Below, in pieces: positions 1-64,000 of a DNA stretch of 64,000 nt. The position numbers were made by a program, and so were the translations under genes. Under the pieces are notes generated by a model that was not told the origin of the DNA, did no database searches, and was given only the letters and a program-made list of their open reading frames with translations. How positions within the stretch are numbered: the stretch's first letter is position 1; every line of letters begins with the position of its first letter. The stretch comes from Halococcus agarilyticus (GTDB taxonomy: Archaea; Halobacteriota; Halobacteria; Halobacteriales; Halococcaceae), in contig NZ_BAFM01000013.1 of the NCBI RefSeq assembly GCF_000334895.1, positions 62,001 through 126,000 of the forward strand, read 5' to 3'.

Positions 1-948
1 ACCGAACACGAGTCGGCCATCGCCGACGACGACCGCGTGCTCGCGATCGAGGCGAACTACGCGGTCGAGCCCCACATCGAGCCTGCACACGTGAGCGAGG
101 AGCACGACAGGGTGGCCACGATCGAAGACGTTCGGCGACTCCACGACGTCCCCACAGACGACGCCACCGGCGACGACCTCACCGTGGTGGCGATGGATTC
201 GGGTGTCGACCCCGACCATCCGGCCTTCGAGGGGAAGAGCATCGAGCAGGTCGACGTCACGGGGTCGGGCACGGGCGATGCGGTCGGTCACGGAACGGCC
301 GTGCTGGGCCAGATCACGCGACTCGCGCCCGATGCGGACCTGATCGCGCTCCGGATCTTCGGCGCGGAGGGCCGGACGAAAAACAACGTCATCATGCGCG
401 CCTACGAGTGGCTCCACGACAACACCGACGCCTACGACGTCGTGAACATGTCGTGGGGCTCGCAGGAGACCTCGCGCGCGATCAACCGCACCCACGACTC
501 GCTCGTCGAGAAGGGCGTGCGGGACGTCGTCTCTGCGGGGAACTCCGGCGAGAAGTCGGGCAGCCCCGCGACCGCCGAGCGCGCGTTCTCGATCGCGGCC
601 TGCACCGAAGAGGGGACGATCGCGGAGTTCTCCTCGTACAACCCCGAGCGCGACAACCCCGACGTGGCCGCCATCGGCAAGGACAACCGGCTCGCTCAGG
701 CGTCGGGGACGACGATGGGGACCGATCTCGACGGGCCGTGGGTGAAGTCGTCGGGGACCTCCTTTTCGGCACCCGAGGTGGCTGGCATGGTGGCGAAGTA
801 TCTCGACGCTGGGGGATCGACGCCGCCGGAGACGATCATGCGCGAGTTCGAGGCGGCGGCGCGGGACATCCCGGACCAGCCGCGCGACGGAGCCGGTCTC
901 GCCGACTACGCGGCCGCCGTGGGGAGCGATTCCGAGGAGGAGTGCTGA
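1..948 (+). CDS. Subtilisin-like serine protease (S8), 5' end outside window
   Basis: Peptidase of the subtilase (S8) family. The reading frame is open from base 1, so the N-terminus (probably a pro-region) lies outside the window; the first start codon inside is a GTG at 37. Counting from that GTG, the catalytic Asp is in VVAMDSGVD (about residue 54), His in GHGTAV (85), the oxyanion-hole Asn in SAGNSG (169) and the nucleophile Ser in SGTSFSAP (242). All four elements are intact, so the enzyme should be active. Whether it is secreted cannot be judged because any signal peptide is outside the window. The short residue span between motifs fits a compact haloarchaeal subtilase of the halolysin type without a visible C-terminal extension. 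Confidence 0.9.
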   Translation, partial: TEHESAIADDDRVLAIEANYAVEPHIEPAHVSEEHDRVATIEDVRRLHDVPTDDATGDDLTVVAMDSGVDPDHPAFEGKSIEQVDVTGSGTGDAVGHGTAVLGQITRLAPDADLIALRIFGAEGRTKNNVIMRAYEWLHDNTDAYDVVNMSWGSQETSRAINRTHDSLVEKGVRDVVSAGNSGEKSGSPATAERAFSIAACTEEGTIAEFSSYNPERDNPDVAAIGKDNRLAQASGTTMGTDLDGPWVKSSGTSFSAPEVAGMVAKYLDAGGSTPPETIMREFEAAARDIPDQPRDGAGLADYAAAVGSDSEEEC

Positions 949-991
949 CTGTGGACGCCACGGACGGAAACGGTGGGCCACACCCTGGGGC

Positions 992-1462
992 TCACCCGTC
1001 GAGCTCCCGGACCAGGACGAGCGCGTCCTCGCCGTCGGCGTAGTAGCCCGACGAGGTGCTTCGGTGGACGAACCCGAACCGGCGATACAGCGCGATCGCG
1101 GGTTCGTTGCTCTCGCGGACTTCGAGCCTGACCGAGCTCGCCCTTCGGTCGCGCACCACGTCGATCGCACGTCCGAGCAGGGTCGCGCCGACGCCCCGAC
1201 CTCGGAACGCGGGGGCGACCGCGATGTCCTTGACGTGGCCGACCTGTCGGCCGCCGTTCGGCGTCACGTCGGCGAGCACATACCCAACTACCTCGTCGGT
1301 GTCGGCGACCAGAAAGCCGGGTTCGCCGAGGAACCGCTCGAACGCGCGGTACGGCCACGGCTGGGCGAAGGAGGCCTTCTCGATCCGGAACACGGCGAGG
1401 AGGTCGGCCCGGGCGGCCTCGCGGGTCCGCACGGGTCGGTCGGCCGTGGCCGTCGTGGTCAC
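992..1462 (-). CDS. rimI: RimI-type N-alpha-acetyltransferase
   Basis: GNAT-fold acetyltransferase of the RimI (ribosomal S18-alanine / archaeal ArdI) group, which acetylates protein N-termini with acetyl-CoA. The acetyl-CoA loop is visible as RGRGVGATLL, followed by the family ending NEPAIALYRRFGF. Length is 156 aa from the GTG at 1462, the usual size. That start is preferred because a TATA-like box (1485-1491) lies about 26 nt upstream, giving a leaderless mRNA; an in-frame GTG at 1483 would add seven residues but would lie almost inside the box. It is transcribed away from sepF, so the two share an intergenic promoter region. Confidence 0.85.
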   Translation of the reverse strand: MTTTATADRPVRTREAARADLLAVFRIEKASFAQPWPYRAFERFLGEPGFLVADTDEVVGYVLADVTPNGGRQVGHVKDIAVAPAFRGRGVGATLLGRAIDVVRDRRASSVRLEVRESNEPAIALYRRFGFVHRSTSSGYYADGEDALVLVRELDG

Positions 1463-1484
1463 GCCACCGTGTACGACGCGCACC

Positions 1485-1491
1485 CATTTAT
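1485..1491 (-). promoter_or_regulatory. TATA-like box of rimI
   Basis: On the reverse strand the sequence reads TATAAATG. Its centre is about 26 nt from the GTG at 1462, the distance expected between an archaeal TATA box and a leaderless start. It decides the choice of start codon for the acetyltransferase. Confidence 0.5.
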
Positions 1492-1658
1492 ACTGCCGGA
1501 GCGCCGTTCCGGGTGGCTGTCGGATACCGGTGGCGGCAGGTTACGGAAGCCGGACAGGCGACGACCGATCCGACGGTCGTCGCTCGCCGGCGGTCGATCG
1601 GGAGCGACCGGCCGACGCAGCGGTGCTCGACTGGGACGGGTGTGGCTGCGTCGTAAGA

Positions 1659-1664
1659 GATATA
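1659..1664 (+). promoter_or_regulatory. TATA-like box of sepF
   Basis: The sequence GATATA lies 27 nt upstream of the sepF ATG at 1689, consistent with leaderless transcription. Overlapping it is GTAAGAG (1653-1659), which shares six bases with the GTAAGAC units found at the cdrS-ftsZ2 promoter. Confidence 0.45.
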
Positions 1665-1688
1665 CCGCCGACGGCCGCGGTAGCGGGC

Positions 1689-2051
1689 ATGGGTCTGATG
1701 GACAGCCTTCTCGGGAGTCGTGAGCCGCGGCGCGGGGGCGGCGGCGAGTACGTCGAACTCGATGCCGAGGACGTCGAGGGCTCGGTCGGCGAGACGGCGA
1801 CCACGGTACACATCGCCAGCATCGACAGCCAGCGCGACGTCATCGACATCAAGAACGCGATCTACGACGGCGACGTCGTGGTCGCCGACATCACCCGCGC
1901 CACCACCACCGACGAGACGATGGAGCGCATCGTCGGCGACCTCCAGGAGATCACGAGCGAGGTCGGCGGCGACATCGTCCAGAAGGCCGACGACCAGCTC
2001 ATCATCACGCCCGGGTCGGTCGCCATCAGCCGCACGAAACTCGGTCACTGA
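1689..2051 (+). CDS. sepF: Cell division protein SepF
   Basis: SepF (DUF552 family) is the membrane anchor of FtsZ rings in Haloarchaea and in bacteria lacking FtsA. The 120-aa protein has the expected layout: a short N-terminal amphipathic segment (MGLMDSLLG) for membrane binding, a Gly/Arg-rich acidic linker to about residue 22, then the compact SepF domain (residues about 35-115) with VHIASIDSQRDVIDIKNAI and the strand VADIT. The ATG at 1689 is chosen because a TATA-like box lies 27 nt upstream and because the amphipathic helix begins there; the longer open frame upstream is not coding. The partner ftsZ2 is about 23 kb downstream in the window. Confidence 0.9.
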   Translation: MGLMDSLLGSREPRRGGGGEYVELDAEDVEGSVGETATTVHIASIDSQRDVIDIKNAIYDGDVVVADITRATTTDETMERIVGDLQEITSEVGGDIVQKADDQLIITPGSVAISRTKLGH

Positions 2052-2088
2052 CGCCACCCCTCCTTCTTCGCCGGTCGGCGATCGCCGA

Positions 2089-2481
2089 TCAGACGTTGTC
2101 GGGTGTATCGGCGTCGTCTTCGACGGTCCGTTTCATCGATTCCCGCCGGCTCTTGGCGTCGCGGCCGGTGGCTTCGAGCAGGAACTCGTTTTTCGCGTCG
2201 ACCGCGTCGGCGGCCGCGTCGGCGTTGCCCCCGGCGATGACCTCCTCGGCCGGGCGCTCCTCGAAGTCCACAGCCAAGGTGTCCTTCTTGCTGCCGTAGG
2301 AAACCCTCCCCGCGACGATCCGCTCGAACACCGGGTTCTCGGGCTCTTCGACCACGTGGAGGTCGCTGCCGTTGTGCTCGGTTGTCGCCGTAATCTCCCC
2401 GAAGAACTCCTCGACGGTGCGTTCCATCTCGGGGATCCGGTCGTCGAGATGCTCGCCGCGTCGCATCTTGTACTCGCGCAT
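2089..2481 (-). CDS. DUF5611-like haloarchaeal protein
   Basis: Small acidic protein of 130 aa resembling the haloarchaeal DUF5611 family; function unknown. It begins MREYKMRRGEHLDDRIPEME and ends in a charged tail (DDADTPDNV). The middle has alternating strands and helices typical of a small cytoplasmic alpha/beta domain, with no membrane segment or metal motif. It is convergent with sepF and lies 26 bp downstream of the zinc-ribbon gene on the same strand, so the two could form a unit. Confidence 0.7.
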   Translation of the reverse strand: MREYKMRRGEHLDDRIPEMERTVEEFFGEITATTEHNGSDLHVVEEPENPVFERIVAGRVSYGSKKDTLAVDFEERPAEEVIAGGNADAAADAVDAKNEFLLEATGRDAKSRRESMKRTVEDDADTPDNV

Positions 2482-2507
2482 GAACGGCCCGTTTGCGAGG
2501 GGCGGGG

Positions 2508-3347
2508 TTATCCCTTTCGCGTCTCGCGTCCGAGATAGCCCGCCCGGCACTCGGGGCAGATGTCGCCCGCCCGGAGCGGCGAGTCGGCGACCGCGGCGGT
2601 GAACCCACACGCCGAGCACGCGAACGTCTCGCCCGATCGCCCCTCCCCGGCCGCACCGTTCGTCCCCTCGACATCGGCCATCGGTTCGTCGGTCGTCGCC
2701 GCCCACCCGTCCGACAGCGGTTTCGGCTCCGACGCCGCGCTCGTGGCGTGCGACCCGCCGTCGATGGGGGTGAGCGACCCCGTCGACGTCCCGCCGGATC
2801 GAGTCGCGTTCGTGGTCTCGTGGTCGGGGTCGGCGGGCCACTCGCCCGGCGCACGGCCGCGCGCGCCGTCGGCGTCCTCGTCGACGGTCGCGACTTCCCC
2901 CTCGTCCCGCGCGGCGTCGGGGCGGCCGCGTGGTTCGTCGTCCACCTGGTCGTGTTCGGTCTCCGCAGTCCCCGTGGCGGTCTCGGTGGCGGACGCGGCG
3001 TCGTCGAGCGAGTCGACGTTCATCGGATCGCCGCTTTCCTCGGCGTCGCGTTCGCTCGCGTCGTCGAGCGCGCCGCCCTCGATCGTGATCGTGCCGGTGC
3101 CGTCGGTCGCCACGTTCTCTTCGGCGGTCGCCGCGACCACCCGGCCATCCCCGTCGCGGACCACGCCCGCCTCGGGTTCGAGCGCCGTGACCTCGGTGTT
3201 TTCGGTTACCGTGCGCTCGTGGCCGCAGCGACGGCACGTCCGAACCTGCCGCGCCGTCCGGACGACCTCCTCCCCTCGTTCGTCGCGCTCGCGCTCGACG
3301 CCGGCGTCGCCGTAGTCGTGCCCGAGCACCGAACAGCGAATCCCCAT
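2508..3347 (-). CDS. DUF7093-like protein with N- and C-terminal Cys pairs
   Basis: 279-aa protein resembling haloarchaeal DUF7093; function unknown. The N-terminus begins MGIRCSVLGHDYGD and contains CRRCGHE (about residue 38), while the C-terminus has CSACGF and CPECRAGYLG, so each end carries Cys pairs suited to zinc binding. Between them is a long, highly acidic, Ser/Thr/Ala-rich, low-complexity stretch (about residues 80-225) that is probably disordered. The start at 3347 is where the conserved MGIRCS beginning falls; upstream in frame there is only non-coding sequence. Confidence 0.7.
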   Translation of the reverse strand: MGIRCSVLGHDYGDAGVERERDERGEEVVRTARQVRTCRRCGHERTVTENTEVTALEPEAGVVRDGDGRVVAATAEENVATDGTGTITIEGGALDDASERDAEESGDPMNVDSLDDAASATETATGTAETEHDQVDDEPRGRPDAARDEGEVATVDEDADGARGRAPGEWPADPDHETTNATRSGGTSTGSLTPIDGGSHATSAASEPKPLSDGWAATTDEPMADVEGTNGAAGEGRSGETFACSACGFTAAVADSPLRAGDICPECRAGYLGRETRKG

Positions 3348-3514
3348 TGACACGCCATTGTGACCCTGTTCGGCATAAAGACTCCCCTTCGGGGGGCGTC
3401 GGGAGCGGGCGACGGTCGGCCGAGCGGGACGGTGTGAGCGGGGCGGCGCGAGGAGGACGGTTTCACCCCATCGAGGGGACAAGAGTAAGGTGAGCCCGGT
3501 CGAACGCCCACTCC

Positions 3515-3808
3515 ATGAGGGCAAAGCGGGAGTTCCGGGACCGCGCCGACACGGAGGTGGCCGTCCTCGACGCGCTGGTCGACCGTCAGGACGGCATGAC
3601 CGTGTTCGAACTCCGCTCGCACGTCGCGGTCGGCATCGACGACCTGGAGGACGCACTCGCCGCGCTCAAGGCCGACGGCCTGATCGAAGCCGACGACGAC
3701 GGCGAGCGCACGCTGATCAAACCCGACGAGCGGGTGGTGCCCGAACCAGGCGCGCAGGACACCGAGGAGTCCTTTTTCGACCAGGTCCGCGACCGGCTCG
3801 GTCTATAG
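3515..3808 (+). CDS. DUF6432-like small winged-helix protein
   Basis: 97-aa protein resembling haloarchaeal DUF6432, with the pattern of a winged helix: a helix (TEVAVLDALVDRQ), TVFELRSHV, a recognition-type helix (IDDLEDALAALKADGLIE) and a beta wing (GERTLIKP). The C-terminus is acidic. It may bind DNA or act in signalling, but no target is visible. It stands alone between a reverse-strand cluster and the YgfZ-like gene, 36 bp upstream of the latter. Confidence 0.7.
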   Translation: MRAKREFRDRADTEVAVLDALVDRQDGMTVFELRSHVAVGIDDLEDALAALKADGLIEADDDGERTLIKPDERVVPEPGAQDTEESFFDQVRDRLGL

Positions 3809-3844
3809 TACGACTTATCCCCACGTGGGGCGCAGAACCCGGCA

Positions 3845-4936
3845 ATGACGCTCGTCGAAGCCGTCCACGAATCCCACGGCGCGACGTTCGAAGAGCGCGG
3901 CGGCGTCCGGGTCGCCGCCGAGTACGGCCGGCCCGATCGGGCGGCCCGCGCCGTCCGGAACGTGGTCGGCACGATCGAGATGGGCTACGGCGTGCTCACC
4001 GTCACCGGCGACGACCGGGTCGAGTTCGTGGACAACGCCGTCTCGAACCGTGTTCCTCACGAGGACGGCGCGGGCTGTTATGCACTCCTGTGTGATCCCC
4101 AGGGACGGATCGAGACCGATCTCTACGTCTACAACGCCGGCGAGCGCCTTCTCCTCTTCACCCCGCCCGAGCGCGCCGCCCCCGTCGCCGACGACTGGAG
4201 CGAGAAGACGTTCATCCAGGACGTCGAAATCGAGGTCGCCACCGAGGCGTTCGGCGTGTTCGGCGTCCACGGCGCAAAGGCGACCGAGAAGATCGCGAGC
4301 GTGCTGAACGGTGCGAGCACGCCCGAAGCACACCTCGGGTTCGTGCGCGGGACGATGGGCGACGACGGCGTGACGGTGATCCGGGGCGACGGCCTCGCTG
4401 GCGAGGAGGGGTACGAGGTGATCTGTGCAACCGATCGCGCCGAATCGGTGTTCGATACCCTCATCAACAACGGGCTGAACGCCGCACCGTTCGGCTATCG
4501 GACGTGGGACGCGCTCACGCTCGAAGCCGGGACGCCGCTCTATCACACCGAACTCGAAGGACGGATCCCGAACGTGCTCGGGCTCCGGAACGCGCTCGAC
4601 TTCGAGAAGGGGTGTTACGTCGGCCAGGAAGTCGTCAGCCGCGTCGAGAACCGCGGCCAGCCGAGTCGTCGCCTCGTGGGGCTCCAGTGTGAGACGCTTC
4701 CCGAACCCGGCGCGACGGTGCTCGCCGGGGCTGAGGAGATCGGCGAAGTGACCCGCGCGGCCGAGAGCCCGATGCTCGAAGCACCGATCGCGCTCGCACT
4801 CGTTGAATTCGACGCCGCAGTCGACGACCTCGCGATCGACAATGAAGGCGAGGAGCACGCCGCGACCAAGGAAGCGCTGCCGTTCGTCGACGGGAGCGAT
4901 CGGTCGGCGCGACTGCCCGACTACGGCGAGACCTGA
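3845..4936 (+). CDS. ygfZ: YgfZ/GcvT-like folate-dependent protein
   Basis: 363-aa protein of the aminomethyltransferase-fold family. The signature KGCYVGQE (about residues 254-261) is that of the YgfZ (IBA57) branch, which uses folate to help maintain iron-sulfur proteins, rather than of the glycine-cleavage T protein. The N-terminal GcvT domain (about 20-260) and the C-terminal barrel (about 270-345) are both present. A TATA-like TTAT about 30 nt upstream supports the ATG at 3845. Gene databases often name it aminomethyltransferase; with no glycine-cleavage genes beside it, the YgfZ role is the better inference. Confidence 0.8.
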   Translation: MTLVEAVHESHGATFEERGGVRVAAEYGRPDRAARAVRNVVGTIEMGYGVLTVTGDDRVEFVDNAVSNRVPHEDGAGCYALLCDPQGRIETDLYVYNAGERLLLFTPPERAAPVADDWSEKTFIQDVEIEVATEAFGVFGVHGAKATEKIASVLNGASTPEAHLGFVRGTMGDDGVTVIRGDGLAGEEGYEVICATDRAESVFDTLINNGLNAAPFGYRTWDALTLEAGTPLYHTELEGRIPNVLGLRNALDFEKGCYVGQEVVSRVENRGQPSRRLVGLQCETLPEPGATVLAGAEEIGEVTRAAESPMLEAPIALALVEFDAAVDDLAIDNEGEEHAATKEALPFVDGSDRSARLPDYGET

Positions 4937-4990
4937 GCGATCGGTGTAAACTGGCGGTGGGTTTATCCGCGCGGGGTCACGGATGGAGGT

Positions 4991-5803
4991 ATGGCGAGCC
5001 TCAGGGATCTCGGTCTCTCGGAGTACGAGGCGCGGGTCTACCGGGCGCTGCTCGACACCGGGCCGACGACCGCGAAGGAGCTCTCGCGCGCGAGCGAGGT
5101 CCCGATGGGACGGATCTACGACGTCCTCGCGAGCATCGAGACTCACGGATTGGTGCGCGCCCAGACCGCGAGCCGGCCGAAGAAGTACGTCGCGGTCGAG
5201 CCCGACACCGCGCTCTCACGGCTGCTGGAGGACCGCCGGCGCGAACTCGACGCCAAAGCCGATCAGTACGAGGAGATCGTCGACGATCTGATCGGCGAGC
5301 TCGACGCGACCGACGGGTCGAACGAGACGTTCTGGACGGCGGCGGTCGGGCCGGCCGACACCGCCGATCTCCTCGTCGAGCGGCTCGCGACCGCCGACGA
5401 GAGCGTGGTCATGGTGGCTTCGGCGCTCTCCCGGCAGTTCGACGTCGATTCGGTCGGTGATCGGGTCACCGCGGAACTCGATGCGGCGGTCGAGCGCGGC
5501 GTCGAGGTCTCGCTGCTGATGCGTCCGGATCTCGTGTCGGCGCTGCCCGAGACGGTCGGCGAGCGCTACCTCGACCGGCTCGCGCCGAACGAGCGCTTCG
5601 CCACCCGGACCAGCGACGCGGTCGAGCGCACGTTCACGGTGATCGACGGGGTCGAGACCTGCATCGAGGTGCCCCACCCGCTCGACAGTTCGAAGTCGTT
5701 CGCGATGATCGACTTCCAGGACCCGGCGTTCGCGACGGAAATCTTAGAGGAGTTTACGCCACGGTGGGAGCGAGCCGAGCCGCTCGCGCTCGGTGAGGGA
5801 TAG
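4991..5803 (+). CDS. TrmB-family transcriptional regulator
   Basis: 270-aa archaeal regulator of the TrmB type. The N-terminal winged helix (about 1-75) reads LGLSEYEARVYRALLDTGP and MGRIYDVLASIETHGLV, followed by a coiled coil (residues about 77-105, RRRELDAKADQYEEIVDDL), then a C-terminal ligand-binding-like domain to the end. Members bind sugars or other metabolites and repress or activate metabolic genes. A TATA-like TTTATCC lies about 28 nt upstream. No sugar-metabolism gene is adjacent, so the target cannot be read from the neighbourhood. Confidence 0.85.
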   Translation: MASLRDLGLSEYEARVYRALLDTGPTTAKELSRASEVPMGRIYDVLASIETHGLVRAQTASRPKKYVAVEPDTALSRLLEDRRRELDAKADQYEEIVDDLIGELDATDGSNETFWTAAVGPADTADLLVERLATADESVVMVASALSRQFDVDSVGDRVTAELDAAVERGVEVSLLMRPDLVSALPETVGERYLDRLAPNERFATRTSDAVERTFTVIDGVETCIEVPHPLDSSKSFAMIDFQDPAFATEILEEFTPRWERAEPLALGEG

Positions 5804-5825
5804 GGGGAGCGGGGCGGATCAGCGG

Positions 5826-6773
5826 TCAGTCGTCGGCGGGGACGTCCGCACCGTCGAGTTCCTCGCGGAGCGTGCGCACCTCGGCGACCCGCTCGGCGTG
5901 GGCGTTGTGCTGGTGGATCGACTCGTCGTTGGACTGTTTCATCGTCACGACCGCGTCGTCGGGGAGGTCGGGGAACTCCCGGACCACGCCCTCGGCCATG
6001 TCGCGGACGCAGTCCTCGACGAACTTCGCGTTGGCGTGGGCGTGCTCGGTCATGTAGTCCTCGTCGGGGCGCTTCGCGAGATTGTAGATCCGGGCGCTCA
6101 TCGACTCGCGCGCCACGTCGATCAGCTCGTCGAGGTCGGCTTCGGGCGCGCCGTCGCTCTCGATCCGGAGCGTCGCGTGGCCGCGCTGGGAGTGGCCCGC
6201 CTGGGGGACGCGATCGAGGAACTCTTCCGTCGTTTCGTCGTCGACGCCGAGATCCGCGAGGGTCTCGCGGGCGCGCGAGTCCGACATCCCCTGCGAGCAC
6301 GGACAGACCGTCATCCCCGTCACGCGGGTCCCGATCTCCTCGGTGGTGCCCTCGTCGGTCGCACAGGCTCCGGCGATGATGGTCGCGGTGCCCTGAGTCG
6401 GCCGGTCGCTTGCGGGGGTGCGCTCGCGCGTGACGAGTTCGGCCTCCATCTCGACGGTCGCCTCCGTAGTATAGGCGTGCTTTTCGAGCAGGCGCTCGGC
6501 GGCGTCGCCGCAGACGTCCTCGACCCGGTAGGCCGGCTCCGCGACCGCCGCCTCCAGCGTCTCGTCGATGACCTCCATGTTCCGGCTCATGTCCGCGCCC
6601 TTGCGCCACGAGGGGAGGTCGACGAACACCTCGAACTCCGCCATCAGGACGATCGGGCGGTCGTCGGGGCGATCGAGTTCGACGAGCTTCTCGACCCCGG
6701 TGACGCCGACCCGGTTGAGGCCGACAGTGACGTCGGGCTGGGCGGCCTGGACGTCCGGCAGCTGCTGGCTCAT
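5826..6773 (-). CDS. mptA: GTP cyclohydrolase MptA (FolE2 type)
   Basis: Fe(II)-dependent GTP cyclohydrolase that opens GTP to 7,8-dihydroneopterin 2',3'-cyclic phosphate, the entry to pterin cofactors and, through preQ0, to archaeosine in tRNA. The 315-aa protein matches the FolE2/MptA family over its length, including the motif CPCSQGMSD in the middle of the protein, the conserved [13 protein letters not shown]-like stretch here as [13 protein letters not shown], and the C-terminal [12 protein letters not shown]. The ATG at 6773 (MSQQLPDVQ) is chosen over an in-frame start 24 codons upstream whose translation is not family-like. Confidence 0.9.
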
Positions 6774-6878
6774 TGGATCGGTGTTGGTGGTGGCGCTGGT
6801 TACGTTTTGCGAAAGCCGCAAACCGTTTCGCGCTTTCGCAACCATCGGTCGGTCGATTGGCGGCGTGGACGGGTGCGG

Positions 6879-7697
6879 TCAGTCGAGCTTGTCGAGCGCG
6901 CTGAAGAATTCGAGCGGCGGGCCGGCGATCCGCAGCGGTGCCGGGGCGCGGTCGACGGTGATCTCCGCCGGGAGGTCGACCGTCTCGCGGGTCCGGCCGT
7001 CGCCCACGACGACCGCTTCGGGCGCGTTCGTCACCCGGACGACGACCTCGTTGGCGTCGACGACCAGCGGCGGCATCGTCTCGTCCGCACACATCGCGGT
7101 GACGACAAGCGCGTCGACGTCGGGATGGACCAGTGGGCCGCCCTCGCTCAGATTGTAGGCGGTCGAGCCGGTCGGGGTGGCGACGAGCACGCCGTCGGCG
7201 CGGCTGTCGAAGTACGGCGATCCGTCGATCTCGACCACGACGTCGGCCCCGCGACCGGGGCCGCGCTGACCCTGGACCACGATCTCGTTGAGCGCGGGCG
7301 GCAGCGTCTCGCCGTCGTTGGTCGCGCGGAGCCGCGGGACGGTGTGGGTGCGGGGCTGACCCTCGACTTCGGTGCGTTCGACCTCGCGCTCGACCGTCGC
7401 CACCGCTTCCCCCGGCGGGGTGGCGTTCAGGAACCCGACCTCGCCGAGATTCACCCCCATAATGGGAGTCTCGCCAGCGCCACGCGCGGCGAAGAGGAAC
7501 GTGCCGTCGCCGCCGATCGAGACCACGAGATCGCATTCGCTCATCCGGTCGACTGCGTGCCCCGCGCAGTCGAGCGCGTCGGCGGTCGCCTCGTCGAGCC
7601 GGACCTCGACGCCCTCGTCGCTGAGACGCTCGCGAACGTCGCCAGCGAGTGCGGCCGCGCGCTCGTTGCCTCGCCGAGCGACGATCCCGACGTTCAT
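6879..7697 (-). CDS. nadK: NAD kinase
   Basis: ATP/polyphosphate-NAD kinase making NADP. The 272-aa protein has the diagnostic GGDGTFL motif (about residue 63), NLGEVGFLN, the NEIVVQ strand and the PTGSTAYNLSEGGP motif that forms the NAD site. A GTG codon directly before the ATG could also serve as the start; the ATG at 7697 gives the family-like MNVGIVARRG. It completes a set of NAD(P) genes in this window with nadABC about 7-10 kb away. Confidence 0.92.
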   Translation of the reverse strand: MNVGIVARRGNERAAALAGDVRERLSDEGVEVRLDEATADALDCAGHAVDRMSECDLVVSIGGDGTFLFAARGAGETPIMGVNLGEVGFLNATPPGEAVATVEREVERTEVEGQPRTHTVPRLRATNDGETLPPALNEIVVQGQRGPGRGADVVVEIDGSPYFDSRADGVLVATPTGSTAYNLSEGGPLVHPDVDALVVTAMCADETMPPLVVDANEVVVRVTNAPEAVVVGDGRTRETVDLPAEITVDRAPAPLRIAGPPLEFFSALDKLD

Positions 7698-7734
7698 CAC
7701 CCCTCGTTCAGCCCCCGCCGGGCAAAAAGCGCGT

Positions 7735-8140
7735 GGTCCGGCGTGCCGTGCGGTGGCGGCGCGGCTGCGGAGGCGGGTTGGTTGCGGTGGCGGTGCGGGC
7801 CTGGCGTCTCGGCGAACGAAGTGAGCCGAGGCTCAGGAGAGCTTGCTCTCCTGGCGGATGAAGGGCGAAGCGCGCGAACGGGGAGCGAAGCGACCCGTGA
7901 GTAGCGAACGAAGTGAGCGCGCGCCGAGGGCTTCGGCGGTTGCGGCTGCGGGGGCGGTCCTCGGTGGATCGAGGGCGAGCGAACGGAGTGAGCGAGGGCT
8001 CGGGCAGTGCTGTGTGGTTGCGGAGCGGTGCGGAGAGGGGTAGTTGTTGTACCGCGAGCGACCGGAGGGAGCGAGCGGGTGTTTTTCATGAACGTTTTTG
8101 CGAGGAGTGGTGCGCGAGCGAAGCGAGCGCACCCGACGAA
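7735..8140. repeat. Hairpin-rich intergenic repeat island A
   Basis: No gene is visible between nadK and the stress protein gene (7698-8150). The stretch is built from hairpins with different arms. Examples: CAGGAGAGC (7834-7842) pairs with 7845-7853 around a TT loop; CTCGGC (7808-7813) pairs with GCCGAG (7825-7830) around gaacgaagtga; ACGGG (7878-7882) pairs with 7894-7898 around gagcgaagcga; GGTGCGC (8109-8115) pairs with 8127-8133 around the same loop. The block GAGCGACCGGAGGGAGCGA near 8055 recurs in island F. The open frames that cross it are Ser-Glu-Arg repeats and are not real genes. Confidence 0.75.
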
Positions 8141-8153
8141 GTAAAAACGTTCA
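8089..8153 (-). terminator. Nested stem-loop at the 3' end of usp
   Basis: TGAACGTTTTT (8089-8099) is the exact inverted complement of AAAAACGTTCA (8143-8153), which overlaps the stop codon of the stress protein gene. Inside the outer stem sits the perfect 7-bp hairpin at 8109-8133. On the reverse strand the T run follows the stop codon directly. A role in 3'-end formation or mRNA stability is inferred. Confidence 0.45.
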
Positions 8154-8573
8154 GCGGACGACCGTCACGGGCACCGGCGAGCGCCGGACGGTGGTCTCGG
8201 CGACGCTGCCGAGCAGGATGCGTGAGACACCTTCGCGGCCGTGACTCCCCATCACGATCGCGTCGATCGGGTGCTCGTCGGCGAACTCCACGATCGTCTG
8301 AGCGGGCCGGCCGACCACGATCTCGCTGTCGAACCCATGACTACCGAGACGGTCGGCGGCGGCGTCGAACAGCTCCTCGGCCCGGCGTTCGGCGGTCTCG
8401 TACCACTCCTCGGCGTAGCCGACATCGCCGACCTGACCGCCCGCGCCCGCCCCGACCGGATTGATGACGTACAGCAGCGTGAAGCGTGCGTCGGGGTGTT
8501 CTGCGGCGGCGTGATCCAGCGCGTTCCACGCTCCGTCCGAGCCGTCGATCGGCACCAGCACGCGTTTCGCCAT
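8151..8573 (-). CDS. Universal stress protein (UspA)
   Basis: 140-aa single-domain UspA protein. It starts MAKRVLVPIDGSDGAWNAL, with the ATP-site Asp in the first strand, and ends with the nucleotide loop GSHGREGVSRILLGSVAETTVRRSPVPV, which matches the G-2x-G-9x-G-S/T ATP-binding form. The ATG at 8573 is supported by a TTTAAC box about 27 nt upstream (8597-8604); an in-frame ATG five codons earlier is less likely. The gene ends inside a large stem-loop that belongs to the repeat island downstream. Confidence 0.88.
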   Translation of the reverse strand: MAKRVLVPIDGSDGAWNALDHAAAEHPDARFTLLYVINPVGAGAGGQVGDVGYAEEWYETAERRAEELFDAAADRLGSHGFDSEIVVGRPAQTIVEFADEHPIDAIVMGSHGREGVSRILLGSVAETTVRRSPVPVTVVR

Positions 8574-8693
8574 GTGAAAAGGTACCATACCCGCCGAGTT
8601 AAATCCACGGCTTGTTCGCACCGGACGGTATCGGCTGCCGCGGATCGCGCCCCGAACGTCGGGGTTTTGTCCGCTCGGGACCGACGAGGAGCT

Positions 8694-9050
8694 ATGCTCC
8701 TGATCCGTGGGCGGGCCGGCGGAACCGATCTGACCGGCACGCTCTACGAGCGCGGCGAGGACGCCCCCTCCTTCAGCGGCGCGCCCGACGAGGACGCCCC
8801 CTACGTCTGGGTCTGTGACTCCTTCTACGAGGTCGAATCCGGTGGGCAGCGCCAGCGCGTCGGCGGCGAAACGGTGAACGTCGCCTTCGAATCGCCGGTG
8901 GCCCACGGGTTCGAGACGCGCGAGCGCGCGGTCACCGGGGCGCGTGAGCATCTCCGGACCCAGTTCGCCCGGATCGGTGTCGCCGAGGCCGACGTCGAGG
9001 TCGAGATCGTCGAGCGCGAACCGGACGTTCACGGCGGATCGGTTCCGTAG
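8694..9050 (+). CDS. DUF7113-like haloarchaeal protein
   Basis: 118-aa acidic protein resembling haloarchaeal DUF7113; function unknown. It reads as a compact beta-rich domain followed by a helix and strand (REHLRTQFARIGV and VEVEIVEREP), with no membrane segment, signal peptide or metal site. A GTTTTGTCC box lies about 28 nt upstream of the ATG and GGAG precedes it, supporting the start. It is divergent from usp. Confidence 0.7.
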   Translation: MLLIRGRAGGTDLTGTLYERGEDAPSFSGAPDEDAPYVWVCDSFYEVESGGQRQRVGGETVNVAFESPVAHGFETRERAVTGAREHLRTQFARIGVAEADVEVEIVEREPDVHGGSVP

Positions 9051-9134
9051 CCAGGCGACATCGACACCGGGGCTTCCGGACGAACCGGCGCTCGAAAGCC
9101 GATCGCCTATCCGGCTCCGGGCGCTGTGGATCGC

Positions 9135-9260
9135 ATGGTCAGAACGAGTACCCTGGTAATCGCGGTCGGCATCGTCATGCTGTTTCTCCCCGAACCGATC
9201 ACGTCGATTCTCGGCCTCGTCGTGATCGCGATCGGCGTCGGCCTCCGACTGTTCGGCTGA
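9135..9260 (+). CDS. Small membrane protein (41 aa)
   Basis: A short open frame of 41 codons plus stop, starting MVRTSTLVIAVGIVMLFLPE and ending GVGLRLFG. It has two hydrophobic segments (about residues 5-17 and 22-36) separated by a Pro-Glu-Pro turn, so it should be a helical-hairpin membrane protein. Third codon positions are mostly G or C as in neighbouring genes, which supports coding. Function unknown. It lies between the DUF7113-like gene and gpmI on the same strand. Confidence 0.6.
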   Translation: MVRTSTLVIAVGIVMLFLPEPITSILGLVVIAIGVGLRLFG

Positions 9261-9358
9261 CCGGAGGCGAAATCGACCGCCAGCCGGAACGGCGAGACGG
9301 CGAAACGCCCGCGCGACGAGTGCGAAGGATAGTTACCCACCGCCGGTGAGGGCCAGGT

Positions 9359-10942
9359 ATGCGAGCGGCGCTCGTCGTGCTCGACGGCTGGGGGATCGGG
9401 GACCACGATCGGCTCGACGCGGTCCGGGCGGCCGACACGCCCACGATGGATCGCCTCGCCGACGAGGGAGCGACGGGCACCCTCGACACCTCCGGACGGG
9501 CGGTCGGCCTCCCCGCCGGCCAGATGGGCAACAGCGAGGTCGGCCACCTCACCATCGGCGCAGGGAGGGTGATCGACCAGCAGTACACCCGGATCACGCG
9601 GGCGATCGAGGCGGGCGAGCTCCCGAAAAACGCCGCCATCGAGTCGGCGTTCGCCCACGCCGCAACGAACGGCGGTCGGATCCACTTCATGGGCCTGGTG
9701 AGCGACGGCGGCGTGCACTCCGACCAGCGTCACCTCCACGCGCTGATCGAGGCCGCCGCCGAGTACGGCGTGGAGGCGGTCACGCACGCCTTTGCTGACG
9801 GCCGAGATACGCCACCGAGGAGCGGCGCGGGCTACCTCGCCGATCTCGAGGACACGATCGACGAGCACGGTACCGGCGACATCGCCACCGTCACCGGGCG
9901 GTACTACGCGATGGACAGGGACGAAAACTGGGACCGGACTAAGCGGGCATACGACGCCATCGTCGACCGCGACGCCGATCACACGACCGAGACGGCGGTC
10001 GCGGCAGTCGAAGCGTCGTACGACCGCGGCGAGACCGACGAGTTCGTCGAGCCGACGCTGGTCGAGGGCGGGGCGCAAAGCGCCTCTGGAACGAGCTCGG
10101 GGAGCGAGCGGCGGAGCCGTGAGCAGGGCGGGCCGGCGCTCGCCGACGGCGATTCGGTCGTCTGGTTCAACTTCCGGGCGGACCGCGCGCGCCAGCTGGT
10201 CCGGATGCTTACTGCCACGCAGCCCGACTGGGGGTTCGATCTCGATCAGCCCGCGATCCACCTGGTGACGATGACCGAGTACGACGAGACGTTCGACTTT
10301 CCCGTGGCGTTCGAACCCCACGAGCCCGAGGACAGCCTCGGCGAGACGCTCGCCGCCAATGGGCTGACCCAGCTCCGCATCGCCGAATCCGAGAAGTACC
10401 CCCACGTCACCTACTTCCTGAACGGCGGACGCGAAGTCGAGTTCGACGGCGAGATCCGGGAGATCGTCGACAGCCCGGACGTGCCGACCTACGACCACCA
10501 GCCGGAGATGAGCGCCGAAGCGGTGACCGACACGGCCATCGAGACCATCGAATCCGAGGATCCCGACGTGATGGTACTCAACTACGCGAACCCCGATATG
10601 GTGGGTCACACCGGCGACTTCGACGCGGCGGTCGCCGCGGTCGAAGCCGTCGACACCCAGCTCGATCGGCTGGTCACGGCCTGCCACTGGGCGGGAGCGC
10701 ACGTGCTCGTAACCGCCGATCACGGTAACGCCGACGACATGGGCACGCCAGGCGACCCCGACACGGCGCACACGCTGAACCCCGTACCGCTGATCTACCT
10801 CACGCCCGACGACGCATCGTCGGAAGACCGACGTGTGCGCCCCGACGGTGAGCTCGCCGACGTCGCGCCGACGCTCCTTTCGCTGCTCGGCATCGAGATA
10901 CCTGCGGCGATGACCGGCGAGACGCTGCTCGTGGACGGGTAG
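9359..10942 (+). CDS. gpmI: 2,3-bisphosphoglycerate-independent phosphoglycerate mutase
   Basis: Converts 3- to 2-phosphoglycerate in glycolysis and gluconeogenesis. The 527-aa protein has the alkaline-phosphatase-type metal sites (VVLDGWG at 6-12, TADHGNADDMG near 455) and the phosphoserine loop GQMGNSEVGH with Ser59. TATA-like TAGTTAC lies 27 nt upstream. Odd feature: between EFVEPTLVEGG and PALADGDSVVWFNFR about 20 extra residues (about 237-257, Ser/Arg/Gly-rich) interrupt a stretch that is normally short. Its DNA contains a hairpin with an AAA loop (10070-10086) like those in the repeat islands. The insert sits in a surface loop and keeps the frame, so activity is expected. Confidence 0.93.
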   Translation: MRAALVVLDGWGIGDHDRLDAVRAADTPTMDRLADEGATGTLDTSGRAVGLPAGQMGNSEVGHLTIGAGRVIDQQYTRITRAIEAGELPKNAAIESAFAHAATNGGRIHFMGLVSDGGVHSDQRHLHALIEAAAEYGVEAVTHAFADGRDTPPRSGAGYLADLEDTIDEHGTGDIATVTGRYYAMDRDENWDRTKRAYDAIVDRDADHTTETAVAAVEASYDRGETDEFVEPTLVEGGAQSASGTSSGSERRSREQGGPALADGDSVVWFNFRADRARQLVRMLTATQPDWGFDLDQPAIHLVTMTEYDETFDFPVAFEPHEPEDSLGETLAANGLTQLRIAESEKYPHVTYFLNGGREVEFDGEIREIVDSPDVPTYDHQPEMSAEAVTDTAIETIESEDPDVMVLNYANPDMVGHTGDFDAAVAAVEAVDTQLDRLVTACHWAGAHVLVTADHGNADDMGTPGDPDTAHTLNPVPLIYLTPDDASSEDRRVRPDGELADVAPTLLSLLGIEIPAAMTGETLLVDG

Positions 10943-11009
10943 ACCGCGCGGCTCGGGATTCGTTCCCCGACTCACGACGGCTGCATCTCGTTCCCTCTCA
11001 CCGCCGGGG

Positions 11010-12944
11010 TCAGCGCTTGTAGTCCTCGATCATCCCGCCCTGGAGCACGATCTCGACCTGCCGCGGGCTCAGCGTGTGTTCGGCCGTGAACGTGGTGTCC
11101 CGCGTGGCGTTGCGCACGGTGACGGCGGAGCCGCTCTGCAGCTCCGCACGGACGTCAGGAAGTTCGAGGCTGTCGCCCTGCTCGATGGCGTCGTAGTCGT
11201 CCCGATCCGTGAACTCGAGCGGCACGATCCCGAAGTTCACGAGGTTCTGCCAGTGGATGCGGGCATAGCTCACGGCCAGCGCGGCCCGCATTCCGAGGTG
11301 GTAGGGGGCGAGGGCGGCGTGCTCGCGCGAACTTCCCTGGCCGTAGTTCGACCCACCGACGGCCAACCACGGCGCGCCCTGCGCTTCGGCGCGCTCGTGA
11401 AAGCCCTGCTCGACCTGATCGAACACCCACTCGCTGATCTTCGGGATGTTCGAGCGGTAGGGAAGGACATCCGATCCGGCGGGCATGATCTCGTCGGTCG
11501 AGATGTCGTCGCCGACTTTCATGAGTACGGGACCGGCGAGCGAGTCGGGAACCGCCTCGAACTCGGGCAAGGATTTCACGTTCGGCCCCTTTTCGAGTTC
11601 GCCACCGGGCTCCTCGGGCGGCGGGCTCAGCGCCGCCTCGTCCACGATGACTTCCTCGGGTTCGGACCACTCGGGATAGGCCATGTCGTGGGTGTCTTCG
11701 AGCGTGCGCGGGTCCGTGATCTCGCCGGCGAGCGCGCTCGCGGTCGCGGTCTCCGGGCTACAGAGGAACACGCTGTCCTCGCGGGTGCCGGTGCGCCCGG
11801 GGAAGTTTCTCGGCACCGTGCGCAGGCTGTTCCTACCGGTGGCGGGTGCCTGGCCCATCCCGATGCAGCCGTTGCAGCCGGCCTGGTGAACGCGCGCGCC
11901 GCTCGCGTACAGATCCCCCAGATGGCCCATCTCGGTCAGGTTCTGGAGCAGCTGCCGGGAGGTGGGATTCACGTCGAAGCTCACCGCGGGCGGGACTCGC
12001 TCGCCTTCGACCATCATCGCCGGCACCGCGAAATCCCGAAGTCCGGGGTTCGCGCTGGAGCCGATGTAGGCCTGATAGAGGTCCTCGCTAGCCACCTCGG
12101 TCACCGGGACGACGTTCCCCGGGCTGGAGGGTTTGGCGATCAACGGCTCGATTTCGTCGAGCGCGATGGTCTCGGTGACGTGGTACTCGGCGTCGGCGGC
12201 GGCGCGCAGTTCCCGGAACTCGTCCTCGCGACCCTGCTGGGCGAGGAACCGCTTCACGGCGTCGTCGGCGGGGAACACAGTCGAAGTGGCCCCGAGTTCG
12301 GTCCCCATGTTGGCGATCACGTGGCGGTCCATCGCGGTCAGGGTCTCCAAGCCGGGGCCGTGATACTCGATCACGCGACCGACGCCGCCGTCGACGTCGT
12401 GGCGACGCAGCATCTCGAGGATCACGTCCTTCGCGCTGCACCAGTCGGGGAGTTCTCCTGTGAGTTCGACGCCCCACACCTCGGGCATCGCCACGTGGTA
12501 GGGTTCGCCGGCCATCGCCATCGCGATATCCAGTCCCCCGGAACCGATCGCCAGCATCCCCATCGCGCCCGCAGCCGGCGTGTGCGAGTCCGAGCCGAGC
12601 AGCGTCTTGCCGGGGACGCCGAAGCGCTGCTGGTGGACGGGATGGGAGACGCCGTTGCCGGCGGCGGAGTACCAGACGCCCCACTTCTCGCAGGCGCTCT
12701 CCAGGAAGAGGTGGTCGTCGGGGTTCTTGTTGTCCTCCTGGATCAGGTTGTGATCCACGTACTGGGCCGAGAGCTCGCTCTCGATGTGCTCGACGTCCAT
12801 GGCTTCGAGTTCGAGCATCACCATCGTGCCGGTGGCGTCCTGTGTCAGCGTCTGGTCGATCTCGAGGGCGATCTCCTCGCCTGGTTTCATCTCCCCTTCG
12901 ACGAGATGGTCGTCGATGAGTTGCTCCGCGACGGTTCCGGACAT
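11010..12944 (-). CDS. acnA: Aconitate hydratase
   Basis: Citrate-isocitrate isomerase of the TCA cycle, a [4Fe-4S] enzyme. The 644-aa protein is the compact haloarchaeal form and runs as one chain: domains 1-3 with GSDSHTPAAGAMGMLAIGSG, the cluster cysteines in GCNGCIG (about residue 355) and in LCSPETA (about 395), then a Pro/Glu-rich linker (about 442-465) and the swivel domain with GDDISTDEIMPAG and GGSNYGQGSSREHAA. It is transcribed towards gpmI and is divergent from the Gfo-like gene. Confidence 0.93.
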   Translation of the reverse strand: MSGTVAEQLIDDHLVEGEMKPGEEIALEIDQTLTQDATGTMVMLELEAMDVEHIESELSAQYVDHNLIQEDNKNPDDHLFLESACEKWGVWYSAAGNGVSHPVHQQRFGVPGKTLLGSDSHTPAAGAMGMLAIGSGGLDIAMAMAGEPYHVAMPEVWGVELTGELPDWCSAKDVILEMLRRHDVDGGVGRVIEYHGPGLETLTAMDRHVIANMGTELGATSTVFPADDAVKRFLAQQGREDEFRELRAAADAEYHVTETIALDEIEPLIAKPSSPGNVVPVTEVASEDLYQAYIGSSANPGLRDFAVPAMMVEGERVPPAVSFDVNPTSRQLLQNLTEMGHLGDLYASGARVHQAGCNGCIGMGQAPATGRNSLRTVPRNFPGRTGTREDSVFLCSPETATASALAGEITDPRTLEDTHDMAYPEWSEPEEVIVDEAALSPPPEEPGGELEKGPNVKSLPEFEAVPDSLAGPVLMKVGDDISTDEIMPAGSDVLPYRSNIPKISEWVFDQVEQGFHERAEAQGAPWLAVGGSNYGQGSSREHAALAPYHLGMRAALAVSYARIHWQNLVNFGIVPLEFTDRDDYDAIEQGDSLELPDVRAELQSGSAVTVRNATRDTTFTAEHTLSPRQVEIVLQGGMIEDYKR

Positions 12945-13037
12945 TGGTCGGCGCTACGCGGAGGACGGTCTTTGCTCTTGTGCTGATATCCCTCGCGTCG
13001 GGAAACCGTATTACCGCTGCCGGCCGTAGCGCGAGTG

Positions 13038-14114
13038 ATGGCTCTCGACGGCTACTTCGAGGGGTTCACCCGACGTGACTGGCAGACGATCGACGAGGGG
13101 CAGGTCGAACTCGCCGTGGTCGGCCTCGGTGGGTTCGCCCGCGAGCGCGCGCTGCCCGCGATCCGCGACGCGGCGTTCTGCGAGGCCACCGTCCTCGTGA
13201 GCAGTTCGCCCGAGAAAGCGGGGGGCCTCGCCGAGACGTTCGGCGTCGAGCGAGTGCTCGGCTACGAGGCGTTCCGCGACGGGGAGGCCAGTGAAGAATA
13301 CGACGCGGTCTACGTCGCCACCCCGCCGGCGTTCCACGAGGAGTACGCGACGGCGGCCGCCGATCGCGGCAAACACGTCCTCTGTGAGAAGCCACTCGCT
13401 GCAGACCATGCAGCGGCCGAGCGGATGGTCGACGCCTGCGCCGAGGCCAGCGTGGTGTGCATGACTGCCTACCGGCTCCGGACCGAACCCGCGGTCAGAC
13501 GGATGCGCGAGCTGATCGCCGACGGTGCGATCGGCGACCCGGTTCAGGTCCACGGCGGCTTCTCCACGAGGCTGCTCGACGAGATGAGTCCCGATACGTG
13601 GCGGCTCGATCCCGACGTCGCGGGCGGCGGCGCGCTGATGGATCTCGGGGTGTACCCGCTCAACACCACCCGCTTCCTGCTCGACGCCGATCCCGTTGGG
13701 GTGGTGGCCGAGACCCACTCCGGGGAAGCGCCGTTCGACCGCGTGGACGAGCACGTCGCCCTCCAACTCTCCTTCCCGGGTGGCGTGACTGCCTCGTGCA
13801 CGGCGAGCTTCGACGCCCACCCCGACAGCCGCCTCCAGGTGCTCGGCACCGACGGCCAGGTGCTCATCACCGACCCCTTCGGCGGCGACGTCTCCCAGGA
13901 GATCGTGGTCGAGCGCGGCGACACCCACACCCGCTACGCCGGCCCCTCGGTCGACGAGGTCCGCGAGGAGTTCGATTACTTCGCGCACTGCGTGCTCACC
14001 GGCGAGGACTGTGAGACCGACGGCGAGGACGGGCTGGCCGACCTCCGAATCATCGAAGCGGCCTACGAGTCCGCCGAAACCGGTGAGCGCGTCGAGCTGT
14101 CGCCGTCGTCGTAG
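13038..14114 (+). CDS. gfo6: Gfo/Idh/MocA oxidoreductase, D-xylose 1-dehydrogenase-like
   Basis: NAD(P)-dependent sugar dehydrogenase of the glucose-fructose oxidoreductase family, 358 aa. The Rossmann motif is VVGLGGFAR (about residue 27) and the catalytic-lysine motif is CEKPLAAD (about 117), followed by the C-terminal beta-sheet domain with a catalytic-type DLGVYPLN. It resembles haloarchaeal proteins named D-xylose 1-dehydrogenase (Gfo6), but no other pentose-pathway gene is nearby, so the substrate is uncertain. The ATG at 13038 overlaps an upstream GTG by one codon; the ATG is preferred. Confidence 0.72.
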   Translation: MALDGYFEGFTRRDWQTIDEGQVELAVVGLGGFARERALPAIRDAAFCEATVLVSSSPEKAGGLAETFGVERVLGYEAFRDGEASEEYDAVYVATPPAFHEEYATAAADRGKHVLCEKPLAADHAAAERMVDACAEASVVCMTAYRLRTEPAVRRMRELIADGAIGDPVQVHGGFSTRLLDEMSPDTWRLDPDVAGGGALMDLGVYPLNTTRFLLDADPVGVVAETHSGEAPFDRVDEHVALQLSFPGGVTASCTASFDAHPDSRLQVLGTDGQVLITDPFGGDVSQEIVVERGDTHTRYAGPSVDEVREEFDYFAHCVLTGEDCETDGEDGLADLRIIEAAYESAETGERVELSPSS

Positions 14115-14140
14115 CCGCAGGAATCGTGACGGGAACGGCG

Positions 14141-14950
14141 TCAGCCGGTGCGAAACGAGTAGTCGAGCGCCGGGGCCGAATGGGTGAGCGATCCCAACGA
14201 GATCACGTCGACGCCGGTGGCGGCGTGTTCGGGAACGGTGTCGAGCGTGATCCCGCCGCTGGTCTCCACGAGCACACCCGCGGGCAGCGCCTCGACACCC
14301 TCTGCGACCGCTTCGGGCGCGAGGTTGTCGAACAGCACGATGTCCGCACCGGCCTCGGCGGCCCGCCGGCCGTCCGCAGGACGCTCGACCTCGACTTCGA
14401 TCTTCGTGGCGAAGGAGGCGCGCTCGCGGAAGTGCGACACGGCGTCTTCGAGGCCCATCTCGGCGATATGGTTGTCCTTCACCATCACCATGTGTGAGAG
14501 ATCGAGCCGGTGGGTGTCGCCGCCACCCGCCACGATCGCGCGCTTTTCGACGCCGCGGAGGCCTGGCGTGGTCTTGCGCGTCCCCGCGATCCGCACCGCG
14601 TCGCTCACCTCGCGGGCGGCGTCCACGGCTTTTCTCGTACGTGTGGCGATCCCGGAGGCGTGGCCCGCGACGTTGACCGCGACGCGCTCGCCACGGAGCA
14701 CCGCGCGTGCCGCACCGTCGACGGTCAGAACCGTGTCGCCCGACTCGACCCGCTCACCCGGATCGACGCGCGTCTCGACCCCGACTCCGAGATGGTCGAA
14801 CACCGCGACGGCGGCCTCCAGTCCGGCCGCGACGCCCGACTCCTTCGCGACCAATCGTCCCGTCGTGTCGCCTGGCACGTCGTTGGTCACGTCGTGGTGG
14901 CCGAGGTCCTCGCGGAGCCACCGCTCGACCTGGCTACGGTCGACCGGCAT
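14141..14950 (-). CDS. nadC: Nicotinate-nucleotide pyrophosphorylase (quinolinate phosphoribosyltransferase)
   Basis: Joins quinolinate and PRPP to give nicotinate mononucleotide, the third step of de novo NAD synthesis. The 269-aa protein starts MPVDRSQVERWLREDLGHHD and has RVAVNVAGHASGIATRT and AGTRKTTPGLR, both active-site loops, plus the phosphate-binding end VETSGGITLD. It overlaps the end of nadB by 17 bp, so it is the last gene of a nadA-nadB-nadC operon. The start at 14950 is where family similarity begins. Confidence 0.93.
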   Translation of the reverse strand: MPVDRSQVERWLREDLGHHDVTNDVPGDTTGRLVAKESGVAAGLEAAVAVFDHLGVGVETRVDPGERVESGDTVLTVDGAARAVLRGERVAVNVAGHASGIATRTRKAVDAAREVSDAVRIAGTRKTTPGLRGVEKRAIVAGGGDTHRLDLSHMVMVKDNHIAEMGLEDAVSHFRERASFATKIEVEVERPADGRRAAEAGADIVLFDNLAPEAVAEGVEALPAGVLVETSGGITLDTVPEHAATGVDVISLGSLTHSAPALDYSFRTG

Positions 14951-16514
14951 GGGCCTCGTTCTCCTCGCCGGCATCGGTCGTCTCGGCGCTCTCGTCGACG
15001 AGGTGGTGACAGCCGCGCGACTCGGCGTTCTCGCTCGCGGCCCGAACGATCAGCAGTCCTGTCACGGTCGCGGCCCGGAGTTCGTAGAGCTCGCGCGAGG
15101 TGCGCGTCCGGACGTAGGCGTCGACCTCGCCCTTTAGCCGCCGGATCGCCGCGCGTGCTCGACGGAGACCGTCAGGGGTGCGGGCGAGGCCGACGTACTC
15201 CTCCGTCGTCCGTCGCAGTCGGCCGAACTTCTCTTCGGCGAACGCCTCGGGAAGCGCGGGGTCGCTGTCGCGGAGGTCGGGGGCCTCGACCACCGTGGGG
15301 TCGGCCCCGTCCGCAGCGGCGGCCTGGCCCGCGCGCAAACCCCACACCAGACCCTCCAACAGACTCGTCGAGGCGAGCCGATTCGCGCCGTGAACCCCCG
15401 TTCGAGAACACTCCCCGACCGCGAACAACCGATCGAGACTCGCCCGGCCACGCGAGTCGACGTCGATCCCGCCGCAGACGAAGTGCTCGGCGGGCGACAC
15501 CGGAACCCCCGTTTCGACGTCGATTCCGCGTTCTTCACACTTCGCGGCGAGGTCCGGGAACTCCGCCTCGAAGTCGAGCGGCGAGACGTCGAGCACCACG
15601 TCGCCGGTTCGGTCGCGCTCTGCCGCCACGGTGCGCGCGACCACGTCCCGTGGCGCGAGTTCGGCGTCCGGATGGTACTCGGGCATGAACCGCTCATTAT
15701 CGCCGTTGCGGAGCAGCGCCCCCTCCCCACGGACGGCCTCGCTCAGCAGGAACGGTTCGTCCCCTGCGTACGCCGTCGGATGGAACTGGACGTACTCCAT
15801 GTCCGTGACGTCGGCTCCGGCGAGCGCCGCCATCGCGATCCCGTCGCCGGTCGCGCCTGTGGGGTTGGTCGAGCGGTCGTAGAGCGCGCCGATCCCGCCC
15901 GTGGCGAGCACGGTCGCGCCCGCGTAGACGGGTTCCACAGTTCCAACGGACTGGACCATCGCGCCGTGAACTCGCCCTTCGCGGGTGAGGAGTTCGAGCG
16001 CCGCGGTGTCCTCGCGGATCGCCACGTTGGGATGGTCGTCGAGATGCGAGAGGAACGGGCCGAGGACGTGGCGGCCGGTGCTCGCGTTCACGTGGAGGAT
16101 CCGGCGCTCGCCGTGGGCGGCCTCGCGGCCGTACGCGAACTCCCCATCCCCGTTCTCGTCGGTGTCGAACGGCACATCGAGCGTCTCCACGAGCACGTCC
16201 TCGACGGCGTCGTTCGCGTTCTCGACCAGCACATCGACCGCGTCGGGGTCGGCTGCGCCGTCGCTCGCGGTGAGGATGTCCTGCTTGAACGCTTCAGGGT
16301 GCTCGCGCGAGACCGCGACCCCACCCTGGGCCCACCAGCTCGTCGCGTCCGCCGGCCGTTCGGCCTTCGTCACGAGCAACACGTCCTGACCGGCTCGCGC
16401 GGCCGCGAGCGCCGCCGCACAGCCCGCGACGCCGCTGCCGACCACCAGCGTCTCGACCGTCGTTGTGTCGGTCTCGTCCGCCGTCTCGCCGCCGTTCGCT
16501 CCGGTTCCAGGCAC
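14934..16514 (-). CDS. nadB: L-aspartate oxidase
   Basis: FAD enzyme oxidising L-aspartate to iminoaspartate, the first step of NAD synthesis. The 526-aa protein has the dinucleotide motif VVGSGVAGCAAALAAA, SWWAQGGVAV, HPTAYAGDEPFLLSEAVRGEG and the succinate-dehydrogenase-type helical C-terminus. The GTG at 16514 is chosen because GGAGAT lies about 8 nt upstream and nadA stops 3 bp before it; the frame stays open far upstream through nadA, which is an artefact of high GC. The C-terminal tail of about 20 residues (Glu/Ala-rich) runs into nadC. Confidence 0.92.
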   Translation of the reverse strand: MPGTGANGGETADETDTTTVETLVVGSGVAGCAAALAAARAGQDVLLVTKAERPADATSWWAQGGVAVSREHPEAFKQDILTASDGAADPDAVDVLVENANDAVEDVLVETLDVPFDTDENGDGEFAYGREAAHGERRILHVNASTGRHVLGPFLSHLDDHPNVAIREDTAALELLTREGRVHGAMVQSVGTVEPVYAGATVLATGGIGALYDRSTNPTGATGDGIAMAALAGADVTDMEYVQFHPTAYAGDEPFLLSEAVRGEGALLRNGDNERFMPEYHPDAELAPRDVVARTVAAERDRTGDVVLDVSPLDFEAEFPDLAAKCEERGIDVETGVPVSPAEHFVCGGIDVDSRGRASLDRLFAVGECSRTGVHGANRLASTSLLEGLVWGLRAGQAAAADGADPTVVEAPDLRDSDPALPEAFAEEKFGRLRRTTEEYVGLARTPDGLRRARAAIRRLKGEVDAYVRTRTSRELYELRAATVTGLLIVRAASENAESRGCHHLVDESAETTDAGEENEAHAGRP

Positions 16515-16516
16515 GG

Positions 16517-17650
16517 TCAGATCTCCAACATTCGGTCGAGCGCCACGCCGGCGAGCTCCTTTTCCTCGGGCGCGACCTCGATCACGTTGCGCTCGCGGCC
16601 CTCGACCAGCTCTTCGAGCACCCACGTCAGGTAGTTGGGATCGATCTGGCGCATCGCGTTGCAGTCCATGCACGCGTCGCCACAGAGCGGGAGGATCTCG
16701 ACTGCGGGATGCCACCGCGCGAGGTGGTTCGCGAGGTGGATCTCGGTTCCAATGGCCCACGTCTCGCCCGGCTCGGCCTCGGCCACCGTGTCGGTGATCG
16801 TGCTGGTCGACCCCACCACGTCGGCGGCCTCGACGACCTCGCGGCGGCACTCGGGATGGACGACCACGTTCGCGTCGGGGTGGTCTTCTCGAACTTGCTC
16901 GACGTGGCTCTCGCGGAAACGCTCGTGGACCTGGCAGTACCCCTCCCAGAGCACGATGTCGGCCGCCGCGACCTCGCTCGCATCCTTGCCCTCGGGATCC
17001 CATGGGTCCCAGACGGCCGTGTTATCCTCCATTCCTAACCTGTGAGCGGTGTTCTCGCCGAGATGCTTGTCGGGGAGAAAGAGGACTTTGTCGCCGCGCT
17101 CGAAGGCGTACTCGAAGGCCTTGTGGGCGTTCGAGGACGTGCAGACGAGGCCGCCCTGCTCGGCACAGAACGCCTTCAGGTCGGCGTAGGAGTTCATATA
17201 GGTTACGGGGATGATGTTCTCGTCGGGCGCGGCGTCGGTGATCTCCGCCCACGCGGCGTCGACTTGCAGGGCTTCGGCCATCCCCGCCATCGGGCAGGAG
17301 GCCTCCATCGAGGGGAGGATAACAGTTTGAGAGTCGTCGGTGATGATGTCGGCGGATTCGGCCATGAACGTCACCCCGCAGAACACGACGTGATCGGCGT
17401 CGGCCTCGGCGGCGCGCTTCGAGAGGGCATAGGAGTCGCCGATGAAGTCGGCGTGCTCGACGATCTCCTCGCGCTGGTAGTTGTGCCCGAGCACGAGCAC
17501 GTCGTCGCCAAGCTCGTCGAGCGCGCGCTCGATGCGCTCCGTGCGCTCGGATTCGGCCAACTCCCGGTATCGTGGCGGAAGCTGTTCGAGGTTGTCGTAC
17601 TTGAACAGGCTGAGGTCGGTTTCGAGGTCCGTCGTTTCCAGTTCTGGCAT
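16517..17650 (-). CDS. nadA: Quinolinate synthase A
   Basis: [4Fe-4S] enzyme condensing iminoaspartate with dihydroxyacetone phosphate to quinolinate. The 377-aa protein has LGHNYQREEIVEHADFIGDS, the cluster cysteines in VFCGVTFMAES, VHPECRREV and LCGDACMDCNAM, and YMNSYADLKAFC, all family-conserved. The ATG at 17650 gives MPELETTDLETD; a longer frame upstream encodes a basic, non-family stretch. First gene of nadABC on the reverse strand. Confidence 0.94.
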   Translation of the reverse strand: MPELETTDLETDLSLFKYDNLEQLPPRYRELAESERTERIERALDELGDDVLVLGHNYQREEIVEHADFIGDSYALSKRAAEADADHVVFCGVTFMAESADIITDDSQTVILPSMEASCPMAGMAEALQVDAAWAEITDAAPDENIIPVTYMNSYADLKAFCAEQGGLVCTSSNAHKAFEYAFERGDKVLFLPDKHLGENTAHRLGMEDNTAVWDPWDPEGKDASEVAAADIVLWEGYCQVHERFRESHVEQVREDHPDANVVVHPECRREVVEAADVVGSTSTITDTVAEAEPGETWAIGTEIHLANHLARWHPAVEILPLCGDACMDCNAMRQIDPNYLTWVLEELVEGRERNVIEVAPEEKELAGVALDRMLEI

Positions 17651-17782
17651 GAGTGGCGGAACTCCAGTAGCACTAGCACACAGAGACTGTTGTTGAAAAC
17701 GTTTCCTCTTCAAACGCCCCTTGCCGGAACGGCGAGCCATCGATTCGGACGATAGAAGTCGAACGGCTCCCGGGAGGCGCGA

Positions 17783-19360
17783 TCAGCGCGTGTCGTGGAC
17801 GATCTCGCCGTCGACGATCGTCGTCGCGACGTCGATGGCCGCGATGTCGTCGGAGTGGTCCCACGGCGAGCGGTCGAGCGCGACGAGGTCGGCACGCTTT
17901 CCGGATTCGATCGTTCCCAACCGATCCTCGTCGAAACCGGCGTACGCCGCGCCGCAGGTGTACGCCCGGAGCGCGTCGGTCACGGGGAGTCGCTGGGCGT
18001 CGGCGGGCGCGTTCACGGCGTGATGGACGCCCAACAGCGGGTCGAGCGGCATGCAGTCGCTGCCGAAGGCGAGTCGAACCCCGGCGTCGCGGAGCTCTCG
18101 AAACGGGTTCGAGCGTTTTCGGCGGTTGTCACCGAGCTTGGTGTCGTAGAGTCCGCCTTCGTCCGCCCACTTCAGGAAGTTGGGCTGGACCGACGCCACG
18201 GCGTCGAGAGCGGCGAAGCGGTCGATGGCTCCATCGAACGGGAGCTCGGCGTGTTCGATCCGGTGGCGCGCGCCGCCGGGATCGTCGGTCGCCGCGTAGG
18301 CCGCGAGGACTTCCTCGACCGCCCTGTCGCCGATGGCGTGGGCGGTCACCTGGAAACCAGCGTCGTCGGCGCGTTCGACGAGTTCGTGGAGCTCGGCGGG
18401 TGGGACGACCCACTGGCCCGTTCCCTCGTCGTTTCTGTTCTCGCCGTCCACGGTTCCCGCATCGGCGTACGGCTCGGTCAGCTTCGCGGTCCGCGCGCCG
18501 ATGCTTCCATCTGTGAAGGTCTTGATCGCGCCCGTCCGGACGAATTCGCTGCCGTGGTTGGTTGTGAGGCCGGTTTCGATCGCGGCGTCGAGGTGATCGC
18601 TCCAGTAGTTGATCCGGACTCTGAGCGTGAGCTCCCCCGCGGAATCGAGGTCGCGGTAGACCCGCGGCGCGTGGGAGCCCCGAACCATGTCGTGGACGCC
18701 GGTGACGCCGAGTTCGTTGGCGTGTTCCTGTGCGGCAACGAGGAGGTCACGGGTTGCGGCGCGGCCTGGCGCGGTCGCCTCCCGAACCGGGCCGAGCGCG
18801 TCCTCGACGAGCACCCCCGTGGGGTCGCCGTTCTCGGTTCGGACGTCCTCTCGGGGCAAGCGGTCGCCGAGGCGATCGAGGGCGACGCCGTTCACGCTCG
18901 CGGTGTGCATGTCCTCGCGGAACGCCACTACTGGGTGGTCGGTGCTCACCCGGTCGAGATCGGTGCGGTCGAGATAGCGCGACTCGTCCCACGCGCTCTC
19001 GTCGTAACCGAAGCCGAGGACCCACTCGCGGTCGGTCTCACCGTCGTCGAGTTCGTCGGCGCGCTCGGCGAGCAGCGAGACCGCCTCGTCGGGCGAGGTG
19101 GCGTCGGCGAGGTCGGCGTGGACGAGGCGCTTGCCGAGCGCTTCCATGTGGGTGTGAGCGTCGACGAACCCGGGGAGGAGCACGCGGCCGTCGAGGTCCA
19201 AAGTACGGGTATCGACGCCCGTGAGGAAGTCGATCTCGTAGGTCGACCCCACGCGGACGATCTCGCCGTCGCGCACCGCGACCGCCTCGGCGGTCTCGTC
19301 GGGATCGGTCAGAGGATGGACCTCGGCGTTCGTGAGTACCAGGTCCGCAGCGTCGGTCAT
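17783..19360 (-). CDS. YtcJ-type amidohydrolase
   Basis: 525-aa metal-dependent hydrolase of the amidohydrolase superfamily (YtcJ / Amidohydro_3 group). Seen are the first metal motif VDAHTHMEALG, the mid-chain lysine region TGAIKTFTDGSIG, HAIGDRAVEEVL with metal-ligand His, RIEHAE and the last metal Asp in FGSDCMPLDPL. The flanking small beta domain is formed by the N- and C-terminal ends (LVLTNAEVHPL and ADLVALDRSPWD). The substrate is unknown; relatives deacylate or hydrolyse cyclic amides. It lies 132 bp upstream of nadA on the same strand but is probably independent. Confidence 0.82.
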   Translation of the reverse strand: MTDAADLVLTNAEVHPLTDPDETAEAVAVRDGEIVRVGSTYEIDFLTGVDTRTLDLDGRVLLPGFVDAHTHMEALGKRLVHADLADATSPDEAVSLLAERADELDDGETDREWVLGFGYDESAWDESRYLDRTDLDRVSTDHPVVAFREDMHTASVNGVALDRLGDRLPREDVRTENGDPTGVLVEDALGPVREATAPGRAATRDLLVAAQEHANELGVTGVHDMVRGSHAPRVYRDLDSAGELTLRVRINYWSDHLDAAIETGLTTNHGSEFVRTGAIKTFTDGSIGARTAKLTEPYADAGTVDGENRNDEGTGQWVVPPAELHELVERADDAGFQVTAHAIGDRAVEEVLAAYAATDDPGGARHRIEHAELPFDGAIDRFAALDAVASVQPNFLKWADEGGLYDTKLGDNRRKRSNPFRELRDAGVRLAFGSDCMPLDPLLGVHHAVNAPADAQRLPVTDALRAYTCGAAYAGFDEDRLGTIESGKRADLVALDRSPWDHSDDIAAIDVATTIVDGEIVHDTR

Positions 19361-19439
19361 GGCGTCGGAACGACCGGGTGCGCAATAAGGGTGCAGCTAG
19401 CGAAGCAGACGTGCGGGATGGATGACGAGCCAGTTTCGT

Positions 19440-19880
19440 GCATGGTGGTAGTGGTGTAGCTGCTGCGGTAATTGCGGTTGGCGCGCGGGAGGGCCGAGCG
19501 GGACCGGAGGTCCCGCTGGCCGTGCGAGCGCGCGCTTCACGCCCGCGAGCAGACGTCGAAGACGCACGACTCGCGCGAGGTCTGCGCGAGCGGTGCGAGG
19601 CGCGAACGGAGTGAGCGTGGTTCGAGACGCCTTTGGCGTCTCGTCATCTCGGAAGACCGGCGGTCTTCCGACGACTCGTCGAAGTGCCGAAGGCACTTCG
19701 AGATCCCGAGGGAGCGAAGCTCTCTCGGGCGACCTCGAATGCGAACGGGGAGCATAGCGACCCGTGAGCGGAGCGAGTGCAGGCTCGTCAGAGCGAAGCT
19801 CTGACGGTGGATGACCGAGGGAGCGCAGCGACCGAGGGAGTCGGTTGGGGAGGCTCGTGGCTCGCGGTTCTCGTTTGCGT
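19440..19880. repeat. Hairpin-array repeat island B
   Basis: The 19361-19986 gap has no convincing gene. From 19497 to 19806 it is a run of six strong hairpins with short loops: arms AGCGGGACC (19497/19509), CGAGACGCC (19623/19635), CGGAAGACC (19650/19662), TCGAAGTGCC (19679/19692), CCCGAGGGAGC (19705/19719, one wobble) and CGTCAGAGC (19786/19798). The edges are GCGGTTGGCGCGCGGGAG (19474-19491) and TCGGTTGGGGAGG (from 19841), both recurring in other islands. A 26-bp block near 19578-19603 is repeated exactly in island E. Apparent coding frames are Ser-Glu-Arg-rich and spurious. Confidence 0.8.
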
Positions 19881-19986
19881 CGGCATCACGGCGGTCCCAA
19901 TGACGGCGACAGTTATCGAGACAACTCTGGTCCACGACCACACCAAAGAGGGTAACGCTTAGGCGGCGGCCACCCGCTCTCGAACC

Positions 19987-21201
19987 ATGAGCGACGCCAC
20001 GGATCTCACTGAACGCGTCGAGACCGGTGACCTCGCGCTCCACGACCTCGACGACCACGCCGATCCCGCGACCGCGGCCGAGGCGCGACGCCTGGCCGTC
20101 GCGCGCGAGACCGACACCGACCTCGACGACGTGGAAGCAACCGCCCTCGATCCCGCCGACGCAGTGGGATCGAACGTCGAGAACATGATCGGCACGATCG
20201 AAGTCCCCCTCGGCGTCGCCGGGCCGCTGCCCGTGGCGGGCGGCGCGACCGACGACGACCACTACCTCCCGCTCGCGACCACCGAGGGCGCGCTGGTCGC
20301 GTCGGTCAATCGAGGCTGCTCGATTCTGCGCACGGCGGACGGCGCGAACGCGAGGGTCACGAAGCGTTCGATGACTCGTGCGCCGGTCTTTCGGGTGGCG
20401 GACGTCGTCGAGGCCGAGGCGGTCGTCTCGTGGGTGCGCGAGAACCGCGACGTCCTCGAATCGGCCGCCGAGGGGACCACGAGCCACGGCGAACTCACGG
20501 CGGTGACGCCCTACGTCGTCGGCGACTCGGTGTTCCTCCGCTTCGGTTACGACACCAAGGACGCGATGGGAATGAACATGGCGACGATCGCCACGCGGGC
20601 GGCCTGCGAGGTGGTCGAGGACGAAACGTCGGCCGACCTCGTGGCGCTGTCGGGCAACCTCTGCACCGACAAGAAGCCCGCCGCGATCAACGCGGTCGAG
20701 GGCCGGGGCCGCAGCGTGGTGGCCGACGTGGCGATCCCGAACGAGGTGGTCGAGGAGCGCCTCCACGCCACGCCCGACGCGATCGCGGAGGTCAACACCC
20801 GGAAGAACCTCGTCGGGTCGGCGAAAGCCGGGAGTCTGGGATTCAACGCTCACGCCGCGAACGTGGTGGCGGGCGTGTTCCTCGCCACCGGTCAGGACGC
20901 CGCCCAGGTGGTCGAGGGGAGCAACGCGATCACGACCGTCGAAGCCAGGGACGACGAACTCTACGCCAGCGTCTCGCTCGCGAGCCTCGAAGTCGGGACC
21001 GTCGGCGGCGGGACGAAACTGCCGACGCAGGCCGCAGCGCTCTCGCTGCTCGGCGTGGCGGGCGGTGGCGACCCACCTGGCGCGAACGCCGACCGCCTCG
21101 CGGAGGTGATCGGTGCGGGCGCGCTCGCGGGCGAACTCTCCCTCCTCGGCGCGCTCGCCTCCCGAAACCTGTCGAGTGCTCACGAGGAACTCGGGCGGTG
21201 A
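19987..21201 (+). CDS. hmgA: 3-hydroxy-3-methylglutaryl-CoA reductase
   Basis: NADPH-dependent class I HMG-CoA reductase, making mevalonate for archaeal isoprenoid lipids; the target of mevinolin. The 404-aa protein shows ENMIGTIEVPLGVAGPLP, the catalytic Glu in TTEGALVASVNRG, DAMGMNMA (NADP site), the Lys in NLCTDKKPAA, and the His in NAHAANVVAGVFLATGQD, with GTVGGGTKLPTQ near the end. GCTTAG about 28 nt upstream is a weak TATA-like box. It is preceded by the hairpin island B. Confidence 0.95.
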   Translation: MSDATDLTERVETGDLALHDLDDHADPATAAEARRLAVARETDTDLDDVEATALDPADAVGSNVENMIGTIEVPLGVAGPLPVAGGATDDDHYLPLATTEGALVASVNRGCSILRTADGANARVTKRSMTRAPVFRVADVVEAEAVVSWVRENRDVLESAAEGTTSHGELTAVTPYVVGDSVFLRFGYDTKDAMGMNMATIATRAACEVVEDETSADLVALSGNLCTDKKPAAINAVEGRGRSVVADVAIPNEVVEERLHATPDAIAEVNTRKNLVGSAKAGSLGFNAHAANVVAGVFLATGQDAAQVVEGSNAITTVEARDDELYASVSLASLEVGTVGGGTKLPTQAAALSLLGVAGGGDPPGANADRLAEVIGAGALAGELSLLGALASRNLSSAHEELGR

Positions 21202-21277
21202 GGTCCGGTCGGCGTCCGGTCGCGGGCCCCACGGGCCGTACCGGTGCCGACATAACCCGCGAGCGCGAACGGCAGCC

Positions 21278-21652
21278 ATGAGCGAGATCGAGCGCGTGCG
21301 TGCCGAGCCGGACCTGGTCGTGACCGCCCTCCAGCAGAAGTTCCTCGAAGCCGACGCGATGGGCGAGCCGGTGATCCGGGTCGATCCCGACGGCGAGGCG
21401 GATCTCTTCGTCCACGAGGACGGGTTCGAACAGTCCGACGAAGGCGTCGACATCCGCCCCGAGCGCTTCGTCGGCGACGACCTCGATCTTCCCGATCCTG
21501 ACGCCGATCTCGACGACGAAGCGATCGAGGCACTCGGTGAGCGCCTCGGCTCGGAGGTTCGACCGGCACTGAAGAACGAAGTCGATCTCAACGCCGACCG
21601 CGACGAGGCCGAACACATCGTCCCGGTCGACTACGCGTCCAACGACCCGTAG
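21278..21652 (+). CDS. Acidic haloarchaeal protein of unknown function
   Basis: 124-aa strongly acidic protein, not recognised. It begins MSEIERVRAEPDLVVTALQQ, a helix, followed by a strand pair (EPVIRVDPDGEADLFVHEDG) and Asp-rich stretches (DDLDLPDPDADLDDEA). No membrane segment or Cys is present. The ATG at 21278 is supported by CATAAC about 27 nt upstream. It follows hmgA by 76 bp on the same strand but has its own promoter-like box. Confidence 0.6.
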   Translation: MSEIERVRAEPDLVVTALQQKFLEADAMGEPVIRVDPDGEADLFVHEDGFEQSDEGVDIRPERFVGDDLDLPDPDADLDDEAIEALGERLGSEVRPALKNEVDLNADRDEAEHIVPVDYASNDP

Positions 21653-21692
21653 CTTCCGCTTCACGATCGGATCGACGAACGACGGGCCCCTT

Positions 21693-22040
21693 CTATCGCA
21701 TCTGCCCCACGAGAAACGCACAGCCACCGGCGAGCACCGCGACACCAGCGACCAACACCGCACCGCTGCCGAGCGCGGTCGCGCCGACCAGCAGTCCGAA
21801 TCCGCCCGCGCCGATCGCGTGGGCGAGTCCGATCAGCTGGCGGCCACGCCGAAGGTACACCGCCGCGCCGAGCCCGAACCCAACAGTCAGAAGCGCGCCG
21901 GAGAGGACGAACGGCGGGGTCGGGGTCCCGAAGATCGGAATCGGATCGACGACGGGTTCGAGGAGGAAGAGTATGCCAGCGAGCCCGACCAGCGCGCCGA
22001 CCGCGAGCGGCGCGGGATCGATGTCGCGCTCGCCCGTCAC
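21693..22040 (-). CDS. Small multi-span membrane protein
   Basis: 115-aa hydrophobic protein with about four predicted membrane segments (around residues 11-25, 36-55, 63-82 and 88-110), rich in Gly, Ala, Val and Leu. Function unknown. The GTG start at 22040 overlaps the stop of the upstream gene as GTGA, which implies translational coupling with the DUF5817-like protein. It lacks a signal peptide or known motif. Confidence 0.65.
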   Translation of the reverse strand: MTGERDIDPAPLAVGALVGLAGILFLLEPVVDPIPIFGTPTPPFVLSGALLTVGFGLGAAVYLRRGRQLIGLAHAIGAGGFGLLVGATALGSGAVLVAGVAVLAGGCAFLVGQMR

Positions 22041-22558
22041 AGGAGTCGGTACGCGCCGTCGGTCCGGCTCGCCTCGCCCTGGCGGACCAGCCGTTCGAGT
22101 GCGCGCTCGGCGAACTCGGCGGGCACGTCGTGCGCGGTCGCGTACGCGATGACTGCCTCCTCGCCTGGCTCGTCGAGTTCGTCGATGGCGCTCCGAACGG
22201 TGTCGAGCCGGCTCGTGGTTCCGGATGCTGCTCCGCTCGTCGCGCCCTCGCCCGCGTCGGTGACTGCCTCGGCGTCGAGGCCGGATTCCCGGAGGTACGT
22301 CGTCTCGTCCATCCGTTCGTTCTCGGTGCGGGTTTCGAGGGTCGTGAACGAGTCGAGATCGTCGGGGGCGTGGTCGCTGCGGTCGGCGAGCAGCGCGGTG
22401 CGGGCCTCGCGCGCGGCGTCGGCGGTGTCGGTCTCGGCGAACTTCGTGAGCTTCGGGTACCCGTGGCGCGCGCCACACGAGGGGCAGGACGTCGTCTCGG
22501 GGCGTCCCTCGACCACCCACAGCGCGCTGCACTCGCCGCAGCCGACCACCGCGTACAT
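22037..22558 (-). CDS. DUF5817-like zinc-ribbon / winged-helix protein
   Basis: 173-aa protein with an N-terminal zinc ribbon (CGECSALWVVEGRPETTSCPSCG, cysteines near residues 7, 10, 25 and 28) followed by a Lys/Glu helix region and a C-terminal winged-helix-like part (VPAEFAERALERLVRQGEASRT). It resembles haloarchaeal DUF5817. It may bind nucleic acid; no target is visible. The stop overlaps the start of the membrane protein gene by 4 bp (GTGA), so the two are probably co-expressed. Confidence 0.7.
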   Translation of the reverse strand: MYAVVGCGECSALWVVEGRPETTSCPSCGARHGYPKLTKFAETDTADAAREARTALLADRSDHAPDDLDSFTTLETRTENERMDETTYLRESGLDAEAVTDAGEGATSGAASGTTSRLDTVRSAIDELDEPGEEAVIAYATAHDVPAEFAERALERLVRQGEASRTDGAYRLL

Positions 22559-22619
22559 ACCCCTCCGTCGGGTCCGCGATCGGTTGAAAGTTTAGGTACG
22601 CGAGGCGCGTGGAGTGGGC

Positions 22620-22958
22620 ATGGAAACCGTTTCCACGGCCGAGCGCGAGACGATCGAAGCGACCGACGGGGTCTCGGTCGCGGTGCTCGCGAGCGCCGAG
22701 GCGATGAACGTCCAGGCGTTCACGATCGAACCCGGTGCAACCGTCCCGGCACACAGCCACCACCACGAACAGGCGGGCTACCTGTTCGCGGGCCACGCGA
22801 CGTTCGTTCTCGACGACGAGGAGCACGAGGTCGGACCAGAGGGGTCGTACGCCATCCCCGCCGAGGAGACCCATGCGGTCGAGAACCGTGGGGATATGGT
22901 GGTGCGGGGCGTCGAATGTTTCAGCCCGCCGAGGCCACGCCCCGACTGGATGGAGTAG
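22620..22958 (+). CDS. Cupin-domain protein
   Basis: 112-aa single-domain cupin. The metal-binding first motif is visible as HSHHHEQAGYLFAGHATFVL and the second as YAIPAEETHAVEN, with His and Glu residues placed for a metal. Such small cupins may be isomerases, dioxygenases or sensors; substrate unknown. A GTTTAGG box lies 27 nt upstream of the ATG at 22620. The short C-terminus ends RPRPDWME. It is divergent from the zinc-ribbon gene. Confidence 0.85.
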   Translation: METVSTAERETIEATDGVSVAVLASAEAMNVQAFTIEPGATVPAHSHHHEQAGYLFAGHATFVLDDEEHEVGPEGSYAIPAEETHAVENRGDMVVRGVECFSPPRPRPDWME

Positions 22959-23033
22959 CGTCTCGGGCGCGAGGCGACGCGCTTAGCGGTCGCCGTTCGA
23001 GCGTCGCCATCGGAGTGAAAGAGCGGTCGGCCG

Positions 23034-23384
23034 CTACGCGGTGTCTGACTCCTCGGCCTCGTCGAGCGCCGATAGGTCGCGCTCGTCGTTGTACTCGTTG
23101 GGTCCGCCAGCCTCGCCGGAGAGTTCGTCGTAGAGCGACTCCCGGACCTCCTCGGGTGAGTCGTACTCCTCGTCGAGACGATCGAAGGCGCTCCCCATCG
23201 ACTCGGTCTCGTTCGGGAGGTCGAGCGGCTGGTCGGCGTACTCGGTGGCGAGCTCCTCGCTTCTGACGGGGTACTTCCGGTCGCGAACGTCGGTCTCGAC
23301 CTCGTCGAGGATGTTCTCGACGTGTTCGGCGCGTTCGTGCTGGCGGTCGCGTGCGCGCTCGTCGGTTCGGTCGTCGCTCGGCAT
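23034..23384 (-). CDS. DUF5789-like haloarchaeal protein
   Basis: 116-aa acidic, soluble protein resembling haloarchaeal DUF5789. The core reads DRKYPVRSEELATEYADQPL and LPNETESMGSAFDRL, then EEYDSPEEVRESLYDELSG. Function unknown. The first 25 residues are charged and helical. The gene runs towards the cupin gene and is flanked upstream by repeat island C. Confidence 0.7.
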   Translation of the reverse strand: MPSDDRTDERARDRQHERAEHVENILDEVETDVRDRKYPVRSEELATEYADQPLDLPNETESMGSAFDRLDEEYDSPEEVRESLYDELSGEAGGPNEYNDERDLSALDEAEESDTA

Positions 23385-23439
23385 ACACCCCGTAAGACAC
23401 GCGGACCAAAAAGCATCCCACCGGCGACTGCAACCTCAG

Positions 23440-23740
23440 TAGCGGTTGGTGCGCGGGAGCGGAGCGCGGCGCGACCGGAGGGAGGGTGGTTCGAAAATCA
23501 AAGATTTTCGTCATCACGGGAGAGCTTCACTCTCCCGAACGACTTCGCTCTGACGGTGGATGAGCGAGCGATCGAAGGAAGCGAGCGAATTGGTTGGGGA
23601 GGGAGTGGCTGTCACGGCGCGGTGCTAGAGCGGTAGTGCCAGTGATCGCACCGTGAGCGAGCGGGCCGAGGAACCCCCGAAGGGGGTGACGACGGCTTTT
23701 GGTCCAGATTTTGCGAGCGGAGCGAGCGACCGAAGCAAGG
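23440..23740. repeat. Hairpin-rich repeat island C
   Basis: Non-coding stretch between the DUF5789-like gene and tRNA-Tyr. The left edge GCGGTTGGTGCGCGGGAG (23442-23459) differs by one base from that of island B; TTGGTTGGGGAGGG near 23590 corresponds to its right edge. Perfect hairpins: CGAAAATC (23492/23503, loop AAA), CGGGAGAG (23517/23530, loop CTTCA) and ACCCCC (23673/23682, loop GAA). No open frame here looks coding. Confidence 0.75.
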
Positions 23741-23753
23741 GGTGAGAACGTCT

Positions 23754-23879
23754 GCCCTCCCCGATTTGAACTCCGGAAGACGGTCGCGCTCGCTTCGCTC
23801 GCGCGCTGCGACTTCCGTGCTCAAATCGTGTCGGTTGGACGTGCTTCCCGCTCGCCGTTGGCTCGCGGAGAAGCAGTCC
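23754..23879 (-). mobile_element. 126-bp tRNA-Tyr-derived hairpin unit
   Basis: Bases 23754-23771 repeat exactly the 18 bases at 23880-23897, the T-loop-to-acceptor part of tRNA-Tyr, at an offset of 126 bp. Between the two copies the DNA folds back: CGATTTGA (23762-23769) pairs with TCAAATCG (23821-23828), CGGAAG (23774-23779) with CTTCCG (23812-23817), and CGCGC (23785-23789) with 23801-23805 around tcgcttcgctc. The interior shares AGACGGTC, GCTCGCT and GCTGCGACT with the unit next to tRNA-Ala. Insertion of a small element at the tRNA end is inferred; no integrase is present. Confidence 0.55.
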
Positions 23880-23950
23880 GCCCTCCCCGATTTGAACGGG
23901 GGACAAGTCGATCTACAGTCGACTGCTCTACCAGTCTGAGCTAAGGGCGG
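23878..23950 (-). tRNA. tRNA-Tyr (anticodon GUA)
   Basis: 73 nt, no intron. The acceptor stem is CCGCCCU with AGGGCGG and begins with C1-G72, the archaeal tRNA-Tyr identity pair. The anticodon stem is GUCGA/UCGAC with loop CUGUAGA, giving anticodon GUA. The T arm is CCCCG UUCAAAU CGGGG. A CTTAAG box lies about 27 bp upstream. Its T-loop-to-3' segment is copied downstream at an offset of 126 bp. Confidence 0.95.
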
Positions 23951-23976
23951 ACATGCTGACAAACCCGACTGTCGAA

Positions 23977-23982
23977 CTTAAG
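23977..23982 (-). promoter_or_regulatory. TATA-like box of tRNA-Tyr
   Basis: CTTAAG centred about 29 bp upstream of the first base of tRNA-Tyr on the reverse strand, the usual haloarchaeal distance for a start at or just before the mature 5' end. Confidence 0.55.
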
Positions 23983-24075
23983 AATTGCCATCCCGCTGCT
24001 GTCCGACACGCGAGGACGTACCGTCTGACGGCCGGGAAGATTCAAGTAGCCACGTATCGTGCGGTCGCACGACGG

Positions 24076-24594
24076 ATGAGCAAAATCACGTTCCGCGCCG
24101 ACGACGAGCTCATCGACGAGCTCGAGTCGCTCGACGCCTCGAAGAGCGAGGCGATGCGCGAGGCGCTCCGGAGCTACCTCGAGAGCGCGCGGGACACCGA
24201 AACCGAGAGCCTCGACGATCTCGTGGGACGGCGCGTCGACGCGATCGTCGAGGAGCGCCTCGACGGCGCGTTTACGCCGTCGAGTCCCCAGGACATCAAC
24301 GTAAACATCGCGCTCGAGGGCGCGTCCGTGGACAGGGACGGACCCGACGGGTCAGAGCGTAAGACGGAGACCGCCGAGGCCGAGCCGGACGTGCAAACGG
24401 GCTCGGACGCGCGTAAAACGTGCGCGCAGTGTGGTGAAGATGTCGGCCCAGAGCACGTCTACTGCCCGAACTGCGGGGAGAAGGCGACACACCGAGTGTT
24501 CTGTGACTGCGGCGACGAACTCCGTTCGGACTGGGCGTTCTGCCCGAGCTGTGGCCGTCGTACCCCCGCCGCGGACGTGCTCGACGGCGCGTAA
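24076..24594 (+). CDS. cdrL: CdrL-type regulator: ribbon-helix-helix plus zinc ribbons
   Basis: 172-aa protein upstream of cdrS-ftsZ2. The N-terminus is a ribbon-helix-helix domain (ITFRADDELIDELESLDASK, SEAMREALRSYL), the middle is an acidic linker (about 60-112), and the C-terminus carries CAQCGEDVGPEHVYCPNCGE and then FCDCGDELRSDWAFCPSCG, two zinc ribbons. In other haloarchaea the longer RHH protein at this locus (CdrL) regulates the division operon with the short one (CdrS). The ATG at 24076 gives the RHH strand directly after the start. GTAAGAC units lie in its 3' half and in the following intergenic region. Confidence 0.82.
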   Translation: MSKITFRADDELIDELESLDASKSEAMREALRSYLESARDTETESLDDLVGRRVDAIVEERLDGAFTPSSPQDINVNIALEGASVDRDGPDGSERKTETAEAEPDVQTGSDARKTCAQCGEDVGPEHVYCPNCGEKATHRVFCDCGDELRSDWAFCPSCGRRTPAADVLDGA

Positions 24595-24639
24595 ACGCTG
24601 TTTCAGCCGTCGAACCGTCGTTTACGCCCTGATTCGAAC

Positions 24640-24775
24640 GTCTGTCTTACGCTGGCCGGAAGTTTTATTACACCTGGGCTGATTGCATACGTCTGCGTAA
24701 GACGGCCGTCTTACACCAGCGCCGGTCGGTGTCGATGGTGTCCCCGTCGTGCGGTTTCGGCGTGTAAGACGCGCG
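24640..24775 (+). promoter_or_regulatory. cdrS-ftsZ2 promoter with palindromic operator
   Basis: TTTTATTA (24663-24670) is a TATA-like box. About 27 nt downstream, at the predicted transcription start, lies the perfect 18-bp palindrome GTAAGACGGCCGTCTTAC (24697-24714). Two more GTAAGAC half-sites flank it (inverted near 24644-24650, direct near 24763-24769), and another lies inside cdrL at 24359-24365. The arrangement suits cooperative binding of a dimeric ribbon-helix-helix repressor. The untranslated leader to cdrS would be about 105 nt. Confidence 0.65.
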
Positions 24776-24801
24776 GTCGTCCCCCAAAGGAGAACCCACC
24801 C

Positions 24802-24975
24802 ATGGAGCGTGTGACACTACGGATCCCGAAACAGCAGATCGCGGAGGTCGAACAGATGGTCGAACACGGCGAGTACCCGAATCGTAGCGAGGCGATCCGG
24901 GCGGCGGTCAGAGAGATGGTCGCCGAGGAGGGTCGGGACGAACCCCCGACCAAGCGGCCGTTCGCGAGGGCCTGA
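24802..24975 (+). CDS. cdrS: CdrS-type ribbon-helix-helix regulator
   Basis: 57-aa ribbon-helix-helix DNA-binding protein, starting [20 protein letters not shown] and continuing [20 protein letters not shown], then a short tail. The arrangement strand-helix-turn-helix with [10 protein letters not shown] is the standard RHH core. In haloarchaea CdrS is co-transcribed with ftsZ2 and controls division genes. GGAG lies 9 nt before the ATG, a clear ribosome binding site, consistent with a leadered mRNA. The stop is 2 bp from the ftsZ start, so both are on one mRNA. Confidence 0.9.
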
Positions 24976-24977
24976 CG

Positions 24978-26129
24978 ATGCAGGACATCGTGGAATCGGC
25001 GCTCGAAAACGCCGAGAAGGAACAACAGCGGCGTGACGAGTCCGACCTCGACGAGTTCGGCGATCCCCGGATCGTGGTGGTCGGCTGTGGCGGTGCGGGC
25101 AACAACACCGTCAACCGGCTCCACAACATCGAGGTCGAGGGTGCCGAGACCATCGCGATCAACACCGACAAGCAGCATCTCCAGATGATCCGGGCCGACA
25201 CCCGGATCCTGGTCGGGAAGTCGCTCACCCAGGGGCTCGGTGCGGGCGGCGATCCCGAGATGGGCGAGCGCGCGACAGAGATGGCCCAGTCCACCATCCG
25301 CGAGGTGCTCTCCGGGGCGGACCTCGTGTTCGTCACCGCGGGGATGGGCGGCGGCACCGGCACCGGCGCGGCCCCGGTGGTCTCGAAGATCGCGAGCGAC
25401 GAGGGTGCGATCGTGGTCGGGATGGTCTCGACGCCGTTCAACGTCGAGCGCGCTCGTACTGTGAAGGCCGAGGAGGGCCTCGAAGAGCTCCGCAACGAGG
25501 CCGACTCGATCATCGTGCTCGACAACAACCGCCTGCTCGACTACGTGCCGAACCTCCCGGTCGGGAAGGCGTTCTCGGTGATGGACCAGCTCATCGCGGA
25601 GACGGTGAAGGGGATCGCCGAGACCATCACCCAGCCCTCGCTGATCAACCTCGACTACGCCGACATGACCTCGATCATGAACCAGGGCGGTGTGGCGGTC
25701 ATGCTGGTCGGCGAGACCCAGGACAAGAACAAAACTGAAGAAGTCGTGAAGGACGCGATGAGCCACCCCCTCCTCGACGTCGATTATCGGGGCGCGTCCG
25801 GCGGGTTGGTCCACATCACCGGCGGTCCCGATCTCACCCTGAAGGAGGCCGAGGCGATCGCCGAACGCATCACCGGCCAGCTCGAACCCAGCGCGAACGT
25901 CATCTGGGGCTCGCGCATCCGCGAGGAGTACAAGGGGAAGGTCCGCGTGATGGCGATCATGACCGGCGTCCAGAGCGCGCAGGTCCTCGGTCCCGACGCC
26001 CAACAGCAGGCCGATCGGTCGCGCGAAGCGCTCGCGGCCGAACCGTTCGACACGAGCTACGCCGAGAGCGACGGCGGCCGCGACGTGCCGGACCACGCTC
26101 CCCACGACGATCTCGACGTCATCCGCTGA
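24978..26129 (+). CDS. ftsZ2: Cell division protein FtsZ2
   Basis: Tubulin-like GTPase forming the division ring; FtsZ2 drives constriction in haloarchaea. The 383-aa protein has [15 protein letters not shown], the tubulin signature [23 protein letters not shown] (T7 loop with the GTP-hydrolysing Asp) and an N-terminal extension of about 28 charged residues. The C-terminal tail (about 345-383) is long, acidic and ends DDLDVIR, a candidate binding site for SepF. Its position after a short RHH gene marks it as the ftsZ2 paralogue rather than ftsZ1. Confidence 0.93.
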
Positions 26130-26292
26130 GCTGCGCTTCGGCCCTCCATCCACACGGTCCGTTGCTATCGAATACGATATGTGTATGAATTCTGTATATA
26201 ACTATCGGCTGCTCGGGCGGCGTTTTCGATAGAAACGATCACGGAAATTGTTCTGATACGACCGGTCGTGATCCCGTGTAGTACACCGACGA
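26130..26292. other. AT-richer intergenic region between ftsZ2 and ncsA
   Basis: 163 bp between two convergent gene ends. It is unusually AT-rich for the window around 26172-26210, with GTATATAAC resembling a TATA box in both directions, and holds the 12-bp palindrome ACGACCGGTCGT (26258-26269). No coding frame or RNA gene is recognised. It may hold the ends of both transcripts or a small RNA promoter. Confidence 0.35.
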
Positions 26293-27255
26293 TTACGCCG
26301 CGTGGACTGCCTCGGTGAGCTGGCACGTCCGGCAGATCTCGCGCGTGGTGGTGCCGCCACAGCGTTCGCATTCGCCGAGGTCCGGGCCATCGCCACGGTA
26401 GGCCTCGGCAGCCAACTTGGCGAACTCCTCGTAGCCCGCCATGATCGAGTGACGGGTGCCGGGATGGCGCTCTTCGAGATCGAACAGGAGTTGTTGAATC
26501 TCGCCGCGGTACGCCTCGCTGGAGTGAGGACACTCCGCCATGTGGACCGGGAGGTCGGCGAGGTGGGCGTAGAGCGCGACCTCCTTTTCCGGGACGTCAC
26601 GGAGCGGCTTCGCTCGGGGGACGAACTCCGTGGACTCGGACCGTTCGGGGAAGGGGCCGAGGCTCGCATCGAAGTGTTTCGCCATCTGGGCGACGTCGCC
26701 TTCGAGGACGTTCATCATCGCGGTCTGGGCCTCGTCGTCGAGATTGTGGCCCGTCAGGAGCTTGTCGGCACCGTACGCCGCGGCGTACTCGGCGAGCAGC
26801 TCGCGCCGGAAGACCCCACAGTACGCGCAGGCGGCCATGTTCTCGGGGTCCTTCTCGACCACGCGATCCATTTCGAGGGCGAACTCGTCGGCGTAGGTGA
26901 CGACTTCGTGGGGAATCTCGTGATCGTCGGCGAATTGGGTCGCGGCGTCGAGGCTCTCGTCACGGTAGCCCTCGATCCCCTCGTGGATCGTGAGCGCGAC
27001 CAGCTCGATCCTGGGGTCCTCGGCGAACGTTTCGGCGAGGATCGAGCCGAGCACGACGCTGTCCTTGCCCCCGGAGAGCCCGAGCAGCCACGTTTCGGGA
27101 TTCTCGGGGGTGGCGTCGTCGCCGATGAGGCCGTCCTCGCGGATTCGTCGGCGGACCCGCTTCTCGACCGACGCGCGAAGGTGGCGCTCGCAGAGATGCG
27201 CGCCCGAGTACGCCGCGTGCAGCACCGCCTCGCGGTCGCACTTGGTGCAGTCCAT
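26293..27255 (-). CDS. ncsA: tRNA 2-thiolation protein NcsA (TtcA/Ncs6 family)
   Basis: ATP-dependent adenylase of the TtuA/Ncs6 group that, with the ubiquitin-like SAMP2, thiolates U34 of Lys/Glu/Gln tRNAs. The 320-aa protein has an N-terminal zinc site (CTKCDREAVLH and CERH), the PP-loop LLGLSGGKDSVVLG (about residue 58), CAYCGVFRRELL, TGHNLDDEAQT and the C-terminal zinc ribbon CERCGGTTTREICRTC. All elements of the eukaryal/archaeal type are present. The ATG at 27255 begins MDCTKCDREA. Confidence 0.9.
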   Translation of the reverse strand: MDCTKCDREAVLHAAYSGAHLCERHLRASVEKRVRRRIREDGLIGDDATPENPETWLLGLSGGKDSVVLGSILAETFAEDPRIELVALTIHEGIEGYRDESLDAATQFADDHEIPHEVVTYADEFALEMDRVVEKDPENMAACAYCGVFRRELLAEYAAAYGADKLLTGHNLDDEAQTAMMNVLEGDVAQMAKHFDASLGPFPERSESTEFVPRAKPLRDVPEKEVALYAHLADLPVHMAECPHSSEAYRGEIQQLLFDLEERHPGTRHSIMAGYEEFAKLAAEAYRGDGPDLGECERCGGTTTREICRTCQLTEAVHAA

Positions 27256-27299
27256 ATCGTGAACTGTGGGTTTCGGGGTATGACGGTTTCGCCTCCACT

Positions 27300-27590
27300 T
27301 TTTTTACTGCGTCCCCGTTCGCTCAGGGTCCTTGTAAAAACCTGGACTAAAAACACCCGCTCACTCGGCCTACGGCCTCGTTCACGGTTCGATTACTTGC
27401 TCGCTCCGTCACCGCACCACGACCACCACACCCTCCCCAACCGATTCGCTCGCTTCGTTCACTTCGCTCACGTCGCTCATCCCTCGCGCGAGTCGTGCGC
27501 TTCGCGCTCACGGGTCGTCCCTCCCCGTTCGCTTGCGGTGCTCGCTTCGCTCGCACCGCTCACGCACTCCCGCGCGCCAACCGCCCCTGG
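27300..27590. repeat. Hairpin-rich repeat island D (inverted copy)
   Basis: Non-coding region upstream of ncsA (27256-27652), carrying the same repeat as islands B and C in the opposite orientation: the complement of the left edge lies at 27567-27584 and CCTCCCCAACCGA (27431-27443) is the complement of the right edge. GCGGTGC (27535-27541) pairs with 27553-27559 around the loop tcgcttcgctc. ACGGG near 27509 pairs with CCCGT near 27524. Spurious frames give ERSERIGWGGCG-type peptides. Confidence 0.75.
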
Positions 27591-27652
27591 AGATCCGGGA
27601 TCGAGAATCCATGTCCGGAAACCGTTTTCCATCACGGGCGGCTACCCTCTCC

Positions 27653-28306
27653 ATGACCGAGTTCGCCCGCGCCGAGGCCGTCGACCGGATCGAGCGCCTC
27701 GTCGAGACGGTCGCGTCCGAGACCATGCCCGTCCCGATCCGCGAGATCTGGGTGTACGGCGACCTCGTGCTCGGCCTCGATCCCGTCGAGCGCCTCGACA
27801 TCTACCTCACGAAGGACCTGCTCTTTCACGGCGACGACGAGCGGGAAGCGGAGTTCCGCGAATCGCACGGCGTCGAGGGAATCGGCAAGACGGTGAGCGC
27901 CGAGTGGGCCGACGAACACCCCGAGTTCATCCGCGCGAACCCCAACGGGTACGCCGCTCCCGAGAAGTGCCTCGCGGCCCACCTCGTCGGGGAGGGCGAA
28001 CCGATCCACCTCGAAGTCTGCAACGCGAGCTTCGAGGACAACGTGACCCAGCGACTGAAGGGCGCGATGGCGCGCGAGAACTACGAGCAGATCCTCGACC
28101 CGCGCGGGGCGTGTCTCTGGCTCGACGGCCAGCGCTCGACGGAGGCCTTCGAGAAGTTGCGCAACGGCGAGTTCGTCTTCCCCACCCTCGCCGGGGCGCT
28201 CTCGATGGTCGGCATCGCAGAGGACGAGGCCGAGCGGGCTGCCGACGCGGTGCGGGGCTACCGCGAGCGCCAGACGGGCGCGACCGTCCGCGGCGACGTG
28301 GTCTGA
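27653..28306 (+). CDS. DUF7095-like haloarchaeal protein
   Basis: 217-aa soluble protein resembling haloarchaeal DUF7095, function unknown. The N-terminal third reads FARAEAVDRIERLVETVASE and then WVYGDLVLGLDPVERLDIYL, a strand resembling the core of nucleotidyltransferase-like folds, although the catalytic Gly-Ser and Asp-x-Asp motifs are not clear. The ATG at 27653 has CGTTTTCC about 28 nt upstream. It is single, with a repeat island before it and the lipoprotein gene after it. Confidence 0.65.
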   Translation: MTEFARAEAVDRIERLVETVASETMPVPIREIWVYGDLVLGLDPVERLDIYLTKDLLFHGDDEREAEFRESHGVEGIGKTVSAEWADEHPEFIRANPNGYAAPEKCLAAHLVGEGEPIHLEVCNASFEDNVTQRLKGAMARENYEQILDPRGACLWLDGQRSTEAFEKLRNGEFVFPTLAGALSMVGIAEDEAERAADAVRGYRERQTGATVRGDVV

Positions 28307-28391
28307 ACTCCCGCGTCGGCAGCCCGATCGAGCCGGCACGGTGCACTGGCAACGAAAACGCCTATCGTGCCGCCGGTGATCCATCGGTGAC

Positions 28392-28724
28392 ATGCGCGAT
28401 CGTACGATGACGCGACGACGGGTAGTAGCGCTCTCGGGAACCGCGGCGGCGCTCGGCCTCGCGGGCTGTTCGGAGATCGGTCTCGGTGGCGGCGAAGAGG
28501 GTGAAGGTGGCGGCGACGGCGAGGGAGGAGAAGGTGGAGAGGGTGGCGACGGTGGTGAAGGAGGGGAGAGCGGTGGAGGCGGCGAAGATGGAGAAGGAGG
28601 GCAGGAAGGCGACGGCGGTGAAGGTGGACAGGACGGTGGAGAAAACGGCGGCGAGGGCGGAGAAAATGGAGAAGACGGTGGGGGTGGCGAAGACGGTGAA
28701 GGTGGCGGCGACGAAGACGGCTAA
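28392..28724 (+). CDS. Tat-exported lipoprotein with Gly/Glu/Asp-only mature part
   Basis: 110-aa protein. The N-terminus is a Tat lipoprotein signal: twin arginines in TRRRVVALSGT and a lipobox LAGC (Cys about residue 26), so it should be exported folded and anchored in the membrane. After a few residues the remaining 80 are almost only Gly, Glu and Asp with some Asn, Gln and Ser. This part uses GGT, GGA and GAA codons unlike its neighbours, and the DNA strand is nearly pure purine. The last codons (GGCGACGAAGACGGC) are repeated just past the stop, as from slippage. A real but fast-evolving surface protein is likely. Confidence 0.6.
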   Translation: MRDRTMTRRRVVALSGTAAALGLAGCSEIGLGGGEEGEGGGDGEGGEGGEGGDGGEGGESGGGGEDGEGGQEGDGGEGGQDGGENGGEGGENGEDGGGGEDGEGGGDEDG

Positions 28725-28749
28725 CGGACGGCGACGAAGACGGCTGACC

Positions 28750-29574
28750 TCACTCCCCGCGCAGTTCTCGAACGCGGTCGACGTTCCACGCGAAGCCGCG
28801 GCCGTCCTCGGTCGGTGTTTCGAGGACGAACGGCAGCTCGCCGATCGCGTCGTGGGTGACGATCGCACGCATTCCGTCGTCACCGATCTCGCCCTCGCCG
28901 ATGTGGGCGTGCTCGTCCTTGTTGGTGCCACAGCCGTGCTTCGAGTCGTTGAGGTGGATGCAGTGGAGGGTATCGAGGCCCACAGTCCTATCGAACTCCG
29001 CGATCACGTCCTCGACCGCCCCAGGTGTCGAGAGGTCGTACCCGGCGGCGAAGGCGTGGGCGGTGTCGAGGCAGGTGCCGAGCTCCGCGTCGGCGCGATC
29101 GAGGATACCTGCGAGGTGGGCGAACTCACCACCCAGTTTGGTCCCGCTGCCGGCGTCGCTCTCGATCAGGAGGGTGACGTCGGCGGGGATATCGAGTTCG
29201 TCGACGGCGCTCGCGGCGTTGTCGAGACCCGACTCGACCCCTGCACCGGTGTGTGCGCCGAGATGGACGTTGACGTACTCGATTCCCAATCGATCGGCGG
29301 CGTCGCACTCGGCCTGGAGGCTCCGGATCGACTTCTCGCGGAGATCCTCTTTCGGCGTGGCGAGGTTGACGAGATACGAGGCGTGGATCACCCACGGCCC
29401 GAGGTCGGCGCTCGACTCGCGGAACGCGGCGGCTTCGTCCTCGGCGATGTCGGGCCCCGCCCAGACCTGGGGTGAGGTCGTGAATATCTGGCCGCAGTTC
29501 CCACCGACGTCGACCTCGCGGCCGACGGCGTTGTCGACGCCGCCGGCGACCGAGACGTGTGCTCCGACGCGCAT
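28750..29574 (-). CDS. nfo: Endonuclease IV
   Basis: AP endonuclease that nicks DNA at abasic sites in base excision repair. The 274-aa TIM-barrel protein has the zinc-ligand pattern of the family: [76 protein letters not shown] and FVLETP. The ATG at 29574 starts the first barrel strand; upstream in-frame codons are not family-like. It converges with the lipoprotein gene, their ends being 25 bp apart. Confidence 0.94.
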
Positions 29575-29682
29575 GGTCCGGCCTCGCTGTCGGCGGACAA
29601 AGGGGCTTCGAACCCGACCCTCCACGTCGGGGGTCGACCCGACCGCCCGTGCGTATTTCCGTCGAGAGGTCGATCACGGAGT

Positions 29683-30621
29683 ATGGAAGCCGAGGCAGTC
29701 CACCCCCAGGCCGCAGCCGTTCTCGATCGCCAGCGGAGACTCGGGGTGGTGCCGCTCCACGAGCGCGGGGTTCGTCAGCTCCGACTGCTCAACCGCGTCA
29801 CGGACTGGTTCCGGAACAGGAACCCGCCGGTCGTCGGCGACACGACCGATCGGACGATCCCCGGCCCGGCCGGCGATCTCCCGATCCGGAGCTACCGGCC
29901 GCGGGGCGACGGCCCGTTCCCGACGGTCGTCTTCTTTCACGGCGGCGGGTTCGTGACCGGGAGCCTCGCGAGTCACGACCTGCTCTGTCGGCATCTCACG
30001 CGCGAGAGCGGGTGCGTGGTGCTGGCGGTCGACTACCGACTCGCGCCCGAACACCCGTTCCCGGCGGCGGTCGAGGACGCCTACCGGGCGACCGAGTGGG
30101 CGGCGGCGAATCCGGGCGTGGTGGGAGGCGACGGACGGCTGGCGGTCGCCGGCGACAGCGCGGGTGGCACGCTCGCGGCCGTCGCCGCGCTGATGGCCGC
30201 CGAACGGGACGGCCCGGCGATCGACCACCAGGTCCTGTTCTATCCCGGGATCGGGATCGAGGACGGCCAGGCGTCGGTCGAGAGCCACGCCGGGAAGGTC
30301 CTCGCCAGAGAGGACTTGGAGTGGTTTCGCGACTGCTATTTCGGCAGCGAGCTCCACCGACGGAACCCGTACGCCGACCCGGTCAACGCCTGCGACCTGT
30401 CCGGCGTGCCGTCGGCGACCGTCATCACGGCGGGCTTCGACCCGCTCCGGGACGGCGGGACGGCGTACGCGGAGCGGCTCGTCGGGGACGGCGTCCCCGT
30501 TCGGTACGACAACTACGAGGACATGATCCACGGCTTCGTCAACATGCCCGGGGCGATCGATCGCGCGACCGAGGCGCTCTCCGATGCGGCCGCCGGCCTC
30601 ACGGACGCGTTCTCGTCGTAG
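29683..30621 (+). CDS. Alpha/beta-hydrolase esterase of the HSL family
   Basis: 312-aa carboxylesterase of the hormone-sensitive-lipase (type IV) group. The oxyanion loop HGGGFVTGS, the nucleophile elbow GDSAGG (Ser about residue 165), the acid in AGFDPLRDGG and the His in DMIHGFVNM make a complete triad. The N-terminal cap (residues 1-50) is helical. Such enzymes hydrolyse short acyl esters; the physiological substrate is unknown. The ATG at 29683 is the first in frame after the divergent nfo promoter region. Confidence 0.88.
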   Translation: MEAEAVHPQAAAVLDRQRRLGVVPLHERGVRQLRLLNRVTDWFRNRNPPVVGDTTDRTIPGPAGDLPIRSYRPRGDGPFPTVVFFHGGGFVTGSLASHDLLCRHLTRESGCVVLAVDYRLAPEHPFPAAVEDAYRATEWAAANPGVVGGDGRLAVAGDSAGGTLAAVAALMAAERDGPAIDHQVLFYPGIGIEDGQASVESHAGKVLAREDLEWFRDCYFGSELHRRNPYADPVNACDLSGVPSATVITAGFDPLRDGGTAYAERLVGDGVPVRYDNYEDMIHGFVNMPGAIDRATEALSDAAAGLTDAFSS

Positions 30622-30679
30622 CGGACGGACGCTGCGTCGGGTGGACAGCGGTAAGATCCCCCACGCCGTGTCGACCGGT

Positions 30680-31492
30680 TCACGGGGTCGGATCCTCGCG
30701 TTCGCGGTTCCACGCCGGAGCGTCGTACTTCTCGCGGGCGCGCTCGCGAGCACGATCGAGTTCGTCGCCGGTCCACTCGCCGACCTCGGCGTCGGCCCAC
30801 GCGGCGAGTGATTCCTCGAACGCCTCGACGGCTGCCTCTCGATCCACGTCCGCGTGCTCGCGGACGGTCGTCACCCGCTCGCGGAACCGCTCGGCGGTGA
30901 CCGGCGGATCGTCGAACGCCGCGAGGTGACGGTCAGATGCGTCGTCGAACATGACCGAACCGTGCTGGATCACGCTGTCGCGCCGACGGTACTGGGCGTT
31001 CCCGCTGATCTTCCGGTCGTCGACCACGACGTCGTGGGCCGGATGGAGCGCGCGCAGATAGCATGCCGGCTCGAACAGCGCAGGACGCTCCTCGTCCGCG
31101 AACGCTGCTGAGATCCCGAGTCGCTCGAACCCCGAAAAGAGTGGCTCGCAGAGGCGTTCGTACGTGTCCATCAGATCGCCTGGAAGTTCGTCGGCGGGCG
31201 CGACGATCGAGTAAGAGACGTCGGCGTGGGTGTCGTGATAGATCGCGCCGCCGCCGGTCGGCCGTCGAACCACGTCGATCCCCTCGCGCTCGCAGAACGC
31301 CCAATCCACCGTCGCGGGGTCCTGATGGTAGCCGAGCGAGAGCGTCGCGGGAGCCCAGCGGTAGACTCGGAGCGTGCGCGGACCGCCCTCGGCGGCGGTT
31401 TCGGCGGCGATCTCGTCGAGCGCCATGTTCATCGCGCCCTGCCGCCGGTCCTCGCGGATCAGCCGCCACTCCCGATCGGCGATGTCGGCCAT
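30680..31492 (-). CDS. lplA: Lipoate-protein ligase A family protein
   Basis: Biotin/lipoate ligase-fold enzyme attaching lipoate to 2-oxoacid dehydrogenase or glycine-cleavage H proteins. The 270-aa protein has RRPTGGGAIYHD (lipoyl-AMP loop) and the catalytic Lys in DRKISGNAQYRR, with a helical C-terminal part. In haloarchaea related proteins occur as long and short forms; this one is a single-domain protein, so it might be an octanoyl transferase (LipM-like) instead. It converges with the esterase gene. Confidence 0.82.
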   Translation of the reverse strand: MADIADREWRLIREDRRQGAMNMALDEIAAETAAEGGPRTLRVYRWAPATLSLGYHQDPATVDWAFCEREGIDVVRRPTGGGAIYHDTHADVSYSIVAPADELPGDLMDTYERLCEPLFSGFERLGISAAFADEERPALFEPACYLRALHPAHDVVVDDRKISGNAQYRRRDSVIQHGSVMFDDASDRHLAAFDDPPVTAERFRERVTTVREHADVDREAAVEAFEESLAAWADAEVGEWTGDELDRARERAREKYDAPAWNREREDPTP

Positions 31493-31628
31493 ACCAGCCG
31501 GACACGTCGGCGGAACAAAGCGGTTGGGAGAACGATCGCCACGAATTCGGTATCGTCGTATGTGATTTATTGGGGCTGCGAGCGCTCACGCGCGATGCTT
31601 TTGCCCGTCGCGAGGGTACGTGAGAGCG

Positions 31629-32543
31629 ATGGTCCGCAACGTCGCGAGCGAGATGGCCGCGCTCGAACCCGAGGATTTCCACCTCCTCTCGGGCGTCGAG
31701 CAGGGGATGCGCTTCAGCGAGTGGGTCAACCGGGGAAAACTACCGGAGTTCGCCAATCTCACCGCCGAGAACGTCGACTATCGCCTGGACCGGTGTGCAG
31801 ACCGCGGACTGCTCGAACGCCGGACGATGCAGTACGAGGGCTACAAACTCACTTTCGAGGGGTACGACGCGCTCGCGCTCCACACGTTCGCCGAACGGGG
31901 CACCATCGAGGGCGTCGGCGCACCCCTCGGCGTCGGGAAGGAAAGCGATGTCTACGAGGTCCAGTCCTACACCCCGTTCGCGCTCAAGTTCCACCGCGAG
32001 GGCTACACCAACTTCCGGGAGGTGATGAAAGAACGCGAGTACACCGCCGACCGCGATCACGTCTCGTGGCTCTACACCGCGCGGAAGGCCGCCGAACGCG
32101 AGTACGACGCCCTCGAAGCCCTCTACCCCGACGTCTCGGTGCCGCGGCCGGTCGACCACAACCGCCACGCGATCGTGATGGAGCGGATCGACGGCGTCGA
32201 GCTGTCGAGGGCCGATCTCGACGACGACCAGGTGCTCGGCGTCTGTGACCTCGTGCTTCGGGAGATCGCGCGCGCGTTCGACGCGGGCTACGTCCACGCC
32301 GACATGAGCGAGTACAACGTCTTCGTCGCCAGCGACGGGGTCTGCGTCTTCGACTGGCCCCAGGCGGTCCCGATCGACCACGCGAACGCCGTCGAGTTCC
32401 TCGTGCGTGACGTCGAGAACGTCCTCGGGTACTTTCGTCGGAAGTACCCGCGGCGAACGGCAGAAACGCCCGATAGCGACGCGATCGCGGGCGCGATCGC
32501 CGATGCGGAGTTCGAATCGATCGACGACGTAGCCCCTCGATAA
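31629..32543 (+). CDS. rio2: RIO2-type serine/threonine kinase
   Basis: Atypical protein kinase of the Rio2 group, involved in maturation of the small ribosomal subunit. The 304-aa protein has the Rio2-specific N-terminal winged helix (residues 1-90), then the kinase: nucleotide loop GVGKESDVYEV (about 98), the ATP Lys in FALKFHREG, the catalytic loop YVHADMSEYNVFV (about 222, Asp and Asn present) and the metal Asp in VFDWPQ. The ATG at 31629 is preferred over a GTG three codons upstream because CTTTTGCC lies 28 nt before it. Confidence 0.93.
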   Translation: MVRNVASEMAALEPEDFHLLSGVEQGMRFSEWVNRGKLPEFANLTAENVDYRLDRCADRGLLERRTMQYEGYKLTFEGYDALALHTFAERGTIEGVGAPLGVGKESDVYEVQSYTPFALKFHREGYTNFREVMKEREYTADRDHVSWLYTARKAAEREYDALEALYPDVSVPRPVDHNRHAIVMERIDGVELSRADLDDDQVLGVCDLVLREIARAFDAGYVHADMSEYNVFVASDGVCVFDWPQAVPIDHANAVEFLVRDVENVLGYFRRKYPRRTAETPDSDAIAGAIADAEFESIDDVAPR

Positions 32544-32758
32544 ACTCTGCTTTGGTATATCGAATCGGTCGGTGATCCATCCGATCACGGTCGACCGAGT
32601 TCGCTGCTCGTCGCCCGCCTCACGACATCACCAGTGCTCCGACGACGCCTCCGATAGCGACAGAATAGTTACGTTAATTCGCATCAGCGAACGGTTTTGT
32701 TCGAACCGGCCGAGCGATCGACCGTGCAACCGACCCTCCTCGCGGATCGGGTGGAACG

Positions 32759-33964
32759 ATGAGAATCGGGGGACGGCTCCCCTCACGACTGGTGCTGAAG
32801 TATTACATCTACCAGGCGACGATGACGTTCGGCTTTTTCTGGCCGGTGTTCACGCTGTTTTTGCTCTCGCGGGGGCTCTCGTACACCGAGATCGGGCTGC
32901 TGTCGAGCCTCTCGGCCGGGGCGACCGTGGTCGGTGAAGTGCCGACCGGGTACGTCGGGGATCGACTCGGACGACGCAACAGTCTCGTGATCGGGACGGT
33001 CCTCCTCGTCGTCTCGCTACTCGGGTTCGTCGTGGTGCACACCTTCTGGGGCTTCGCGGTGCTGTGGGTGCTCTGGGGACTCGGTGGTGCGTTTCAGTCG
33101 GGGAGTGCGGACGCGTGGCTCTACGACGCGCTCGAAACCCGTCTCGACGAGGGCGAGTACACCCGGGTTCGCGGGCGCGGCGGGTCGGTCAACCAGTGGG
33201 TGAGTGCGGCGACGATGCTGACTGCCGGTGGGCTGTACAGTATCGACCATCGGCTCCCGTTCATCGCTGGCGCGCTCCTCCTCGCACTATCGATTCCGGT
33301 GGTGCTCTCGTTTCCACGGATGGGGACCGATCCCGACGAGGACGACCTGACGGTGCTCGACGCGTTGCCGATCGTCCGTGAGCGACTGACCGCACCGCCG
33401 CTTCGATCCCTGGTCCTCTACGTGGCGCTGTTCTTCGCGATCATCAGCGCGGCCGACGAGTTCATCCAGCCGATCGCGACGCGTACTCTCGGACTCCCCG
33501 AGACCGGACTCGGACCACTGTACGCAGGGTTCACCGTGATCGCTGCGATCGCGAGCTACTTCGCCGGCGACATCGAGGACCGGCTCTCGACCCGCGGGGC
33601 CGTGTTGGTCGTGCCGGTGGCGACCGCGATTCTCTTCGTGGTGCCCGCGTTCGTCCCGCTCGCTGCGTTCCCGCTGTTCTTCGGGATGAAGTCGAGCCAG
33701 GCGGTGCTCCGACCGATCGTGAGCGGCTACATCAACGACCACGTCGAGACGCTCGGTCGGGCGACGGTGCTCAGCGCCGCCTCGCTGGTGTACGCCGTGG
33801 TTCGCCTCCCCCTCCGGCCGGTGGTGGGCTGGATCGCCGATCTCACGGCCCCGATCCCGACGACCGCGCTGCTCGGCGGCGGCTTTCTCGCCAGTGCCGC
33901 CGTGATCTACCGGTGGGAGACACCGGCGAGCACCGACGAACCGACGGTGCGGACGGCGGATTGA
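32759..33964 (+). CDS. MFS transporter
   Basis: 401-aa major-facilitator protein with 12 predicted membrane helices. Seen are the loop motif GDRLGRRNSL between helices 2 and 3 and an acidic central loop (PRMGTDPDEDDLTVLD, about residue 180). The family contains drug and metabolite exporters; the substrate cannot be read. It is preceded by a 215-bp AT-richer intergenic stretch containing GTTACGTTAATT near 32671, a possible promoter. The neighbouring genes are not related to transport. Confidence 0.82.
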   Translation: MRIGGRLPSRLVLKYYIYQATMTFGFFWPVFTLFLLSRGLSYTEIGLLSSLSAGATVVGEVPTGYVGDRLGRRNSLVIGTVLLVVSLLGFVVVHTFWGFAVLWVLWGLGGAFQSGSADAWLYDALETRLDEGEYTRVRGRGGSVNQWVSAATMLTAGGLYSIDHRLPFIAGALLLALSIPVVLSFPRMGTDPDEDDLTVLDALPIVRERLTAPPLRSLVLYVALFFAIISAADEFIQPIATRTLGLPETGLGPLYAGFTVIAAIASYFAGDIEDRLSTRGAVLVVPVATAILFVVPAFVPLAAFPLFFGMKSSQAVLRPIVSGYINDHVETLGRATVLSAASLVYAVVRLPLRPVVGWIADLTAPIPTTALLGGGFLASAAVIYRWETPASTDEPTVRTAD

Positions 33965-33992
33965 GACGATCGGCTCGTCGGCGATCGTCGGG

Positions 33993-34445
33993 TCACTCGT
34001 CGTTTGGCGGGGACTCGCCGTCCGGTCGAGCGACGAGGACGGAGACCGAGGCGAGTCGGACGACGCGCTCGGCGACGCTGCCGAGGACGAGCCCTTCGAG
34101 GCCGGTGCGCCCGTGGGTGGCCATCACGATCAGGTCGGCAGCGTGGTCGTCGGCCGCAGCGAGGATCTCCTCGTGGGCCGCGCCGTGGCGGACCTCGCCC
34201 GTGGCTGCGATATCGCGCTCTTCGGCCGCCGACACGAGATCGTCGACGTAGCCCTCGCCGGTGCGCTCCATGTCGTCGCGGATCCCCTCGTCGTACTCGT
34301 GGACCGTCACCCCGCTGTCGGGGTCCTCGATGACGTGGACGATCCGAACGGCCGCACCGTACGTCGCCGCGAGGTCGAAGCCGCGCTCGGCCGCCTGGCG
34401 CGCGTGGTCGCTGCCGTCGGTCGGGATCAGGACGGTCTCGTACAT
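33993..34445 (-). CDS. Universal stress protein (UspA)
   Basis: 150-aa UspA protein, MYETVLIPTDGSDHARQAAE at the start and MATHGRTGLEGLVLGSVAERVVRLASVSVLV at the end, with the complete ATP loop. A box on the reverse strand (AGTATTTG) about 27 nt before the ATG at 34445, plus GGAGG, supports the start. The second USP of the window; the two differ in sequence and are not recent duplicates. Confidence 0.88.
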   Translation of the reverse strand: MYETVLIPTDGSDHARQAAERGFDLAATYGAAVRIVHVIEDPDSGVTVHEYDEGIRDDMERTGEGYVDDLVSAAEERDIAATGEVRHGAAHEEILAAADDHAADLIVMATHGRTGLEGLVLGSVAERVVRLASVSVLVARPDGESPPNDE

Positions 34446-34545
34446 ACGCCTCCTACGTCGACACCCCACAAATACTGTCGGCAGGATTGGGCGCTCGTCT
34501 TCGGTGCGAAGCGGGTCGAAACCCGCTCCGATCGCGATCCGGCGA

Positions 34546-34737
34546 TCAGATGACGAAGGAGACGATCGCGAGGATGATGAAGATGACGACGAGGATCCGC
34601 GCGATCTCCATCGAGAGGCCCGCGATCCCCTGTGCGCCGAGCACGTACGCGACGACCGCGAGCACGAGAAACAGGATCGCGAGCTCGATGAACCCGCCGC
34701 CGAGCTGGAGCGCCGTCCCGGTGAGCGTCGCGAGCAT
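34546..34737 (-). CDS. DUF1328-like small membrane protein
   Basis: 63-aa protein with two membrane helices (about residues 14-34 and 38-62), matching the DUF1328 / YtjA-like pattern: [20 protein letters not shown]. Function unknown; family members are found across bacteria and haloarchaea. An upstream in-frame start would add 11 charged residues; the ATG at 34737 begins [12 protein letters not shown]. Confidence 0.75.
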
Positions 34738-34916
34738 CTCAGGCCTTCCCTCCCTGTGGCCCCTGTGCAAGCGTCTCGGATCGAATGGCTGCCGTCGGAC
34801 AGGTCAGTTGCATTACGCTGGAGCAACCGTCTCCCCGGTCGTTCAACCCGAGGCTTGCGTCCGCCGGTCGTATAAAAGCCGACGGCGGCGGACCGGGTCG
34901 ATGGAGGATGTTTCGA

Positions 34917-35067
34917 AGCCCTTAACAGCGCCACTGGCGGAGTTCCGGTGACTCGCCGGGCGGGCACCGGCGGGCACCTGCGTGCGATGTTCGCATTGCA
35001 GGTCGGAATGTGGCCAGCGTGGTCCATCGGGCCACGCGGCTGAACCACCAACGCCCGCAGACAACAC
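34917..35067 (+). promoter_or_regulatory. Promoter and structured leader of rpl15e
   Basis: The 330-bp gap 34738-35067 holds no gene. CCCTTAAC near 34919-34926 is a TATA-like box on the plus strand; TATAAAAG at 34871-34878 could serve either direction. If transcription starts about 25 nt after the first box, the leader is about 120 nt. It contains CGGGCACC twice in tandem, GCGTGG (35017-35022) pairing with CCACGC (35032-35037), and CCTGC pairing with GCAGG around 34977-35002. A structured leader before a ribosomal-protein gene suggests autogenous control, which is inference. Confidence 0.45.
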
Positions 35068-35658
35068 ATGGCACGAAGTTTCTACTCCCACATCGGCGAC
35101 GCGTGGCACGACGCGGACAACGAGATGCACGAACAGCTCCAGTGGCAGCGCCTCCAGGAGTGGCGCGACCAGGGCGCGATCGAGCGGATCGACCGTCCCA
35201 CCCGTCTCGATCGGGCGCGCTCGCTCGGCTACAAGGCCAAACAGGGGATCGTCCTGGCCCGGATCGCGGTCCGGAAGGGCACGGCCCGAAAGCAGCGCCA
35301 CGACGCGGGCCGGCGGACGAAGCGCCAGGGTGTCAACAAAGTCACCCGCCGGAAGTCGATCCAGCGGATCGCGGAGGAGCGATCCAGCCGGAAGTTCACG
35401 AATCTCAGAGTGTTGAACTCCTACCCGGTCGGTGAGGACGGCAGCCAGAAGTGGTTCGAGGCGATCCTCGTCGACCCCGAACATCCCGCGATCGAGAACG
35501 ACGACGACCTGAACTGGATCTGTGCCGACGACCAGCGCGGCCGGGCGTTCCGCGGGCTGACGAGCGCCGGCAAGCAGGGACGCGGGCTCGGCACGAAGGG
35601 GAAGGGCACGGAACACACCCGTCCGAGCGTCCACGGCGGCAAGGGTCGCGGGAAGTAA
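35068..35658 (+). CDS. rpl15e: 50S ribosomal protein L15e
   Basis: Archaeal/eukaryal-specific large-subunit protein L15e, 196 aa. It begins MARSFYSHIGDAWHDADNEM, has the basic core KQGIVLARIAVRKGTARKQR and NLRVLNSYPVGEDGSQKWFE, and ends with the typical Gly/Lys-rich GGKGRGK tail. It occurs singly here with its own promoter and a structured leader. Upstream and downstream genes are unrelated. Confidence 0.97.
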   Translation: MARSFYSHIGDAWHDADNEMHEQLQWQRLQEWRDQGAIERIDRPTRLDRARSLGYKAKQGIVLARIAVRKGTARKQRHDAGRRTKRQGVNKVTRRKSIQRIAEERSSRKFTNLRVLNSYPVGEDGSQKWFEAILVDPEHPAIENDDDLNWICADDQRGRAFRGLTSAGKQGRGLGTKGKGTEHTRPSVHGGKGRGK

Positions 35659-35696
35659 GCCGACCACTCTTTACTCGCGAGTGCGTACTGCCCTCG

Positions 35697-36389
35697 ATGA
35701 GCCACGACACCGCCGCAAGCGACGCCAGCGCCGACCCGAACGCCGACACGCTGACGATGTACGCCGACTACGTCTGCCCGTTCTGTTACCTCGGAGAGGC
35801 CTCGCTGGAGCAGTACCGCGAGGGGCGCGACGACCCCCTCGACGTCGAGTGGCATCCCTTCGACCTCCGGAGCCGCGAGCGCGGGCCGGACGGCGAGATC
35901 GACCCGACCGCCGACAGCGGCAAGGACGACGAGTATTACGAGCAGGCCAGGGAGAACGTCCGGCGGCTTCAGGAGGAGTACGACGTCGAGATGAGCCTCG
36001 AGATCGCCGAGGACGTCGATTCGAAGCACGCCCAGCAGGCGGCGCTGTTCGTTCGGGAGGAGTATCCCGAGGCGTTCGCGGCGTTCCACGAACGGGTGTT
36101 CGACGCACTCTGGCAGGACGAGCGCGACATCGGCGATCCCGACGTGCTGGCCGAGATCGCAGCCGACATCGACGCTGGCGACGGACCGACCGACGACGAG
36201 GGGGCGGAGATCGACGTTGACGCGCTCCGGGCGGCGATCGACGATCCCGAGCGCGAGGCGGCGCTCGAAGAGCGATTCCGGGAGGCCCAGCAGACGGGCG
36301 TCACGGGCGTCCCGACGTTCGCCTACGGGGGCCACGCCGCTCGCGGGGCCGTCCCGCCCGAGCATCTCCGGCGACTCATCGAGGGCTGA
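35697..36389 (+). CDS. DsbA-family (FrnE-like) thioredoxin-fold protein
   Basis: 230-aa soluble thioredoxin-like protein of the DsbA/FrnE group. The redox motif is CPFC in DYVCPFCYLGEASLEQY (about residue 26), and the cis-Pro loop is GVTGVPTF; the helical insert lies between them. Without a signal peptide it should work in the cytoplasm as a disulfide oxidoreductase or isomerase. TCTTTACT lies about 28 nt upstream of the ATG. Its 3' end overlaps the convergent flavoenzyme gene by 14 bp. Confidence 0.85.
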   Translation: MSHDTAASDASADPNADTLTMYADYVCPFCYLGEASLEQYREGRDDPLDVEWHPFDLRSRERGPDGEIDPTADSGKDDEYYEQARENVRRLQEEYDVEMSLEIAEDVDSKHAQQAALFVREEYPEAFAAFHERVFDALWQDERDIGDPDVLAEIAADIDAGDGPTDDEGAEIDVDALRAAIDDPEREAALEERFREAQQTGVTGVPTFAYGGHAARGAVPPEHLRRLIEG

Positions 36390-38079
36390 GCCACGACACG
36401 ATCGACGGCACCTGGGGAGTGAGCCGTCGCCCGGCACGGGCGATCGTCCGTCCGGCCTCACCGGGATGGTCCTGCCCGAGTCGATAGCCGATCTCGTCCT
36501 GCCGCTTCGGGGCGTCGAAGACTGCGGGCTCTTCGAAGTCGAACAGCTCGCACGGTTCGGCGTCGACGCCCGCGTCGTCGAGGATCGCGTTCGTGGCGCG
36601 CCGTGCGGCCTCGTTCGCGCCCTCCATGCTGGCGAGATCCGTCGTCGTGCGAACGTAGTCGGCGGCGAGCACGAAGTTCTCGGCCGCCGTCCGCGCGTCG
36701 GGGCGGTAGCGGAGCGAGCGGACGGTGTTGAGCAGCAGCGGTTCGCGGTTCTCGTCGACGACGCCGTCCGAATCGAACTCGATCGCGGGATCGAGAAACC
36801 AGTCCACGAGGTCGGTCTCGTCGAGACTGCCGGTTTCGAGGTGGTCGTCGAGCTGGGCGAGCACTTCGGCCTTGATCTCCGCCGCGGTGCACTCGCGGGC
36901 CGGCTTGTCGTAGAGCATGCCTGGCGAGTTCCAATCCGAGATACAGATCGAGAGGATCCCCTCCACCCGGCCGTCGCCGTAGTCGTCGGGATCGAACGCG
37001 CTCCAGAACTGGCGCTGGGAGATCGAGGTGAGCGACCACGGCGCGTCGAGGTAGACCCCGTGGCCGTGGACGTCGGTCGAATCCTCGGCGAGGTAGAACT
37101 GGATCCCGTTCATCCACGCGGTGTCGAGCCCGTCGAGCCGGGAGAGCGAGGGGACGGCCGCCACGAGATCGGGCGTCCGGAGCTCACACATCACCTCGAC
37201 CGGGACCGCACCGACGTAGTAGTCCGCCGCGATCCGTTCGAGATCGCCGTCGCGGCCGATCGTCGCGCCGGTGACCCGGTCGCGGTCGGTGTGGATCTCG
37301 CGGACGGGGGTTTCGGGACGGAGCGAGACCCCGAGATCGTCGAGGTACGTCGTCCAGGGGTCGATCCAGACCTCGCTCGACGGACCGTCGAGCAGCGAGT
37401 CGGCGTCGACGGTCGAATCGACCAACCCGCGGAACAGTTGGAGGTAGATCCGACCGATGGTTCTCGTCGAACTCTTCTCGGGCCGCATCGCCACCAGCGA
37501 CTGGGTGACGCCGTAGCCGAGACGCTTCTGGTACGCTGGCGACATGTTCTCGGCGTCGATGAACTCCCACCACGAGATCTTGTCGTACTCCTCGCGCCGG
37601 CGGTGCTCGCACGAGGTCGCGAACTGGAGCAGTCGACTCGCGAAGAAGGCTTGCTCGCGCTCGGAGATGAGGTCACGCGCGAAGAGGTTGCCGAGCAGCC
37701 GTCGCCAGCCCGCGATCGACTCCGGGGTTTCGGTCGGGAACACCTCCGGCTTGCCGGTTTCGGCCATCAGCATCTGGGTCGTGGGTTCGAGGTTGTCGTA
37801 GACGCCCTCGGGGTTGTCGCCGTCGGGGATCCGCTTCATCGAGTCGGTGAGGTGGCGGTAAAATCCCGGGAAGAAGCGGAAGCCGTGCTCGCCAGGCAGC
37901 GGTTTCCGATCGTCGGTCGCGGAGCCGGGCACCGGAATGGAACGGGCCTTGCCGCCGAAGCGTTCGCGGGCCTCGTACACCGTGACGTCGAGGCCGCGTT
38001 CGCCGAGTTCCTGGGCCGCGCTCAGTCCGCCGACGCCCCCGCCGAGCACCGCAACGGTCGGTGTCGTTGAACTCCCCAT
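36376..38079 (-). CDS. FAD-dependent amine-oxidase-type oxidoreductase (HpnE-like)
   Basis: 567-aa flavoprotein of the phytoene-desaturase/monoamine-oxidase superfamily. The FAD motif VAVLGGGVGGLSAAQELGER is at residues about 9-28, followed by EARERFGGKARS and GEHGFRFFPGFY, as in hydroxysqualene dehydroxylases (HpnE) and related haloarchaeal enzymes. The last 40 residues are family-like with an amphipathic end. A role in squalene or carotenoid metabolism is plausible, but no terpenoid gene adjoins. The overlap with the DsbA-like gene tail is 14 bp. Confidence 0.6.
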   Translation of the reverse strand: MGSSTTPTVAVLGGGVGGLSAAQELGERGLDVTVYEARERFGGKARSIPVPGSATDDRKPLPGEHGFRFFPGFYRHLTDSMKRIPDGDNPEGVYDNLEPTTQMLMAETGKPEVFPTETPESIAGWRRLLGNLFARDLISEREQAFFASRLLQFATSCEHRRREEYDKISWWEFIDAENMSPAYQKRLGYGVTQSLVAMRPEKSSTRTIGRIYLQLFRGLVDSTVDADSLLDGPSSEVWIDPWTTYLDDLGVSLRPETPVREIHTDRDRVTGATIGRDGDLERIAADYYVGAVPVEVMCELRTPDLVAAVPSLSRLDGLDTAWMNGIQFYLAEDSTDVHGHGVYLDAPWSLTSISQRQFWSAFDPDDYGDGRVEGILSICISDWNSPGMLYDKPARECTAAEIKAEVLAQLDDHLETGSLDETDLVDWFLDPAIEFDSDGVVDENREPLLLNTVRSLRYRPDARTAAENFVLAADYVRTTTDLASMEGANEAARRATNAILDDAGVDAEPCELFDFEEPAVFDAPKRQDEIGYRLGQDHPGEAGRTIARAGRRLTPQVPSIVSWLSPR

Positions 38080-38200
38080 TGGTGACTCGTCCGATAACGG
38101 ATCGCCGGCCCGTAAAACGTTGCGTTGACGGTTATCGCTACCGAAATCCCGCGTTCGAGGGGAGCGCCAGCGCTAAGTATCACTCGGTGGTATCGTGGGC

Positions 38201-39229
38201 ATGAGCGAACTGGGCAAGGTCGACCGCGAGTTCTTCGATTCGCAGATCTATCCACGTCTCGGAGCCGACCGCGACGACGTGCGGCTCGGTCCCCAGCACG
38301 GCGTCGACTTCGGGGTGATCGACGTCGGCGATCGAGTCGTCGCCACCGCGACCGATCCCGTCTTCGTGCTGCCCTCGCTCGGGTTCGAGCGCGCGGCGTG
38401 GTTCGCCTTCCACGTCCTCATGAGCGACGTCGCGGTCTCGGGCATCCGGCCGACGCATCTCTCGATCGATCTGAACCTCCCGCCGGAGATCACCGACGAG
38501 GAGTTCGCCACGATGTGGGAGACGTTCGACGCCGAGGCGAAAGACCTGGGGGTGAACGTCGTCACCGGCCACACCGGCCGGTACGCGGGCTGTACCTACC
38601 CGATGGTGGGGGGTGGAACGGTGCTGGGCGTCGGCGATCCCGCCGATCTCGTGCGGCCGGACGGCGCGCGGCCAGGCGATCGCGTGCTCGTCACGAAGGG
38701 ACCGGCGATCGAGGCCACCGGCCTGCTCTCGATCCAGTTCGAGGAGCTGCTGCGCGACGACCTCTCCGCGGACGAGGTCGCAGCCGCCACCGACCGCTTC
38801 GACGACATGAGCCCGGTCCGGGACGCGCTGACCGCGGCCGCCGCCGGGCCGGTGACCGCGATGCACGACGCGACCGAATGCGGCGTCTTCGGCGGGCTCT
38901 ACGAGCTGGCGCGGGCGGGCGGGGTTCAGATCGACGTCGAGACCGATCGCGTTCCGCTGCAGCCAGGCGTCGAGGCGGCATGCGAGTTCTTCGACATCGA
39001 TCCGTGGATCGCGATCAGCGAGGGGACCCTTCTCCTGACGGTGGCTCCCGAGGGCGTCGATGGCGTGCTTGACGCGCTCGACGACGAGGGGATTCCGGCG
39101 GCCGAGGCCGGCGTGGTCACCGAGGGCTCGGGCGTCGCGGTCGACGGCGAGACGATCGACCACCCCGAGCACGACCCGTTCTGGAGCACCTTCGACGAGT
39201 ACATGGGCAAGCTGGAGGACGAGCAATGA
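38201..39229 (+). CDS. AIR synthase-related (PurM-like) ATP-dependent protein
   Basis: 342-aa protein of the PurM/HypE/ThiL/SelD superfamily. Seen are the N-terminal ATP-grasp-like half with [16 protein letters not shown] and [15 protein letters not shown], the glycine-rich VGGGTVLG and [16 protein letters not shown], and the C-terminal half with [16 protein letters not shown]. The function is not fixed by sequence; it is not a canonical thiamine-phosphate kinase (the GDDAA motif is replaced by GVDFGV). Its stop overlaps the thiD-thiN start by 4 bp (ATGA), which suggests a thiamine-related role. Confidence 0.72.
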
Positions 39230-40590
39230 CCCGCGAGCCGTCCCCCGTCTCGCGGCCGGTCGGACTCACGATCGCGAGCAGCGACTCCGGGGGTGGGGCG
39301 GGGATCCAGGCCGACCTGAAGACGATGGAGGCCTGCGGCGCGTTCGGGACCAGCGTGATCGTCGCCACGACCGCCCAGAACACCCGCGGCGTCGAGTCGG
39401 CCCACGTCCTCCCGACCGACGAGATCGACGCCCAGTACGCGACCGTCGCTGCCGATTTCGATCTCGCCGGCGTCAAGACCGGGATGCTCGCCACAGCACC
39501 GATAGTCGAGACCGTGACCGGCTACGCCCGCGATCTCGACTGTCCGCTCGTGGTCGATCCGGTGATGGTGGCGGCGTCGGGCGATCGGCTGCTCGAACCC
39601 GCGGGCGAGGACGCCTACGAGGACCTGATCGCCGAAGCGACGCTGGTGACGCCGAACGCCGACGAGTGTGCGGTGCTCACCGGGATCGATCCCGAGGACG
39701 AGGCGAGCGCGCGCGAGGCGGGCGAGGTGCTGCTCGGGATGGGAGCCGAGGCGGCGCTCGTGAAGGGCGGGCACGTGCCTGGCGAGACGGCGACGGACGT
39801 GCTCGTGACCGACGATGGAACCGAAATCTTCGAGCATTCACGGGTCGAGACCGATGCGACCCACGGTTCGGGCTGTACGCTCGCGAGCGCGATCACCGCG
39901 CAGCTCGCGGCGGGCGACGCGCTCGATGCAGCGGTCGAGGACGGACTGGCGTTCGTAGCACGCGCGATCCGCTACCCGCTCGACGTCGGTGAGGGGCCTG
40001 GCTCGGTTCAGCACCTCGCCGCCCTCAGAGATCGTGCGGCACGCGAGCCGACCGCCGAGGCCGTCGCGGGCGTGGTCGAGGCGCTGGTCGAGCACGACGT
40101 CAGCTCGCTCGTTCCCGAGGTCGGGATGAACGTCGTCGGCGCGACGCCCTATGCCGAGACGCCGAGCGAGACCGCCGCGGTCGAGGGGCGGATCACGCGG
40201 ACGCTGTCGGGCGTGAACCCCAATCGCGGGGTGCGTTTCGGCGCGTCGAGTCACGTCGCCCGATTTCTGCTCGCCGCCCGCGAGTTCGATCCAGACCTCC
40301 GGTTCGCCGTGAACTGCCGGTTCGATACGGACGTGGAGGCAGCACTCGGCGATCTCGACTGGTCGGTGGCGGAGTACGATCGGAGCGAGGAGCCCGAGGC
40401 GGTGAAAGCAGCCGCGGAGGGGACGATGGGGTGGGGCGCGCGCCAGGCGTTCGATCGGTCGGCGACGCCGGTCGCCGTAATCGACCGCGGCGAAGTCGGG
40501 AAAGAGGCGATCGTCAAGCTCGTCGCGGCGGACCGGGAAACGCTGACCGAGCACGTATTTTCGCTGCTCGACGCGCTCGGAAACGCCTGA
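39226..40590 (+). CDS. thiDN: ThiD-ThiN bifunctional thiamine biosynthesis protein
   Basis: 454-aa fusion. The N-terminal ThiD domain (about 10-255) phosphorylates hydroxymethylpyrimidine: [33 protein letters not shown] and the ribokinase ending [14 protein letters not shown]. The C-terminal ThiN domain (about 280-450) replaces ThiE as thiamine-phosphate synthase in many archaea: [36 protein letters not shown] and [11 protein letters not shown]. Translation is coupled to the PurM-like gene by an ATGA overlap. Confidence 0.92.
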
Positions 40591-40606
40591 GCGCTCCCTC
40601 GTCTCG

Positions 40607-41647
40607 TCATCGGACGCGCCGGGTGAGCACGAACAGCAACAGCGCCATCAGCAGCGACCCGAGGAGCGCTTCGATGCCGGCGAGTGCGCGTGCGACCGCC
40701 CCCACCGGTTGGATGTCGCCGTAACCGAGCGTGGCGAAGGTGACGACGCTGAAGTACAGCCCGTTGTAGAACACGCGGGCGAGCTGGAGCGGCGTGGCCG
40801 CGATCATGTCCCTGACCGGCTGTTCGAACGCGTAGGTTCCGGAGGTCGCGCGCAACCCGCCGGTCAGGGGGTACAGAATCGCGGAGCAGACCATCACGAC
40901 GCCCGAGCTCGTGACGACCCGCGTGGGGCTGGTTCCGTACCGCATCACCCACCGCGAGCCTTCGAGCGTGAGCGCGTGGAGGTACTCGCCGCGCGCCCAC
41001 GCGGCCCGTCTCCGGGTGCTCTTCTCGCCCAGATAGCACGTCCGCGCACGTCGCGGGAGGGCGTCCCGCTCGAACAGCCGGCGGAGCTCCCGGTAGGTCC
41101 AACTCGCCGCTTCGAGCGTCGCGACCCGCGTCTCCCGGTCGTCGGCGTCGTCGACGAGGGTCTCGTAGATCACCCGGTCACCGAAGTCGGTCCCGCGGTC
41201 GAGGCGCACGTCGGTGAAGCCGGCGCGGTAGAGCTTCGTCCGGTCGAGACTCGCCTCCCGGAGGTCGACGTCGTCGAACATCGCTCCCTCCACGTCGGCA
41301 CCGTCGAAGCGCGCCCGGCGGGCATCCACCCGATCGAACGTCGCCCGCCTGCAGTCCGCGCCGGTGAGGTCGGCTCCGCGGAGGGTCGCGCCGGTGAAGT
41401 CCGCCCCGACGAGGCTCCGGTCGCGCAGCCACGACGCGCCCGCGAGGTCCGCCCCGCGGAGATCAGCGCCGTCGAGACGTTCACCCGGCTCGGGTCGGTG
41501 GGCATCGAGCGCCTCGCGCGTTTTGGGGCTGCCGTCGTGCCAGAAACAGCGATCGTCGTCGCCACGCACTGGCCGCCAGCAACACGCCGTGCCCCGGTCC
41601 GTGAGCAGTTCCACGTCCTCGACGTAGCCACATCGCGTCTCGGACAT
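40607..41647 (-). CDS. Pentapeptide-repeat protein fused to a two-helix ion channel
   Basis: 346-aa protein. Residues 1-40 hold four Cys and a His (CGYVEDVEL, CCWRP, DRCFWHDG) that could bind zinc. Residues about 57-155 are pentapeptide repeats (for example GADLRGADLAGAS) forming a right-handed beta-helix. A helical linker follows, and the C-terminus has two membrane helices (about 245-265 and 318-342) with a pore helix and the potassium-type filter TLGYGD. The combination suggests a K-type channel with a cytoplasmic beta-helix domain. The gating signal is unknown. Confidence 0.85.
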   Translation of the reverse strand: MSETRCGYVEDVELLTDRGTACCWRPVRGDDDRCFWHDGSPKTREALDAHRPEPGERLDGADLRGADLAGASWLRDRSLVGADFTGATLRGADLTGADCRRATFDRVDARRARFDGADVEGAMFDDVDLREASLDRTKLYRAGFTDVRLDRGTDFGDRVIYETLVDDADDRETRVATLEAASWTYRELRRLFERDALPRRARTCYLGEKSTRRRAAWARGEYLHALTLEGSRWVMRYGTSPTRVVTSSGVVMVCSAILYPLTGGLRATSGTYAFEQPVRDMIAATPLQLARVFYNGLYFSVVTFATLGYGDIQPVGAVARALAGIEALLGSLLMALLLFVLTRRVR

Positions 41648-41720
41648 CGTTCGAAGCTGGCCCGAGAGTCGTTATAGGCCTTTTAGCCGGCGACGGGAGA
41701 ACGCCGACCGACCCGGTTGC

Positions 41721-42389
41721 TCATCGGTGCGAAACGCGGTCAGCGACGGCGTTCCGGGTGGCCAGTACGGCGAACAGCCCCGCGCCGCCGGCGGCGACCG
41801 CGAGAGCGGGGTTCGAGAGCGCGAACGCAACGGCGCGGTCGAGCACGGTCGTGACCCATCCGAGAAGCAACTGCGACGGCAGCACCTCCCGTCCGGTGAC
41901 GACGAGCGCCGCGACACCGGCCGCGAACAGCCCGCTCCCGATGCCGGAGTAGGCCGCGAACTTCCCGGCGTGCATCCCGGCGATCCCGGCGGGGATCGAG
42001 ATCACCGAGCGGGCCACCGGGAGGAGTCGACTCCAGAACACCGACGACTCGCCGTACCGGCGGAACCAGCGCCTGGCGCGCGCGACGTCGGTCTCGGAGA
42101 CCCGGACGTACGCACCGTAGCGATCGACGAGTGGCTGGTGGGCCGCATCGAAGACGTAGTACGCGAACAGACTCCCCGCCGTCCCACCCGCCATCACGAC
42201 GAGCACGAACGCGGCGAAGCTCGCGGGGCCGTCGACGATCGCCGCGGCCGCGACGGGAACGACGAGTTCGCTCGGGACGAACGGGAAGAGCAACGAGGTT
42301 TCGAGAAACATGAAGACGAACAGCGCGAGCAGGCCGTACTGAGCGAGCAGCGTCGTCGCCGTCTCCTCGATGGGGATCCCGACGAGCAT
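41721..42389 (-). CDS. DedA/VTT-family membrane protein
   Basis: 222-aa membrane protein of the DedA family (SNARE-associated / VTT domain). The core includes EELVVPVAA-like PSELVVPVAAAAI, the conserved Gly-rich GGTAGSLFAYYVF, and the re-entrant motif FWSRLLPVARSVISIPAGIAGM with the functionally important Arg residues. DedA proteins act in lipid scrambling or membrane homeostasis and proton-dependent transport. Gene start MLVGIPIEETAT. Confidence 0.85.
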   Translation of the reverse strand: MLVGIPIEETATTLLAQYGLLALFVFMFLETSLLFPFVPSELVVPVAAAAIVDGPASFAAFVLVVMAGGTAGSLFAYYVFDAAHQPLVDRYGAYVRVSETDVARARRWFRRYGESSVFWSRLLPVARSVISIPAGIAGMHAGKFAAYSGIGSGLFAAGVAALVVTGREVLPSQLLLGWVTTVLDRAVAFALSNPALAVAAGGAGLFAVLATRNAVADRVSHR

Positions 42390-42477
42390 CGCCGACCGTA
42401 CGCCGGTAGCGCTTTTGACGCTTTCACGTTCCCACCGAACCCACAGGTTTTAGCGCTCGGGCGCGCCGAATGAGGGT

Positions 42478-45177
42478 ATGGCAGAGGGGATCGTCGGGGA
42501 GTTCCTCGCGCTCAAGGAGGAAACGGATGCCGACCTGCTGGCGATGCAGTGTGGCGATTTCTACGAGTTCTTCGGCGACGACGCCGAGTTCGTCGGCGAG
42601 GAGCTCGATCTCAAGATCTCCGAGAAGTCCTCGCACGGCTCGGCCTACCCGATGGCCGGCGTCCCCCTCACCGAACTCACACCCTACCTGAAGGCGCTCG
42701 TCGAGCGCGGCTACCGCGTCGCCGTTGCCGATCAGTACGAGGTCGACGGCGGCCACGAGCGCGCGATCGAACGGGTCGTTACTCCCGGAACGCTGCTCGA
42801 AACCACCGACAGCGAGGCGCGCTATCTCGCGGCGATCGTCCGCGAGGAGGGCGGAAACGACGAGGTGGACGAGAGCCGCTACGGCCTCGCGTTCGCGGAC
42901 GTCACCACCGGCCGGTTTCACGCCACCGAGATCGTGGGCAGTAGCGAGGACGTGCTGACCGAGTGCTACCGGTTCGCGCCCGCCGAAATCCTTCCCGGTC
43001 CCGCGGTGCGAACCGATGACGACCTCCTCGGACGGCTTCGCGATCGCACCGACGGGACGCTCTCGCTCCACACCACCGACGCGTTCGCACCGGATACCGC
43101 ACGCACGACCGTCGACGAGCAGTTCGGCTCCGAAGCGCTCGCGAGCGTCGGTCTGGACGGGGCGAGCGGGGCGATCCGGGCGGCCGGTGGGTTGCTCGAT
43201 TACGTCGACGCGACCGGGGTCGGCACGCTCGCGTCGATGACCAGACTCCAGCCCTCACAGTCGAAGGAGGGCGTCGCGCTCGATGCGACCACCCAGCGCA
43301 ACCTCGAACTCGTCGAGCCGATGGGTGAGGGCGGGCGGACGCTGCTCGACACCATCGACCACACCGTGACGAGCGCCGGCGGGCGACTCCTCCGCGAGTG
43401 GCTCTGTCGGCCGATCCGGGCGCACGAGGAGGTCGCCAGGCGGGCCGACGGCGTCGAAGCGCTCGCCGCGGCGGCGCTCGCACGCGAGGAGTTCCGCGAG
43501 ACTCTCGGGGAGGCCTACGACGTCGAACGACTGTCGAGCAAGTCAGTGTCGGGCAGCGCCGACGCGCGCGACCTGCTCCGAGTGCGGGATTCGCTCGCCG
43601 TGCTGCCGCGGCTCGTCGACACCATCGAAGGCTCGCCGGACCTCCAGAATTCGCCGATCGCCGACGTGCTCGCGCGGCCGGACCGCGCCGCTGTCGAGGA
43701 GCTTCGGGAAGCGCTCGACGAGGCGCTCGCCGAGGACCCACCGGGGGGCGTCCGCGAAGGTGGTCTCATCCAGCAGGGGTACGACGACGACCTCGACGAG
43801 CTGATCGACGGTCACGAAGCGGCGCTCGACTGGATCGACGGCCTCGCCGATCGCGAGAAGCGACGCCACTCGATCACCCATCTCAGTACGGGGCGGAACA
43901 AAACTGATGGGTACTACATCCAGGTCGGCAACTCCGAGACCGACGAGGTTCCCGAAGAGTACGAGCAGATCAAGTCGCTGAAGAACGCGAACCGGTACAC
44001 CACCGACGAGCTCGACGAGCGCGAGCGCGAGGTGTTCCGGTTCGAGGAACGCCGGAGCGACCTGGAGTACGAGCTGTTCTGCGAGCTCCGCGAGCGGGTC
44101 GCGGACGCGGCTGAGCTCCTTCAAGACGTCGGCCGTGCGCTCGCCGAGTGCGACTGCCTGTCGAGCCTCGCGGTCCACGCCGTGAGCCACAACTGGACTC
44201 GACCCGAACTCGTGGGTTCGGGCCTCGACATCGAGGGGGGTCGCCACCCGGTGGTCGAACAGGAGGTCGAGTTCGTCCCGAACGACCTCGCACTCACCGA
44301 CGACCGGGCGTTCCTCGTGGTCACGGGGCCGAACATGAGCGGGAAGTCGACGTACATGCGCCAGACAGCCCTGATAACGCTGCTCGCCCAGATCGGGAGC
44401 TTCGTCCCCGCGAGGAGCGCACGGATCGCGCCGGTCGACGGCATTTACACCCGCGTGGGCGCGCTCGACGAGCTCGCCCAGGGGCGCTCGACGTTCATGG
44501 TCGAGATGGCAGAGCTCGCGAACATCCTCCACTCCGCGACCGACGAGTCGCTGGTGATCCTCGACGAGGTGGGTCGGGGCACCGCGACCTACGACGGTAT
44601 CTCGATCGCGTGGGCCGCGACCGAGTATCTCCACAACGAGGTGCGCGCGAAGACGCTCTTTGCGACTCACTACCACGAACTCACCGGACTCGCCGAATAC
44701 CTCGATCGGGTGGCGAACGTCCACGTTGCGGCGGACGAGCGCGGCGACGACGTGACCTTTCTCAGAACCGTCGAGGAAGGGCCGACCGATCGGTCCTACG
44801 GCATCCACGTCGCGGATCTCGCGGGGGTGCCGGAGCCAGTTGTCGGGCGCTCGCGGGACGTACTCGAAAAGCTCCGGGCGGAGAAGGCGATCGAAGCGCG
44901 CGGGTCGTCGTCGGGCGAGTCGGTCCAGGCCGTGTTCGATCTCGACTCGGGGTCGTTCCGTGGGTCGGCGAGTGCGGACGGCGGTCGGACGGCGGACGAA
45001 CTCCCCGAAGGGGGGACGACCGAGGACGAGACCGTTGGCGGATCGCTCGATCCCGACGCCGAATCGGTGCTCGACGCAGTACAGGAAACGAACATCGACG
45101 AGACGTCGCCGATCGACCTTATGAGTCGGGTCGAGGAGTGGCAACGGCGACTCGACGACACGGAGGACGACGAATGA
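42478..45177 (+). CDS. mutS: DNA mismatch repair protein MutS
   Basis: 899-aa MutS1-type mismatch recognition ATPase. Domain 1 has the mismatch-binding Phe-Tyr-Glu in MQCGDFYEFFGDDAEF (about residues 22-37). The ATPase has Walker A TGPNMSGKSTYMRQ (about 623), LVILDEVGRGTATYDG (Walker B) and FATHYHELT. The C-terminal 80 residues are low-complexity and acidic with a final helix (MSRVEEWQRRLDD) like the tetramerisation region. GTTTTAG 28 nt upstream supports the ATG. It overlaps mutL by 4 bp (ATGA). Confidence 0.96.
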   Translation: MAEGIVGEFLALKEETDADLLAMQCGDFYEFFGDDAEFVGEELDLKISEKSSHGSAYPMAGVPLTELTPYLKALVERGYRVAVADQYEVDGGHERAIERVVTPGTLLETTDSEARYLAAIVREEGGNDEVDESRYGLAFADVTTGRFHATEIVGSSEDVLTECYRFAPAEILPGPAVRTDDDLLGRLRDRTDGTLSLHTTDAFAPDTARTTVDEQFGSEALASVGLDGASGAIRAAGGLLDYVDATGVGTLASMTRLQPSQSKEGVALDATTQRNLELVEPMGEGGRTLLDTIDHTVTSAGGRLLREWLCRPIRAHEEVARRADGVEALAAAALAREEFRETLGEAYDVERLSSKSVSGSADARDLLRVRDSLAVLPRLVDTIEGSPDLQNSPIADVLARPDRAAVEELREALDEALAEDPPGGVREGGLIQQGYDDDLDELIDGHEAALDWIDGLADREKRRHSITHLSTGRNKTDGYYIQVGNSETDEVPEEYEQIKSLKNANRYTTDELDEREREVFRFEERRSDLEYELFCELRERVADAAELLQDVGRALAECDCLSSLAVHAVSHNWTRPELVGSGLDIEGGRHPVVEQEVEFVPNDLALTDDRAFLVVTGPNMSGKSTYMRQTALITLLAQIGSFVPARSARIAPVDGIYTRVGALDELAQGRSTFMVEMAELANILHSATDESLVILDEVGRGTATYDGISIAWAATEYLHNEVRAKTLFATHYHELTGLAEYLDRVANVHVAADERGDDVTFLRTVEEGPTDRSYGIHVADLAGVPEPVVGRSRDVLEKLRAEKAIEARGSSSGESVQAVFDLDSGSFRGSASADGGRTADELPEGGTTEDETVGGSLDPDAESVLDAVQETNIDETSPIDLMSRVEEWQRRLDDTEDDE

Positions 45178-47312
45178 GCGACGGGGCGGACGGCGACGAA
45201 GCGGCGAGCGAAATCCACCGGCTCGACCAGGCGACGATCGAGCGTATCGCGGCGGGCGAGGTGGTCGAGCGCCCTGCCTCCGCGGTGAAGGAACTGGTCG
45301 AGAACAGCCTCGACGCCGAGGCCTCGCGGGTGCGGGTCGTGGTCGAGGCGGGCGGCACCGACGGGATCCGCGTGACGGACGACGGGCACGGGATGAGCGC
45401 CGAGGCGGTCGAGCACGCGGTCGAGAAACACACCACGAGCAAGATCGCGGACATCGACGATCTGGAGGCCGGCGTCGGGAGCCTGGGCTTTCGGGGCGAG
45501 GCGCTCGCGGCGATCGGTGCAGTCTCGCGGCTCACGATCCGAACCAAACCTCGGGGAGCGAACCGTGGCACCGAACTCCGGATGGCGGGCGGCGAGATCG
45601 AGAGCGTAGAGCCCGCGGGCTGCCCCGAAGGCACCACCGTCGAGGTCGAGGACCTCTTCTACAACGTCCCTGCGCGCCGGAAGTACCTCAAACAGGACGC
45701 CACCGAGTTCACCCACGTCAACCGGGTGGCGACGGGCTACGCGCTCTCGAACCCCGAGGTGGCGCTCGCGCTCTCCCACGACGGTCGCGAGGTGTTCTCG
45801 ACCACCGGCCAGGGCAGTCTGGAGGCGACAGTTCTGGCGGTCTATGGCCGCGACGTCGCGACGGCCATGCTGCCGATCGGCGCACGCACGGAGAGTGAAG
45901 CCGACGATACGGAGGAGGCTGCGATCGAGGAAAGCGACACCGACGGACCGCTCGACGAACTTTCTGGAGTCGTCAGCCATCCCGAGACGACTCGCGCGAG
46001 CCCGGAGTACTGCTCGGTGTTCGTCAACGGCCGGTACGTGAGTGCGACCGCGGTCCGGGACGCGATCGTGGCGGCCTACGGCAGCCAGCTCGCACCGGAT
46101 CGCTACCCCTTCGCCGTCCTGTTCCTCTCGTTGCCGGCGAACCAGATCGACGTGAACGTCCATCCCCGAAAGCGCGAGGTCCGCTTTGCCGACGAGGACG
46201 GCGTGCGCGATCAAGTCCGGACCGCGGTCGAGAGCGCACTCATGCGTGAGGGTGTGGTCCGCTCCGGCGCACCACGCGGTCGATCGGCACCCGAGCAAAC
46301 CCCGATCGAACCCGAGCGCGGGGCTCCGGACACAGCCGAGGAGGCTGCGTCGATCGAGCGGACTCGATCCACCGACACCACGGACGAGACGAGAACGGAT
46401 CGAGACGACTCCGGAACCGAAACGACGGGGACCGGGTCCACCGACGCCGAGCCCGAACAGCCCCCAACTCGTGGATCGAACACGGCGACTTCGCCGGAGC
46501 CGACGGAGGCCGAGAATGGGGCGACGACATCCGACCGGACCACTCGAACAGCCGACGATGCGCCCCACGAACCGAACGGCGAGCCATCCGCCGCCGATGA
46601 CGACGACCGACAGCGCGCTCCGGCGGACGCAGGGAAGTTCACCGACACGGCCGAACAGACCACGCTCGCCGGCGATCGGGTACCGGACGATCACGCGTTC
46701 GATCGGCTCCCGCGACTCCGGGTGCTCGGCCAGCTCCACGACACCTACATCGCCTGCGAGTCGCCCGACGGCCTCGTCCTGATCGACCAGCACGCTGCCG
46801 ACGAGCGGATCAACTACGAGCGCCTCCGCGAGCGCACCGCGAACGAGACGTCGGTCCAGCAGCTCGCCGATCCCGTCGAAATCGAACTCACGGCGGCCGA
46901 AACCGAGCTGTTCGCATCGTTCGCCGACGCGCTCGCGGAGCTCGGCTTCGAGGCGTCGCGGACCGACGATCGGACGGTGGAAGTCCGGGCGGTGCCGGCG
47001 GTGCTCGACGGCGCGGCCGATCCTGACCGCCTCCGGGACGCGCTCTCCGGGCTCGTCGGCGACGGGGAGCCACGCGAGTCGATCGAGCACGACGCCGACG
47101 CGCTGCTCGCGGATCTCGCGTGCTACCCCTCGATCACGGGCAACACCTCGCTCGCCGAGGGCAGCGTGATCGAGCTGCTCCGCGCGCTCGACGACTGCGA
47201 GAACCCCTACGCCTGCCCGCACGGCCGGCCGGTCGTGATCGAGGTCGGGAAGGGAGAGCTCGACGACCGCTTCGAGCGCGATTATCCTGGGCACGCCGGC
47301 CGGCGAACGTGA
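45174..47312 (+). CDS. mutL: DNA mismatch repair endonuclease MutL
   Basis: 712-aa MutL. The GHKL ATPase (residues 1-350) has AAGEVVERPASAVKELVENS, TDDGHGM, LGFRGEAL and TTVEVEDLFYNVPAR. A 150-residue Thr/Glu/Ser-rich linker (about 360-510) is followed by the dimerisation/endonuclease domain: DQHAADERINYE matches the DQHA(X)2E(X)4E metal motif, and CPHGRPVVIEV the second site, so this MutL should nick DNA rather than rely on MutH. Translationally coupled to mutS. Confidence 0.95.
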   Translation: MSDGADGDEAASEIHRLDQATIERIAAGEVVERPASAVKELVENSLDAEASRVRVVVEAGGTDGIRVTDDGHGMSAEAVEHAVEKHTTSKIADIDDLEAGVGSLGFRGEALAAIGAVSRLTIRTKPRGANRGTELRMAGGEIESVEPAGCPEGTTVEVEDLFYNVPARRKYLKQDATEFTHVNRVATGYALSNPEVALALSHDGREVFSTTGQGSLEATVLAVYGRDVATAMLPIGARTESEADDTEEAAIEESDTDGPLDELSGVVSHPETTRASPEYCSVFVNGRYVSATAVRDAIVAAYGSQLAPDRYPFAVLFLSLPANQIDVNVHPRKREVRFADEDGVRDQVRTAVESALMREGVVRSGAPRGRSAPEQTPIEPERGAPDTAEEAASIERTRSTDTTDETRTDRDDSGTETTGTGSTDAEPEQPPTRGSNTATSPEPTEAENGATTSDRTTRTADDAPHEPNGEPSAADDDDRQRAPADAGKFTDTAEQTTLAGDRVPDDHAFDRLPRLRVLGQLHDTYIACESPDGLVLIDQHAADERINYERLRERTANETSVQQLADPVEIELTAAETELFASFADALAELGFEASRTDDRTVEVRAVPAVLDGAADPDRLRDALSGLVGDGEPRESIEHDADALLADLACYPSITGNTSLAEGSVIELLRALDDCENPYACPHGRPVVIEVGKGELDDRFERDYPGHAGRRT

Positions 47313-47369
47313 GCGGCTCCGGGAGGATCGACCCCGATAGTTATTGTCGGTGGTTTCGATGGTGAAACG

Positions 47370-48302
47370 ATGACCGACCTCCTCGCGTTCGGTGCGGCGG
47401 TCCTCGAACTCACCGCGCCCCGCCACGAGCGCCTCGAAACCACCGACCAGTTGGAAGTCGCAGCGACGGGCCCGGCGGCGAACGCCGCGGTGACGGCCGC
47501 ACGGCTCGGGGGCGACGCGGCGTGGCTCTCGAAGCTCCCGAACGACGCGCTCGGCCGGCGCGTCGTCGCCGAACTCGGCTCTCACGGCGTCGAAACCGCG
47601 ATTCGGTGGGCCGACGAGGGCCGCCAGGCGCTCGCGTTCGCCGAGCGGGCGGGGCCGCCGCGCGGGAACGCGCGCATCGACGATCGAACGGCGAGTACGA
47701 TCACGTCGGCGACTCCCGAGGAGCTCCCGTTGTCGTCGGTCGACGACCCGAGGATGGTGTTCGTCGACGCCACGCTCCCGACGCGCTCGGCGACGCTCGC
47801 CGACACGGCCGCGACTCTCCTCGCCGAGACCGGCGATGCGGGGACCGAAACCGTGCTCGGGCTCGGTCGCGAGGAGCCGTCCACGGCGACGGTCGAGGAG
47901 CTGCTCTCCACTGTGGACACCCTGATCGCGGCCGAGGCGGGCGCGGCGGCGCTCGGCGACCGCGCGAACCCGACCGAGACCGCCCACGCTCTCGCGGCCG
48001 AGCACGACCTCTCGACCGTGGTGATCGCGCGCGACGAGCACAGCGTGGTCTGGGACGACCGGACCGTCCACGAGCGCGCGCCGCCCGCGACCGAGACGGT
48101 CGACGAGCGCGGCGCGTTCGACGCGCTCTGTGGCGGATTTCTGGCCCGCCGCGCCGCCGGCGAGGACGCCGGCACGGCGCTCGCGACCGGGATCGCGAGC
48201 GAGGCGCTCGCACGGACCGTTCCGGGCCCCGTTCCGGCGATCACCGCCGAGGAGGTCGAGCGGTGTACCGCGTCGGTGACCGATCCCGGGATGGGGGAGT
48301 GA
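47370..48302 (+). CDS. PfkB-family sugar kinase with altered signature
   Basis: 310-aa ribokinase-fold protein. The N-terminal motif is ATGPAANAAVTAARLGGDAAW (as in fructokinase/KDG kinase), and the C-terminal half has the family nucleotide site. The usual signature DTxGAGD reads TVDERGAFDALCGGFLARR: the second Gly of the anion-hole is Phe, while the catalytic Asp is kept. This could alter kinetics or mark a diverged subgroup. GTTATTG lies 27 nt upstream of the ATG. No sugar-pathway gene is adjacent, so the substrate is open. Confidence 0.75.
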   Translation: MTDLLAFGAAVLELTAPRHERLETTDQLEVAATGPAANAAVTAARLGGDAAWLSKLPNDALGRRVVAELGSHGVETAIRWADEGRQALAFAERAGPPRGNARIDDRTASTITSATPEELPLSSVDDPRMVFVDATLPTRSATLADTAATLLAETGDAGTETVLGLGREEPSTATVEELLSTVDTLIAAEAGAAALGDRANPTETAHALAAEHDLSTVVIARDEHSVVWDDRTVHERAPPATETVDERGAFDALCGGFLARRAAGEDAGTALATGIASEALARTVPGPVPAITAEEVERCTASVTDPGMGE

Positions 48303-48373
48303 CCCGCCGACGAACGTGTGCCTCCGCGGCCAGGACGGACAACGGCTAAACCTACTGGGGGCGTGCTGCCGGT

Positions 48374-49831
48374 ATGCACGTGGTGATCGTCGGTGCGTAC
48401 GGCAGCGCGGGAGTCGCAGTCGCCCAGGAACTCGTCGAGCGACGGGACGAAAGCTCCGAAGACGTCGAGCTCACGCTCGTCGACGACGGCGAGCCGGGTG
48501 GCGGGTTGTGTATCCTCCGTGGCTGCATGCCCTCGAAGGAAGTGCTCTCGGCCGGTGCACACCGGTTCCAGGCCCGCCACGATCACCGACTCTCGGGATC
48601 GCTCCCCGACGTCGATCTCGAGTCGGTGGTCGAAACCAAGAACGAGCACACGTCGAACTTCGCGGCCCATCGCCGGAGCGCGGTCCACGACCTCGCCGAG
48701 CGCGAGAACGTCGAGTTCCTCCACGAGACCGCACGGTTCGTCGACGATCACACGGTCGCGGTGGGTGATCGGACGATCGAGGCCGACTACGTCGTGATCG
48801 CCACCGGCTCGACCGTGAACGTCCCCGACCTCCCCGGGATCGACGAGGTCGAGTACATGACCAGCGCGGACGTGCTCGATAGCACGACGTTCCCCGACAG
48901 CGGGGTCGTGATGGGCTTTGGCTACGTCGGGATCGAGATGATCCCCTACCTGAGCGAGGCGGCAGGGATGGATCTCACGGTGATCGAACACGACGCGCGC
49001 CCGCTCGACGAGGCCGATCCCGAATTCGGCGACGCGCTGCTCGACATCTATCGCGAGGAGTTCGGGATCGAGGTGTTGACCAACACGTACGAGCAGTCGG
49101 TCGAACCTCACGGGGACGGGGTCCGTCTCCACGTCGAGCGCGACGGACGGGACGAAACGCTTGACGCCGACGAACTGTTCCTCTTCACGGGCCGTCGGCC
49201 GGCGTTCGACGGACTCGGGATGGAGCACACGGCGCTCGATCTCGACCCGGCGACGGGTGCAGAGACGATCGAGCACGCGACGATGCAGCCCGAACCGGGG
49301 TGGGTCGCGGACACGATGCAGGCCGAAGCCGACCCTCGGACCTTCGTCGTCGGCGACGTCAACGGCAAGGAGCCGATCCTCCACGTCGCCAAGGAGCAAG
49401 GGTTCACCGCCGGCCGAAACATCCTCGCTCACGCTGCCGGCGAGGAACTCGAAGCGTACGAGAACGTCCACCACCACGTGATGTTCTCGGGACTCGGGGT
49501 GTACCCGTTCGCGCGGGTGGGCCACTCCGCAGCGACGGCCGAAGAGGCCGGCCTCGACGTCGCGACCGCGACTCGCCAAGCGTCGGACGACGGCGTGTTC
49601 AAGACCAAAGACGTTCCCGAGGGGTTGGCGCGCCTCGTGGTCGACAAAGAGGACGGCACGGTGCTCGGCTATCAGGGCCTCCACTACCACGCCGACGTGA
49701 TGGCGAAGACGATGCAGGTGATCGTCGAGCGTGGGATGGACGTTCGCGAGATCCCTGACCGGGCGTATCACCCGACGACGCCCGAGATCCTGGACGGGTT
49801 GTTCCGCGAAACGAGCGCCGAACTGGAGTGA
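48374..49831 (+). CDS. FAD-dependent pyridine nucleotide-disulfide oxidoreductase
   Basis: 485-aa flavoprotein of the dihydrolipoamide dehydrogenase / mercuric reductase type. The FAD motif is IVGAYGSAGVAVAQ, the redox disulfide GGLCILRGCMPSKE (Cys-x4-Cys), the NAD motif GVVMGFGYVGIEMIPYLSE, the second FAD site TFVVGDVNGKEPILHVAKEQG, and the C-terminal His-Glu pair AYHPTTPEIL. The first glycine pattern of the FAD motif is altered. The electron partner is unknown; no 2-oxoacid dehydrogenase genes are near, so an independent role is likely. Confidence 0.82.
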   Translation: MHVVIVGAYGSAGVAVAQELVERRDESSEDVELTLVDDGEPGGGLCILRGCMPSKEVLSAGAHRFQARHDHRLSGSLPDVDLESVVETKNEHTSNFAAHRRSAVHDLAERENVEFLHETARFVDDHTVAVGDRTIEADYVVIATGSTVNVPDLPGIDEVEYMTSADVLDSTTFPDSGVVMGFGYVGIEMIPYLSEAAGMDLTVIEHDARPLDEADPEFGDALLDIYREEFGIEVLTNTYEQSVEPHGDGVRLHVERDGRDETLDADELFLFTGRRPAFDGLGMEHTALDLDPATGAETIEHATMQPEPGWVADTMQAEADPRTFVVGDVNGKEPILHVAKEQGFTAGRNILAHAAGEELEAYENVHHHVMFSGLGVYPFARVGHSAATAEEAGLDVATATRQASDDGVFKTKDVPEGLARLVVDKEDGTVLGYQGLHYHADVMAKTMQVIVERGMDVREIPDRAYHPTTPEILDGLFRETSAELE

Positions 49832-49905
49832 CGTCGGGGAGCAGCCGAACTCGCGTCGAGACATCGAGCGCGTGCCGAGATCGAACTCGTCGATGGAGTT
49901 AACCG

Positions 49906-49925
49906 ATAGTGGGTCATAGTGGGTC
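49906..49925. promoter_or_regulatory. Tandem direct repeats upstream of the antitoxin gene
   Basis: ATAGTGGGTC occurs twice in tandem (49906-49915 and 49916-49925), ending 5 bp before the antitoxin ATG. Its position fits an operator for autoregulation by the toxin-antitoxin complex. That role is inferred. Confidence 0.5.
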
Positions 49926-49930
49926 ACATC

Positions 49931-50200
49931 ATGGAGATCGAGACCGACGACATCCGCACCAAGGAGGCGGACGACCGCGGGCGACTGTACCTCGGCACCG
50001 AGTACGCGAACAAGCACGTTACCGTCGCCGTCGTCGACGTCGAAACCGACCGACCGGACGAGGACGAACTCGCGGCGGCGTACCGCGACGCGGCCGAGTC
50101 CGCACGCGAAGTCACCGACGACTGGGAGCACGCATCGGACGAAGCGTGGGAGTCCCTCGGTCCGTCCCCTCGCATCGAGGGCAGCGGCGACGATGAGTGA
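49931..50200 (+). CDS. Antitoxin of a MazF-type module
   Basis: 89-aa acidic protein, MEIETDDIRTKEADDRGRLY then LGTEYANKHVTVAVVDVE, a beta-rich core reminiscent of AbrB-like antitoxins, followed by an Asp/Glu/Ala helical C-terminus (AAAYRDAAESAREVTDDWEH) that could wrap the toxin. It overlaps the MazF gene by 8 bp. The ATG at 49931 is used; an in-frame GTG at 49919 would lie within the direct repeats. Identification depends on the adjacent toxin. Confidence 0.72.
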   Translation: MEIETDDIRTKEADDRGRLYLGTEYANKHVTVAVVDVETDRPDEDELAAAYRDAAESAREVTDDWEHASDEAWESLGPSPRIEGSGDDE

Positions 50201-50549
50201 GGAGGGGGCGGACGTCCGGCGCGGGGACATCGTTATCGTCGAACTCGATCCGACGCGCGGACACGAGATGCGAAAGACGCGTCCAGGCGTCGTCGTCCAG
50301 AACGACGTCGGCAACCGGAACGCGAGCACGACCGTCGTCGCCCCCGCAACGACGACCCACCGCGGGTATCCCTTCGAGGTACTCGTTCCCGCTGCCGGGA
50401 GCGATTTCGAGCAGGATTCGTCGGTTCGCGTCGATCAGCTCCGAACGGTCGATATCGCCGAACGAATCCGATCCGTCGTCGGCCGGCTGTCGGCGTCGGT
50501 CATGCGCGACGTCGACGACGCGCTGCGGATCGAACTCGCGCTGGACTGA
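50193..50549 (+). CDS. mazF: MazF/PemK-type toxin endoribonuclease
   Basis: 118-aa PemK/MazF-like protein. It has the family start VRRGDIVIVELDPTRGHEMRKTRPGVVVQND (in which the catalytic Arg lies), VVAPATT, the DQ pair VRVDQLRTVD and the C-terminal helix RLSASVMRDVDDALRIEL. Members cleave mRNA at short motifs. It overlaps the upstream antitoxin gene, so the two are translated together. It stands alone among chromosomal genes without a mobile-element context. Confidence 0.88.
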   Translation: MSEEGADVRRGDIVIVELDPTRGHEMRKTRPGVVVQNDVGNRNASTTVVAPATTTHRGYPFEVLVPAAGSDFEQDSSVRVDQLRTVDIAERIRSVVGRLSASVMRDVDDALRIELALD

Positions 50550-50655
50550 ACGTACCCGTCCCACGACCGCGGCCCGAATCGGGTGAGGAAACGTCCGTAC
50601 TCTCCCATACCCGTATATAGACGAGGTTTAACCGCCAGGTGACCGATTCGTAAGC

Positions 50656-52008
50656 ATGGCGAGCGACCCCGCGAGCGTCCGCGACCGAGTACGGGAGCTG
50701 TTCGCGCTCGAACGCGACGTGCTCGTGCTCTCGGTCGCGATGTTCGCGTTCAGCCTCGGGTTCCAGATGACGAGCCGGTATCTCGGGGAGTACATGGTCG
50801 CGCTCGGCGCGAGTGCGTTCGTCGTGGGACTCTACGGCACCTTTTCGAACGTGATCAGCGCAGTCTATCCCTACCCCGGCGGCGCGATCTCGGATCGAAT
50901 CGGCTCGCGGTACGCGCTCACCGTCTTCGGGCTGCTCTCGGCGGTCGGCTTCGCGGTGTGGCTCGTCGCGCCAGCGTTCGGCGCGCTCGCTGTCCCCCTG
51001 ATCTTCGTCGGGCTCGTCTTCGCCCAGGCGTGGAAGTCCTTCGGGCTGGGGGCGACGTTCGCCATCGTCAAACAGAGCGTACCGCCCGCGCGGCTCGCGG
51101 AGGGCTTTGCGAGCACTGAGACGTTCCGCCGGACCGCGTTTCTCGTTGGACCGCTGCTCGCGGCCGGGGTGTTCGCCATCCTCGGGGCGACCGACACCGG
51201 ATCGATGGCCGACGCGCAGGTGGTCGAGGCATTCGTCGTCATTCTCGCGATCGCGGTCGTCTTCGCCGTCCTCGGCACGCTCGCCCAGCACGTCCTCTAC
51301 GATTCCGCTGGCGACGACTTCGGGAAGGCGTTCGAGGGAGTCTCGCAAGTCGCCAACGATCTTCGAAATCTGCCCCCGGAACTCCGCCCGCTGCTGATCG
51401 GCGATACCCTGGTACGGTTCGCCAACGGGATGGTGTACGTCTTCTTCGTACTCGTCGTCACCCGGTTTCTGGGCGTCGGTTTCTCGGCGACGCTCCCCGT
51501 CGTCGGGACCGTCGATCTCTCGCCCCAGGCGTACTTCGGCGTACTCCTCGGGATCGAGATGGCGGTCGCGCTCCTGACGATGATCCCCGTCGCGAAGCTC
51601 ACGCGACGGGTGGGACTCAAACCCGTCGTCGCGGTCGGGTTCGCGGTGTACGCGGTCTTTCCCGCGCTGCTCGTCGCCGCGCCGCCGGATGCGGGGGTGC
51701 TCGCGGCGCTGTTTGCCCTCTCGGGACTGCGCTTTGCGGGACTGCCGGCGCACAAGGCACTCATCGTCGGGCCGGCGGAGCAGGGGGCGGGCGGTCGCGT
51801 CACCGGCTCGTACTACCTCGTTCGCAACGTCGTCGTGATCCCGAGCGCGGCGCTCGGCGGCGTGCTCTACGGCGGGCTGGCGGTGCCAGACGTCGGCACG
51901 TTCGCCGGGAGCCCGCCGCTCGCGTTCGGCGCAGCGACGGTCATTGGACTCCTCGGTACGGGCTACTTCCTCGTCTTCGGCGAGGAGTTCGCGGCCGTCG
52001 GTGGCTGA
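50656..52008 (+). CDS. MFS transporter
   Basis: 450-aa major-facilitator protein with 12 predicted helices and a hydrophilic central loop (about 200-235, DSAGDDFGKAFEGVSQVAND). The helix 2-3 loop reads GGAISDRIGSRYAL. It resembles sugar- or drug-exporting MFS proteins; the substrate is unknown. Its promoter region has GTTTAACC at 27 nt upstream of the ATG and GTATATAG further up. It is independent of the toxin-antitoxin genes. Confidence 0.82.
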   Translation: MASDPASVRDRVRELFALERDVLVLSVAMFAFSLGFQMTSRYLGEYMVALGASAFVVGLYGTFSNVISAVYPYPGGAISDRIGSRYALTVFGLLSAVGFAVWLVAPAFGALAVPLIFVGLVFAQAWKSFGLGATFAIVKQSVPPARLAEGFASTETFRRTAFLVGPLLAAGVFAILGATDTGSMADAQVVEAFVVILAIAVVFAVLGTLAQHVLYDSAGDDFGKAFEGVSQVANDLRNLPPELRPLLIGDTLVRFANGMVYVFFVLVVTRFLGVGFSATLPVVGTVDLSPQAYFGVLLGIEMAVALLTMIPVAKLTRRVGLKPVVAVGFAVYAVFPALLVAAPPDAGVLAALFALSGLRFAGLPAHKALIVGPAEQGAGGRVTGSYYLVRNVVVIPSAALGGVLYGGLAVPDVGTFAGSPPLAFGAATVIGLLGTGYFLVFGEEFAAVGG

Positions 52009-52029
52009 CTACATGGATCGAACGGTCCG

Positions 52030-52791
52030 CTACCACGCCGAGTACCCGCCGTCGACGACGAGTCCGTGGCCGGTGACGTAGGAGGACTCGTCGCTGGCGA
52101 GGAAGGCGATGCAGTCGGCGATCTCCTCGGGCTCGCCGAGTCGGCGGAGGGGGTACTGAGCGGTCATCCGCTCGCGCGCGGTCTCGGGGTCGTCCTGGGA
52201 TTCGAAGTACTCACGGCCGAGTGCGGTGTCGGTGAAACCCGGACAGACGGCGTTCGCGCGCACCCCGTGTGGCCCCGCCTCGGCGGCCACCGCGCGGGTG
52301 AAGTTGAGCACCGCGCCCTTCGTGAGCGAGTACACCGACTGTTTCGGCAGGCCGAGCACGCTCGCCAGCGACCCGACGTTCACGATCGCGCCCGATCCCT
52401 GGGACTTCATCGCCGGCAGGGCGGCGTGACAGCCGTTCCACACCCCTCGAAGATTGACGTCGAGGACTCGATCGAACGTCTCGGTATCGGTCTCCTCGAC
52501 GACCGCCGGCGGCTGACCGATCCCGGCGTTGTTGACCAGCGCGTCGAGACTGTCCTCGGCGGCGATGGATTCGACGAGATCCACGAACGCCGCCTCGTCG
52601 CGCACGTCGAGTTCGTGGAACGTCGCGTCGCCGTCCGCCGCTTCGATCCGCTCGACGGTCTCCTTGCCGCCCTCGCGGTCGACATCGGTCACGATCACCC
52701 GAGCGCCTTCCTCGGCGCAGCGCTCCGCGGTCGCACGCCCGATCCCCGCCCCCGCACCCGTCACGAGCACCGTTCGATCGTCGAATCGCAT
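52030..52791 (-). CDS. SDR-family oxidoreductase (FabG-like)
   Basis: 253-aa classical short-chain dehydrogenase. TGAGAGIGRATAE binds NAD(P), NNAGIGQPP, catalytic Ser in NVGSLASVLG, Tyr and Lys in SVYSLTKGAVLNF, and the ending SSYVTGHGLVVDGGYSAW. Most similar in layout to 3-oxoacyl-ACP reductases and sugar dehydrogenases. Asp at the end of the second strand (VTDVD) favours NAD. TTTATA at about 27 nt upstream supports the start. Divergent from the next SDR. Confidence 0.88.
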   Translation of the reverse strand: MRFDDRTVLVTGAGAGIGRATAERCAEEGARVIVTDVDREGGKETVERIEAADGDATFHELDVRDEAAFVDLVESIAAEDSLDALVNNAGIGQPPAVVEETDTETFDRVLDVNLRGVWNGCHAALPAMKSQGSGAIVNVGSLASVLGLPKQSVYSLTKGAVLNFTRAVAAEAGPHGVRANAVCPGFTDTALGREYFESQDDPETARERMTAQYPLRRLGEPEEIADCIAFLASDESSYVTGHGLVVDGGYSAW

Positions 52792-52948
52792 GGAACGACC
52801 ACCACAGGCCGGCGATATAAACCCGATCGGTCGTGAACGAACGATCGTCACCTTCGATCGGATCGTCGGCGATCGGGAGCACGACGGATCGAAGTCGGCT
52901 CCGACGGGTCGCCGAAAGAACGAACCACGCCGCCGACCATCGGGTCGT

Positions 52949-53686
52949 ATGGCAGCCGACCAGCCACTCGCCGGCCACGCGGCGATCGTCACCGGAGCCA
53001 GCTCGGGGATCGGGAGCGCGACGGCGCACGCGCTCGCACGTGAGGGGGCCGACATCGTGCTCGCCGCACGGCGGGAGGAACGCTTGGAGGAACTCGCCAC
53101 GGAGCTCGAAGCCGATCACGGCGTCGCGACCCTCGTCGCGCCGACCGACGTCACCGAGGAGGACGCGGTTGCGGACCTCGTGGATGGGACGGTCGACGCG
53201 TTCGGCAGCCTCGATGTGCTCGTCAACAACGCCGGCCTCGCGCGCGGGGCCGACGTCGGGACCCTCTCGACCGAGGAGTACCGCACCATGATGGGCGTCA
53301 ACGTCGACGGGTGTTTCTTCACGACGCGCGCGGCGCTGCCGCATCTCCGGGCGTCCGAGGGCAACCTGATCTTCGTCGGGAGCTTCGCGGGGCAGTACCC
53401 CCGCCCGTTCAACCCGGTCTACGCCGCGACGAAGTGGTGGGTCCGCGGGTTCGCCCACAGCGTCGCCGGCGCGGTCGGGGAGGCGGGCGTCGGCGTCACC
53501 GTGGTCAACCCCTCGGAGGTGCGGACGGAGTTCGGTGACGACGAGACCTTCGAGGAACGGTTCGACGAGGGCGAGGTCACCGAGCCCGACGAGATCGGCG
53601 ACGCGATCGCGTTCGCCGCGCGCCAGGACCGCTCGACCGTGAGCGAACTCGACCTCTTCCGGCGCGACAAGTTCAGCGACTTCTGA
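52949..53686 (+). CDS. SDR-family oxidoreductase (YdfG-like)
   Basis: 245-aa short-chain dehydrogenase. TGASSGIGSATAHAL binds NADP (AARREERLEEL after the second strand), NNAGLARG, FVGSFAGQYPRPFNPVYAATKWW has the Ser, Tyr and Lys of the active site. It resembles serine/3-hydroxy-acid dehydrogenases (YdfG type). Start ATG at 52949. Its 3' end overlaps the convergent hypothetical gene by 14 bp. Confidence 0.88.
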   Translation: MAADQPLAGHAAIVTGASSGIGSATAHALAREGADIVLAARREERLEELATELEADHGVATLVAPTDVTEEDAVADLVDGTVDAFGSLDVLVNNAGLARGADVGTLSTEEYRTMMGVNVDGCFFTTRAALPHLRASEGNLIFVGSFAGQYPRPFNPVYAATKWWVRGFAHSVAGAVGEAGVGVTVVNPSEVRTEFGDDETFEERFDEGEVTEPDEIGDAIAFAARQDRSTVSELDLFRRDKFSDF

Positions 53687-54092
53687 GTTCGACCGCGAGC
53701 GCGTCGGCGGGGTCGGCCGGGCCGCGGACGTATCTCGTGGGATCGCGCTCGACCGCGAAAGCGTGGATCGTGACCACCAGACGCTCCGAATCGAGCGTCG
53801 CGCGTAGAACGGGGCCGACGCTCGTGATCGCGACGTACGGCGGCGCGGCGACTGGTTCGGCCGTGAGCTCCGCGCCGAGTGCGTCGATGGCCCCCGCGAG
53901 CATCGCCGGGAGGCGATCGAGCACGCCCGCACGATCGAGCCTCCGCTCGAACGGATCGACCACCGCCGCGCGGTCGGGGGTCGTGTCGCCGTCCCACGAG
54001 TCGGCGACGACGTCGGCGCACACGAGCACGGTGTCGAGCAGGTCGGCGTGAGTCGTGAGAAGATGCTCGCGAACGGTGGCCGCCCGGGACAT
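53673..54092 (-). CDS. Haloarchaeal protein of unknown function (139 aa)
   Basis: 139-aa soluble protein, not recognised. The first part is helical (MSRAATVREHLLTTHADLLD, FERRLDRAGVLDRLPAMLA), then strands with PPYVAITSVGPVLRATLDSERL, and the ending RGPADPADALAVELRSR. Possibly a ligand-binding or regulatory domain. The ATG at 54092 is used; an in-frame GTG at 54107 would overlap the upstream stop as GTGA and cannot be excluded. It lies downstream of the rhodanese-MBL gene on the same strand. Confidence 0.6.
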   Translation of the reverse strand: MSRAATVREHLLTTHADLLDTVLVCADVVADSWDGDTTPDRAAVVDPFERRLDRAGVLDRLPAMLAGAIDALGAELTAEPVAAPPYVAITSVGPVLRATLDSERLVVTIHAFAVERDPTRYVRGPADPADALAVELRSR

Positions 54093-54103
54093 CGCTTGCG
54101 GGC

Positions 54104-55273
54104 TCACTCCGCGGGCGCGGCGGCGCAGTTGTTCGGTCCGAGTTCGAGTTCGAACGCGGTCTCGTCGTCGGCGTTCTCCTGTCCGCGGTTGATCGCGACG
54201 ATCCGTTCGTGGTTCGCCGGCCGCGGCCCCATCCCGTCGAGCAGCCGCTCGACGAATTCTTTCCTGCCCATCGAGAAGGCGGGAAGTCGCTCGCGGAGGT
54301 CACCGAGCCGCGCGGTGTACGCACCGCCAGCTTCCGGCTGTTCAGACGGACCGTGGTGGCCCGGCGCGACGAGAAGATCGTCGTCGAGCGCGTCGAAGCG
54401 CCCGGTCAGCGTGTCGTGGAGCGTTCCGGCGAGGTCGCGCGCACCGTCGGCACCGGCTTCGAGGTCCGGCCGTGGAACGCCATCGAGGAACAGCGAGTCG
54501 CCCGTGAGCAGGGCGTCGCCGGCTCGGAACGCGAACGCACCCGAGGTGTGGCCCGGTGCGGCGATCGCTTCTATCACCGTGTCGCCGAGCGCGAGTGCTT
54601 CGCCGTCGGCGACTGTCGTGACGCCGTCGACGCCACGCGCGGCGGCAGGCTCGGGGAAGAGTGGCTCAGCGCCGGTTTCGGTCGCGAGTCGCCGGACGCC
54701 GCTCACGTGGTCGGCGTGGAGGTGGGTGTCGATCACGTAGCGGAGATCGACCCCGCGATCCGCCGCATCCGCGACGTACCGATCCGTGAACGCTCGGAGC
54801 GGATCGATCACCGCCGCCTCGCCGCCGGCGTGGACGAGATACGCGAGGCAGCCGCTGGAGGGTCGGCGATACTGAATGATGGTTGCGGGACCGCCGGAGT
54901 CGATCTCGCTTGCGCGATAGACCCGCGCCCAACCCGTCATCCCCTCGGCGAGGTTGCGGGCCGCGACGCCCGCCCCGGCGAGCAGGTCGGCGACGTGATC
55001 GCTCGCCTCGCCGCGGCCACAGACCACCGTGATCGGCTCGTCGAGGTCGAGATCGGCGGCGAGGTCGTCGACTCCGCCGGTGACCTCGGCCTGGAGGAAC
55101 CGGGCGTAGGGGACGTGCTCGTGCTCGATCGACGATCCTTCGATGGCCCACGACGCGATCTCGTCGCGGTCGCGGACGTCGAGTACGCTCACCCGATCGC
55201 CGGCGTCGATGGCGCGCGCGAGTTCGGCGGGCACGAGTGCGTCCATGCTCGATCCGGGTTCGGAGTCGCTCAT
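54104..55273 (-). CDS. Rhodanese / metallo-beta-lactamase fusion hydrolase
   Basis: 389-aa two-domain protein. Residues about 10-120 form a rhodanese domain with active-site Cys in TVVCGRGEASDHVA. Residues about 135-340 are a metallo-beta-lactamase fold with THLHADHVSG, GHTSGAFAF and TGDSLFLDG, the persulfide dioxygenase (ETHE1/Blh) pattern. A C-terminal helical part ends GPNNCAAAPAE. Such fusions handle persulfide and sulfide in the cytoplasm, the rhodanese moving sulfur and the MBL oxidising it. The ATG at 55273 begins MSDSEPGSSM; a second Met lies nine residues on. Confidence 0.88.
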   Translation of the reverse strand: MSDSEPGSSMDALVPAELARAIDAGDRVSVLDVRDRDEIASWAIEGSSIEHEHVPYARFLQAEVTGGVDDLAADLDLDEPITVVCGRGEASDHVADLLAGAGVAARNLAEGMTGWARVYRASEIDSGGPATIIQYRRPSSGCLAYLVHAGGEAAVIDPLRAFTDRYVADAADRGVDLRYVIDTHLHADHVSGVRRLATETGAEPLFPEPAAARGVDGVTTVADGEALALGDTVIEAIAAPGHTSGAFAFRAGDALLTGDSLFLDGVPRPDLEAGADGARDLAGTLHDTLTGRFDALDDDLLVAPGHHGPSEQPEAGGAYTARLGDLRERLPAFSMGRKEFVERLLDGMGPRPANHERIVAINRGQENADDETAFELELGPNNCAAAPAE

Positions 55274-55324
55274 GCGTGTGGTAGGCGTCCGCAGCCGATA
55301 TACTGTGGGGCGGAACCACTCGGA

Positions 55325-55500
55325 CTACGGTCGGCGCGCGGCGGGCGCGTCGCGGTGTGGAGACGCGCCCGCTCGTGCGAGGTCTGCGCGAGCGGTGCGA
55401 GGCGTGAGCGAAGTGAGGGCCTCGACCGCGAACGGCGAGCGAAGCGAGCAAACGAAGGAATCGGTTGGGGAGGGTGTGGCTCGCGGTTCTCGTTTGTATC
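55325..55500. repeat. Hairpin-rich repeat island E
   Basis: The 55274-55600 gap contains this copy of the repeat family. GGGCGCGTC (55343-55351) pairs with GACGCGCCC (55362-55370); CGAGGC (55398-55403) pairs with GCCTCG (55419-55424). The block of 26 bases near 55379-55404 is identical to island B, and the right edge TCGGTTGGGGAGG with the following CTCGCGGTTCTCGTTTG is shared with B. No gene is seen. Confidence 0.78.
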
Positions 55501-55600
55501 GTGAGTCGCATGCGTACGGATCAGCCGTCCACTCTCTGCTCATGGGCGACGCTCGATCGGCCCCCGGACAGTATAAGCGTCGACCACGATAGCTGGTGTC

Positions 55601-56254
55601 ATGGACGGCGAGACCCTGATCGACGACGTGCGCGAGGCGAAGGCGACCCGGCTCGATCGGCTCGGCGGGACCAAGTGGCTGCTCGCGGCGACGGGGGCCG
55701 ATCTCGAAACCGAGCGCGTCCTCCGGGTGGCGGCGGCGAGCGAGACGGCCGCCGCCGAGACGTTCGAACGGTGGGCCGACGACGAGGGGAACGATCGGGC
55801 GCGCGAGGCGTTCGCGTCGGTCGCGGCGCTCGAACGCGATCACGCGGCCCGGGTCGTGGACCATCTCGACGGCGAGTCCGAGTCGGAGGTCGACTTCGAA
55901 CCGGAAGCCGAGTCTGGCGCGCTTCACGAGTTCCTTCGAGGTCTCGACGGGACGCCCGAGCGCGTCGGCGCGGGCCTCGTCGGACGGCCGCTCGTGAGCG
56001 ACCGCACCACCGTCCAGATCGTGAGCTTCTTCGTCAACGAGGCGGATGAGCGCCGCGCCGATCTCTTTCGAGAGCTCCGAACCGAGACCGACGAACTCCT
56101 CGACGAAGGGGCGACGGTGCTCGATGGGGTCTGCACCGTGGACGACGACTGGGAGCGCGCCCGCGCGGCCGCCACGGGGACGATCGACATCGCGTACGAC
56201 GAGTTCGCGGACGATCTCGGCGCGATGGGACTCGACCCGCGCTCGATCTGCTGA
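55601..56254 (+). CDS. Ferritin-like / rubrerythrin-family protein
   Basis: 217-aa helical protein with the pattern of a ferritin-like four-helix bundle: AAASETAAAETFERWAD and FASVAALERDHAARVVDHL supply Glu and His ligands, and SDRTTVQIVSFFVNEADERR and a last long helix follow. A role in iron or peroxide handling is inferred. The ATG has TATAAG at 27 nt upstream, so the mRNA is leaderless. Some residues differ from classical rubrerythrin and the C-terminal rubredoxin domain is absent. Confidence 0.68.
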   Translation: MDGETLIDDVREAKATRLDRLGGTKWLLAATGADLETERVLRVAAASETAAAETFERWADDEGNDRAREAFASVAALERDHAARVVDHLDGESESEVDFEPEAESGALHEFLRGLDGTPERVGAGLVGRPLVSDRTTVQIVSFFVNEADERRADLFRELRTETDELLDEGATVLDGVCTVDDDWERARAAATGTIDIAYDEFADDLGAMGLDPRSIC

Positions 56255-56333
56255 GTCGTGCCGTCGGTCGCGGCTGCGGTGTGGCTGCCGGGTCGCTCGC
56301 AACCGAGTACGGGTGCCGAGAGCGGAGCGTGTC

Positions 56334-56813
56334 TCAGATCGAGAACTCGTAGAGATCGTCGCCGACGTGGTGGAGCGACTCGACGACCTTCCCCGAATCG
56401 CCAGTCATCTCCTCGCCGTCGACGAGCGCGCGACCGATCGCGAGAGCCTTGCCGTGGGTCTCTTCGACGATCACGACGTGCTGGCCCGCCTCGATCCCGG
56501 GATCGGCCTCGGTGATGCCCGGCCGCATCACGTCAGCGCCGTCGGAGACGAACGAGATCGCGCCGGTGTCGACGGTGACCACGCCCGTCTCGGCCGGGTG
56601 GGCGTTCGCACCGCGCACGGTGAGGAAGGGCTCGTCGTCGAGGTATATCACGAGCGGCTCGCCGTCGACGAGGACGAGATCACGGTCGCTCTCGGCGAAC
56701 TCGACGCGCTCGTAGGTGTCGCCAGCGAGATCGACGCCGAGCCGATCGGCGAGCGTCCGCTCGATTTCGTCGACCGCGTCGCTTCTGAGGTGGTGGCGGG
56801 ATCTGACCTGCAT
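56334..56813 (-). CDS. PUA-domain RNA-binding protein
   Basis: 159-aa protein with an N-terminal alpha/beta region (about 1-75) and a C-terminal PUA domain (about 75-155), seen as EPFLTVRGANAHPAETGVVTV and ADVMRPGITEADPGIEAGQHVVIV. This is the archaeal MCT-1/DENR-like or tRNA-modification-related arrangement. It likely binds rRNA or tRNA. The start at 56813 has a TTTATC box 27 nt upstream and GGGAGGGT just before the ATG. Confidence 0.85.
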   Translation of the reverse strand: MQVRSRHHLRSDAVDEIERTLADRLGVDLAGDTYERVEFAESDRDLVLVDGEPLVIYLDDEPFLTVRGANAHPAETGVVTVDTGAISFVSDGADVMRPGITEADPGIEAGQHVVIVEETHGKALAIGRALVDGEEMTGDSGKVVESLHHVGDDLYEFSI

Positions 56814-56927
56814 ACCCTCCCGTACCCATCGGCGGTGATAAATCGTGCGCCAGCGACGCGGACACAACGCGAACACGACAGCGTGCCGACGCGAAGAGGT
56901 AAGTGCGCGGCTGCCGAAGGAGGTCGT

Positions 56928-57236
56928 ATGTGGGGGTCCCGGCGCACCCGGGAAAGCAAAACGGTCACCTGTATTGCGTGCGGCGGCTCGGTCCGGCGCT
57001 CCGAGGCGCGCGAGTACGACAAGCACGGCAATCGGTGGGAGCGCAGCGGCAAGGAGTTCGAACACCTCTGCAAGGACTGCTACCGGGATCTCTGCCACCA
57101 GCCACGCGACGAGCTCGAAGCCCTCCTCGTCGAGATCCACGCCGTCGAGGGGACCGATTCACGCACCGCGTTCCTCCGGCGGTACGGGGAGCTCGTCGAG
57201 GAGCGCTACGGCCCGCTGGAAGAGCGCGAGCGCTGA
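56928..57236 (+). CDS. Small zinc-binding haloarchaeal protein
   Basis: 102-aa basic/acidic mixed protein with CIACGG (residues 15-18) and CKDC (about 48-51), suited to one zinc, then a helical C-terminus (CHQPRDELEALLVEIHAV, SRTAFLRRYGELVEERY). Resembles conserved haloarchaeal proteins of unknown function. GGAGGT lies 3 nt before the GTATG start, a strong Shine-Dalgarno, and GGTAAG is about 28 nt upstream. Confidence 0.68.
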   Translation: MWGSRRTRESKTVTCIACGGSVRRSEAREYDKHGNRWERSGKEFEHLCKDCYRDLCHQPRDELEALLVEIHAVEGTDSRTAFLRRYGELVEERYGPLEERER

Positions 57237-57317
57237 GTGCCCCGCCTTCGGACGTGTCACCGCCGCCGTCGATCACGCTGCCAGAACGACTAATTGTCGG
57301 CTCCCCGTAGCGCCGTC

Positions 57318-58595
57318 ATGAGCGATCAAGCAGCCGCCGGCACCACCGAGGGCCAGGGACCGGTCGAGATCGACGAGGAGCTCGCCCGCCACCTCGAAAA
57401 CAAGCGCGAAGAGCTGTTCGAGAAGTTCGGGATCCACGAGGAGTTCCCCGACGAAGTGCTCGACGAGGCCGAGGCCCGCACCGAGGACGTCAAAAGCGAG
57501 ATCGACGACGAGCTCGACGATCGCCGAGATCTCCGGGATCTGACGACGTGGACCACCGACCCGGTCGACGCGCGGGACTTCGACGACGCGCTCAGCATCG
57601 AGAAGGGTGAGGAGGAGTTCGTCCTGTGGGTCCACATCGCGGACGTGACCCACTACGTCCACCCCGAAAGCGAGATGTGGGCCGAGGCGGTCGAGCGGGC
57701 GAACACGGTCTACCTCCCGGATCACACCGTCCACATGCTGCCCGCGACGCTCGCCGAAACCGTGTGTTCGCTCGTGCCCGACGAGGACCGCCTGGCGCAC
57801 ACCGTCGAGATGCATCTCGACCGCGAGACTCTCTCCTTCGAGTCGATCGACATCTACAAATCGGTGATCCGGAGCGACGAGCGGCTGACCTACACCCAGG
57901 CCGAACGCCGGCTCGACGATCCCGAGAGCGCGCTCCACGAGGAGAGTTCCTTGGTGTTCGAACTCGCCGACCGTCTCCACGAACAGCGCAAAGAGGATGG
58001 ATCACTCGTCCTGAATCCGCGCCGGGACCGCGCCCACACCATCATCGAGGAGTGCATGCTGAAGGCGAACAAGGCCGTGACCCACGAACTGATGTGGGAT
58101 CGAGGGGTCGAGGCGATGTACCGCGTCCACCCCCAGCCCTCACCCGACCAGTGGGACGACGCGCTTCAGGAGATTCAAGAGCTCGACGGCGTGTCGATCC
58201 CCGGCGACGCGTGGGGCGACGATCCCCGAATCGCCGTGAACGCCACCCTGGAGGAAGCCCCCGAGCGACAGTTGGGGAAGATACAGTACGCCGTGATGAA
58301 GGTGATGCCGCGCGCGCGCTACATGAACGACCCCTTCGGCGGGCACCACGCGCTCAACTTCGACATCTACGGGCACTTCACCAGCCCGATCCGGCGGCTC
58401 TCCGATCTGGTGAACCACTGGATCGTCCACGCGAACGACGTGCCCGAGAACCTGCTACAGCTGTGTGATCACGCCTCCGACCAGCAGCAGGCCGGCGAGA
58501 AGTGCGAACGCGAGTACAAGCAGTTCCTGGAGGAGGTGGGCTTGGATGCGGATGCGGTGAACAATCGGGGAATCGAGGTTGTCGGGGAAGACTAA
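57318..58595 (+). CDS. rnr: RNB-domain ribonuclease (RNase R/II family)
   Basis: 425-aa 3'-5' exoribonuclease containing only the RNB catalytic domain. The metal-binding motif is DPVDARDFDDALSIEKG (Asp at about 84-93), followed by VAHIADVTHYVHP-like LWVHIADVTHYVHPES, ERANTVYLPDHTVHMLP and CMLKANKAVTHELMW; the end is DIYGHFTSPIRRLSDLVNHW. There are no cold-shock or S1 domains, as in other haloarchaeal forms. GACTAATTG 27 nt upstream supports the ATG. Confidence 0.9.
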   Translation: MSDQAAAGTTEGQGPVEIDEELARHLENKREELFEKFGIHEEFPDEVLDEAEARTEDVKSEIDDELDDRRDLRDLTTWTTDPVDARDFDDALSIEKGEEEFVLWVHIADVTHYVHPESEMWAEAVERANTVYLPDHTVHMLPATLAETVCSLVPDEDRLAHTVEMHLDRETLSFESIDIYKSVIRSDERLTYTQAERRLDDPESALHEESSLVFELADRLHEQRKEDGSLVLNPRRDRAHTIIEECMLKANKAVTHELMWDRGVEAMYRVHPQPSPDQWDDALQEIQELDGVSIPGDAWGDDPRIAVNATLEEAPERQLGKIQYAVMKVMPRARYMNDPFGGHHALNFDIYGHFTSPIRRLSDLVNHWIVHANDVPENLLQLCDHASDQQQAGEKCEREYKQFLEEVGLDADAVNNRGIEVVGED

Positions 58596-58758
58596 TTTCC
58601 AGTAGATAGTGTTCCTCATGCCCATCCATCGGGAACGAAGAACTCGCTGTCGGTCAGGTCAACCCTATGACTTTCCAGCCGATTGACCGCACCCACGACC
58701 CGCGCCACCGGGAGTGAATCCTCCGGCAGGAAACCATCGCGCGAACGTGTGACAACGA
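58596..58758. other. Intergenic region with a possible reverse-strand gene remnant
   Basis: Between the RNB gene and the small membrane protein. On the reverse strand an open frame ends at 58616 (about 45 codons, GFLPEDSLPVARVVGAVN and LTDSEFFVPDGWA) with no start codon upstream. G/C at third positions is about two thirds, lower than in real genes here, so this may be a decayed fragment or chance. No RNA gene or hairpin array is seen. Confidence 0.25.
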
Positions 58759-58926
58759 CTACTCCGCGATCGCCTGGGCGATCAGCGCGATGATGATGAT
58801 CGGGATGCCGATACCCGAGGCGATCAACACCACGAGAATCAGGACCTTTCCGACGGTGCTCGCGTCGCCCCAGATCGATCGCCGTGCGTCGTTGATGCTC
58901 TCCGCGAGATCGTTGATCGCGCCCAT
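58759..58926 (-). CDS. Small membrane protein (55 aa)
   Basis: 55-aa protein with an N-terminal amphipathic part (MGAINDLAESINDARRSIW) and one long membrane segment (VLILVVLIASGIGIPIIIIA, broken by Gly-Ile-Pro). Function unknown. An upstream in-frame ATG would lengthen it to 73 aa, but the additional residues are not hydrophobic. It is downstream of the OFA transporter on the same strand. Confidence 0.6.
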   Translation of the reverse strand: MGAINDLAESINDARRSIWGDASTVGKVLILVVLIASGIGIPIIIIALIAQAIAE

Positions 58927-59052
58927 GCAGAGAGAATCGAGACGGAACGTGTTCATCGCTGGGCCGGCCAGCGCAAGCAACGGGGCCGTTCAGTCACCGT
59001 TCGATCGGACGGCGAAGCCACAATCGATCGGTGGTTCGTCGATCTCGGCCGT

Positions 59053-60339
59053 TCAGTCGGTCGCCGTCTCCGCGGCGCTCGGAGTCCGACTCGCGCTCTG
59101 GAGCTTGCCGATCCGCCACCGGAGGACGACGACCGTCACGAGGCCCACGACGAGGGCACCGTTCATGACGTACAGCGCGCTCGTGTAGTTCCCCGTCGAT
59201 TCGAGGATCGTCGAGGCGAGCTGTGGGCCGGCCACGCCGGCGACGCCCCACGCCGTGAGCGCGTAGCCGTGGATCGCGCTGACTTCCTCCGTGCCGAAGA
59301 GGTCGCTGAGGTACGCCGGCAGGCAGGCGAACCCGCCGCCGTAGCACGTGATGACGAGGAAGATGATCCCCGCGAGGAGCCAGACGCCCGTGACCTGTGG
59401 CATCAGGAAGAAGGCGACGATCTGAATGGCGAAAAACGCCGCGTACGTCGTCGTCCGGCCGATGTAGTCCGACAGACTGGCCCACACGATGCGGCCGCCG
59501 CCGTTGAAGATGCCGATGTAGCCGGTGATGAACGCGGCGGTCGTCGCGCTCGCGCCGGCGATCTGCTGGAGCATCGGCGAGGCAAAGGCGAGCAGCATGA
59601 TGCCCGCGGAGACGTTGATGAAGATGATGAGCCACACCATCCAGAAGCGTGGCGACGTGCGCGCTTCCTTCGCAGTGAGGTTGCTGATTCCCGACAGCGC
59701 GCTTCTCGCCTCCTCCTGGTTTTCCGGCGTGTCCTCCATCCCTTCGGGGAGCCATCCGTCCGGCGGCTTGGCGAGATAGCTCGATCCCGCCGCCATCAGA
59801 ACGAAGTACAGCGCTCCGAGGGCGAAAAAGGCCGTCGCGACGCCGTAGCCCTGGATCAGGAAGTTCCCGAGCGGGCCGGTCAGCAGCGCGCCGGCACCGA
59901 ACCCCATCACCGCGAGGCCGGTGGCCATCCCCCGACGGTCGGGGAACCACTCGACGAGCGTTCCAATGGGTGTGATGTATCCGAGCCCGATCCCCATCCC
60001 GCCGACGACCCCGAACGTGGCGAGGAACAGCGGGAGGCTTCCGAGGAGGACACTCACGCCGGAGCCGATCATCCCGAGACCGTACAGGACGGCCGCAGCC
60101 AGCCCGGATTTCCGTGGGCCGTACTTCTCGACGTAGCTACCCAGGAAGGCGGCCGTGATCCCGAGGACGAACACCGCGATGGAAAAGGCGGTCGTCACGC
60201 TCGACGTGCTCCACCCCTGCGTCTCGTTCAGCGGTATCTGGTAGATACTGTACGCGTAGATGCTGCCGATCGACAGGTGGATCGCGACGGCCGACGCCGC
60301 GATCAACCACCGGTTCTTGTCCGTGCCTGTGGATGACAT
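59053..60339 (-). CDS. OFA-family MFS transporter (oxalate/formate antiporter type)
   Basis: 428-aa protein with 12 predicted helices of the oxalate/formate antiporter (OFA) family. The start LIAASAVAIHLSIGSIYAYS, GMGIGLGYITPIGTLVEWFP and GFGAGALLTGPLGNFLIQ and the second-half ISNLTAKEARTSPRFWMVW are family-like. The substrate may be a carboxylate; no oxalate genes are close. TTATTAAC 25 nt upstream of the ATG at 60339 gives a leaderless mRNA. Confidence 0.85.
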   Translation of the reverse strand: MSSTGTDKNRWLIAASAVAIHLSIGSIYAYSIYQIPLNETQGWSTSSVTTAFSIAVFVLGITAAFLGSYVEKYGPRKSGLAAAVLYGLGMIGSGVSVLLGSLPLFLATFGVVGGMGIGLGYITPIGTLVEWFPDRRGMATGLAVMGFGAGALLTGPLGNFLIQGYGVATAFFALGALYFVLMAAGSSYLAKPPDGWLPEGMEDTPENQEEARSALSGISNLTAKEARTSPRFWMVWLIIFINVSAGIMLLAFASPMLQQIAGASATTAAFITGYIGIFNGGGRIVWASLSDYIGRTTTYAAFFAIQIVAFFLMPQVTGVWLLAGIIFLVITCYGGGFACLPAYLSDLFGTEEVSAIHGYALTAWGVAGVAGPQLASTILESTGNYTSALYVMNGALVVGLVTVVVLRWRIGKLQSASRTPSAAETATD

Positions 60340-60360
60340 CCTCTAACGGCACGGTCTATC

Positions 60361-60368
60361 GTTAATAA
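60361..60368 (-). promoter_or_regulatory. TATA-like box of the OFA transporter
   Basis: TTATTAAC on the reverse strand, centred about 25 nt from the ATG at 60339. The stretch 60340-60519 between the transporter and the PHP gene is AT-richer than average and otherwise without recognisable features. Confidence 0.5.
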
Positions 60369-60519
60369 CAAGTTTTGGTTGACGAAGCGGTTGCCGATTC
60401 TTGCGTACCGAGAAACGAAGTTTTCTTTGCACTAACCAGTTACAGTTCTGTCGCCAAAACGAGCTTCGCATCGAATCGGCTCCGAAGTGCAGCTCCGCGG
60501 TCCGAACGCGCCACGCCGA

Positions 60520-61269
60520 TCACTCGCTCATCGAGGCGGGGACGGTCGGGACGACCGGCATTCGCGATGTCGCGAGATATGTCGCCTTCCGGAGTGCGCC
60601 CTTCGCGTACTGGCGCGCGCTCCGGTGGATCGGGGTGCGCTTGCCCCTGATCTCGGTCGCGCCCGCACGCATCGCCTCGACGACCGCCCTCCCGTCGATG
60701 GCCGCGGGGCGAAGCGACGCCGCGTCGAGGTCGATCCGGATCTCGGTGTACGCTCGGCCGACGTTCGGGAGGATGTGGGCGTCGCTCGCGCCGACCTTCG
60801 GATACTCGCGGGCAGCGGCGAAGGCCTTTGCCCGGCGGTTCCGATAGCCCGTGAACACCATCGAGTTGTATACCTCGATCGCGTCACAGTCGGTGAGGTT
60901 GCGCTTCCTGACGCCGTGACGGCTCCGCTGGAAAGGGTGGGGAACGACTGCGACGCCGCCGAGGTCGCGGATTCGTTCGACCGTTTCGGCGAGCGGTCGG
61001 CCGCGCTCCGGTCTGGTCTCCACGCCGATGGCGAGCAGGTGGCCGTGGCTGGTCGAGACCTCGACGCCGGGGATCCCGAGCAGACCGTACTCGGGTGCGA
61101 GTTCGGCCGCCCGGAGCGACTCCTCGATCGCGTCGTGATCGGTGACGACGATCCCGTCGAGGTCGATCTCGCTCACGTGTTCGAGGAGGAGTTCGACCGG
61201 CTCCCGGCCGTCGTACGAGCCCTCGGAGTGAACGTGTGGGTCGATGGCGACCGTGGCCGTCTGGCTCAT
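60520..61269 (-). CDS. PHP-domain metal-dependent phosphoesterase
   Basis: 249-aa PHP (polymerase and histidinol phosphatase) protein. Metal ligands are visible in DPHVHSEGSYDG, IVVTDHDAIEES, the Glu of IPGVEVSTSHGHLLAIG, VVPHPFQRSRHG, and SDAHILPNVG. Such enzymes hydrolyse phosphoesters or nucleotides; substrate unknown. The ATG at 61269 is favoured by TTATTACC 28-30 nt upstream (61294-61302); a GTG at 61287 would lie too near the box. Confidence 0.85.
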   Translation of the reverse strand: MSQTATVAIDPHVHSEGSYDGREPVELLLEHVSEIDLDGIVVTDHDAIEESLRAAELAPEYGLLGIPGVEVSTSHGHLLAIGVETRPERGRPLAETVERIRDLGGVAVVPHPFQRSRHGVRKRNLTDCDAIEVYNSMVFTGYRNRRAKAFAAAREYPKVGASDAHILPNVGRAYTEIRIDLDAASLRPAAIDGRAVVEAMRAGATEIRGKRTPIHRSARQYAKGALRKATYLATSRMPVVPTVPASMSE

Positions 61270-61344
61270 CGATGACGATCCTATCACCCGATCGGTAATA
61301 ACGATTGCTCCGACGGATGGAGCGGTAGCTGTGTGGCACAGGAT

Positions 61345-61520
61345 GCCCCACCGCGAGCGACCGGAGGGAGCGAGCGGGCGCGAGGACGACCACGGTCGCA
61401 GCGAAGCTGCTCCCTGCTCTTGCTCGCTTCGCTCGCAAGAACGAGGGAGGTCCGACGCGCTTTTTCCCCACGTTTTTGCAAGCGAAGGAGCGACCGTAGG
61501 GAGCGACTGAGCGAAGCAAA
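61345..61520. repeat. Hairpin-rich repeat island F
   Basis: Non-coding DNA between the PHP gene and tRNA-Ala (61270-61654). GAGCGACCGGAGGGAGCGA near 61356, also seen in island A, is flanked by CCGC and GCGG. GCAGC pairs with GCTGC around GAA (61397-61410). TCTTGC (61428-61433) pairs with GCAAGA (61445-61450) around tcgcttcgctc. The variant GAGCGACCGTAGGGAGCGA near 61486 has its inverted complement in the adjacent tRNA-derived unit. Confidence 0.7.
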
Positions 61521-61527
61521 AAGTGGA

Positions 61528-61653
61528 ATGGACTCGCTGGGATTCGAACCACGCCGAGACGGTCCTGCTCGCTCCCTACGGTCGCTGTGCGGGCTGCGAC
61601 TCGTCTACTTCGGAATCCCAGCTTGATCATTCTCGCTCGTAAAACTCGCTCCG
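61528..61653 (-). mobile_element. 126-bp tRNA-Ala-derived hairpin unit
   Basis: Bases 61528-61550 repeat exactly 61654-61676, the T-loop-to-3' end of tRNA-Ala, at an offset of 126 bp. Inside, GCTGGGATTC (61536-61545) pairs perfectly with GAATCCCAGC (61613-61622), and GAGACG near 61555 pairs with CGTCT near 61602. The interior shares AGACGGTC, GCTCGCT and GCTGCGACT with the unit at tRNA-Tyr. On the reverse strand a T5 run follows the copied end, a possible terminator. A small element inserted at the tRNA 3' end is inferred; no integrase is present. Confidence 0.55.
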
Positions 61654-61654
61654 A

Positions 61655-61726
61655 TGGACTCGCTGGGATTCGAACCCAGGGCCTCTTCCTTGCGAAGGAA
61701 GCGATCTACCGCTGATCTACGAGCCC
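61655..61726 (-). tRNA. tRNA-Ala (anticodon CGC)
   Basis: 72 nt, no intron. The acceptor GGGCUCG pairs with CGAGUCC and includes G3-U70, the tRNA-Ala identity pair, with discriminator A. The anticodon loop UUCGCAA gives CGC (codon GCG). The T arm is CUGGG UUCGAAU CCCAG. It begins 10 bp after the end of the rhomboid gene on the same strand, so read-through into it is possible. Confidence 0.95.
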
Positions 61727-61736
61727 GCACACGGTC

Positions 61737-62348
61737 TTATCCGGGCGGCCCGCTTGTAACTTGCGTTCTGTCCCGGGGTTCGCCGACCGCCAGCAGACCC
61801 ATCCGCCCGGCGAGCAGTCCGAGCAGGAACCCGGTGAAATGCGCCACGAGAGCAACCTGGAGTGAACCAGTCAACACCGTAACGACGACCGCGAGCACGA
61901 CGAAGATCGCGATCTGTGCTCGCCGACCCAATCGGAGTACGTCGAGCACTGACCCCGACACCCGATTGCTAGCGGCGACGTACCCCAGCAGCGCGAAGAT
62001 CGCGCCACTCGCGCCGAGCACCCGGCTTCCAGGGAGGAAGATCACTTGGGCGAGTCCTGCGAGCACGCCCGTCGTAATGAAGAAGGCGTGATACCGAAAT
62101 CCCGTGGTCGAACGCTCGACGATCAGCCCGACCAGCGCGAGCATGACCGCGTTGCCGATGAGATGTTCGAGGGATCCATGAGCGTAGACGCTCGTCACGA
62201 GCGACCACGGCCGCACCGGAAACGTCGGACCGAGAACGAACAGCGTCGTATGAAGGATCCGAAACGGCCGCAACAACGTCTGTACGGCGAACACGACGGC
62301 CATGATCGCGAGCGTCTGAACCGTCGGGCTTCCCGCGAGGCGACCCAT
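61737..62348 (-). CDS. Rhomboid-family intramembrane serine protease
   Basis: 203-aa membrane protein with six predicted helices. The catalytic Ser is in GASGAIFALLGY (about residue 114) and the His in ALVAHFTGFLLGL (about 169), the rhomboid dyad. SLVTSVYAHGSLEHLIGNAVML matches the conserved helix-2 region with the HxxxN motif. Substrate unknown. Ends 10 bp before tRNA-Ala. Confidence 0.92.
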   Translation of the reverse strand: MGRLAGSPTVQTLAIMAVVFAVQTLLRPFRILHTTLFVLGPTFPVRPWSLVTSVYAHGSLEHLIGNAVMLALVGLIVERSTTGFRYHAFFITTGVLAGLAQVIFLPGSRVLGASGAIFALLGYVAASNRVSGSVLDVLRLGRRAQIAIFVVLAVVVTVLTGSLQVALVAHFTGFLLGLLAGRMGLLAVGEPRDRTQVTSGPPG

Positions 62349-62460
62349 ATCCGTAACTGTGGCTCACGATAGAAAACTGCACGGGTGGTGTGAGTCGAGC
62401 GCGTGAGCGAATGCAGTATCGCGAACGACGGCCGCCGACCCGGCCCAAGCGCCGAGCCGC

Positions 62461-62769
62461 TCAGTCTTCGAGAACGATCTCGATGGAGACGTCGTTCGGC
62501 ACCTGGATCCGCATGAGCTGACGGAGTGCGCGCTCGTCGGCGTCGAGGTCGATCAGCCGCTTGTGGACCCGCATCTCCCAGTGCTCCCACGTGGCGGTGC
62601 CCTCGCCATCGGGGGACTTCCGGATCGGGACTTCGAGCTCCTTGGTCGGCAGCGGGATCGGCCCGCTGAGATTGACCCCCGTCTTGGTGGCGATCTCGCG
62701 GACGTCGTCGCAGATGTCGTCCAGGTCCGCTGGGCTGGTGCCGGCGAGGCGGACGCGCGCCTGCTGCAT
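62461..62769 (-). CDS. rps10: 30S ribosomal protein S10
   Basis: 102-aa S10 protein (uS10). It begins [20 protein letters not shown] and has the conserved [20 protein letters not shown], then the tRNA-head contact loop [14 protein letters not shown] and the ending [15 protein letters not shown]. In archaea it often follows tef1a, as here: the start overlaps the tef1a stop by one base (TAATG), so it is the second gene of the unit. Confidence 0.97.
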
Positions 62770-64000
62770 TATGCCTGGTCGACCGAGAGGACCTTGCCGG
62801 CGGCGATGGTCTGACCCATGTCGCGGATGGCGAAGCTCCCGAGTTCGGGGATCTCGCTCGACGGCTCGATGCTCAGCGGCTTCTGCGGGCGCACGGTCAC
62901 GACGGCGGCGTCACCCGACTGGATGAAGTCGGGGTTCTCCTCCGACACGTCGCCGCTGGAGGGGTCGATCTTCGAATCGATCGACTCGATGGTGCAGGCG
63001 ACCTGTGCGGTGTGAGCGTGGAAGACCGGGGTGTAGCCCGCGGTGATCACGCTCGGATGCTGCATCACGACGACCTGCGCCTGGAAGGTCTCGGCGACCT
63101 TCGGCGGGTCCTCGGCGGGGCCACAGACGTCGCCCCGGCGGATGTCGTCCTTGCCGATCCCACGGACGTTGAACCCGACGTTGTCACCGGGTTCTGCCTT
63201 GGGGACCTCCTCGTGGTGCATCTCGACGGTCTTGACCTCGCCGCCGACATCAGAGGGCTGGAAGGAGACGTTGTTCCCGGTCTCGAGGATGCCTGTCTCG
63301 ACCCGTCCAACGGGGACAGTACCGATGCCCGAGATGGTGTAGACGTCCTGGATCGGGAGTCGGAGCGGGGCGTCGGTCGGCGGCTGGGGCTCCGGCAGGC
63401 TGTTGAGCGCTTCGAGGATGGTCTCCTCGTCGTACCAGTCGGTGTTCTCCGAGGCCTCGGCGATGTTGTCGCCTTCGAACGCCGAGATCGGGATGAAACT
63501 CGCGTCCTCGGTGTCGAAGTTGACCTGGCCGAGGAGGTCCTTGACCTCCGCGACGGTCTCGTCGTAGTCGTTCTGGTCGTAGTCGACGAGGTCCATCTTG
63601 TTGACCCCGACGATCAGCTCCTGGATCCCGAGGGTGCGGGCGAGGAAGACGTGCTCCTGTGTCTGGGGCTGGACGCCGTCGTCCGCCGCCACGACGAGCA
63701 CGGCGTGATCGGCCTGGCTCGCGCCCGTGATCATGTTCTTCACGAAGTCGCGGTGGCCAGGCGTGTCGACGATGGTGAAGTAGTACTCGTCGGTGTCGAA
63801 CTCCTGGTGGGCGATGTCGATGGTGACGCCGCGCTCTCGCTCCTCCGCGAGGTTGTCCATCACGTAGGCGAACTCGAAGCCGCCCTTGCCCTTCTCTTCG
63901 GCTTCCTCTCGCTGCTGCTCGATGACGTGCTCGGGGACGTTGCCTGTCTCGTAGAGGAGGCGTCCGACGAGCGTGCTCTTGCCGTGGTCGACGTGGCCGA
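62769..64000 (-). CDS. tef1a: Translation elongation factor aEF1A, 5' end outside window
   Basis: GTPase delivering aminoacyl-tRNA to the ribosome. About 410 codons are visible; the frame is open at base 64000 and begins in the G1 motif [15 protein letters not shown], so only about a dozen N-terminal residues are missing. Other motifs: [11 protein letters not shown] (switch I), [12 protein letters not shown] (G3), [11 protein letters not shown] (G4), and the domain 2-3 sequence [16 protein letters not shown] and [12 protein letters not shown]-like [13 protein letters not shown]. Stop TAA overlaps the rps10 start by one base. Confidence 0.97.

Follow-up and report, generated by a model that had tools for sequence, protein, structure and literature searches.

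Small hairpin-bearing units behind haloarchaeal tRNA genes, probably miniature integrative elements with an attachment site in the T-loop

Directly behind the tRNA-Ala(CGC) gene of Halococcus agarilyticus lies a 126-bp unit that is gained or lost as a single precise piece. Two copies of tRNA nt 53-73 bound it, of which the proximal one completes the tRNA and the distal one marks the far end, and the outer arm of its conserved hairpin complements the T-arm of the adjoining tRNA. In our judgement, the unit is probably a miniature non-autonomous integrative element that has its attachment site in the T-loop and is moved, probably in trans, by a tyrosine recombinase.

The tRNA-Ala(CGC) unit and its empty site

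In the window, by which we mean the whole 64,000-nt stretch of DNA analysed, the tRNA-Ala(CGC) gene is found at 61655-61726 on the minus strand (ARAGORN and Rfam RF00005, 69.7 bits). The initial annotation had reported a 23-base repeat with an offset of 126 bp, a complement of part of it at 61613-61622, and interior words shared with a unit at tRNA-Tyr, all of which were confirmed in the sequence. The 23-mer ATGGACTCGCTGGGATTCGAACC occurs twice in the window, at 61654-61676 and at 61528-61550, the second copy being downstream of the gene, since the latter is on the minus strand; GCTGGGATTC (61536-61545) is exactly complementary to GAATCCCAGC (61613-61622); and the words AGTCGCAGC ... AGCGAGC ... 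GACCGTCT (sense) are common to the Ala and Tyr units, in the same order.

The whole unit spans 61529-61654 and, like all its parts, lies on the minus strand; it was delimited by empty-site alignment with the relative G008, where it is missing at the orthologous site. Read in the sense of the tRNA, the end of the gene, whose nt 53-73 form the proximal block (61655-61675), is followed by a 5' spacer of 32 nt (61623-61654), for which a first hairpin is predicted in most units, although in this copy it is weak or absent, then by the left arm GCTGGGATTCCGAA (61609-61622), which complements the T-loop and the 3' strand of the T-stem with one inserted base, by the core hairpin, and finally by a perfect copy of nt 53-73. 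The core stem is formed by the 5' strand CGAGTCGCAGCC (61592-61603), one base longer than its partner, and by the conserved 3' strand GGACCGTCTCG (61555-61565), and these strands flank a variable terminal hairpin (61566-61591). The 5' strand was assigned from an 88.8-bit match to the covariance model R1 described below, from covariation and from arm lengths, and the 3' strand from the covariance model and the same two properties. The distal copy GTTCGAATCCCAGCGAGTCCA (61529-61549), with block edges taken from 86 units, is 100% identical to the tRNA. No Rfam covariance model scored above its gathering threshold at this unit. A decayed unit behind tRNA-Ala(GGC) of the same genome (L350, contig C18) has nearly the 5' spacer of the tRNA-Ala(CGC) unit, its core having seemingly been deleted between two GAGTC repeats.

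Among ten genomes of the genus, a recognisable unit at tRNA-Ala(CGC) is present in H. agarilyticus only. The closest relative, G008, has an identical 72-nt tRNA-Ala(CGC) gene, directly followed by TTCCACTTTTGCTTCGCTCAGTCGCTCCC..., as is found after the distal copy in H. agarilyticus, and beyond this junction the flanks of the two genomes are near-identical over about 80-95 bp. Given this clean empty site in the closest relative, the 126-bp unit was gained or lost precisely.

The second unit-bearing tRNA of the window is tRNA-Tyr(GTA) (23877-23950, minus strand; ARAGORN and Rfam). Its 126-bp unit (23751-23876, minus strand), recognised by a 62-bit match to the covariance model and by its presence or absence among relatives, has the layout of the tRNA-Ala(CGC) unit, with one substitution in the distal copy (23751-23771, minus strand). 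A tRNA-Tyr unit is present in H. agarilyticus (G000) and in G001, G004, G005 and G006, in forms of 126, 139, 82 and 104+100 bp, and no unit was found at this site in G002, G003, G007, G008 and G009. The units at tRNA-Phe vary among relatives in both length and core. Elsewhere in the window, Rfam matched an eL15-Euryarchaeota ribosomal protein leader at 34977-35051 (37.3 bits).

A family of units at haloarchaeal tRNA genes

In the source genome (H. agarilyticus, 3.48 Mb), tRNA loci were located by Rfam, and the last 20 nt of each tRNA were sought downstream of it, with a control that covered 300 bp on each side of the 41 tRNAs at a threshold of at least 16 of 20 nt. A near copy lies within 300 bp downstream of 16 of the 41 tRNAs and within 300 bp upstream of none (0/41), so the downstream copies are not due to chance. 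The initial annotation had expected such end copies at further tRNAs and had proposed a family of units with both ends matching the adjoining tRNA; the 16 positive tRNAs bear out the expectation, and the units seen across tRNAs and genomes support the family. It had also looked to the 126-bp offset as a shared property, and here we found no excess: the offsets of 86 units span 93-468 bp, with 126 and 159 occurring five times each, and some of those at the upper end belong to the second or third unit of a tandem. As 126 is not a mode of the distribution, the equal offsets of the Ala and Tyr units are a coincidence, and the 126-bp offset was rejected as a family trait.

A covariance model (R1), built on nine units including that of tRNA-Ala(CGC), gave matches in all 18 genomes of the taxonomic family (18/18) and in 43 of 59 genomes sampled across the order, and on a 148-genome sample of the phylum no units were found beyond this order. 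Among the named carriers are Natronorubrum, Natronosalvus, Halosimplex, Halovivax, Haloferax gibbonsii, Halorhabdus and Natrinema. From a total of 117 distinct units, 104 begin within 400 nt downstream of a tRNA called by ARAGORN, on the same strand, and these tRNAs represent 30 anticodons; several of the remaining 13 stand behind a tRNA missed by ARAGORN or behind an earlier tRNA-end copy. The units are mostly about 100-180 bp long, with no room for a recombinase gene. The loose DNA pattern AGTCGCAGCN{12,40}GRHCGTCT was also run on viral and genome collections, where its matches are mostly chance ones, those in haloarchaea being nearly all real units. A tighter pattern revealed no unit in viral contigs, nor did a distant search of phage records.

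Units can be stacked in tandem, as seen for two units with different cores on tRNA-Ser(CGA) and for two identical 125-bp units at tRNA-Leu(GAG). In Halorhabdus salina (L239), a single tRNA-Arg(CCG) gene has three tandem units behind it. In G022 and G059 (L490, L491), two tRNA-Gly(GCC) genes lie about 1.7-1.8 kb apart with a unit behind each, which looks like a segmental duplication that included the unit. In G011 (L053, 1501-1643), a tRNA-Gly(UCC) gene is apparently split in the T-loop by a unit that has no proximal copy, which may reflect a deletion or an assembly error. On a megaplasmid of Natrinema thermotolerans (L471, about 7850-8110), a unit stands behind a tRNA-like 3' end with no ARAGORN tRNA gene, possibly a degenerate tRNA.

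Copied block, left arm and core hairpin

The edges of the copied block were analysed in the 86 units picked for a distal copy of at least 18/20, and are sharp: identity is 92-100% at tRNA nt 53-73 and 9-47% outside, save for nt 52 at 70%. Over 20 nt, the distal copy equals the adjoining tRNA in 73 of 104 units. The copies are 95.0% identical to their own tRNA in the T-stem, versus 52.5% to other tRNAs, and in the acceptor strand 93.6% versus 47.7%; the acceptor part is conserved, yet it lies outside the predicted stem.

The left arm is internal, usually 27-70 nt from the tRNA end, and has a local score of 9.41 with its own T-arm versus 7.06 with other T-arms, the match being usually imperfect. 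At the 28 T-arm sites with a difference between distal copy and tRNA, the left arm pairs with the tRNA letter in 20 cases and with that of the copy in 4. The simplest reading is that the left arm was matched at insertion and that the distal copy drifted afterwards; a hairpin held in place by selection would have tracked the copy.

For the core hairpin, an alignment of 119 matches shows two-sided changes in 16 of 22 pairs, pairing in 93.7% of cells versus 79.7% in shuffles, and a covariation score of 0.389 versus 0.149, figures that lean towards the structure, to which the alignment had been fitted. In 93 of 104 units, the arms of the inner stem measure 12 nt (5') and 11 nt (3'), or 8 and 7 nt, and at least 93 of the 104 have the single additional base on the 5' core arm. 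The outer arm is separated from the inner stem by an unpaired spacer, about 5 nt long on either side, and the tip is variable. In the 5' spacers, a paired base is predicted at most 6 nt from the tRNA end in 68 of 75 cases, and a hairpin with z < -2 in 36 of 75. The frequency of G-U pairs (1.4% in unit cores, 2.3% in tRNA acceptor stems) does not discriminate between RNA and DNA, and this test was dropped. Units with a different core, e.g. GGAACGAGCGAGC...GTTCAGGTGG or GAACGACCGTGG, were observed at tRNA-Lys(UUU), Thr(UGU), His, Met and Arg(CCG) (L001, L002, L003, L013, L026 and L034), and a 5' spacer motif like CTGCGACGAACGGACGTGAGGAGCG is common to units of tRNA-Arg(UCU), Arg(CCG), Lys(UUU) and Ser(GGA).

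The nearest relative of a core stands behind the same tRNA of a different genome for 22 cores (3.8 expected) and behind a different tRNA of the same genome for 13 (3.8 expected), while for 69 both tRNA and genome differ; this last class may partly be convergence, the cores being short and constrained. The cores are clearly not bound to a single tRNA.

Integrase elements at the same tRNA genes

In Natrinema zhouii, tRNA-Pro and a 161-bp unit are separated by a 21.3-kb element which, beside its far tRNA copy, encodes a 354-aa integrase with 67% identity to that of the pleolipovirus Humcor2 and 39% to that of SNJ2. G041 has a similarly placed element of 8.5 kb, between tRNA-Phe and a 157-bp unit, with a Phage_integrase gene and a 52-73 block. 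H. agarilyticus itself has six Phage_integrase matches, none tied to units. Inspection by eye of four large-element ends did not show the core hairpin, and on this basis large integrase elements were dropped as its carriers. In SNJ2 and three proviruses related to it, the attP identity covers about 13-15 bp of the tRNA 3' end, versus 21 bp (nt 53-73) for the block of the units; we therefore abandoned the idea that SNJ2-type viruses use exactly the site of the unit, and an enzyme of the SNJ2 type may not be the one that moves the units. Nevertheless, circular forms of pleolipoviral proviruses residing at the 3' ends of haloarchaeal tRNA genes have been recovered (PMC7911831), so an enzyme of the kind needed is at hand. 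The integron integrase profile TIGR02249 gave no match above cut-off in 40 genomes of the order (0/40).

Proposed mechanism and alternatives

We propose that the unit would enter the T-loop at about G53/T54 through site-specific recombination, bringing its own nt 54-73 and so restoring the tRNA, as tRNA-targeting proviruses and islands do. The enzyme would probably be a tyrosine recombinase, acting in trans or provided in cis by a larger element at a shared tRNA site. Its recognition site is probably the hairpin, whose arm box, unpaired spacer, inner box with an extra base and variable tip are reminiscent of a folded integron attC. The left arm would be inherited with the element and would steer it to tRNAs of matching T-arm, and the substrate could be a very small circle, a single strand in folded form, or DNA carried along beside a larger element. 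Against an integrative element, neither a circular nor a single-stranded form of a unit was seen, and a double-stranded circle of 126 bp would be very small; moreover, a simple crossover fails to explain one core at different tRNA types, because the 3' end brought in has to fit the tRNA. A bolder proposal, which we consider rather unlikely, is that the units are a haloarchaeal counterpart of integrons without the integron: hairpin cassettes that would recombine, perhaps as folded single strands, into the T-loops of tRNA genes generally, with the arm as an address that can be retuned for each tRNA.

Related cores at different tRNA types are more easily explained by a transposition-like insertion, through a DDE, Cas1-like or other enzyme, that duplicates a 21-bp target, tRNA nt 53-73: any 3' end would be copied automatically, and the element would need no matching end. 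In agreement with this, every tandem unit has its own copy, and the copies are usually perfect over the acceptor strand too (93.6% identity to the own tRNA versus 47.7% to other tRNAs). Still, a block fixed at 21 bp, whose two edges coincide with tRNA landmarks in 86 units, is more typical of the identity block of an attachment site, target duplication by itself leaves the tRNA-matched left arm unexplained, and no transposase candidate was identified, so we hold such a transposition to be unlikely. We are more doubtful still about a functional RNA module cotranscribed with the tRNA, be it a mimic of a tRNA 3' end, as the initial annotation had suggested, a decoy for RNase Z, or an arm and copy that regulate tRNA folding, with gene conversion keeping the ends matched. 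RNase Z is expected to cut at tRNA nt 73, exactly where the block ends; the core helices covary and a second hairpin is often predicted. The units are also always on the tRNA strand, but an attachment site would equally require strand and position. Whole circular tRNAs, which have been reported only in haloarchaea (PMC12558985), would likewise suit an RNA role. However, close relatives differ in the presence of the unit, with a clean empty site, the left arm does not track the mutations of the distal copy (20 tRNA versus 4 copy), and conservation of the copy extends to its acceptor part, which is outside the predicted stem. An inserted DNA element therefore fits better than an RNA hairpin maintained in place, given the exact gain or loss and an arm that does not co-vary with the mutated copy.

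That integrase elements and units stand in tandem at the same site could also suggest that the units are scars of tRNA-integrated proviruses or islands with the middle deleted. We find this very improbable: one core structure across many tRNAs and families is not expected of random deletions, the core is missing from the four large-element ends read by eye, and viral contigs and phage records yielded no unit-like sequence. Slippage during replication or a tandem duplication around tRNA genes, for which the identical 125-bp tandem copies at tRNA-Leu(GAG) could be cited, is barely credible, as it accounts for growth in copy number only, and neither for a core common to 30 anticodons nor for insertion into an empty site; the empty site and the shared core refute it as the origin of the units.

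Comparison with known systems

The miniature integrative element that we favour can be compared with several described systems. In CIMEs and tandem accretion, att-flanked DNA without a recombination gene of its own is stacked beside full elements; the units are likewise att-flanked and stacked, but they are far smaller, share a structured core and occur at very many tRNA genes. The tyrT repeats (rtT RNA) of Escherichia coli are repeats of about 178 bp behind a tRNA gene, each with a tRNA 3' end. There, however, one locus is involved, with no core common to tRNA types, and we know of no clade-wide family of such repeats. The units also differ from MITEs and DDE transposons in that no terminal inverted repeats are present at their ends, the inverted arm being internal, and in that the duplicated block is 21 bp rather than short. 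As short, gene-less, mobile haloarchaeal repeats they resemble the MITEs, PATEs and SMRs of Haloquadratum (PMC3119063), but these lack the 21-bp tRNA block and were not described as tRNA-targeted or as having target-dependent ends.

Proviruses with tRNA-targeting tyrosine integrases include the pleolipoviruses SNJ2, Humcor2 and Halfgib1, and a Haloquadratum prophage with a 22-nt tRNA duplication (PMC3119063, PMC7911831, PMC8371274). Like these, the units are placed at the tRNA 3' end, leave the tRNA intact, have a duplicate of the 3' end at the far side and, at tRNA-Ala(CGC), show a precise empty site in a relative, and some tRNA-targeting integrase elements stand in tandem with units at one tRNA. 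In contrast to these proviruses, the units have no integrase, mostly measure about 100-180 bp and carry a T-arm-matched hairpin, the core of which is not in the four large-element ends read; the att identity also differs, with 13-15 bp in pleolipoviruses against the 21-bp block of the units. With integron attC sites (PMC2727003) the units share, in anatomy only, inverted boundary boxes that pair, a block starting with GTT, an unpaired spacer, an extra base on the first arm, a variable terminal hairpin and a tandem array in one orientation. Unlike integron cassettes, they have no cassette ORF, their target is the tRNA T-loop and their arms follow the tRNA sequence; they are also found at tRNA genes and not beside attI and intI, with no IntI above cut-off in the 40 genomes.

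The units are apparently unrecorded, in view of the absence of an Rfam match and of the open-access literature, in which we found proviruses, MITEs/PATEs/SMRs and tRNA-fragment papers but no description of such units; an earlier description is possible in subscription papers. Because they come and go precisely between related species, our results suggest that the units constitute a very small class of tRNA-targeting mobile element, undescribed so far. Since short tRNA 3' copies like theirs can pass for provirus remnants or tRNA fragments, the units also matter for annotation. About one in three tRNA genes of H. agarilyticus has such a unit, the family extends across an archaeal order, and, if our reading is true, few natural elements that integrate site-specifically would be smaller. 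How a recombination site comes to be re-addressed to a whole series of related targets is a question that arises for tRNA-targeting integrases in general, and the units would then make it directly testable.
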